The notes under the pieces were generated by a model, which saw nothing but the letters and a program-made list of their open reading frames with translations, was not told where the DNA came from and ran no database searches. The position numbers were made by a program, and so were the translations under genes. Of a DNA stretch of 34,932 bases, positions 1-34,932 are shown piece by piece (positions within the stretch are counted from its first letter, which is position 1; each line of letters opens with the position of its first letter). The stretch comes from Parcubacteria group bacterium (GTDB taxonomy: Bacteria; Patescibacteriota; Minisyncoccia; Phycocordibacterales; UBA2135): the NCBI GenBank assembly GCA_016204005.1, contig JACQLS010000034.1, forward strand, positions 1 to 34,932, given 5' to 3'.

Positions 1-639
1 GTATTCAGCTTCCATGCGCTCGGGATTCGTAATCATGTATGGAGACACATACCCCTTATCAAACTCTAAGCCAAGCGCTACTTCCGACTCAACGCCGAAT
101 GACTGCGACTCCTCAACCGTCACAACGCCGTCCTCTCCGACTTTTTCAAATGTTTCCGCGATTTTTTTGCCAATTTCTTCTGATTCGGCAGAGATGGATG
201 CGACGTGCTCGATCTCCGTACGACCCTTAATCGGCGTCGCAATCGCACGAAGTGCCTCGATAACATCTTCTGCCGCGCGTTCAATACCGAAACGAGTCGC
301 CATTGGGTTTAAGCCCATTGCTATTTTCTTGAAACCCTCACTAACCATAGCCTGGAGAAGCACGACAGAGGTCGTTGTCCCATCGCCAGCTACTTCGTTT
401 GTCTTATTTGCGACCTCTTTGGCGATTTCAGCTCCCATATTTTCAAACTTGTCCTTGAGTTCAATTTCTTTCGCGATAGAAACACCGTCATTAGTGACAG
501 TGGGCGCGCCGAAACCCTTATCGAAGATGACGTTTCGCCCACGCGGACCGAGCGTCATTCCGACGGCCTCTGCTACAATATCAATGCCTCGCTTAATCGC
601 TCCTCGAGCCTGCTCCTTAAAAATAACTTGTTTTGCCAT
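1..639 (-). CDS. groEL: Chaperonin GroEL, N-terminal part (C-terminus beyond window edge)
   Basis: Reverse complement from CAT at 637-639 reads [59 protein letters not shown]..., a classic GroEL N-terminus; the + strand ORF 14..652 is its antisense. Confidence 0.97.
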
Positions 640-806
640 GATAGATTTTTAATGAGTGATAACGAATATAAAAATCATCACCGAGCACATAGTGTGTGCA
701 AATTGATACCTGTGATAGACTTGCTTTATTTCAAGCTCATCTACCTTATCAATCTACTTACACTATGTGCTCGGTTAAGTAAATTATACTCGCTTCGCTC
801 CTTAAT

Positions 807-1115
807 TTACTTAATGATCGCCAAAATATTGGACTCGCTGGTAATGAGGAACTCTTCTCCATCGACTGTTATTTCATCGGGACCATACTTTGAGAAGAGG
901 ACGGTGTTACCCTTCTTGACCGTCATCGGCATAAGCTCGCCGGTGTCGCTTCTTTTCCCTTCTCCAACAGCAACGACTCTCCCGATTTGCGGACGCTCCT
1001 CTTTCGCGGTGTCAGGAATTATGATTCCCGAATCAGTCTGTTTTTCGTCTACAACAGCCTTGATGAGGACCTTGTCCCCTAAGGGGATGATCTCTTTCTG
1101 CTTTTTTGTGCTCAT
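807..1115 (-). CDS. groES: Co-chaperonin GroES
   Basis: IPLGDKVLIKAVVDEKQTDSGIIIPDTAKE...GRVVAVGEG...VLFSKYGPDEITVDGEEFLI; directly upstream of groEL. Confidence 0.97.
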   Translation of the reverse strand: MSTKKQKEIIPLGDKVLIKAVVDEKQTDSGIIIPDTAKEERPQIGRVVAVGEGKRSDTGELMPMTVKKGNTVLFSKYGPDEITVDGEEFLITSESNILAIIK

Positions 1116-1344
1116 AGTTTTAATGAAAAAACGTAAAAAAGATAAGGATTAAAAGAATACTGCGTTCTGTAGCCTAGGCACCTCGGGAAAGAAGGCGACG
1201 TGGCCGCTCTGTACCTATACCATAACCCTGTATGAGGGGAAATTGTAACACAAGAAAACAAAAAAAGCTACTGCTCCATCCATCACTCACCAGGACCCCC
1301 TTGGGGAGCCCAGGGTTGACTTCACCCCTCTAGTACGCTAGAGT

Positions 1345-1581
1345 ATGGATTACATGGAATTGCTTGAATCGACCCTCCCTTGGGTCCAAATCGTACTGTC
1401 GGTGCTCCTCGTTGCGGCCGTGCTACTCCAACAAACTGGAGCAAGTTTAGGCGGGGCTTTTGGCGGTGCTGATCAAGGGGGCTACCATACGAGGCGTGGC
1501 GCGGAACGTGTTTTCTTCTTTGCAACAATTGTCCTGGGTATTCTTTTTGCTGTTACAGCGTTCATTGCCCTCCTTATTTAG
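1345..1581 (+). CDS. secG: Preprotein translocase subunit SecG (possible true start at 1354)
   Basis: Two TM segments and VLLQQTGASLGGAFGGADQGGYHTRRGAERVFF motif typical of SecG. Confidence 0.9.
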   Translation: MDYMELLESTLPWVQIVLSVLLVAAVLLQQTGASLGGAFGGADQGGYHTRRGAERVFFFATIVLGILFAVTAFIALLI

Positions 1582-1637
1582 GTTCGGCCTTTCCTAGAAC
1601 GTAGTACCTAGGCCCCAGAGCCTTACTTTTTCTTTTT

Positions 1638-3413
1638 GTGATTTCTCCGTTCGACAACACCACAAACGAACCTCAAAAGAACGAGGGTTCCATACCGAAA
1701 ACATCCTGGCTTCGAGAAAAAGCGGAATATGCTATCCGCTCTTTACGATTTGTCCTTCTTTCCCTTGAGGAAAGAGAGCGCCGGGTATTTTTCGGTCTTG
1801 TATCCCTTTTTGTTATTGGCACTCTCGGCGCTCTCTTTACCGTGAATGCTATGTTCCTCGAGACGGTACCCACAGAGGGTGGATCATTTACTGAAGGAGT
1901 TGTGGGAACGCCACGCTTTCTGAACCCCCTCCTTGCAACATCAGACGCAGACCGTGATATAACCGCTCTCGTTTACTCGGGACTCCTCCGCCCCGCTACA
2001 AACGGCACGCTCATTCTTGACCTTGCAAAAGAGTACGCCGTCTCCGCCGATGGGCTTTCTTACACATTCACACTAAAAGACAAACTAGTGTGGCATGACG
2101 GTAAACCGCTTACGGCTGACGATGTCGTGTTTACTATCAAAAGGGTCCAAGACAACTCATTAAAAAGTCCGAAGCACGCAAACTGGGAGGGTATCGAGGT
2201 TACAAAAACAGATACCAGAACCGTTGTCTTCACCCTAAAGCAGCCATATGCTCCGTTTCTCGAAAACACAACACTCGGCATATTACCGAAGCATGTCTGG
2301 GAAAAGGTGACACCCGAGCAATTTGCGTTCTCGCTCTTCAATGTAGACCCTATTGGTTCTGGGCCGTATCGCGTAGAGAAAATAAAACGCGACTCTTCAG
2401 GCATTCCCAAATATTACGACCTTGTTCCCTTCAAACATTTCGCCCTTGGCGCGCCGTTTATTTCAAAAATCCATATCAACTTTTATCCAGATGAGGAGCA
2501 CCTCTTAGAAGCTTTGCGCGGAGGAGCCGTTGAAGCAGTGAGCGCGATACCCACCGTGGAAGCAGCAAAACTCTCTGAAGAAGGATATCGCGTATTGAAC
2601 TTCCTCCTACCTCGCGTCTTTGGAGTCTTTTTCAACCACAATAAAAACGAAATCTTTACTCAGAAGATAGTCCGGCAGGCCCTAGAAACAGCGCTCGATA
2701 GGAAGAAAATAGTGAATAATGTGCTCCATGGCTACGGAACCCCGCTTGAGGGACCACTTCCACCGGGCGCATTAGGATACACAGAGCCCGAGACAGAAAG
2801 CAGTGGGGATGTGGAGGCTGCCATAGCACTGCTTGAAAAGAATGGCTGGGTGCTTGATAAAGAGACCGGCCTCCGAAAACGAAAGGGGCAGGCGTTGGCG
2901 TTTTCACTTGCAACATCAAACGCAGAGGAGCTTCTTCTTACGGCAAAGGCCCTTCAAAACGAATGGAAGGTCCTCGGAGCAGACATAACTATCCAGACGC
3001 TTCCCGTAAATGAGCTCAACCAAAATATTATCAGGCCGCGCGCGTATGACACACTCTTCTTTGGAGAAGTTATCGGACGAGAGTCGGACCCGTTCCCCTT
3101 TTGGCACTCTTCCCAAAGAAATGACCCGGGGTTAAATATTGCGTTGTACACAAATATCACCGTGGACAAGTTGCTTGAGAACGCACGCTCGATATCAGAT
3201 GTTAAGAAACGCGCGGAGTCGTATGTGAAGTTTCAAAAAGAGATCGCCAACGATCTCCCCGCAGTTTTCATTTATTCACCCGATTTCATTTACGTATTAC
3301 CAAAGCGGATTCAAGGAGTAGAGAGAGGCACGATTGCGCTACCGTCGGAGCGTTTCATCGATATTAACAACTGGTTTATAGAAACTAACAGGCAGTGGAC
3401 ATTCTTAAAATAG
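1638..3413 (+). CDS. Peptide/oligopeptide ABC transporter substrate-binding protein (SBP_bac_5 type), N-terminal TM anchor, GTG start
   Basis: GTPRFLNPLLATSDADRDITALVYSGLLR...LAKEYAVSADGLSYTFTLKDKLVWHDGKPLTADDVVFTI is typical of OppA/DppA family. Confidence 0.93.
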   Translation: MISPFDNTTNEPQKNEGSIPKTSWLREKAEYAIRSLRFVLLSLEERERRVFFGLVSLFVIGTLGALFTVNAMFLETVPTEGGSFTEGVVGTPRFLNPLLATSDADRDITALVYSGLLRPATNGTLILDLAKEYAVSADGLSYTFTLKDKLVWHDGKPLTADDVVFTIKRVQDNSLKSPKHANWEGIEVTKTDTRTVVFTLKQPYAPFLENTTLGILPKHVWEKVTPEQFAFSLFNVDPIGSGPYRVEKIKRDSSGIPKYYDLVPFKHFALGAPFISKIHINFYPDEEHLLEALRGGAVEAVSAIPTVEAAKLSEEGYRVLNFLLPRVFGVFFNHNKNEIFTQKIVRQALETALDRKKIVNNVLHGYGTPLEGPLPPGALGYTEPETESSGDVEAAIALLEKNGWVLDKETGLRKRKGQALAFSLATSNAEELLLTAKALQNEWKVLGADITIQTLPVNELNQNIIRPRAYDTLFFGEVIGRESDPFPFWHSSQRNDPGLNIALYTNITVDKLLENARSISDVKKRAESYVKFQKEIANDLPAVFIYSPDFIYVLPKRIQGVERGTIALPSERFIDINNWFIETNRQWTFLK

Positions 3414-3516
3414 TCCTCAGTTTATAGTCGATAGTTTAACGATGACGTTCGTTTTCTATTCACTACTCCGCCAGCTCGCGAACTACAAACTACTGACTGC
3501 AGACTAAAAAATAATT

Positions 3517-5487
3517 ATGGAAGAAAAAAAACAAACATCACAAGGAAGACACGCGGGAGACCGCGCACAAAAGAAAGGAAGCGGAGAACGGGGATCACGC
3601 TGGAGGTCGCGCCCAGCGACTGGCCAAGGAGCGGGAGGCGGGCGACGCAAACCATATCATGGAGGTGGCAAGGGTGGAGGACCCCACAAAGCGCATGGTG
3701 GGCGTGGCCGTTCCCAGAGGCAAAGTGGAAATGCCGTGTGGAGAGATGAGCAACAGAAAGGAGGGCATGGAGCGAGGGACCGAAAACCCGCTGGAGAAAT
3801 CATCCCACCCTTGGGGAAAGATTCCATACGCATTATCCCACTCGGTGGAGTTGAGGAGGTTGGCCGCAACATGACCGCGATAGAATACGGAAATGACATC
3901 CTGATCGTTGATTGTGGCATTCAATTTCAAGCAGAAGAGACTCCCGGCATTGACTACATTCTCCCCAACACACGGTATCTCGAAGACCGGAAAGAGAAAA
4001 TCCGAGCGATGATCATAACGCACGGACACTTGGACCACATCGGAGGTATTCCCTATATCATGCCGCGCATCGGGAATCCGCCCATCTATACCCGGCTCTT
4101 GACCCTTCTCATGGTGCAGAAGCGACAGACTGAATTCCCCGAGTTGCCGCCGCTTAATCTGAATGAAATCAAAGGAAACGAAGTCCTCGTCTTTGGGGAA
4201 CTTCGTGTGCGCTTCTTCGCGGTAACACACACCATACCGGACGCCGCCGGCGTTATTATCGAGACTCCGCACGGGGTTATCGTCCACACAGGTGACTTGA
4301 AGCTTGAGCACAAAGAGGGCACGCCCTCTAAAAAAGAGGAGGAGGAATTCGGCATATTCGCAAAAGAGAAAGTGCTTGCCTTGCTTGCCGACTCTACTAA
4401 CGTCGAGAAGTCAGGGTGGTCAATCCCCGAGTCAGTGGTCTTCAAGACAATGGAGGATATCATTAAGAACTCTACGGGCCGCCTCATCATTGGAACATTC
4501 GCCTCTCAAATCGAGCGTATCGCAAGGATTATAGAAATCACAGAAAAATACGGAAAGAAGATCATCATTGACGGGCGAAGCATGAAGCAAAACGTTGAAA
4601 TTGCGATGGAGGCAGGGATCTTAAAACCCCAAAAAGGGACTATCGTCCCCATTGATGCAATGGATGATTATTCTCCCGAGAAAATCATCATCCTTGTTAC
4701 GGGCGCGCAAGGAGACGAGCACGCTGTATTGATGCGTGTTGCAAACAAGGGGCACAAGTATATACGTCTCTCGAAACGCGACACTATTGTCCTCTCCTCT
4801 TCCATAATTCCGGGCAATGAGCTTGCGATCCAGCGGCTTAAGGATAACCTTGCACGCCAAGGGGCAAACATCGTCCACTATCAGGTTTCAGACGTCCACT
4901 CAAGCGGGCACGCGAACCAAAGCGAGCTCGAGTGGATTCACAAACATGTGAAGCCACGGTTCTTCATTCCGATTCATGGATTCCACTACATGCTTACTGT
5001 GCACGGTAAGCTCGCGCAAAGAGTCGGTATGCCTGAAGACCGCGTGATTATTCCAGACAACGGTGCAATCATTGAAATACAAAATGGTGGTGAGAAAATA
5101 GTCCGCCTCAAGGAAATGGCCGCTCGTGGGCTAGTCCTCGTCGATGGATTTTCAATCGGTGACATACAGGAGGTTGTACTCCGCGACCGGCAAATGCTCG
5201 CGCAGGACGGCATGTTCGTCCTCGTCGTGACACTGGACGTCAATACGGGAAAGCTTCGAAAGTCGCCTGACATTATCTCTCGCGGTTTCGTATATCTACG
5301 TGAGTCCCAAGAACTCCTTACGACGGCGCGGACCCTCGTCAAGAAAACAGTTGAGAAAGAAGTCGGCGCAATGCATCCGATAAACTTCGACTATCTCAAG
5401 GGTATCCTTACGGACGAAGTGTCAAAGTACCTCTTCCAAAAGACTAACAAACGACCGATTGTCATCCCTGTTATCCTGGGAATATAG
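3517..5487 (+). CDS. rnj: Ribonuclease J with about 100-aa Gly/Arg-rich N-terminal extension
   Basis: IRIIPLGGVEEVGRNMTAIEYGNDILIVDCG, THGHLDHIGG metallo-beta-lactamase motif, DVHSSGHA beta-CASP motif, HGFHYML. Confidence 0.95.
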   Translation: MEEKKQTSQGRHAGDRAQKKGSGERGSRWRSRPATGQGAGGGRRKPYHGGGKGGGPHKAHGGRGRSQRQSGNAVWRDEQQKGGHGARDRKPAGEIIPPLGKDSIRIIPLGGVEEVGRNMTAIEYGNDILIVDCGIQFQAEETPGIDYILPNTRYLEDRKEKIRAMIITHGHLDHIGGIPYIMPRIGNPPIYTRLLTLLMVQKRQTEFPELPPLNLNEIKGNEVLVFGELRVRFFAVTHTIPDAAGVIIETPHGVIVHTGDLKLEHKEGTPSKKEEEEFGIFAKEKVLALLADSTNVEKSGWSIPESVVFKTMEDIIKNSTGRLIIGTFASQIERIARIIEITEKYGKKIIIDGRSMKQNVEIAMEAGILKPQKGTIVPIDAMDDYSPEKIIILVTGAQGDEHAVLMRVANKGHKYIRLSKRDTIVLSSSIIPGNELAIQRLKDNLARQGANIVHYQVSDVHSSGHANQSELEWIHKHVKPRFFIPIHGFHYMLTVHGKLAQRVGMPEDRVIIPDNGAIIEIQNGGEKIVRLKEMAARGLVLVDGFSIGDIQEVVLRDRQMLAQDGMFVLVVTLDVNTGKLRKSPDIISRGFVYLRESQELLTTARTLVKKTVEKEVGAMHPINFDYLKGILTDEVSKYLFQKTNKRPIVIPVILGI

Positions 5488-5502
5488 GAGATATACTAGA
5501 AG

Positions 5503-6708
5503 GTGATGCAACGATTTTTCTCCGCAAAATCTGCCCCGCTCTATCCCCTCTATCTCGCGCTCTTTTTCTTCTCGTTCCAGTTGGGATTGACGCTCTATAT
5601 TACCTCTTCGTTCCTCAAGAACTTCCTGCCGGAAAGCTTTGTCGGCTTTGTTTATATTGCGGCATCGGTTGCCTCGCTTTTTGCATTGCTATACACCCCA
5701 AAAGTACTCCCCACTCTTGGGAACTACCAAACGACTCTTGCCCTCTTGGGGCTCGAGTTTTTTGCGTTGGTGGCAATCGCTCTGTGGCCCGAATCGCCAG
5801 CGGTTATACCGCTCTTCATTATCTACCAAGGGTTTGTTACCATCTCGCTTTTTAACATTGATATCTTTATTGAACGCTACTCCGAGGAGCGTATAACCGG
5901 ATCCCTTCGTGGTATCATGCTCACGGTTCTAAACATCGCGATCCTTTTGGGCCCGCTCGTTGCCGGGCTCATTCTCACTAATGGGGATTTCTGGAAAGTA
6001 TATCTTGTTGCGGCGTTCTTTACGCTCCCTACATGGTGGATTATCGCGCGCCACTTCCGTAATTTTAAAGACCCCGTATACAGTGACATCTCACTATTCG
6101 TCGCCTTAAAGAAGGTGCTGTTTACAAAGCATCCCAAAGACGACATCCGCCATGCTGGCGTTGCAAGTTTCCTCATGAACTTCTTTTACTCATGGATGGT
6201 TATCTACACCCCCTTGTATCTCCATGACTATATCGGGTTTTCGTGGAGTGAGATCGGGGTTATTCTTACGATAATGCTCCTTCCCTTTGTGCTCTTTGAG
6301 ATTCCTGTTGGGCGTTACGCGGATGTAAGATCCGCAGAAAGGAAGGTTATGTTCTTCGGGTTCTTGATCGCCGCATTCTTTACCGGCGCCTTGGCACTGC
6401 TCAAAGAGCCTTCGCTTTTTGTCTGGGCTTTCTTCCTCTTTGGTACTCGTGTTGGGATGAGCTTTATCGAGATCACTTCAGAAAGTTACTTTTTTAAACG
6501 GGTTAAGGCGACAGATACAAGCGTCATAAGCATCTTCCGCGACATGCGCCCAATATCTTCTATTGCAGGCCCACTCTCTGCCTCAATATTGCTCCTCTTT
6601 TTTGATGTGCGCATCCTCTTCTTTGCTCTTGCGGGGATACTTCTCCTCGGCGCACTAAACGCCGCGCTTATGAGAGACGCCCGGGCTCTATCCCCAGTAG
6701 AAAATTAA
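5503..6708 (+). CDS. Major facilitator superfamily transporter
   Basis: About 12 hydrophobic segments; PVGRYADVRSAERKVMFFGF resembles the MFS loop motif. Confidence 0.8.
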   Translation: MMQRFFSAKSAPLYPLYLALFFFSFQLGLTLYITSSFLKNFLPESFVGFVYIAASVASLFALLYTPKVLPTLGNYQTTLALLGLEFFALVAIALWPESPAVIPLFIIYQGFVTISLFNIDIFIERYSEERITGSLRGIMLTVLNIAILLGPLVAGLILTNGDFWKVYLVAAFFTLPTWWIIARHFRNFKDPVYSDISLFVALKKVLFTKHPKDDIRHAGVASFLMNFFYSWMVIYTPLYLHDYIGFSWSEIGVILTIMLLPFVLFEIPVGRYADVRSAERKVMFFGFLIAAFFTGALALLKEPSLFVWAFFLFGTRVGMSFIEITSESYFFKRVKATDTSVISIFRDMRPISSIAGPLSASILLLFFDVRILFFALAGILLLGALNAALMRDARALSPVEN

Positions 6709-6710
6709 AA

Positions 6711-6731
6711 ACACCCCCCATCGGGGGGTGT
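6711..6731. terminator. Bidirectional rho-independent terminator between convergent genes
   Basis: AAAAACACCCCCCATCGGGGGGTGTTTTT. Confidence 0.9.
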
Positions 6732-6744
6732 TTTTGTTGTTGCA

Positions 6745-7383
6745 TTAGTATTCGATACCCTCTCCGCCTTCACCGCCTGTGGTTGCAGTAAAGGAAGCCA
6801 TGACGCTTTCGCCAGATGCGACAGTAACAGGAACTTCTTTCTTGAAATCAAACTCGCTGTCAGCGTCATCTGCGTGTAGTACTACCTGATACACTTTTCC
6901 GGCCTCAGTGCTGCGTAAAAGCGCGACTGACTGTCCGAAGTGCTTACCAGCATCAAAACGACGTGCTCCCAGGATCCTACCAAGAGCGCCTCCGTCTAAT
7001 TGCTCATGAACAGCGACCCAGCCACTTTGCTCAAGCGATACAAGAGATACGATAACGGTGTTACCTGCGCCTTGGTTTGAGACAACAAGCGCGTTGTTGG
7101 GAGAGACCACGGCCACAATAGGCTTCATAAGCCCCGCTGTTTGTTCCGCGTCACGCGCGTTCTTCAGAATGTCTCCAACCGTGTCACCATTCTGCCCCTC
7201 TCCGCCATTCTCAACTTCTTCCGCGACTTCTCCTCCACGATCAGCAAAAAAATCGCCGAGAAGACCCTTCCCTTCTACACTCCAATACCCACCCACACCT
7301 ACGACAATACCCACAATGAAGGAGATAAAAAGTGCCCCCTTAGAGGTGCGCTTCTCTCCCATGTTGTAATCAATTGGTTCCAT
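6745..7383 (-). CDS. Membrane-anchored hypothetical protein with DUF7282-like C-terminal domain
   Basis: N-terminal TM, acidic linker, then VVSNQGAGNTVIVSLVSLEQSGWVAVHEQLDG...GKVYQVVLHADD. Confidence 0.65.
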   Translation of the reverse strand: MEPIDYNMGEKRTSKGALFISFIVGIVVGVGGYWSVEGKGLLGDFFADRGGEVAEEVENGGEGQNGDTVGDILKNARDAEQTAGLMKPIVAVVSPNNALVVSNQGAGNTVIVSLVSLEQSGWVAVHEQLDGGALGRILGARRFDAGKHFGQSVALLRSTEAGKVYQVVLHADDADSEFDFKKEVPVTVASGESVMASFTATTGGEGGEGIEY

Positions 7384-7607
7384 CCCGATAGTGGTAGATC
7401 GCGATCCTCTCGCAATCTATAGCGTTAGAATTTGATAATATTCGTACTTTTATGAGTAACCCCCATGGAGACCGCGCGCGATCGCGACCACTATCGGGAT
7501 TCCATAGTAAATCACAGTATACACACCCCCCGGCAAGCTCCGCAAGAGAAAAAATGATTAGAAAATGAATCCCGTACAGTGCCAAGTCCTCTATGAAATA
7601 TTCATGC

Positions 7608-8234
7608 TCATGCGTCAAATCGCTTAAGCGGGTGCTCTTGTGGACACCCACGCGCCGGGCAGTAGTTGCGTCCGTATTCAATGAGGCGATACGTAAGCTT
7701 CCACCATTCTTTCTTAGGGAAAAGGGCCATTAAGTCTTTCTCTATCTTATTCGGGTCTTTCTCGCTCGAGAGCCCGAAGCGGCGTGCGAGGCGCATCACA
7801 TGCGTATCGACCGCAATCCCCTCTACCTTGCCGAAAGCATTGCCGAGAATGATGTTCGCCGTTTTTCGCGCAACACCCGGGAGCTTCACGAGCTCTTCCA
7901 TTGCGTCAGGAACGCGACCGCCATATTTCTCTTTCACCATCTTCGCAGCGGCAAGAATGTTTTTTGTTTTGTTGCGATAAAATCCAGTTGACCTGATATC
8001 CATCTCAAACTCGCGCGGATTGGCTTTTACATAATCATCGAGTTTTCTGTATTTCTTGAAAAGTTTTTCGGTAACCTCATTCACTTTTTTGTCCGTGCAT
8101 TGTGCGGAAAGCTCTACCGCAACCAAAAGCTCCAAGTTTGAGCGGTACTTAAGGACAATCTTTGGGTTAGCAAACAGTTTTTTAAGCTCCTTAAGGAGTG
8201 CCGCCGCACGCCGCTTTTTCCCCGCATCTTTCAT
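7608..8234 (-). CDS. nth: Endonuclease III (HhH-GPD), apparently without the canonical 4Fe-4S cysteine set
   Basis: LPGVARKTANIILGNAFG HhH with catalytic Lys, VDTHVMRLARRFGLS with catalytic Asp; C-terminus YGRNYCPARGCPQEHPLKRFDA. Confidence 0.93.
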   Translation of the reverse strand: MKDAGKKRRAAALLKELKKLFANPKIVLKYRSNLELLVAVELSAQCTDKKVNEVTEKLFKKYRKLDDYVKANPREFEMDIRSTGFYRNKTKNILAAAKMVKEKYGGRVPDAMEELVKLPGVARKTANIILGNAFGKVEGIAVDTHVMRLARRFGLSSEKDPNKIEKDLMALFPKKEWWKLTYRLIEYGRNYCPARGCPQEHPLKRFDA

Positions 8235-8267
8235 CCGAGCATTGTATCACGGCATACAAAAGAAAAA

Positions 8268-8289
8268 ACAGCCCGCCTTAGCGGACTGT
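8268..8289 (-). terminator. Hairpin terminator for the 8290-8850 gene
   Basis: ACAGcCCGCcttaGCGGaCTGT followed on the minus strand by a T-rich run. Confidence 0.75.
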
Positions 8290-8850
8290 CTAATTATCTT
8301 TCTTCCATGCCTGTAACACTTTGTTTGATTGATAGTAGCTCTCGACACTCCCCGCATCCCACCAACCGGGAAGCTCAGGAGTCACAATAAGGCGAGGTTT
8401 ATGAAACGGCACATGGCCGGGAGACAATACCATAGAAAGCGGGTGTGTCCCCTTGCTATGACGAATGCGAAAGAGTTCATCTCCTTTGAACCAGAGCGCC
8501 ATACGGACAAGGCACCGCCGAATTGCTATGTCCTGAATGTGCGTCCGTTTCGTCTCCTGCACGGAATAATCGAGGCCCGAGTCTACATTGGACGGCTCGT
8601 CGTCATAGACCTCTCGCGCACCCGCAATGAGCTGCGCCAAAATGTCGGGGTGATCTTCTAAAAACTTGAAGTAGGCATCCTCATACAGGGCGCAAACACC
8701 GAGGAAGCCGATAGTATGCTCCCCAAGTTGCCACATGATGCGCCAGTTCCCCGGCCCGTACTTTTTCGCCCAACGAGCATGCGTTTCTTCACGATGCTTG
8801 CCGAGATATCCAGGCTGCCGTTCCACGGTAACCCAACCGTCGTCTTTCAT
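8290..8850 (-). CDS. Hypothetical protein, no family recognised
   Basis: 186-aa ORF preceded by three tandem AAGGAG purine-rich SD-like units and followed by a terminator hairpin. Confidence 0.7.
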   Translation of the reverse strand: MKDDGWVTVERQPGYLGKHREETHARWAKKYGPGNWRIMWQLGEHTIGFLGVCALYEDAYFKFLEDHPDILAQLIAGAREVYDDEPSNVDSGLDYSVQETKRTHIQDIAIRRCLVRMALWFKGDELFRIRHSKGTHPLSMVLSPGHVPFHKPRLIVTPELPGWWDAGSVESYYQSNKVLQAWKKDN

Positions 8851-8900
8851 GTACGCACTCCTTCTCCTTCTCCTTGAGATATATCACCACCCCTAAAAAG

Positions 8901-8930
8901 TGTAAAGCGCCACCGAAGTGACGCTTTACA
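8901..8930 (-). terminator. Strong hairpin, likely terminator of a minus-strand transcript
   Basis: TGTAAAGCGcCACcgaaGTGaCGCTTTACA, followed on the minus strand by CTTTTTAG. Confidence 0.6.
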
Positions 8931-9216
8931 GTGTGCTTACCGCTTACCCGAAGGCGCGCGACAAGCACCTCTTAATTCTATCCGTGCTCCTAAGAGCGTC
9001 AATGAACGGGGTGTGGATAAGTGCCAAAAAATAGGGAGGCTGTTGGGCCGACCATATTTTTTGAGCATCCCGTCCTTGTTTTTCCTCGGGAACCTTGTAC
9101 TTTCTCCAACTTCAAAATGACGCGGATGCTCTCGCGAAGCGCGGGCGCCGAATAGGCGCATCCCTTGTGAGCGAAGCGCTTCGCCGCAAAAAACATGAAA
9201 AACAAGAACTGGGATA

Positions 9217-9246
9217 GTAAAAACCCTCCGATTGGAGGGATTTTAC
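9217..9246 (-). terminator. Terminator hairpin for the DUF378 gene
   Basis: GTAAAAaCCCTCCgattGGAGGGaTTTTAC. Confidence 0.8.
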
Positions 9247-9278
9247 GTGAAGAAGAAACTGTTATGAATTTTGGGAGA

Positions 9279-9467
9279 TTACTTCTTAAAGAAGTAGAAA
9301 ATCTCAAAGAGTGCTGCAAGTCCGACGGCGATGTAGACGACTTGCGCAAGCATGGCATCCATGCCACCCAAGAGAACACCTCCGACTTCCCAGCCCAAGA
9401 CGAAGAGCAACCAGTTCAAACCACCGACGACAAGAAGCCAGAACGAGATTTTGTGGAGAACGTCCAT
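9279..9467 (-). CDS. DUF378 family small membrane protein
   Basis: MDVLHKISFWLLVVGGLNWLLFVLGWEVGGVLLGG...VYIAVGLAALFEIF. Confidence 0.88.
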   Translation of the reverse strand: MDVLHKISFWLLVVGGLNWLLFVLGWEVGGVLLGGMDAMLAQVVYIAVGLAALFEIFYFFKK

Positions 9468-9720
9468 AATACAAAGGAACGATTGTTTGGATAATACTTC
9501 GACCTCAATACATTACATAAATACAGCTTTCCTACTAAGGATAGCAAAAGCGCCGTTGGCACAACAGTACTAGTTATCCACACCATCAGAAGTTCAGCAA
9601 ATTAGCCCCAACTAGTATATTCTTGCGAGAGCGAACACGCCTTCGGCTTCTTTCTCTCTGTTGCGGAGTGAGGAGCGCAACTTCTAACGGTGCAGGCACT
9701 CCTCGCAGAGAAGGGCTCGT

Positions 9721-11001
9721 TCATTTTTTCCCGAGAGGGGCAGCGAGAAGCTTTCCAAAAGCAATAGCATACGCGGCGTCACGTAAAGACACCTTTTCTT
9801 TCTCTGCCCGCGCAAATACCTCCCCAAATGCATGCTCCATTGTTTCCTTGAGTCTCTTCCGAACCTCTTCTTTGCTCCAGACCTCCCCCTTTTTGTTTTG
9901 TAGCCACTCAAAATACGAGACCGCGACACCGCCCGCATTCGCAAGCACATCAGGAATCACCACAATGCCGCGTTCCTCGAGAATTGCGTCTGCTTCGGGA
10001 GTTGTTGGGCCATTCGCAATTTCCAAGATAACGGAGGCTTCCACTCTGGCGGCATTTTCTCCCGTAATAACACCGCCCAAAGCTGCCGGGATAAAAATGT
10101 CGCATGAGATTCCGAATATGTCTTCTCCGGTGATAACGTTCGCGTGATCGTCTGAGAGTTTTTTTGCGTCGCAGACAGAGCCCTTGCAATACAGTTCCGT
10201 AATGGAGCGCCCTTCTTCTTTTACGCGGTTCACTTCTTCGGGATCGAGGCCGCTCGGCTTGTGCACCCCGCCTTTCGAGTCAGAGACCGCGACAATAGTG
10301 TATCCAAGATTGCGGAGAACTCTCGCGGCATTAAACCCGGCATTGCCAAAACCCTGAATCGCGACGCGCTTGGTAGTAGAATCCATGAGGCCTTTCTTTT
10401 TTAGATATGCCTCGAGTACAAAAATAGCCCCATCTGCTGTCGCGGTGTCACGCCCCTCGCTCCCCCCCGCTTCGACGGGTTTGCCGGTAAACGCGGCAGG
10501 CGCCGGTCTCCCAATAACCTTCTCATACTCATCGCGCATCCACTGCATAATCTCTGGATTGGTATACACATCGGGAGCCGGAATATCTTTGTCGGGACCA
10601 ATATCTTCCGCGAAAGCACGCACATAGGCACGCGCCACTTTCTCTATTTCTTTTTTGCTATACCCCTTCGGATCAAATCCAACGCCCCCTTTTGCTCCAC
10701 CAAAAGGAATCCCGACAACTGCTGTCTTGATTGCCATCTCTGCGGAAAGTGCTTTGACTTCGTCTAGGCCTGCTTCGGGATGGAATCGTATGCCGCCCTT
10801 ATAGGGCCCTCGCGCATTTGAGAACTGGACACGATAGGCAGGCAAAGAGACCTTCTCCCCGTTCTCGCGCTCAACTACGAGTGTCTTTATGATACTTCTA
10901 TCCGGTTCACGAAGGCGCGCAATATCTTCTTTGGAAAGTCGGAGGATTTGAGCGGCTCTTTGGAGGTGTGAATGATAGGCCTCAAATGCACTGGTTTTCA
11001 T
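9721..11001 (-). CDS. gdhA: Glutamate dehydrogenase (Glu/Leu/Phe/Val dehydrogenase family); ORF extends to 11019 but MKTSAFE start preferred
   Basis: YRVQFSNARGPYKGGIRFHPEAGLDEVKALSAEMAIKTAVVGIPFGGAKGGV; VAIQGFGNAGFNAARVL Rossmann motif. Confidence 0.95.
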   Translation of the reverse strand: MKTSAFEAYHSHLQRAAQILRLSKEDIARLREPDRSIIKTLVVERENGEKVSLPAYRVQFSNARGPYKGGIRFHPEAGLDEVKALSAEMAIKTAVVGIPFGGAKGGVGFDPKGYSKKEIEKVARAYVRAFAEDIGPDKDIPAPDVYTNPEIMQWMRDEYEKVIGRPAPAAFTGKPVEAGGSEGRDTATADGAIFVLEAYLKKKGLMDSTTKRVAIQGFGNAGFNAARVLRNLGYTIVAVSDSKGGVHKPSGLDPEEVNRVKEEGRSITELYCKGSVCDAKKLSDDHANVITGEDIFGISCDIFIPAALGGVITGENAARVEASVILEIANGPTTPEADAILEERGIVVIPDVLANAGGVAVSYFEWLQNKKGEVWSKEEVRKRLKETMEHAFGEVFARAEKEKVSLRDAAYAIAFGKLLAAPLGKK

Positions 11002-11019
11002 GAACGTATGATAGCACAC

Positions 11020-11433
11020 TTAGCGTCCGCGTTTTTGTTCACGGGTGGCAACTTCGTCTTCATTCATACCAAAGTAGTGAGCAAACTCGTGCCACACTGT
11101 ATCAAAAATCACATCCCGAACCCTACTCTCGAATAGCGAGTCCTCACCACCGGCAAGTTCTGCCGCCGCCTCTTCAATCGGTTTTTGATAGAGCGTTATG
11201 GTGTCAGGTAATGTGGGTCCGACTCCGTATCCCTCTCCACGTTCTGTTGCCGGAATGCCGCGGTAGTATCCCAGGAGCGTTTCGTCGTGTCCAAGGCCTT
11301 CCTCTTTCCGCACTTCTGATGACGGCTCATCTTCTACTAAAACAGCCACATTTTTAATTCGATCGCGAAAACGCGGTGGCAACGCTTCACAACTTTCTAT
11401 AATAAGTTTTTCGAATGTTCTTCGAGATATCAT
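11020..11433 (-). CDS. Metallopeptidase family protein (minimal zincin, HExxH)
   Basis: VWHEFAHYFGMNEDEVATRE; GYYRGIPATERG; ATGA overlap with upstream gene. Confidence 0.82.
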   Translation of the reverse strand: MISRRTFEKLIIESCEALPPRFRDRIKNVAVLVEDEPSSEVRKEEGLGHDETLLGYYRGIPATERGEGYGVGPTLPDTITLYQKPIEEAAAELAGGEDSLFESRVRDVIFDTVWHEFAHYFGMNEDEVATREQKRGR

Positions 11434-12674
11434 TTTCCACGGACTCCCTTGATTAGCGTGAGCGTCGACTCGTCTATAATTCCAGATGAAGAAAGTCCTT
11501 TCGCGTTTTGAAACGCCTTAACCGCAAAGGTGGTGCATGGCCCGTAAACCCCTGACAGAGGGCAACTCGCAAGTGAAAGCCCCGAAGGGGGATAATATCC
11601 TTCGATACGAAGTGCCGATTGAAGCGCAAACACATCTTTTCCACGCATGCCATCAGAAAATGTTTTGGATGGCCACTCATAGGGCAAGAGTGTTGTCGCG
11701 GAAACCCCTTCACGAGTGAGCGCGGTGGAGTCAAAGAATGTTTTTAATCCCAGATATGTCTGGTGCGCAAGTTCGCGCATGAAAAGGCGGCGAACTTCTG
11801 CGTCGTGAAGCTGGGGTTCGTAAATATAGCTATATTCGATGACGAGAGATGCTCCGTCTCGTGAACCATTTGAACCCACTGCGATAAGTTCTTGATCGGG
11901 GACGATAGGCCCTTCCACGCCGCTCGAAGTAAGCCCCTTCTCTTTCGGCAGATTGCTCGGCCCAACAACGCGCATAAGCCGTTCAGCTACGGTTTCAGCA
12001 AGCGCGGCGGAAGCGCGCGCATTTGGAAGCTGAGTCTCTGGGACGTAAATCGCGAAACCCGAATACTCGCCCGCTTCACCCGCCCTGCGTCGTGGGTAGT
12101 CATTGAAATGAAGATGGAGCACCACGGGAACATTCTGGTCATTCGCCCACTTGTTTATCGCGTAAAGCGAGAGGGAGACGTTATCTGCCGCCGGGTTGTG
12201 GTGGACGAGGCGACGCGGATCATAGAGGCCCTGGGCGGCAAAGTAGCGCGTCTTCACTTTCGATTGTGTCCGAAACTGTTCAATCGCGACTTTGTTTTCC
12301 TTCATATACGATTCAAACCAAAGCGCATACTCTCCATCGGGCGCACGGTTGATCATCGGGACGAAGCGCGGATCTTTAGCGAGAAGGTCGTAGAGGAGAT
12401 AACCGAGGGCCACATTGACATCGCTTTCTTTGAGCCCCTTGAATTGTGTTCCCCACGAATCGTTATCATGTCCCGGCACAATTAGAATTGGAAGAGGCCC
12501 AACCCAGTATTTGACGCGAAGTTCATCCGGGGAGAGTCCTACCCCAAAAATAGTATTTGCAACCAACTCACCAGGAAAACGGAGAACGGGTATGTCCAAA
12601 TACGCACTCCCGACAAGAAGAAGTCCTCCGATAAAGAGCGGCAGAATAACAGAAGGTGGGAGACGAGAAAACAT
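11430..12674 (-). CDS. N-acetylmuramoyl-L-alanine amidase (Amidase_3-like) with C-terminal peptidoglycan-binding domain
   Basis: PILIVPGHDNDSWGTQFKGLKESDVNVALGYLLYDLL, LHLHFNDYP; C-terminal VFALQSALRIEGYYPPSG...VYGPCTTFAVKAFQNAKGLSSSGIIDESTL. Confidence 0.82.
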   Translation of the reverse strand: MFSRLPPSVILPLFIGGLLLVGSAYLDIPVLRFPGELVANTIFGVGLSPDELRVKYWVGPLPILIVPGHDNDSWGTQFKGLKESDVNVALGYLLYDLLAKDPRFVPMINRAPDGEYALWFESYMKENKVAIEQFRTQSKVKTRYFAAQGLYDPRRLVHHNPAADNVSLSLYAINKWANDQNVPVVLHLHFNDYPRRRAGEAGEYSGFAIYVPETQLPNARASAALAETVAERLMRVVGPSNLPKEKGLTSSGVEGPIVPDQELIAVGSNGSRDGASLVIEYSYIYEPQLHDAEVRRLFMRELAHQTYLGLKTFFDSTALTREGVSATTLLPYEWPSKTFSDGMRGKDVFALQSALRIEGYYPPSGLSLASCPLSGVYGPCTTFAVKAFQNAKGLSSSGIIDESTLTLIKGVRGK

Positions 12675-12734
12675 ACTTCTATTGTATCAAAAACCCGCGA
12701 TCTGCCAGCTGGCGGACGCGGGTACATCTATACG

Positions 12735-13031
12735 TTAATGAAGTTGCGCCTTGGGAGGCAGGTCATTCCGGTAGACGAGAACTGCCCCTCCATAGCTAAG
12801 CGTGGCGATAGTTTCAGCATCAACCGCCGCGGGATCAACAATATACAGACCATCTTTTTGCGGAACCGCGTTTGCGATTTTTGCGCGGTGCTGAACGCAA
12901 AACTTCTGGCAATCGTCTTGCCCCGCGTGAAGCGAATAGTGGACCACTTCTGTCTCATCATCGCTCGCAACCCACGGCTGACAATAAGCGACCGCGTGAT
13001 TGCCTGCTGCCGCATCTTGCGCCATCGTCAT
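12735..13031 (-). CDS. Hypothetical small protein (98 aa)
   Basis: Uninterrupted ORF in a gap between minus-strand genes; competing overlapping frames (12728..13015, 12738..13145) keep confidence modest. Confidence 0.45.
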   Translation of the reverse strand: MTMAQDAAAGNHAVAYCQPWVASDDETEVVHYSLHAGQDDCQKFCVQHRAKIANAVPQKDGLYIVDPAAVDAETIATLSYGGAVLVYRNDLPPKAQLH

Positions 13032-13141
13032 TGTGAACTCCGCACGAGTGTGTTGACTCCTGCGAGTATGCCAATCAAAGAAATATGTGTCAATACGAAT
13101 ACGCCCGCATGTCCCAAATTATCTTCACGATCCAAACAATG

Positions 13142-13717
13142 TTAAAACCGAGCTAGCGTGTAGCGCGCAAGCTTTTCTTCCAGTGTTTTGTAATTGGGAA
13201 ATGTTTCTTCAACGAGCCGCCAAAAAGGTTTGGAGTGATTCATCGCCGCGACGTGGCATAGCTCGTGCACGATCACATAATCGCGGAGGCGGGGCGAAAG
13301 AAAGATGATGCGATAATTGAAATTCAGATTCTTCTTGTCTGAACAACTTCCCCATTGTGAGACGAGGTTTTTAATATGAACGCCACGGTAATGGAAACGG
13401 TAGTATGCATTAAAGTGTTCGAGCCGCGAGGTGATAATGCTTCGCGCTCGTTCCTGGTTCAAGAGAAAATACCTACGGTTGGGTGGTGGTAATCGCTTCG
13501 CGCGCTCTGTTTTGGATTTTCGTATAAGCCCCAAGACCCAATCTGCCTTTGCCCGAAGGAAGGCTTCGGCGCTTCGCAGGGTGTCCTTTTGGGGAACAGT
13601 GAGCACCACGCCCCCGTCAGGGTAAATGGTAATACCAACCCTTCGCGCACGGGCGTTCCTTCTTACGGTATAGGGTATTTTTCTTCTCCCGAGTCGTGCC
13701 ACTTTGCGCTTCGTCAT
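13142..13717 (-). CDS. YgjP/DUF45-family M48-like metallopeptidase
   Basis: QWGSCSDKKNLNFNYRIIFLSPRLRDYVIVHELCHVAAMNHSKPFWRLVEE. Confidence 0.92.
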   Translation of the reverse strand: MTKRKVARLGRRKIPYTVRRNARARRVGITIYPDGGVVLTVPQKDTLRSAEAFLRAKADWVLGLIRKSKTERAKRLPPPNRRYFLLNQERARSIITSRLEHFNAYYRFHYRGVHIKNLVSQWGSCSDKKNLNFNYRIIFLSPRLRDYVIVHELCHVAAMNHSKPFWRLVEETFPNYKTLEEKLARYTLARF

Positions 13718-13787
13718 GGCTCGGAGTGTATACCAGACGATGAAGCGAGCGACACTCCCGTGGCCTTCTTGTTTATGGCGTAATTGA

Positions 13788-13815
13788 TTGACAAATCATT
13801 AAAATATGATATAAT
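13788..13815 (+). promoter_or_regulatory. Consensus sigma70-type promoter for the 13866 gene
   Basis: TTGACA (13788-13793), 16-bp spacer, TATAAT (13810-13815). Confidence 0.85.
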
Positions 13816-13865
13816 TCAAACGGCAAAGCTGAATGCCGAAAAACGTCCAAAAATCGTGAGGAAGC

Positions 13866-14609
13866 ATGGAACCAATCATCGGTCATCCAACCAACGGGTT
13901 TGCGGCAAGCGTCAAGCGACACACATTCGCTCGCGTCGTCGCCCCCGCCTTGCTAAAGGCAAACCGCAGAATCGATCAACTTCTCGCCGTCCCCTTTGTC
14001 TTGCTTGCGGACCTCGGCTACCGCTATGACGCGGAGTATCCTCTGGGCGGCATGCCGGTCATGTACATGGCGAACTATGGGAAATCCGAGATGGAGATTG
14101 CCGCTCTCAACATCGTCTTCCTGTCGAGTTGGGGTAAAGATGCGCCCGCAACCTCATGTACCACCTGCGCCTCGGGTACCTGCCAGAAGCCGCAGTACCA
14201 CTGGCACGCGGTACCCTGGCCGCGTCTTGTCGCCTATTACCTTGGCGGCTCCTCAAGGCAGAAGCGGCTCAAGCAATCGTTCGGCTATGACGGCAGTCTC
14301 TCCAAGTACCTCGCGTACGCAGAAGCCCTGCGTCTAGTGACGCACATTCGGGCGGAGGAGGAACAAACTGCCGAACACGTCTACGCCGGGCGCCGCGGTG
14401 ACCTGCACCTCTTTGAAGCGTCGCGCGTCAACGGAATCCCGCAGTCACTCGCCTTGGGTGTCGGCATGCTCGTTGAGCAGGGCTATGTGAAAGTCCTACC
14501 CAACTTCAGGGACGCTGACGGCACCTTGATCGACTATGTCATCCCGGCCGAGAAGATGCTCCAGAAGATCCGCTCCGATTTGGCGGAGAGGACGAAAGTA
14601 GCAGCGTGA
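13866..14609 (+). CDS. Hypothetical protein with CTTCASGTC cysteine cluster
   Basis: 247-aa ORF with consensus promoter, SD-like GAGGAAGC and strong downstream terminator. Confidence 0.8.
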   Translation: MEPIIGHPTNGFAASVKRHTFARVVAPALLKANRRIDQLLAVPFVLLADLGYRYDAEYPLGGMPVMYMANYGKSEMEIAALNIVFLSSWGKDAPATSCTTCASGTCQKPQYHWHAVPWPRLVAYYLGGSSRQKRLKQSFGYDGSLSKYLAYAEALRLVTHIRAEEEQTAEHVYAGRRGDLHLFEASRVNGIPQSLALGVGMLVEQGYVKVLPNFRDADGTLIDYVIPAEKMLQKIRSDLAERTKVAA

Positions 14610-14626
14610 AGTTGCCTTGTGGCAAC

Positions 14627-14651
14627 AACCCCCCGACGGTGTCGGGGGGTT
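14627..14651 (+). terminator. Rho-independent terminator
   Basis: AACCCCCCGACggtGTCGGGGGGTTTTAC. Confidence 0.85.
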
Positions 14652-14676
14652 TTACGTATAGTCATTTGTTTATTCA

Positions 14677-15798
14677 TTATGGGGTGACAGAGAACTGCCC
14701 CTTCGTACAGTTGTTCTCTTCATTCGGCTCCTGTATACGATTTCCACTGTCGGCGCAGACTTCATAGGTGTGGTTGCCAGTAACTGCTTTCCAAATTGTG
14801 ATCCATTCAACCATCTTCTTCTCGCCTACGGGGATTAAGGACATACTCTTCTTCCCTGTCGCACTGCCATCAATGTACAGTGAAGCTTGTTGCGTGGTCG
14901 CCGTCTCCTTGCCCTGGTTCCCAACTTCCGCCCGGAATGTCACGGCCACTCCATCTTTTGGATCTGTTGGCGTGTATACGACAGAAGAAACAAACAGGTC
15001 GGCGTTATCCATCTTGGATCCAACCGAGAGTACGAGTGAAAGGCAGTTATTGCCCTCATCCGCTTCAACGGCGTGGTTCCCCACGTCGGCGCATACCTCA
15101 ACATGATGCGTCCCCGGGAGAAGCGTCCATGCGTTTTTCCACAGCAACATTTCTGTCTCCCCCTTTCCTAAGGGACTAATCTCTTGCGCGGAAAAGGCAA
15201 TATCGCGCGTACCGTTATTATCCCGATCCAAAAAAAGTTGCGAGATAATTTTTTCTTCAGCTCTCTTTCCTTTATTCTCAATGACAACCGAGAACGACAA
15301 AGCTTGCCCCTCATCGACAGGCGCGCCGAAGTGCGAGAATGCCGAAAGAGCGAAGTCGGGACCATTCACATCAGTTGGAAGCGCCTCTGCTGGGCTCGGG
15401 GCAGGTGGTACAACTTCTGCTGGGGGAGTTTCTTCTGTGGCTACACTACTCGCGGCGCTCGCCGCGAGGTTCAAAGATGCAGCAACGATGGGAAGTGTTA
15501 TTTTTGGTTTTGGTTTCTCCGGCTCTTTTTTAGGACTGACTGGGGCTTTCTTATCTTCTTCTTTTTTTATAACCTCCGTCTCGACAGCAACGCTTCTCGC
15601 ACCAAAGACATCTTCATACGAAAGAAGCGGTACTACATAGAGAGACATCCTTCCTTCATCCAGCACTATTGTTTCTGTAGGAGAATCTGGCGCAGGCATA
15701 ATGATTCCCGCGTGTACAGCAAAGGTCGCCCCGACAACGAGGCGCACGAGGAGTAAGCTCGTCTTTCTTGGAACACGACGTCTCATACTATACAACAC
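14677..15798 (-). CDS. Membrane-anchored protein with two or more CARDB/APHP repeats
   Basis: Repeated pattern: FSVVIENKGKRAEEKIISQLFLDRD...GTHHVEVCADVGNHAVEADEGNNCLSLVLSV and FRAEVGNQGKETATTQQASLYIDG...GNHTYEVCADSGNRIQEPNEENNCTKGQFSV; N-terminal TM and Pro-rich linker. Confidence 0.88.
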   Translation of the reverse strand: MLYSMRRRVPRKTSLLLVRLVVGATFAVHAGIIMPAPDSPTETIVLDEGRMSLYVVPLLSYEDVFGARSVAVETEVIKKEEDKKAPVSPKKEPEKPKPKITLPIVAASLNLAASAASSVATEETPPAEVVPPAPSPAEALPTDVNGPDFALSAFSHFGAPVDEGQALSFSVVIENKGKRAEEKIISQLFLDRDNNGTRDIAFSAQEISPLGKGETEMLLWKNAWTLLPGTHHVEVCADVGNHAVEADEGNNCLSLVLSVGSKMDNADLFVSSVVYTPTDPKDGVAVTFRAEVGNQGKETATTQQASLYIDGSATGKKSMSLIPVGEKKMVEWITIWKAVTGNHTYEVCADSGNRIQEPNEENNCTKGQFSVTP

Positions 15799-15895
15799 AT
15801 ACTAGAACGATACACAACACTTTTCAATGCTCTAAAACGTACCGCTTACTATAGCTGTCATAAAGTAATACCCTTTCTTTTTCGTTCAATATCAG

Positions 15896-16573
15896 CTATT
15901 TGACGGCAATACTTTCAATGATGACGCTAGAAATCGGTCGGTCATACCCATCAGTCGGCACACCCTCTATCTCGCGCACAACCTCCATGCCCTTAGTCAC
16001 TTTCCCGAAAACGGTGTGTTTGGTATCGAGGAAGGTATTGTCAGCCGCGTTGATGAAGAATTGACTGCCGTTTGTATTTGGACCCGCATTAGCCATGGCA
16101 ATAGTGCCGGTAAGGTTCCTGTTCTCGGCGTGGATTTCATCCGCAAATGCATATCCAGGGCCACCAGTCCCCCATCTGTCTTTGAGCGCATCGTCTTTGG
16201 AGAACGGATCACCGCTTTGAATCATGAAGCCTTTGATGACGCGATGGAACTTCACTCCGTCATAAAAGCCACTCTTTGCAAGCGTGACAAAGTTCTCTAC
16301 AGTCTTCGGCGCGAGCGCGCTCAAGAGTGCGATCTCGATGTCGCCTTTATTGGTGTGTATGAGGACGGTCATGGGTGTTTGAGAAAGGGTTAGAACGGCA
16401 TTGCCTCCTTCAATTTTGATTGGGACAAGCTCCTCGAGACCACTCGGAACGCCCTGAATGGTATCCTCGATGGAGTTAATGCCCCCATCCTTATCCAGAA
16501 AGACAAGGGTCCCCGCAAGCGCGAAGACAATGACGGCAAAAATAATAATGCTTATGGTCGTGGCATTTCGCAT
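15896..16573 (-). CDS. Cyclophilin-type peptidyl-prolyl cis-trans isomerase, membrane-anchored
   Basis: NFVTLAKSGFYDGVKFHRVIKGFMIQSGDP...FADEIHAENRNLTGTIAMANAGPNTNGSQFFI. Confidence 0.96.
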   Translation of the reverse strand: MRNATTISIIIFAVIVFALAGTLVFLDKDGGINSIEDTIQGVPSGLEELVPIKIEGGNAVLTLSQTPMTVLIHTNKGDIEIALLSALAPKTVENFVTLAKSGFYDGVKFHRVIKGFMIQSGDPFSKDDALKDRWGTGGPGYAFADEIHAENRNLTGTIAMANAGPNTNGSQFFINAADNTFLDTKHTVFGKVTKGMEVVREIEGVPTDGYDRPISSVIIESIAVK

Positions 16574-16628
16574 ATGCGGAGTATATCAGAAATGATATAT
16601 GTTACGCTCGCTTAATTATAACAAAAAA

Positions 16629-16650
16629 CGGCGGATTAGAAAATCCGCCG
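16629..16650 (-). terminator. Terminator hairpin downstream of guaB
   Basis: CGGCGGATTagaaAATCCGCCG, T-rich on minus-strand 3' side. Confidence 0.8.
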
Positions 16651-16662
16651 CAACCATGTTCA

Positions 16663-18240
16663 CTATTGATACCAATCCGCCGCGTCATTTTCATCAAGAA
16701 ACCCCTCATCATCAAACGCTTCATCATCCGATAAATCCATAGCGGCGCTACTTACCGCTTCGGGAGTAACGGTGACATCGTGCGGGTCAGACTCCTTCCG
16801 ACCCTCCGAAGAAATGCGACGAAAATCTGCTTTCTCGTGAAGCTCCGGTATTGAGCTTGCGCCGACATAGCCCAACGAACTCCGAAGCCATCCTTCCAGA
16901 TTTCCGACGACCTCACTGACTGAACCCTGATACGGAACCACGGCCTCAACTCCCTCGGGGGCAAACTTATCGCTCTGACTATAGCGCTCGCGTGAAGCCC
17001 TGGAGTCACGCATTGCCGAACGTGAACCCATCCCGCGGTACACCTTTACCCTCTGCCCCTGCCGAAAGAGTGTCTCGCCGGGCGTCTCTTTGGTGCCCGC
17101 GAACATTCGACCCATCATCACACTTTCCGCCCCCGCAGCAAGCGCGAGCGTAACATGTGCCGGGGTTGAAATACCCCCATCAGCACATACGGGCACTCCA
17201 GAATCGCGAACAGCAAGCTCACACTGATGAATTGCTGTCATCTGCGGACAGCCCGTCCCCGTTACTGTACGTGTGGAGCAGATCGAGCCGGGGCCTTGGC
17301 CAACCTTGACGCCGTCTGCTCGGCCATCTTCAATAAGTCGTCTGGCCGAATCGCCTTCGGATACATTTCCGGCAACAACATCGAGCATGGGAAACTCCAT
17401 TTTTACGCGCCTGACTGCCTTGAGAACGCGCTCTGAATCACCGTGCGCGGTATCCACAACCACAACATCAACTCTCTCATTCAGAAGCAGTTCAACATGT
17501 TCAAGAACTCCATCTCCGACACCAATGGCGGCGGCAACGCGAAGATTCCCGCGCTCATCCGTATTGTGCATGTTGGTACCAGAACGGGCGCGCACAAGAT
17601 CGGAAAAAACAAAGAGGCCCGCAACGGTGCCATCCTCGTTTTCGAGGGGCAGTCGTTTCTTCTTCATCCTGACCATCGCCTCAAACGCCTCGTCGTCACT
17701 TATCTCCGGAGACGCAACTTCTAAGTCACTGCGCGGTGTCATTGCGGTACGGACCTGGCGTGTCTTATCAACACAGAAATCAAAATCCTGGCCGGTAATG
17801 ACGCCAACGAGTTTCCCATTTTCGTCAACGACAAGAAAGCTTTCAAATGGATATCGCTTTCTCCTTCGCTCATTGAGAACTTCTTCGACGGTTGCCGTGT
17901 CACGAACACATACAGGGGGTGGGTCCGCGATGCGTACATTAAGGTGATTCTTCACGCGAGCGACGTGCCACGCCTGTTTCTTGGGCGACATGTTGCGATG
18001 AATGACGCCGATGCCGCCAAGACGCGCCATTGCGATAGCCATACGATACCCTGTCACTGTATCCATGGCAGCGCTCACAAACGGCCGTTTTAAGGGACAA
18101 TTCCGTGAGAAGCGCCCGACAAGTGAAATCTTGGGAAGCTCTATTGTGGAATACCCAGTCTTTAAGAGCACCTCATCAAAAGTGACGGCATCCCGTTGAC
18201 GCTCCATCTCCGCAAAAAATGCGTCTTTCCTGCGCTCCAT
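16663..18240 (-). CDS. guaB: IMP dehydrogenase with CBS pair (ORF opens at 18282; MERRKDAFF start preferred, GGAGG SD)
   Basis: [51 protein letters not shown]-type active site ([22 protein letters not shown]). Confidence 0.95.
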
Positions 18241-18287
18241 TACAAGAATCCTCCAGAAAAGTCTAGCGGGACTATATGACAAAAAAA

Positions 18288-18312
18288 GGCGGAGCGCAAG
18301 AGCGCAACCGCC
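18288..18312 (-). terminator. Terminator downstream of nadE
   Basis: GGCGGaGCGCaagaGCGCaaCCGCC; T7 tract on the minus strand. Confidence 0.85.
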
Positions 18313-18332
18313 ATGATACAGAATATTTTCTA

Positions 18333-20288
18333 TTAAAGATCGTCAATCTCTTGTAGTGATCGCTCCAGCCATTCGGTTGAATGTACAACCGGAATCTGAA
18401 GCGCTCTTTTGCGATCGAGATCAAGTGTCCCGAGGTGGACCGACTGAGGCGCTTGCTCCCACTTAAAGATGGCTCTGCTAAAGAGCGTCACGAAGCGTTT
18501 CACCCATTCCTTGAGCATGCCGGGCGCATAGCGCGACGCCATCTTGAGCAATTCTTCATCGGTCCAGGTGCTTCGAAGAACACTATATATCTCTTTCGGA
18601 GACATCTTTTCTCCCGCAAAAAGCGCGAAACATGCATCCAACACGGGGAATGGCATGAGGTCGTCTTCGTCCGCTTGGCCGCGAGCAAGCTCGGCTGACG
18701 CTTTTGTCGCGAGAAGTTCCTTTGCGATAGCGATATGATGTCGTTCTCCAATATAGCGGAGAAGCTCGATCACGATCGTCTTCGGCACATTTCCAATGAG
18801 TGAGTAGCCGCCCGAAAGATCCCCTCCTACGGTCGTATAGCCAACGGCCTTTTCCGACATGTTGCTCATCTGGAGGACAAGCCCGCCCGCGCTATTCGCC
18901 CAATTCCACATACGTTCCGCGCGAATGCGCGCTTGTATGTTTTGCTTGGTTAACGCCGTAACCTCCTCTCCGGGCGCAAGCATTGCTTTTGCGGCCTCGC
19001 ATTCGCGCACAAAGGCCTCTTCGATGGATTCTTCCTTAAAGGAGACTCCGAGCTCATCGGCAAGACGAGAGGCGATTGATTTCGTTTCTTCGGAATTGAA
19101 CCGAGTGGGCATGCTGAAGCACCGGATAAAAGAGCGTACGCGGTCTTTGTCTCCCTCGAAACGGCGGAGCGCGTAAAACCACGCAATGATGAGCGAGAGC
19201 GCGGAGTCCTTACCGCCCGACAGTGCAATGCCAATTGTGCGGAACGCGTGTGTTTTGCTGAAATAATCGAGACCCATGATCATCGCCTCGATCAGATCAC
19301 CGAAGAATTGCTCGCGGCTGTTACCGCCTGCGAAATTCGGAAGGAAAAAATTCTTGCTCGTCGGCACTGGATACTTATATGCGGATTGATTGGGATGTGC
19401 GCTCGTAACAACCACCACTTCGGTTGGAGCTGGCGCTTCCGCGCGTGCTCGATATGCCTCACGGTCTCGCCTCCACGTGGTGTTCTCAACACGATGCCGT
19501 GCCGTGCGGTCGAGATCAACAACTTGAGTTGCGATTCCCTCGCGCCATCGAGGTGCATCAAAGAGCATTGTTCCGTTCTGGTTCACGAATCCACCCCCGT
19601 CAAAAACGAGAGCGTCGTTGCCGCCAACCTGGTTCGCATACACAATCGTAACCTGGTTATCTGCCGCACGGGTGGCGATCATTTCGCGACGTGTTTGCAC
19701 GACGCCAATACGAAACGGGGACGCTGAAAGATTCAGTACCAGTTCGGCCCCGGCGAAAGACCGGCGACGCATGGGACCATCGGGAGTCCAGATATCCTCG
19801 CACACTTCGACCGCAAAGACTCCGAACGGGGTCTTGAAGAGCAGGTCTCCAAAAGGCACACCGTTTACTTCTCCCAAAAGCCCGGGCATTCCCGGTGTAA
19901 ACACGCGCCCTTCATAGAAAACTCCGTAGGTAGGAAGCTTCTCCTTCGGGACAATGCCCCATATTTTTCCAGCCGAGACGACGGCCGCCGCGTTGTATGG
20001 CTGTCCATCGTATACGACAACCATACCGACGACAAACACGGTTGGAAATTGGAAACCCCATGTTGCGTTAGCAAACGTCACTAGGGCATCCCATTGGCCG
20101 GAGACAAAGCTTGGCCATTGCACCAAATCTTCGGCGGGGTAACCCCCAATCACTTGTTCTTGGAAAACGCCAACTGTGCATTCTGCATTCGACATTTCGC
20201 GGGCTTTATCAATAAGCGTCTTTGTGTTCGACGTGAAAGCCCCTACGGTCGTGTTTATGGTGCCGATGCCGATTTTGATGAGTCGCAT
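18333..20288 (-). CDS. nadE: Glutamine-dependent NAD+ synthetase (CN_hydrolase + NAD synthase domains)
   Basis: N-terminal nitrilase-like domain (EVCEDIWTPDGP) and ATP-pyrophosphatase IALSGGKDSALSLIIAW; MSNMSEKAVGYTTVGGDLSGGYSLIGNVPKT. Confidence 0.95.
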   Translation of the reverse strand: MRLIKIGIGTINTTVGAFTSNTKTLIDKAREMSNAECTVGVFQEQVIGGYPAEDLVQWPSFVSGQWDALVTFANATWGFQFPTVFVVGMVVVYDGQPYNAAAVVSAGKIWGIVPKEKLPTYGVFYEGRVFTPGMPGLLGEVNGVPFGDLLFKTPFGVFAVEVCEDIWTPDGPMRRRSFAGAELVLNLSASPFRIGVVQTRREMIATRAADNQVTIVYANQVGGNDALVFDGGGFVNQNGTMLFDAPRWREGIATQVVDLDRTARHRVENTTWRRDREAYRARAEAPAPTEVVVVTSAHPNQSAYKYPVPTSKNFFLPNFAGGNSREQFFGDLIEAMIMGLDYFSKTHAFRTIGIALSGGKDSALSLIIAWFYALRRFEGDKDRVRSFIRCFSMPTRFNSEETKSIASRLADELGVSFKEESIEEAFVRECEAAKAMLAPGEEVTALTKQNIQARIRAERMWNWANSAGGLVLQMSNMSEKAVGYTTVGGDLSGGYSLIGNVPKTIVIELLRYIGERHHIAIAKELLATKASAELARGQADEDDLMPFPVLDACFALFAGEKMSPKEIYSVLRSTWTDEELLKMASRYAPGMLKEWVKRFVTLFSRAIFKWEQAPQSVHLGTLDLDRKRALQIPVVHSTEWLERSLQEIDDL

Positions 20289-20324
20289 GGTGTTCCTCTA
20301 GTTGTGGAAGGTGCGTATCTTTAA

Positions 20325-20371
20325 GAGCATCCGATTCGCACCGGAAGGTGCGCATGCGGGTGCTCTATAAG
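20325..20371 (-). promoter_or_regulatory. nadE leader element: TATAG-AGCACCCG...CGGATGCTC stem-loop shared with pncB leader
   Basis: Minus strand TTATAGAGCACCCGCATGCGCACCTTCCGGTGCGAATCGGATGCTCTTAAAG. Confidence 0.5.
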
Positions 20372-20374
20372 AAA

Positions 20375-20396
20375 GGGGAAGCGCTTCAGCTTCCCC
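20375..20396 (-). terminator. Intergenic hairpin/terminator between pncB and nadE
   Basis: GGGGAAGCgcttcaGCTTCCCC with CTTTCTT on minus-strand 3' side. Confidence 0.65.
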
Positions 20397-20416
20397 ATAT
20401 AGAACGAATGAAAAGA

Positions 20417-21715
20417 TCAAACAGTGGGTTGGGTGTCAAAGTCTTGAACACCGAAATCGCCCTTGTATCTCTCGATCTCGCGCTTCGGACCAGTTTCCTT
20501 GCCACGGTTATCGGAAAGTTTTACCGCAGGACGCCCAGCAACTAGAACCAACTTGCAAGCCATTGAGAAAGGTCCGAAGTCCGGTAATGGAGGGACGCAT
20601 CCACGGAAATCATTGCCGAAGAGCGTGCCCCAACCGTACCGATCAATGATCCTACCTCCAAACTCTTGATGCAGACGCGTCATGTCCGAGACATCTAAGC
20701 CGTCTGAAAAGACGCCGACTTTTTCGCGCGGGTCAACACCATGTTTCTTGAACCAGTCTATGTGAAGGTTACCCCCCACTGACGGATCACCAGAGTCCAG
20801 GCGGAAGCCGCGGCTCTCTTGGGCAATCCATGCCGGAGCGTGCTTCAGAAATTCGGGGGTCCTGTAGGTGTCAGCGAGGAATATGCGAAATTGCGGACCG
20901 TATAATTCATGCCAACGAGCAAGAGCTCTGTACTGGGAGTCTCGCCGTTCACCACCAGGACCGGAAAGGGCCGCCAGCGCCATAAAGACTTCATGCGCGA
21001 CTGTTCCGACAGCGGGAATGCCGTAATAAAACGCCATCCAAACATTTGAAGTCCCGACGAATTGCTTGGGCATAGCCTGTATCGCCGAACCAACAGCAAA
21101 CTTCTGCCACTTGAAGCTATGCCGACGACGATGGGAAAAATCACTCCAGAAGAGATTTGGATATCTCGAAAGTATGTCGAACTTTCGATGCAGCTTGCTC
21201 CCTGCCCGCGTCATCGCATTTACCCATTCATCTACTGTTAGACCCTTCATGAGATTCTTGTAATAGAGTTCGGAGACGACGGAGAGGGCAATGGTCTCCC
21301 ACATGGTGACCTCGACCCACTTGCCCGTGAAGGTGAGACGATACTGGTCACCCTCCCTCTTTAATTCGTAGGGCGGAAGCTGGAACCGCTCGAGGAATTG
21401 CAGGTATCTTTCTCCAAAGACATTTTTGCCATCTGCCTGCATGTCGCGGAGAAATTTGATCTCAATGGGCAGATACCGAAGATCGCGCTTGCGATCGAGG
21501 GCGTCATGCAACTCATTTTCTGGAATGACTTTGGCAAGCTTGACCTTTGGATCGCGAATAATGAGTTCAAACGTCACCGGAACATTCCCGTAGCCATTGA
21601 TAAGAATCCATTGACCCATAGTGAATTTATAGAGATCAACATCCAAAAGTGACTCTGGTTTCAGGTAGGGATTGCCATCGGGCTTTGTCTCAAAGTAATC
21701 CAAGCGTGCGTCCAT
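20417..21715 (-). CDS. pncB: Nicotinate phosphoribosyltransferase (ORF opens at 21841; MDARLDYFE start preferred)
   Basis: LLDVDLYKFTMGQWILINGYGNVPVTFELIIRD; HRRRHSFKWQKFAVGSAI; FRLDSGDPSVGGNLHIDWFKKHGVDPREKVGVFSDGLDV. Confidence 0.94.
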   Translation of the reverse strand: MDARLDYFETKPDGNPYLKPESLLDVDLYKFTMGQWILINGYGNVPVTFELIIRDPKVKLAKVIPENELHDALDRKRDLRYLPIEIKFLRDMQADGKNVFGERYLQFLERFQLPPYELKREGDQYRLTFTGKWVEVTMWETIALSVVSELYYKNLMKGLTVDEWVNAMTRAGSKLHRKFDILSRYPNLFWSDFSHRRRHSFKWQKFAVGSAIQAMPKQFVGTSNVWMAFYYGIPAVGTVAHEVFMALAALSGPGGERRDSQYRALARWHELYGPQFRIFLADTYRTPEFLKHAPAWIAQESRGFRLDSGDPSVGGNLHIDWFKKHGVDPREKVGVFSDGLDVSDMTRLHQEFGGRIIDRYGWGTLFGNDFRGCVPPLPDFGPFSMACKLVLVAGRPAVKLSDNRGKETGPKREIERYKGDFGVQDFDTQPTV

Positions 21716-21757
21716 CGCGGCCCCTTTCCTTTTTTGTTGTGTGAAGAACGTGCCTTT

Positions 21758-21827
21758 ACTGTCTCTACCGCAGAGACAGTTGACTGCGCAGAATGTACAA
21801 TAAAAACTGTGCGCAGTCAACTGTCTC
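21758..21827 (-). promoter_or_regulatory. pncB leader: 18-bp perfect inverted repeat overlapping a 9-bp hairpin (mutually exclusive structures)
   Basis: GAGACAGTTGACTGCGCA (21773-21790) / TGCGCAGTCAACTGTCTC (21810-21827); alternative ACTGTCTCT (21758-21766) / AGAGACAGT (21772-21780). Confidence 0.7.
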
Positions 21828-21854
21828 CTTTCTCTATTCAAAGTCCTTCTCTAA

Positions 21855-21888
21855 GGACATCCGACCCATTCGGGTGCCCTATAGAAAA
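21855..21888 (-). promoter_or_regulatory. pncB leader element paralogous to the nadE leader element
   Basis: Minus strand CTATAGGGCACCCGAATGGGTCGGATGTCCTTA; same helix GrGCACCCG/CGGATGyyC. Confidence 0.5.
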
Positions 21889-21908
21889 GTGGAGGTTATG
21901 ACCTCCAC
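21889..21908 (-). terminator. Intergenic hairpin/terminator between pncA and pncB
   Basis: GTGGAGGTtatgACCTCCAC followed on minus strand by TTTTC. Confidence 0.65.
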
Positions 21909-21933
21909 CTCGGTATACACGTCCTCTTAAAGA

Positions 21934-22506
21934 TCAAATCGTAGCCGGCTCACGCAACACGTCTTCAACCGTTGCGAACATTGCGCCGATAGCGCGCATC
22001 TCTTCGATAGCGCGCTCGCCATCACCATCCTTGAGGTTGACGGCACGACACGCGTCAGTGAGAAGCGTCACCTTGTGCCCGTGCTCGATCGCCGCCCTCA
22101 CCGTCGAAAGCACGCAATAGTCGGTAGCCAGTCCGCCAACATAGAGATGCTCCGCTTCCGGCCTCATGCCGCCGTCAAAGGCAGAGTAGTCATCCGCATC
22201 TCCAAGCCCCTTGGAGATAACCTGGAATCTCACGTAGCCGTTTGGCAGACGGAGGTCAGGGTGGAATTCGGCACCGCGCGTGCCCTGCACACAGTGTACC
22301 GGCCAAATGCCGCCGAACTCTGCAAAATGCTTTGTCTGGCGCGGGTGCCAGTCACGAGAAGCAAAGATGTCCCAACGATGTCTCACCGCAAACGCAATCA
22401 TGCGGTTAAGCGGCGGAACGACCTCGTGTCCATTGGGGACAGCAAGCGAACCGCCCGGACAGAAATCGTTCTGGACATCAACGAGTATGAGCGCTTTTCC
22501 CTTCAT
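21934..22506 (-). CDS. pncA: Nicotinamidase (isochorismatase-like)
   Basis: ALILVDVQNDFCPGGSLAVPNG; FASRDWHP; GLATDYCVLSTVRAAIEHGHKVTLLTDACRAV (catalytic Cys). Confidence 0.95.
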   Translation of the reverse strand: MKGKALILVDVQNDFCPGGSLAVPNGHEVVPPLNRMIAFAVRHRWDIFASRDWHPRQTKHFAEFGGIWPVHCVQGTRGAEFHPDLRLPNGYVRFQVISKGLGDADDYSAFDGGMRPEAEHLYVGGLATDYCVLSTVRAAIEHGHKVTLLTDACRAVNLKDGDGERAIEEMRAIGAMFATVEDVLREPATI

Positions 22507-22538
22507 GGTCTGGTCTCCTCTTGTTGCGGGTTGTGAAT

Positions 22539-22614
22539 GGGCGCACAGGTCGCCCCGTGCCCGGACGCTAAAGCAGTCCGGACGGCTTCGCCCCTTCTCG
22601 AGGCAGAACCGTCC
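22539..22614 (-). promoter_or_regulatory. pncA 5' leader with three abutting hairpins
   Basis: GGGCGCACAGGTCGCCCCGTGCCC (22539-22562), GGACGCtaaaGCaGTCC (22563-22579), GGACGG...CCGTCC (22580-22614). Confidence 0.5.
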
Positions 22615-22640
22615 GTACTCCTTTCTCTAACTGCACAATT

Positions 22641-22669
22641 AGTGTATAAGTTACACTTACCACGTCCAA
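22641..22669 (-). promoter_or_regulatory. pncA promoter with candidate NrtR operator
   Basis: Dyad AGTGTATAAGTTACACT at 22641-22657; minus-strand TTGGAC-N17-TACACT, -10 inside the dyad. Confidence 0.7.
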
Positions 22670-22726
22670 AAAAATAGTACAAGTGCTACCCAAGAATATA
22701 GAACACGCAACAACCAATGTCAAACA

Positions 22727-23413
22727 CTAGAGGATCTCGATCGTCTTCATTTTTTTCGCCCGAAAAGAATACAGCTCCGCCGGACGGCTTGCCTGTCCCC
22801 TTCTCTCCTTGCCTGTCCCCTTCACGAGCCCAATGGCAAGAATCTTTTTCCTGAAATTACGCTTGTCCAGCTTCTTTCCTAACACAACCTCGTACACACT
22901 CTGGAGCTCGGATAACGTAAACTCACTCGGTAAAAGATTCTGCGCGATGTTCGTATATCCCAACTTTGCGCGAAGCCGTTCAACTGCCGTTTCCAAGATT
23001 TCGCGGTGATCATACGCAAGTGCAGGTGCATCTTTGACAGGGAACCAGGTAATATCCGCATACTCCTCCGTCGTCTTCAAAGAAAGCTTGGTGCTTGGCA
23101 CAAGGGCCGTGTACGCGACTGACACAACACGCCCGAATGGGTCACGGTCGACACGGCCAAACGTGTGGAGTTGTTCCAGATATACATTTCGTACGCCTCC
23201 CTTCTCTCGCAAAATGCGTTCCGCGGCATTATCGACGGACTCATTCGCCTTCACAAGCCCGCCGGGCATTGCCCACTTTCCCGTGTACGGCTCTTTCTTC
23301 ATTTTAATAAGGAGCACCTGGAGCCCGCGGTTTCGTACGGTAAAAAGCGCGACGTCGGTCGCAATCACTGCGTAATCATATTTTTTATACTTGCTTGCTT
23401 GGGGCTTTTTCAT
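22727..23413 (-). CDS. nrtR: NrtR-like transcriptional regulator (Nudix domain + C-terminal winged helix)
   Basis: Nudix fold with degenerate box (GGLVKANESVDNAAERILREKGGV), LEQLHTFGRVDRDPFGRVVSVAYTALV, C-terminal wHTH with RPAELYSF; adjacent to NAD genes. Confidence 0.88.
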   Translation of the reverse strand: MKKPQASKYKKYDYAVIATDVALFTVRNRGLQVLLIKMKKEPYTGKWAMPGGLVKANESVDNAAERILREKGGVRNVYLEQLHTFGRVDRDPFGRVVSVAYTALVPSTKLSLKTTEEYADITWFPVKDAPALAYDHREILETAVERLRAKLGYTNIAQNLLPSEFTLSELQSVYEVVLGKKLDKRNFRKKILAIGLVKGTGKERRGQASRPAELYSFRAKKMKTIEIL

Positions 23414-23419
23414 ATGCTT

Positions 23420-23965
23420 TTAGTTCGCACCATATATTTCGTGACGTCTTTGTTCAAAAAGTTCTATTATCTTTTCCTTAATTCTCGCGTCAACCAATCC
23501 GTCGAGTCTGTCATACTCCCTTTTGTGCAAAAGACTGCGTATTGCAGTGGCTGATATAGAGGGGGATGAGCCACCGTGCCTGTCGATAATTTTTACATTT
23601 CGTCCGGCTTCTTCGAAAAAGGTGATGTCCTCAGGTGAGCCACCGTAGAAAAGGGTGTTCGCCGGGTCTATCCCCTCCTCCTCAAGAAGTTCATCGAGTG
23701 CGGCAAGCCACAATGTATTATTATGAAAATCAGGAAGGCCAAAGACTTTTATCTCCGGAAAAACAACTTCGCAAAAGTTTTTGCGTTCGTCGAAGGTGAA
23801 TGGGGTCTTCTCCGCAATCGGAGCATTAGTGCTTCCAATGACAATGGCGGAACGGTCCGAGCCAAAGTCCTGAAGCATCTCTTGAATGGCTCTCTCGTGA
23901 CCACGATGAAGGGGGCTGACTCGCCCAACAAAAACACCGTGTTTCTTCTTTGGTACATCCTGCAT
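23420..23965 (-). CDS. nadM: Nicotinamide/nicotinate mononucleotide adenylyltransferase (NadM/NadR-type)
   Basis: GVFVGRVSPLHRGHERAIQ (GxxxPxHxGH) and SISATAIRSLL (ISxTxxR) nucleotidyltransferase motifs; upstream of nrtR. Confidence 0.85.
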   Translation of the reverse strand: MQDVPKKKHGVFVGRVSPLHRGHERAIQEMLQDFGSDRSAIVIGSTNAPIAEKTPFTFDERKNFCEVVFPEIKVFGLPDFHNNTLWLAALDELLEEEGIDPANTLFYGGSPEDITFFEEAGRNVKIIDRHGGSSPSISATAIRSLLHKREYDRLDGLVDARIKEKIIELFEQRRHEIYGAN

Positions 23966-23966
23966 G

Positions 23967-24002
23967 TTAGTGTATTCTATACACTTTATAGGCAGGTGTC
24001 AA
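23967..24002 (-). promoter_or_regulatory. nadM-nrtR promoter with candidate NrtR operator, near-leaderless
   Basis: Dyad AGTGTATTCTATACACT at 23969-23985; minus-strand TTGACA (23997-24002)-N17-TAGAAT (23974-23979), 8 nt before ATG. Confidence 0.75.
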
Positions 24003-24604
24003 GAGAAGAGATTTTTGATTCTCTCCACGAGTTCGGGAAATTCCCCCTGCAGGAAGTGGCCGCGATCGGCGAAGATGTGCTCCTCGGCATCGGGAAGCGC
24101 TTTGCCATACTTCTCAACCGCGGAGACGGGTACTACCGGGTCGTCCTCGCTGTGGTAGAGGAAGATGTCGCCTCCATGTTTCGCAAAATGCTCGAGTGAC
24201 GCAGGGAGATCAAAATCCCCCACCGAATGGGTCTCGCTATCCTCATCAAAGACCGCGCCAACGAGAAACGTCGCACGCACTTCTTTCGGAAATTCATTTT
24301 CTGAAAGATATTTCGCGAGGAAAAGTCCTCCCAACGAATGGCCGATGAGCACCACCCCATCGTGGACATAGGGGAGCACTTTCTCAAACCAAATCTTCCA
24401 CTCTGTATATTTCGCGTTATCTTTGCATGGCATTGCGGGGGCCAACACTTCAAAATCAGGCCCAAGCCGCTCTGCTAACGTATGTTTCCAGCGCTTCTCT
24501 CCCTGCACACTCGGCGTATACTCGACATTACGAAGCGCTTCGAGATATTTCTCATAGGATGCAAAGGCATCTCCTCCGTGAATGAAGACGACTTGTTTTA
24601 GCAT
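23999..24604 (-). CDS. RBBP9/YdeN-type alpha/beta serine hydrolase (ORF opens at 24898; MLKQVVFIHGG start preferred)
   Basis: VFIHGGDAFASYEKYLEAL; VLIGHSLGGLFLAKYLSE nucleophile elbow; YHSEDDPVVPVSAVEKYGKALPDA; DRGHF. Confidence 0.9.
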   Translation of the reverse strand: MLKQVVFIHGGDAFASYEKYLEALRNVEYTPSVQGEKRWKHTLAERLGPDFEVLAPAMPCKDNAKYTEWKIWFEKVLPYVHDGVVLIGHSLGGLFLAKYLSENEFPKEVRATFLVGAVFDEDSETHSVGDFDLPASLEHFAKHGGDIFLYHSEDDPVVPVSAVEKYGKALPDAEEHIFADRGHFLQGEFPELVERIKNLFS

Positions 24605-24690
24605 GGGTGTAGTATAGCACAGGGCCATCAAAGGCTTGACGTGGTAGCTCCTTTCATAGTTCAATCGGGGTAGATGATGGAGGAGACAAC

Positions 24691-25518
24691 GTGACTCTGC
24701 CCATAAACTTCGTTGTTGTTCGGCACGCTGAATCTGAAAGCAACGCAGCGAAGCGCCGCTCGAGGAAGGGCGATCACGATGCGGCAAACAAACTGCGCGG
24801 GCGGCATACAGCCAGTTTCCGACTAACGGGACGCGGAAAAGGACAAGCACGTACCACCGGTGGATGGCTTCAGCAAGAATTTTACGGCGATGAGGCACCT
24901 CGTTGGAAGGGTTGGGGGTTTGATCGTTGCTATGCGTCCGACTATCTCCGGGCTATGGAAACAGGTGGTCTATTCGCATTACCCGGCGCCAAATGGCTCT
25001 GCGATATGTATCTTACCGAGCGCGATTGGGGTGACATCCACGCCCTCCCTGAAGACGAGCGCTTGGCAAGGTTTGGAGAAGCGCTCCGCATGAAGGAGCA
25101 GGAGCCGTTCTTCTGGAGGCCACCCAACGGACAATCACTTGCCGATAAGTGCCTGCAGGTCGATCGTTTTTTGGACACGCTTCACCGCGAATGCAGCGAC
25201 ATGAATGTGCTGGCTACTTGCCACGGAGAGACGGCCTGGGCAATTCGTGTGCGTATTGAGAAGATGTCACAACAGCGTTTCAGGGCGCTTCACCTCTCGA
25301 AAAACCCTGATGACAAAATCAAGAACTGTCAGGTCCTCCACTATACGAGGAGAAATCCTTTCACAGGAGAGCTTACCCCCCGTGCAAATTGGCTCCGCAT
25401 GGTCCGGCCGGCCGAAAACCCCGTCTGGGACACTGGCTGGCAAGAGATCGAGCGACCGACCTATTCGAATGACGATCTTCTTCAGATCGTTGAGGCCGTC
25501 CCGCCTGACGTTACTTAA
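24691..25518 (+). CDS. Histidine phosphatase superfamily protein (GTG start)
   Basis: FVVVRHAESESNAAKRR (RHG/RHxES motif), SDYLRAMETGGLF, ERDWGDI, ATCHGETAWAIRV. Confidence 0.88.
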   Translation: MTLPINFVVVRHAESESNAAKRRSRKGDHDAANKLRGRHTASFRLTGRGKGQARTTGGWLQQEFYGDEAPRWKGWGFDRCYASDYLRAMETGGLFALPGAKWLCDMYLTERDWGDIHALPEDERLARFGEALRMKEQEPFFWRPPNGQSLADKCLQVDRFLDTLHRECSDMNVLATCHGETAWAIRVRIEKMSQQRFRALHLSKNPDDKIKNCQVLHYTRRNPFTGELTPRANWLRMVRPAENPVWDTGWQEIERPTYSNDDLLQIVEAVPPDVT

Positions 25519-25529
25519 GCCAGAGCAAT

Positions 25530-25546
25530 GCCGTCCCACCGACGGC
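25530..25546 (+). terminator. Rho-independent terminator
   Basis: GCCGTCccaccGACGGC TTTTTAA. Confidence 0.8.
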
Positions 25547-25628
25547 TTTTTAATAGTTTAGAAAAGCGCGCCATGCCCGCTTAACAGGCAAGAGACAAAA
25601 TGGTTATGTATAGGGTAAAATACCGAGC

Positions 25629-26675
25629 ATGAGCGAACGGCCCACTACAACCAACGCCTCTCACGCCCCCGCCTATATAAAGACTCTTCCCGCAGAGTAC
25701 TACCAAGTGCTTCTCGCCGAGGTACAGAGTCGGGGTTTATTCAAACGAACCTACTTTCACTACATCCTCGCGGGAGGCGTGGGGATGCTTGGTATGGGGC
25801 TCTCCTTGTACGCGCTTTCATTAACCGACAGCGCCCTTTTCCAAACACTCAATGCCTTCGCGTTTGCATTCTTTTCCGTGCAGGTCGGTATGCTTGGGCA
25901 CGACCTTTCTCATGAGGAAGTCTTTGAATCCAGGGAGCGAAATCGTTTCTGGGGGATGCTGGCGTGGGGACTCTTGGGTGGGTTGAGCGAAAGCAGGTGG
26001 TTCCATAAACACAACGCGCACCATAAAAATCCGAACCACATTGGCCATGACCCCGATCTTGAGATCCCGTTTGTTTTTTCCGACATTCAGGCGGTGCTAC
26101 GATCTCCCTTCTATAAACAGTGGGTATTCCCCTATCAACACGTCCTGTTTTGGTCCGCACTCTTCTTTGTGTATCCCTACAACATTGCCTACAGCATGAA
26201 GCACATCCTTGACAACATCACCATGCGAACCGTTGTCGAACTCGTTCTTATGGCCGTGCACTTTGTAATAACGATAGGGCTTCCCGTATACTTTTTACCG
26301 CTTCCCGTTGCCATGCTCTTTCTCGGCATAACATTCCTCGTAATCGGCGCGTATCTCGGTATGGTCTTTGCACCAAACCATAAAGGAGAATGGATGCTTG
26401 AAGAGAATGAACCCTTCAACTGGACGCACCAGGTAACCCTTACGCGCAACTTGTATCCCTCGCGGCTAGCATCGTACCTGTTCGGGGGACTAAATTTTCA
26501 AATCGAACATCACCTTTTTCCAAATATGCCCCGATTTAATTATCGAAAGGCTCAACCGATAGTGGAGAAGTTCTGTAAACAATATGGACTTCGATATCAT
26601 CAGACAACGTGGGTCGGGTCTATGCGAGAGATACACCAGTCGCTCAAAGAAGAAGCGTCGAGGTGGCGCGCTTAA
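25629..26675 (+). CDS. Membrane fatty acid desaturase
   Basis: Three His boxes: HDLSHEE, HKHNAHHKNPN, QIEHHLFPNMPR. Confidence 0.94.
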   Translation: MSERPTTTNASHAPAYIKTLPAEYYQVLLAEVQSRGLFKRTYFHYILAGGVGMLGMGLSLYALSLTDSALFQTLNAFAFAFFSVQVGMLGHDLSHEEVFESRERNRFWGMLAWGLLGGLSESRWFHKHNAHHKNPNHIGHDPDLEIPFVFSDIQAVLRSPFYKQWVFPYQHVLFWSALFFVYPYNIAYSMKHILDNITMRTVVELVLMAVHFVITIGLPVYFLPLPVAMLFLGITFLVIGAYLGMVFAPNHKGEWMLEENEPFNWTHQVTLTRNLYPSRLASYLFGGLNFQIEHHLFPNMPRFNYRKAQPIVEKFCKQYGLRYHQTTWVGSMREIHQSLKEEASRWRA

Positions 26676-26780
26676 TAGGGTTAGCCTTTCTTCGGGCCTC
26701 CCCAGGTCCAAAATGAGTTGTCCTTTGGACGTGAGGGGGGCTCTATGGTAAGAAGGGCGGCAAAATCGCTCCCTTGCCAC

Positions 26781-27248
26781 TTACTCCTGGTCAGTTACAT
26801 GCTTTTTGAGCAACCTTCCGCGCGTTGTCTTTATGCTGTAATAGAGCGCGATAAGAAACAAAAGTGCGAGTACGTGGTTTTCTAGAAACAAGAAGCTTTG
26901 CTGCCAGTCGTCTGTAGCGGGAAGATGCGAAACCAGGAGTGCTTGGTATTCGAAAAACGCAACGGCTCCAGCTGAAATAATCGTATTCAGGACCATCGTC
27001 CACCGCTGAGCAGGATTCGCAATACCCGCCGCAATGACAAGCACCGCAACCACTGTGGCCGGGTATATGATCGTTTCAGTGAGGAGGCGTGTAAAAAGAG
27101 GAAGGGACAACAGCACGGCAATACTTCCAATCAAAAATATCGTGCGCACGTTGTCTCCGTAGTAATGAACTAACCCTTTCCTTTTATGCGCATCAAGACT
27201 GAACGCATCGAGATCGATGAGTGACATAGAGTATACATAGTATAGCAA
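26781..27248 (-). CDS. Integral membrane hypothetical protein
   Basis: Four predicted TM segments. Confidence 0.65.
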   Translation of the reverse strand: MLYYVYSMSLIDLDAFSLDAHKRKGLVHYYGDNVRTIFLIGSIAVLLSLPLFTRLLTETIIYPATVVAVLVIAAGIANPAQRWTMVLNTIISAGAVAFFEYQALLVSHLPATDDWQQSFLFLENHVLALLFLIALYYSIKTTRGRLLKKHVTDQE

Positions 27249-27367
27249 CGTATCGCCGTAAGAAAAGAGGATAACTCAATTTGCTGACCCACTCGGTCTC
27301 GTATTTTAGAGATTAATCGCGATTGTCCCCGTTTTTTCTTTCGTTTAATGTGCCTTTTAATACCGCG

Positions 27368-27934
27368 TTATTTAGCAATACGCACGCTGTCTCTCACTGA
27401 TACAAAATCCTGCACGATCGGCGCGCCTATTTCTAAATACGTTACGCTCAAAACATACACCCACTTCGGCTGTGCAAGGGCAATTGTGGTGCCCAGATAC
27501 AAGCCAGACCACCGAAATGAAAGCGCCGGTAGACCGCTCACGGTCGTTGACGAAAGTCTCCCCTCCCCGAGTTTAAAGTTTGATGCGCTTGTATTGCGTA
27601 TCCACCCTTCCGTTGTCTGTTTATCAAGATCGTTCTGGTAGAGCTCAATAGTAATTGCCGGCGGACCTTCACCGTTTACGGGTAAGGGCAGATTATCTTT
27701 GTGAATCAAGGTAATGACGTGATGCTTCCGCATCGCGCTCCCTGGAGCATCGAGTTCACTAAGCACATACGCCCCGGGGTATGAAAAGGAAATGCCATAT
27801 GTCGCATTTGTATACTGTTTGCTTCCAGCAAGACCTTCGCCACCTTCCCGTTGAACAGCACGCTCATTCACCAGGAAAACACCTCCGATGAGAAGTACGA
27901 CGACTACGACAATGTATACTGCAAGTTTAGGCAT
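27368..27934 (-). CDS. Secreted/membrane-anchored hypothetical protein
   Basis: N-terminal TM VYIVVVVVLLIGGVFLV, YGISFSYPGAYVLSEL... PsbP-like surface domain pattern. Confidence 0.7.
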   Translation of the reverse strand: MPKLAVYIVVVVVLLIGGVFLVNERAVQREGGEGLAGSKQYTNATYGISFSYPGAYVLSELDAPGSAMRKHHVITLIHKDNLPLPVNGEGPPAITIELYQNDLDKQTTEGWIRNTSASNFKLGEGRLSSTTVSGLPALSFRWSGLYLGTTIALAQPKWVYVLSVTYLEIGAPIVQDFVSVRDSVRIAK

Positions 27935-28035
27935 AGATATTAATGCTCCTCGGAATCCCCATATAGGCTCGATATCTAGTCGAGGCTGGCGAGCCTATCT
28001 TAAGGTTACTGCGTGCCAGAGTTGACCTCTGGGTT

Positions 28036-28572
28036 TTATAAAGCTACAAAAACGTGCCCCTCCTTTTCAACAACATCTTTGAGAGATATGTCATAAAACT
28101 TAACACTTTTGCCATTATCAAACGTGATGAAATATGGTTTACACAGAGGTCCTTGATCTTGCCTACCAGTCATTACTGCTTTGTGTTTTTCCGCAAACAC
28201 CTTGAGCCCTTTGCCAATAACTATTCCGCAATGCTCGAGACCGGATTTATAAGGATGTCCTGGCTTCGGCGGCATCAACTCAATCAGAGCAACGCTGAAA
28301 CCACCGGGGAGTGGCAGAGACTCACGCAGTAGCAATTTGGAAATTGGTCGGCCATTGTGTTCATTTTCAACATAGGAAACACAAAACTTTTTTATTTCTT
28401 CTCGTAACCTCTCGTACTCCTCTACGGTCTCCGTCCTGACACCAAGGTGGCTCATTAAGTAGCCCGAAACATCAACACCTAGCCCCTTAAGCCTTGCGAG
28501 AATATCTGCGAAAAAAGATTCGTAATCTCCTATTAGTCCTTTAATTTCCATGCTACGGGTATTGGATTTCAT
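28036..28572 (-). CDS. YecM-like VOC-superfamily protein
   Basis: HPYKSGLEHCGIVIGKGLKVFAEKH...ITFDNGKSVKFYDISLKDVVEKEG. Confidence 0.75.
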   Translation of the reverse strand: MKSNTRSMEIKGLIGDYESFFADILARLKGLGVDVSGYLMSHLGVRTETVEEYERLREEIKKFCVSYVENEHNGRPISKLLLRESLPLPGGFSVALIELMPPKPGHPYKSGLEHCGIVIGKGLKVFAEKHKAVMTGRQDQGPLCKPYFITFDNGKSVKFYDISLKDVVEKEGHVFVAL

Positions 28573-28611
28573 TAGAACCTCAATAGTACAACAAAAGTAC
28601 GCTGTCTCGAT

Positions 28612-28923
28612 TTAGCGACTCCTCTTGCCACCCTCAAAACTGCCTGGTAGCCGACGTCCTTTATCAAAGATGTCCTCTCCGCTCGGCGGGCTTTCCTTTC
28701 TTGGCGCGCAACGAGAATGGTAAAAACTAAATGTTCGTGCGGCTTTCTTTTCTTTTTGCGACATTTCTTCAGAACCCTTGGGAGAGTGGGTTTCTTTTAG
28801 AGCGGCTTCCCCACTGAGTATTGTCTCGCCACAAGCCACACAGCGTTCCGGCTTTTCTACGATAACTCTCGCGAGGGGTAGTTTCTCAAAGTCGTTGTTA
28901 ATTGCATCAAAATGTTCTTTCAT
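28612..28923 (-). CDS. Hypothetical protein with CVACG zinc-binding-like motif (longer ORF to 29079 runs into the tRNA)
   Basis: MKEHFDAINNDFEKLPLARVIVEKPERCVACGETILSGEAAL...FYHSRC. Confidence 0.65.
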   Translation of the reverse strand: MKEHFDAINNDFEKLPLARVIVEKPERCVACGETILSGEAALKETHSPKGSEEMSQKEKKAARTFSFYHSRCAPRKESPPSGEDIFDKGRRLPGSFEGGKRSR

Positions 28924-28970
28924 ATTGAAATCATAACATAGTGACGAAAATCTTGAGCATCTTTGCGTAT

Positions 28971-29041
28971 CTGCGGAGCTTGGATTCGAACCAAGATGAC
29001 GACTTTCAGAGAGTCGCATCCTACCATTAGATGACTCCGCA
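28971..29041 (-). tRNA. tRNA-Gln (anticodon CTG), CCA not encoded
   Basis: Full cloverleaf: TGCGGAG / CTCCGCA acceptor, anticodon arm CGACT-CTCTGAA-AGTCG, T arm CTTGG-TTCGAAT-CCAAG, discriminator G. Confidence 0.95.
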
Positions 29042-29160
29042 AAGAAAAAGCGCTTACGCGCATCTTGAGAATACTCCAAAAAGACTCATCATTCAAGCTG
29101 TGTTGCTCCACGACAAGTACCGTGATATAAAGGCATGAGGTTTCGCTGGTCGACTCCACA

Positions 29161-29415
29161 ATGAGCGGAAAAATCGTTGGCAAGGTTACTGTCGTGCTTG
29201 ATGGAAAGACCTACGAGAACGATATGGGAGACTGGGAACAGTGCCTCTTCGACCTCCGCCGTGCGGCGCGCAATGGCAAAAATGTCGGGGATGCACTGTT
29301 GTGGCTTGCCTTTGCCGGAAGTGAGCTGGCACGGCACGCACCGGGGGCGATTTCTCTTCAGAGTATTGGTTGGGAGAGACCCGCAGAAGAGGTGCTCGGT
29401 CCACACTTTTCATGA
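29161..29415 (+). CDS. Hypothetical small protein (84 aa)
   Basis: ORF with downstream terminator. Confidence 0.6.
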   Translation: MSGKIVGKVTVVLDGKTYENDMGDWEQCLFDLRRAARNGKNVGDALLWLAFAGSELARHAPGAISLQSIGWERPAEEVLGPHFS

Positions 29416-29421
29416 CACTAC

Positions 29422-29439
29422 ACGCCTCACTTGAGGCGT
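29422..29439 (+). terminator. Rho-independent terminator
   Basis: ACGCCTCacttGAGGCGT TTTTAA. Confidence 0.8.
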
Positions 29440-29503
29440 TTTTAATTTCCTCAAAGAAACCGAGCAAGCAAAAACCCGTCGAATGACGGGTTCAACAAAA
29501 ACA

Positions 29504-29680
29504 TTAGGATGTCTTCTTCTCCCCCTTCCGAGGCGGAGAGAGGAGAATGATAAAAACGGCGGCAACAGGCCAAAAGATGATTGCCAAAAGCTTAAGATGC
29601 GGCGGAATTGTGTCCCAATACCCCCAAGCAATCCAAAGTCCAACAATGAGCCAAGCAAACACGATAGCGAGCCAAAGCAT
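29504..29680 (-). CDS. Small two-TM membrane protein (58 aa), absent from the supplied ORF list
   Basis: MLWLAIVFAWLIVGLWIAWGYWDTIPPHLKLLAIIFWPVAAVFIILLSPPRKGEKKTS*, preceded by GGAGTACGCAC-ATG and followed by hairpin AACCCGTCgaatGACGGGTT. Confidence 0.7.
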   Translation of the reverse strand: MLWLAIVFAWLIVGLWIAWGYWDTIPPHLKLLAIIFWPVAAVFIILLSPPRKGEKKTS

Positions 29681-29766
29681 GTGCGTACTCCCCGTGGTTT
29701 CGCCTGCACTACATACCTTTTAGCATACTTATCTCTGCCTGTCTAGTCCCCGGTATAAATTAAAAA

Positions 29767-29791
29767 CGCCGATTCCCGAGGGAATACGGCG
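29767..29791 (-). terminator. Terminator of the vWA gene
   Basis: CGCCGATTCCCgagGGAATACGGCG; TTTTTAATTTA on minus-strand 3' side. Confidence 0.8.
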
Positions 29792-29800
29792 CTTGCTTTC

Positions 29801-30619
29801 TCACTTCATCAAAAGGTGCAGTTTGACTTCCGGCCGCGCGAGCCACTGGGGGTATTCACCCATAAGGCGCGCGAAGAGCTCTTCGTCGGAGATGTCATCG
29901 GGCGACGGCGACTCAATGGCGAAGAAGTTCGCATTGTCGACGAACCGCCCGCGCACTCGTTCATCCAAGGAATTCAAGAAACGGAACTGTGACGGACACT
30001 CGACAGGAACCTCCTTCGGCCTGCCCCAAAGTCCCTTTCCGGTCGTCGTCTGCCCAGGCACATAGTCCGCGCCCAGAGCAACGAACTGCCAGAAGATCGG
30101 CTCGTGCGAGGTCGCACGAATCTGTTCAACAGTTTCCGATTCGTCGTACGTCTCACCGTCTGTGACAAACACAACATAGATCGGTGGGCCGCCGTCGGTG
30201 TGCGGAGCACGCCGAGGGCCATCGCTGCCGAAATAGTGCCGCCGTACCGCCCTGATTGCCTGGGCGTACATGGTTCCACCCTCAAGGTCATTCACCTTAA
30301 TGTGCCGCGCAACAAACCCATTGTGGTCGCTTGTCGATACCTCACCAATGTCATGCGCGTTAACGCCGAAGGTGAAGACGTCGACAGCGCCATTGTCATC
30401 GAAACGATGACCGAGCGGCAAAAGACGATCGACGAGACCTTGGATCAATCCTCGCTGATAGAGGCGCTCCATCGAACGGCTGATGTCGAGCACGAGCGCG
30501 ACGCGCGCAACGTGACCGACGAGGCCGTGCCGCTCCAAATGCGGATCGAGCTTCTGAACAAGCCTAAACATTGCGGGATCCTTTTCCGCAAGCACCCTAT
30601 CCTTCTCTGCGAGATTCAT
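29801..30619 (-). CDS. TerF-type von Willebrand factor A domain protein (MNLAEKD start preferred)
   Basis: VARVALVLDISRSMERLYQRGLIQGLVDRLLPLGHRFDDNGAVDVFTFG with DxSxS MIDAS, GGTMYAQAI, FVTDGETYDE. Confidence 0.9.
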   Translation of the reverse strand: MNLAEKDRVLAEKDPAMFRLVQKLDPHLERHGLVGHVARVALVLDISRSMERLYQRGLIQGLVDRLLPLGHRFDDNGAVDVFTFGVNAHDIGEVSTSDHNGFVARHIKVNDLEGGTMYAQAIRAVRRHYFGSDGPRRAPHTDGGPPIYVVFVTDGETYDESETVEQIRATSHEPIFWQFVALGADYVPGQTTTGKGLWGRPKEVPVECPSQFRFLNSLDERVRGRFVDNANFFAIESPSPDDISDEELFARLMGEYPQWLARPEVKLHLLMK

Positions 30620-30699
30620 TTCTGCTCCTTCTCTGGGGGTTGGGGGGTGTGGTGGGGAACGGCCGCATGGCGGTTCCCCTTCCACTTCTTGGTGCCGCC

Positions 30700-31308
30700 T
30701 TAGGCGGCCGGCCGAACAAGGCGAATGAAATTCTCGGTGGTCATGTCCTTGGTGCCGCCGAAGAATGCCGTCGCACTCGAGTTCACGAGCCGAGCACCAG
30801 ACGGATCACGATTGTCGACGGTCGCGATAACGCAGACGTTCTCCTTGGACGCAAGGCCGACGGCCTCGGCGAGCGAGAGCTTCACGTCGTGCGCATTGCC
30901 ATTCTCGTCGGCGACATTGAGCGCCACGTTGCTTTGGCGGAACCGAGCACCTTCGCCCTTCTTGACCGCGCCGTAGTCCCACGCAACGATGTGCACTTCG
31001 TCCCACGGCGTGAGGCTGCCGATCTTGATCCACTCTTCGTTCTTGCCGCCGGCACCCTTGGTGTCACCGACACCGGCATCGCCTGACCGCAAGATATACG
31101 GAAACTTGTCCAAGCTCTGCGTGATCCCTTGGCCGTCATCGGCCTTGCCGGGGTCATTGCCGAAGTAGATGATCTTCGGTGCCCCGCCGCCCTTGGGGAT
31201 AGCGACGGCGGCGATATCGAGGTCGACGCCGGCAAGCCAGGTCATGGTCGCCTGCAGGGTCCGGAACGGCTTGACGGGCGCAGTCGCGCCCTTTTCGGCG
31301 AGGTTCAT
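30700..31308 (-). CDS. terD: TerD family protein
   Basis: WLAGVDLDIAAVAIPKGGG...IIYFGN...DDGQGITQSLDKFP...WDEVHIVAWDYG...VALNVADENG; characteristic TerD layout. Confidence 0.88.
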   Translation of the reverse strand: MNLAEKGATAPVKPFRTLQATMTWLAGVDLDIAAVAIPKGGGAPKIIYFGNDPGKADDGQGITQSLDKFPYILRSGDAGVGDTKGAGGKNEEWIKIGSLTPWDEVHIVAWDYGAVKKGEGARFRQSNVALNVADENGNAHDVKLSLAEAVGLASKENVCVIATVDNRDPSGARLVNSSATAFFGGTKDMTTENFIRLVRPAA

Positions 31309-31449
31309 TGGTGTGCCTCTGGGTTGTGGTTGTCAGACAACATCTCGGCCCGCCTCTGACGGGGCAGGGCCGTGTTGCCACAAACACGCTAGCATTTATA
31401 TAGCATCGTGTCAACCCGTAGTGTCCCCCTGTTTTTAAACAATTAAAAA

Positions 31450-31478
31450 CCCGCCAGTCGCACGAAGCGACCGACGGG
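31450..31478 (-). terminator. Terminator of terC
   Basis: CCCGCCAGTCGCacgaaGCGACCGACGGG; TTTTTAATT on minus-strand 3' side. Confidence 0.8.
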
Positions 31479-31492
31479 GTATATCACCTGTA

Positions 31493-32506
31493 TTAGGCCT
31501 TCGCTTCTTCGCCCTCTCTTTCAGGGAAGACAAGCGAGGCGAGAATGCCAGTCACGAGCAACGTTCCAACCACCGCGAGGCTTACGCCCGCGGAGATGTG
31601 CTCGAAACCGATGAGCCCGAGTAGAGGCTTGCCGGTAAGCGGCATAGATGCCAGATCGAAGAGCGGGACCAGCATCTTGAAGCCGATGAAGACCAGGATG
31701 GCGATCACGGCCTTTTCGAGGTGGCAGAGAAGCTTCTTCGCGGCCGCCAAGAGGAAGTACATTGATCGGAGCCCCAGGACCGCGAAGATGTTCGAGGTGT
31801 AGACCAGGAACGGGTCCTGCGTCACCGCGATGACCGCGGGAACAGAGTCGAACGCGAACATCACGTCCGAGAACTCGATGCAGACGAGGCAGAGGAGAAG
31901 CGGTGTCGCGTAGAGCATCCCGTTCTGCTTCGTGAAGAAGTTGTGCCCCACGAGTCGCGGCCAAACCGGAATGAAGCGCTTTACGCCACGGACCGACCAA
32001 TGGTCCGAGTAATCCTCAATCTCGTCGTCTCCTCCGCCCATACCGGTCCACATCTTCCACGCTGACCAGAGGACGAAGACGCCAAAGGCGATGAGCACCC
32101 ATTCACCGAGGAAGAGGAGCGAGGTGCCGGCGCCGATGAAGAGGAACCGCAACACGATCGCGCCGAGAATGCCGTAGTAGAGAATGCGATGCTGCAAGCC
32201 GAGCGCAATGCCAAAGCTCGCGAAGATTGCCATGAAGACGAAGAGGTTGTCGACGGCAAGCGACTGTTCAAGGAGATACCCTGCCATAAAGAGGAAGGCG
32301 TCATCCCCCCCGCGCGTTTCGAGGATGTGCCACGCGAAGAGGAGCGAAACGCCCCACCACACGACACTCCACATGGCGGCATTCGCCAGCGTAATCGGCT
32401 TGTCGCCGCGGTGGGCATACAAGTCGATAAGCAGCATGCCAATAACGGCAAACCCAAAGAGGGTGACGGTAAAGAGGCTATACCCAAAAACGTCCACTCC
32501 AAACAT
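31493..32506 (-). CDS. terC: TerC family integral membrane protein (MFGVDVFGYS start preferred)
   Basis: ETRGGDDAFLFMAGYLLEQSLAVDNLFVFMAIFASFGI; CLVCIEFSDVMFAFDSVPAVIAVTQDPFLVYTSNIFAVLGLRSMYFLL. Confidence 0.96.
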   Translation of the reverse strand: MFGVDVFGYSLFTVTLFGFAVIGMLLIDLYAHRGDKPITLANAAMWSVVWWGVSLLFAWHILETRGGDDAFLFMAGYLLEQSLAVDNLFVFMAIFASFGIALGLQHRILYYGILGAIVLRFLFIGAGTSLLFLGEWVLIAFGVFVLWSAWKMWTGMGGGDDEIEDYSDHWSVRGVKRFIPVWPRLVGHNFFTKQNGMLYATPLLLCLVCIEFSDVMFAFDSVPAVIAVTQDPFLVYTSNIFAVLGLRSMYFLLAAAKKLLCHLEKAVIAILVFIGFKMLVPLFDLASMPLTGKPLLGLIGFEHISAGVSLAVVGTLLVTGILASLVFPEREGEEAKA

Positions 32507-32553
32507 CGAGGACACCCCTTGTGCTGTTGTCCCATGGACCTGCGTCCAAAGAT

Positions 32554-32582
32554 TGTATAACATAAGTGAATAAAAAAGTCAA
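32554..32582 (-). promoter_or_regulatory. terC promoter
   Basis: TTGACT-N17-TATACA. Confidence 0.75.
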
Positions 32583-32673
32583 ATATAAAGCCGCTCTTGT
32601 ACTGCATTGTATCTTTACCGGAAGAAAATGGGAACGGTTATCGTCTTATTTCCTCCCACCTGTATACGTAAAA

Positions 32674-32694
32674 GCCGCCCCCATAGGAAGCGGC
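32674..32694 (-). terminator. Terminator of the 32708-33103 gene
   Basis: GCCGCccccataggaaGCGGC; CTTTTAC on minus-strand 3' side. Confidence 0.65.
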
Positions 32695-32707
32695 GTTGAG
32701 GGCGATG

Positions 32708-33103
32708 CTAACAGCTATCGCCCTTCTTTTCCCACAAGCTTGTCGCATTGGGGAACCAACTCATGAAGGGAACACGCCAGCCGTAGGACTTGATGCAGAT
32801 GGCGGTCTCCGTACGCGCATACTGCTTTGCCTTGGCATTCAGATCCTGGCTGTCCCACTTGAGATAAAAGAAGAACGGGAACACGTAGACTGCATCGTCG
32901 TTCCGATACACATACACCTTCTTGGTGTCGGCTCGCACGGTTTCGATACGAAATTGGTCATTGGTAGTGCCGGTCGCGATCTTGTTCGAAGCGTCGATGA
33001 TCTTGACCTCGTCGACCGTCGGCCATGCCCACATCATATAGGGGGCGCCGACGACAAGCGCCAACGCAACCAATAGCCCGATTCCTTTTCCCTTCCACGT
33101 CAT
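32708..33103 (-). CDS. DUF1523-like single-TM protein
   Basis: VDEVKIIDASNK...VYVYRNDDAVYVFPFFFYLKWDSQDLNAKAKQ...CIKSYGWRVPFMSWFPNATSLWE pattern. Confidence 0.65.
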   Translation of the reverse strand: MTWKGKGIGLLVALALVVGAPYMMWAWPTVDEVKIIDASNKIATGTTNDQFRIETVRADTKKVYVYRNDDAVYVFPFFFYLKWDSQDLNAKAKQYARTETAICIKSYGWRVPFMSWFPNATSLWEKKGDSC

Positions 33104-33155
33104 CTGTGTGCGTGCTCCTTCGCTGTCGCTGGTGGTACTCGTGGGTACTTGGGGG

Positions 33156-33184
33156 AGACTACCATGAGACTACTAGTGTGTCAA
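33156..33184 (-). promoter_or_regulatory. Promoter of DUF1523-like gene
   Basis: GGGTTGACA-N17-TAGTCT. Confidence 0.6.
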
Positions 33185-33200
33185 CCCTATATAAAAAGAA

Positions 33201-33229
33201 CGCGCCCAGCCGACTCTTGGCTGGGCGCG
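33201..33229 (-). terminator. Terminator of the TerB-like gene at 33275
   Basis: CGCGCCCAGCCgactcttGGCTGGGCGCG; TTCTTTTTAT on minus-strand 3' side. Confidence 0.85.
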
Positions 33230-33274
33230 CGATACGCGTCGAAGGTACTAAACGTATTGGTGCTGGCGCCGATG

Positions 33275-33718
33275 TTACGCGGCAGCAGCGCGGTTGGTGG
33301 TGACGCCGCGGGCGGCCATGGACGTGCGGAACTTGTCGGGCATGGAGGTCGCCCGGCGAACGATCTGCGTCGCGGCCGCGCGTTCATTCGCGCCGAAGTC
33401 GCTGTTGGCGTCCCAGGCCTGCATGAGGGTCTCCGCTTCGGTCTCGCTGACCTCGCCCGGGGTCGTCTCGTCCTCGAGGACGTAGGCGGTGGTGACGTCG
33501 ACGTAGAGCTGCGCGAAGCCAGTGGTGTCGTGGCCGGCATCGGGCGTGGCGTCGATGTGGTTGTTGATCAGGGTGACGAGCCAGAACTCGTCAGCGCTGA
33601 TCTTGCCGTCCGCGTAGATGTACTGGCGGAGAGCGGTGACCTCGGCGGCGTCGACGACGCCATCAGCGAGGACCATGGCGGCAACGGCAATGGCAGTCAT
33701 TCCGGTGTAGGTCTTCAT
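33275..33718 (-). CDS. Acidic TerB-like helical protein
   Basis: MVLADGVVDAAEVTALRQYIYADGKISADEFWLVTLINN...VSETEAETLMQAWDANSDFGANERAAATQIV. Confidence 0.6.
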   Translation of the reverse strand: MKTYTGMTAIAVAAMVLADGVVDAAEVTALRQYIYADGKISADEFWLVTLINNHIDATPDAGHDTTGFAQLYVDVTTAYVLEDETTPGEVSETEAETLMQAWDANSDFGANERAAATQIVRRATSMPDKFRTSMAARGVTTNRAAAA

Positions 33719-33793
33719 CGGTTGGGTTTCCTTGTCCTGCAGGGTTTGGCGCCCGGAACGTTTCCAGACGGATCCAACATTGGATCAAAAACC

Positions 33794-33821
33794 ATACTAT
33801 CATACCCTGCAAATATGTCAA
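33794..33821 (-). promoter_or_regulatory. Promoter of TerB-like gene
   Basis: TTGACA-N16-TAGTAT. Confidence 0.7.
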
Positions 33822-33892
33822 GCCCCACATACCCGGGTGGCTCTTGTGTGGCGAAGACGCGGGGGTAAAAACACTGAAAATGCAACGAAAAA

Positions 33893-33914
33893 GGCACCCT
33901 GTAGTGGGGGTGCC
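33893..33914 (-). terminator. Terminator of terB
   Basis: GGCACCCtgtagtggGGGTGCC; TTTTTCG on minus-strand 3' side. Confidence 0.8.
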
Positions 33915-33948
33915 CGAAATAAAATGAATATAAGAACGCGAAGTCGGC

Positions 33949-34446
33949 TTAGAGCGCGATGCCGTGCTTCTCGGCGGCAGTCACGAGCGGCTGAACGGTC
34001 GAGGGCGTCAGGCCGAGAGCGATGCACGTCGCCTTGACCTTCCTGACCTCGTTGGCGTCAAAGTTGTCGTCGGCGCCGGCGACCGCACAACCGATCATGC
34101 CAATGACGCGGCGGACCGGTTCGGGCTTCGCGCGTGCAGCGCTGATCCATTGGACAGCCTGATCGTCACCCATGGTGGGATCGATCATGTAGACGCCGTC
34201 GAGCTCGCCCCAGACGGCCGTGATGTCGGTAGTCTTGAAGTGGGCCATGGCCGGATGCTTCGTGAGCACGGCCATTGCCTTGCGCTTCTCGTTGGGGTCG
34301 AAGCTGCCGTCGGCCCAGCCGGTCAGAGTCGCAGACGCGACCGCGGCACGGAGGGTGTCCTTGTCGGTGTAGCGCTTGAACTCGCTCAGGCCGTCTTGCA
34401 ACGCACGGTTGACCATGGCGGCGAAGCCAGAGATGAGCATACGCAT
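33949..34446 (-). CDS. terB: TerB family protein (ORF opens at 34548; MRMLISGF start preferred)
   Basis: LRAAVASATLTGWADGSFDPNEKRKAMAVLTKHPAMAHFKTTDI...IGMIGCAVAGADDNFDANEVRKVKATCIALGL. Confidence 0.85.
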   Translation of the reverse strand: MRMLISGFAAMVNRALQDGLSEFKRYTDKDTLRAAVASATLTGWADGSFDPNEKRKAMAVLTKHPAMAHFKTTDITAVWGELDGVYMIDPTMGDDQAVQWISAARAKPEPVRRVIGMIGCAVAGADDNFDANEVRKVKATCIALGLTPSTVQPLVTAAEKHGIAL

Positions 34447-34519
34447 GGTGGTGGTCCTTTCGTCTTGGGGGTGGTGGTTTGCGTTGTGGATTCGAAACGC
34501 AGGATCGCGTTCCGAGGTC

Positions 34520-34548
34520 AACTTATCATAAAGGGCCTTGTCTGTCAA
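34520..34548 (-). promoter_or_regulatory. terB promoter
   Basis: GGGTTGACA with TATGATAAGTT downstream (N17-TAAGTT). Confidence 0.55.
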
Positions 34549-34601
34549 CCCCCCTCTTTGTCAGACCCAGGATCCTGCTTTAAAAGCGTTAGTTCTTAAA
34601 G

Positions 34602-34632
34602 AAAAACAGGTCGCCTAAGGCGACCTGTTTTT
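34602..34632 (-). terminator. Terminator of zinc-ribbon gene
   Basis: AAAAACAGGTCGCCtaaGGCGACCTGTTTTT. Confidence 0.9.
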
Positions 34633-34646
34633 CTTTATTCTGAATC

Positions 34647-34910
34647 CTACTTCTTGAAACAAATCATACAGCGGAGGTTCCCTGTCTCACGCGGCTCAAA
34701 CGGGAGCTTTGTGATTGCGGTCCCACAATCCGCGCATGACCAGTTTCCTTCAAACATTTTGCGCTCGCCGCCACCTCCATTACTGCGACGATTGCCTCCC
34801 TTTGCGGCATGACACGTCCTACACAATAAGTTATCTGTGCTTCGCGGTTCAAACGGAAGTTGCGTAATATCCGCGCCACACCCACTACACACCCAGTTCC
34901 CTTGATGCAT
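34647..34910 (-). CDS. Tandem CxxC-x18-CxxC zinc-ribbon protein
   Basis: Two repeats: CSGCGADITQLPFEPRSTDNLLCRTC and CADCGTAITKLPFEPRETGNLRCMIC. Confidence 0.85.
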   Translation of the reverse strand: MHQGNWVCSGCGADITQLPFEPRSTDNLLCRTCHAAKGGNRRSNGGGGERKMFEGNWSCADCGTAITKLPFEPRETGNLRCMICFKK

Positions 34911-34932
34911 ACCAAATAAAAAAAATAAACTA

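What the first reader, a model, noticed from the sequence alone, without database searches (positions are those of the whole stretch)
20325..21888. Shared structured RNA motif in the pncB and nadE leaders
Minus strand: nadE has TATAGAGCACCCG-(23 nt)-CGGATGCTCTTA, pncB has TATAGGGCACCCG-(7 nt)-CGGATGTCCTTA. Both form the same 9-bp helix GrGCACCCG/CGGATGyyC, with compensatory or wobble changes at positions 2-3 (A-U/G-C to G-C/G-U) and the same C-A mismatch retained. Both directly follow a terminator-like hairpin with TATAG right after its U-tract. The nadE copy carries an extra hairpin (GCGCACC-ttcc-GGTGCG) in the loop. This could be an undescribed cis-regulatory RNA (ligand or protein binding) or a processing site for NAD genes.
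Basis: seen in the sequence. Interest (0 to 1): 0.8.

Follow-up and report, generated by a model that had tools for sequence, protein, structure and literature searches.

The report
Twin-hairpin RNA between bacterial genes
Two matching RNA hairpins in front of NAD-making genes of an ultrasmall bacterium turn out to be copies of a previously unlisted RNA element that sits between neighbouring genes in many of its relatives, so it is probably a general gene-separating or RNA-processing signal rather than a sensor for NAD.

Summary
In detail: both leaders carry the same hairpin with a compensatory change, and the motif occurs only twice in the genome. It is not a private NAD motif. Relatives show it is one branch of an RNA family in Candidatus Paceibacteria (Parcubacteria): a variable hairpin HP1, (U)CUUUAU, a 12-bp hairpin HP2, UAGAGA, often a GUUCWUU box, then Shine-Dalgarno and start codon. 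HP2 covariation is strong: in 27 copies 11 of 12 pairs change on both sides, with 84 compensatory cells against 28 in shuffles. No Rfam family matches.

NAD operons of four genomes carry it, but most copies precede small genes of unknown function, often divergent from a TrmB-type regulator and sometimes near the RNase Y gene. Twelve other pncB clusters lack it. Copies lie between genes: HP1 mostly begins 7-30 nt after a stop codon. This argues against an NAD riboswitch or an NrtR operator.

Best mechanism, inferred: an intercistronic processing and stabilisation module, cut between two protective hairpins. Main rival: put- or boxA-type antitermination, weakened because the genome with most copies lacks a detectable NusB. 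RNA end mapping is needed.

The parts
20375..20396 (-). HP1 of the nadE copy: GGGGAAGC-tgaagc-GCTTCCCC, 20 nt after the pncB stop codon
20367..20374 (-). Linker TTTCTTAT between HP1 and HP2 of the nadE copy; contains the invariant TAT
20324..20366 (-). HP2 of the nadE copy: AGAGCA-C-CCG ... CGG-A-TGCTCT
20337..20353 (-). Extra apical hairpin GCGCACC-ttcc-GGTGCG in the nadE loop; absent in the sister species
20301..20323 (-). 3' flank TAAAGA plus box CACCTTCCACAAC, followed by Shine-Dalgarno and the nadE start at 20288
21889..21908 (-). HP1 of the pncB copy: GTGGAGGT-cata-ACCTCCAC, about 22 nt after the pncA stop codon; nearly the same stem in G001 and G003
21881..21888 (-). Linker TTTTCTAT of the pncB copy
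21854..21880 (-). HP2 of the pncB copy: AGGGCA-C-CCG-AATGGGT-CGG-A-TGTCCT
21834..21853 (-). 3' flank TAGAGA plus weak box GGACTTTGAATAG
21781..21819 (-). Inverted repeat TGACTGCGCA...TGCGCAGTCA overlapping a TTGACT-17-TACATT promoter-like site for pncB; lies downstream of HP2, so mRNA from it would lack HP1/HP2
   Evidence: similar in G001 and G003; promoter by eye
20417..21715 (-). pncB, nicotinate phosphoribosyltransferase (PF04095, PF17767)
18333..20288 (-). nadE, NAD synthetase with CN_hydrolase domain
21934..22506 (-). pncA-like nicotinamidase (isochorismatase fold), upstream gene of the operon
22727..23413 (-). NrtR-like regulator (NUDIX + NrtR_WHD)
22641..22657 (-). Palindrome AGTGTAACTTATACACT in the pncA promoter region, probable NrtR operator
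   Evidence: assignment inferred
23969..23985 (-). Palindrome AGTGTATAGAATACACT in the nadM/nrtR promoter region, probable NrtR operator
   Evidence: assignment inferred

Best explanation
The two sites are copies of one intercistronic RNA module, HP1-(U)CUUUAU-HP2-UAGAGA-(box)-SD. Shown: HP2 is a conserved helix with compensatory evolution; HP1 abuts it in nearly all copies; the module lies between co-directional genes, shortly after one stop codon and before the next start. Inferred: the polycistronic transcript is cut in or next to the AU-rich stretch between the hairpins, by RNase Y or another endonuclease. HP1 then protects the 3' end of the upstream mRNA from 3' exonucleases, and HP2 shields the 5' end of the downstream mRNA, for example from RNase J. 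Each gene of the operon can thus have its own mRNA stability and dosage. The near-invariant UAU/UA flanking HP2 and the downstream box would be recognition features for the cutting enzyme or a helper protein.
For: Covariation: 11/12 HP2 pairs change on both sides; 95.4% of cells paired against 53% when slid by one column. Placement: 21 of 25 copies have an upstream ORF ending 7-89 nt before HP1, 15 of them within 30 nt; in 16 copies the assigned ATG lies 28-56 nt past the end of HP2, pncB copies being longer. No HP1-HP2 unit was seen by eye in the promoter regions next to TrmB genes. HP1 was present in new hits not used to build any model (L115, L122, L125, L100; L097 weaker), against about 9% at random positions. 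RNase Y was found in 10/10 tested genomes; RNase J is in the window. In five loci rny lies about 0.6-7 kb from the elements. Stem-loops that protect both ends of cut products are described for cip-cel (PMC10311766), and a stabilising 5' hairpin after RNase Y cleavage for cggR-gapA (PMC11780869).
Against: No transcript ends are available, and co-transcription is inferred from spacing. In cip-cel the sequences flanking the cut are not conserved, whereas here the UAU and UAGAGA flanks are; simple end protection does not need that. The linker may be partly paired in a lower stem (three pairs formed in 78 of 81 cells), which would leave little single-stranded RNA. The pncB genes also have a promoter-like site downstream of HP2. 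The closeness to rny may be plain synteny.
Confidence: 0.38

Rival explanations
1. Processive antitermination element: two adjacent hairpins (put-like) or a hairpin followed by boxA (rrn/nut-like) modify RNA polymerase so that it reads through later terminator-like hairpins in the operon.
For: Many copies have GUUCUUUGA-type boxes 4-10 nt after UAGAGA, much like boxA as I remember it. rRNA leaders of the relatives G003 and G131 have a hairpin followed by YYCUUUGACA (by eye). putRNA is about 70 nt with two stem-loops (PMC9378689). rrn leaders are ordered boxB-boxA-boxC (PMC10250234).
Against: G009, listed as 100% complete, has seven R3 matches at E up to 0.05 but no detectable NusB, and its box has drifted to GUUCAUUCACAAC. 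Elements lie between genes rather than just after promoters. G246 and G362 have no clear box. The pncB and nadE boxes of the window are weak.
Confidence: 0.22
2. Translation-control leader: a protein or the ribosome binds HP2 and the box just upstream of the Shine-Dalgarno and tunes initiation of the downstream gene.
For: HP2 and box lie close to SD-ATG in most copies. A similar CAUUCACAAC box also precedes the SD of pncA, which has no HP1-HP2 unit.
Against: Does not explain the constant HP1. The box is not clearly enriched upstream of genes in general (4.0% against 2.6%). HP2 does not obviously occlude the SD.
Confidence: 0.2
3. HP1 is simply the intrinsic terminator of the upstream gene and HP2 the leader hairpin of an independently transcribed downstream gene; their adjacency reflects compact genomes.
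For: HP1 mostly begins 7-30 nt after a stop codon and is followed by a U-rich stretch.
Against: The tail is mostly only CUUUAU. The HP1-HP2 spacing is nearly constant. HP2 pairs begin immediately after UAU, so UAU cannot be the -10 box of a transcript that contains all of HP2, and little room is left for a promoter upstream of HP1. The CTCCACTTTTCTA end of HP1 is element-specific in G000, G001 and G003.
Confidence: 0.12
4. Metabolite riboswitch or NAD-pathway-specific aptamer.
For: NAD operons of G000, G001, G003 and G414 contain copies.
Against: Most copies are not near NAD genes. 12 of 15 pncB regions found in the order lack a hit. No conserved internal pocket. No match to any Rfam family.
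Confidence: 0.05
5. DNA operator for NrtR or another dimeric regulator, read as an inverted repeat.
For: An NrtR-like gene lies in the cluster.
Against: Loop length varies from 3 to 23 nt, many pairs are G.U wobbles, orientation to the downstream gene is fixed, and better operator candidates exist at the nadM and pncA promoters.
Confidence: 0.03

Closest known systems
Selective RNA processing and stabilisation, cip-cel operon of Ruminiclostridium cellulolyticum (PMC10311766)
   Same: Intergenic stem-loops, in some regions on both sides of a cut, protect both products and guide an endonuclease, proposed to be RNase Y
   Different: There the sequences flanking the cuts are not conserved; here UAU, UAGAGA and a box are conserved across families. 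Cleavage is not shown here
cggR-gapA and glnRA processing in Bacillus subtilis (PMC11780869)
   Same: Cleavage after the first gene with a stabilising hairpin at the new 5' end
   Different: No conserved twin-hairpin family is described in the passages read
HK022 putRNA (PMC9378689)
   Same: About 70 nt, two stem-loops side by side, acts in cis
   Different: Phage early leader with a triplex and bulges; here intercistronic, repeated within operons, and no such features found
rrn/nut antitermination leaders (boxB-boxA; PMC10250234)
   Same: Hairpin followed by a CUUU-type box
   Different: Between genes, box variable or missing, and NusB not found in one copy-rich genome
NAD+-I and NAD+-II riboswitches (PMC7749635, PMC10702441)
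   Same: Some copies precede NAD genes
   Different: No Rfam match; most copies precede other genes

Membership tests
Conserved structured RNA (any) | Compensatory base changes above background | tested here: met
   84 cells with double changes against 28.3 +/- 4.7 shuffled (0/500); 11/12 pairs; slides of 1-3 columns fall to 26-54% paired. Alignment ends were chosen by hand
Any Rfam 15 family | Match above gathering score, or a credible sub-threshold match | tested here: not met
   only tRNAs and weak, implausible matches
NAD+-I / NAD+-II riboswitch | Match to the family model | tested here: not met
   No match in cmscan of the Rfam library; that both classes have models there is assumed
NAD+-I / NAD+-II riboswitch | Predominant association with NAD genes | tested here: not met
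   Most copies precede other genes; 12 of 15 pncB regions lack it
boxA-dependent antitermination leader | boxA-like sequence | tested here: inconclusive
   GUUCUUUGA in several copies, drifted or absent in others
boxA-dependent antitermination leader | NusB encoded in the genome | tested here: not met
   NusB in 6 of 8 genomes; not found in G009, which has the most copies; G000 also negative but only 82% complete
Intercistronic processing module | Lies between co-transcribed genes with hairpins on both sides of a possible cut | tested here: inconclusive
   Position and hairpins met; co-transcription inferred only
Intercistronic processing module | Endonucleolytic cleavage between the hairpins | not testable with these tools
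   No RNA-seq or end mapping available
NrtR operator | Fixed-spacing DNA palindrome | tested here: not met
   Loop 3-23 nt and frequent G.U pairs

The most novel reading that the evidence does not exclude
A previously undescribed, lineage-wide intercistronic RNA device of Patescibacteria: a twin hairpin with a near-invariant UAU/UA junction, recognised by a dedicated factor. It would act as modular punctuation in operons, possibly tied to an RNase Y locus and TrmB-type regulators, and would have been recruited into NAD salvage operons.
Probability: 0.4. Interest if true: 0.8.

Novelty: new variant of a known kind. Interest (0 to 1): 0.62.

Why it matters
Little is known about how ultrasmall Patescibacteria control gene expression. 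A recurring, covariation-supported RNA element that separates genes within operons gives a concrete, testable handle on RNA processing or elongation control in these organisms. It also makes a set of small genes of unknown function recognisable by their shared leader.

Tried and rejected
NAD-specific riboswitch: rejected after most homologues proved unrelated to NAD. NrtR operator: rejected on variable loop length and G.U pairs. -10 promoter reading of TATAG/TTTATA: rejected because HP2 pairs start directly after UAU. Leader-peptide reading of the AUG in some HP2 loops: the AUG is not conserved (G001, G009, G362 loops). HP3 (AGAGA/UCUUU) and a pseudoknot between the HP2 loop and the box: seen in some copies only. 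boxA as sole explanation: weakened by missing NusB in G009. General leader box: no clear enrichment upstream of genes overall. Weak hits L024, L032-L036 and L099 show no clear HP1 next to the linker and were treated as chance; L023 was not used. Two searches of open PMC papers for Parcubacteria RNA motifs listed nothing relevant.

Full report
OBSERVATION. The window is one contig of a 0.63-Mb assembly, 82% complete. Each is HP1, a short U-rich linker, and HP2 (GrGCA-C-CCG ... CGG-A-TGyyC). The motif occurs only twice in the assembly. Rfam gives no credible match.

NAD-OPERON RELATIVES. The sister species G001 has the element before both pncB and nadE. G003, another genus of the family, has it before a PP2C gene and before pncB, and by eye a degenerate form before nadE, in an operon that also holds an NrtR-like gene, an isochorismatase-type gene and a kinase-like gene. 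In G003 the HP2 stem reads CCCAAA...TTTGG instead of CCCGA...TCGG, a compensatory change. G414, from a different family, has it before an ADP-ribosylglycohydrolase gene (PF03747) and before another nadE.

THE WIDER FAMILY. Covariance models built step by step (R1 from 5 sequences, R2 from 8, R3 from 27) found further copies. R2 over 397 genomes of the order gave 11 genomes at E below 0.001. R3 over 333 genomes of the phylum gave five genomes at E up to 0.01, of which one (G534, L099) lacks HP1 and is probably chance. Named records carrying the commonest form include Candidatus Kaiserbacteria, Taylorbacteria, Lloydbacteria and Elulimicrobium. Consensus: HP1, (U)CUUUAU, HP2 (for example AAGUUUCUGAA..UUCGGAAACUU), UAGAGA, often GUUCWUU a few nt later, then Shine-Dalgarno and start. 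A descriptor scan of 18 loci found 34 structures against 5.7 per shuffled set; I judge about 24 of the 34 genuine by their flanks, the rest look like chance.

STATISTICS. On 27 aligned copies HP2 has 95.4% of cells paired, 11 of 12 pairs with double changes and 84 compensatory cells (28.3 +/- 4.7 in shuffles, 0/500 as high); sliding the partner by one column drops pairing to 53-54%. Relatedness inflates shuffle tests, but the slide control keeps relatedness. I chose the alignment ends by hand, from hits of earlier models and of the hairpin scan, so membership was partly selected for pairing; HP1, which no model contains, is the more independent check for model hits. New hits not used for any model (L115, L122, L125, L100) show HP1 next to the linker, and L097 a weaker one, while a 7-bp hairpin occurs at about 9% of random positions. 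Columns next to the stem, A8 U9 and U54 A55, are invariant or nearly so; three outer pairs are formed in 78 of 81 cells but vary little, so a lower stem with a 2x2 internal loop is likely but not proven. The C.A mismatch of the window copies sits at columns 16/47, where other copies have C-G, U-A or U-G; it is tolerated, not a fixed feature.

POSITION. Of 25 copies, 21 have an ORF of at least 40 codons ending 7-89 nt upstream of HP1, 15 of them within 30 nt. In 16 copies the next start with a Shine-Dalgarno follows 28-56 nt past the end of HP2; pncB copies are longer because a promoter-like site and inverted repeat intervene. In the TrmB-divergent promoter regions that I read, the promoter-proximal gene shows no HP1-HP2 unit (by eye). 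So the element is intercistronic by position; co-transcription itself is inferred.

NEIGHBOURHOOD. Several non-NAD copies lie in small arrays of short genes of unknown function, divergent from TrmB-type regulators (Pfam TrmB in L060 twice, L042 and L022, and just below cut-off in L044; weak NCBIfam TrmB match in L100; L115 by resemblance only). In five loci the RNase Y gene lies about 0.6-7 kb away. One further copy precedes a nucleoside-diphosphate kinase gene (L125).

NAD ASSOCIATION. Fifteen of 397 genomes have a close pncB. R3 finds the element near pncB in G000, G001 and G003 of that set, and in G414 outside it, but in none of the other 12 regions (11 fetched loci plus G037). Some of these regions are cut by contig ends, and G074 has the element elsewhere in its genome. 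G037 has two adjacent hairpins before pncB that do not match R3. The NAD link is therefore real but not defining.

MECHANISM. A cut between HP1 and HP2, with the hairpins protecting both products, explains the intercistronic position, the constant HP1 and the free drift of stem sequence. It resembles selective RNA processing in cip-cel (PMC10311766) and the stabilising hairpin of cggR-gapA (PMC11780869). RNase Y is present in all ten genomes tested and RNase J in the window. It does not by itself explain the conserved UAU, UAGAGA and box. Antitermination would explain the box: rRNA leaders of G003 and G131 show a hairpin plus a boxA-like sequence (by eye), and putRNA is a pair of stem-loops. 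But G009, with the most copies, has no detectable NusB. No transcript data exist here, so the mechanism stays inferred.

NOT AN OPERATOR. Palindromes AGTGTA-N5-TACACT at the nadM/nrtR and pncA promoters, repeated in G001 and partly in G003, are better NrtR candidates (assignment inferred).

VERDICT. Real, wider than claimed, not NAD-specific, not in Rfam 15, mechanism open. The literature check covered open PMC papers only, so prior description elsewhere cannot be excluded.

Noticed in passing
window 23969-23985 and 22641-22657 (minus): AGTGTA-N5-TACACT palindromes at the nadM/nrtR and pncA promoters, repeated in the sister species; probable NrtR operators.
   Followed up: partly
window 21781-21819 (minus): Long inverted repeat around a promoter-like site of pncB; similar in G001 and G003.
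   Followed up: partly
L060, L042, L022, L044, L100, L115: TrmB-type regulators divergent from small arrays of short unknown genes that carry the element; five element loci lie near rny.
   Followed up: partly
L009:1500-12000; L062:1200-10700: NAD salvage operons that also hold PP2C, kinase-like, VWA-like (by resemblance) and ADP-ribosylglycohydrolase genes.
   Followed up: partly
L021 and L027, about 80-20 nt upstream of HP1: Shared GCGATTCTCTTCCGCGTGTAGATGAGACAGGTT sequence with a possible covarying pseudoknot (CGAGGC/GCCTCG versus CGAGAC/GTCTCG); no Rfam match.
   Followed up: no
L073, upstream of pncB of G037: Two adjacent long hairpins before pncB that resemble the arrangement but do not match the model.
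   Followed up: no
window 29801-31308 (minus): A VWA-like and a TerD-like gene side by side, by resemblance only.
   Followed up: no
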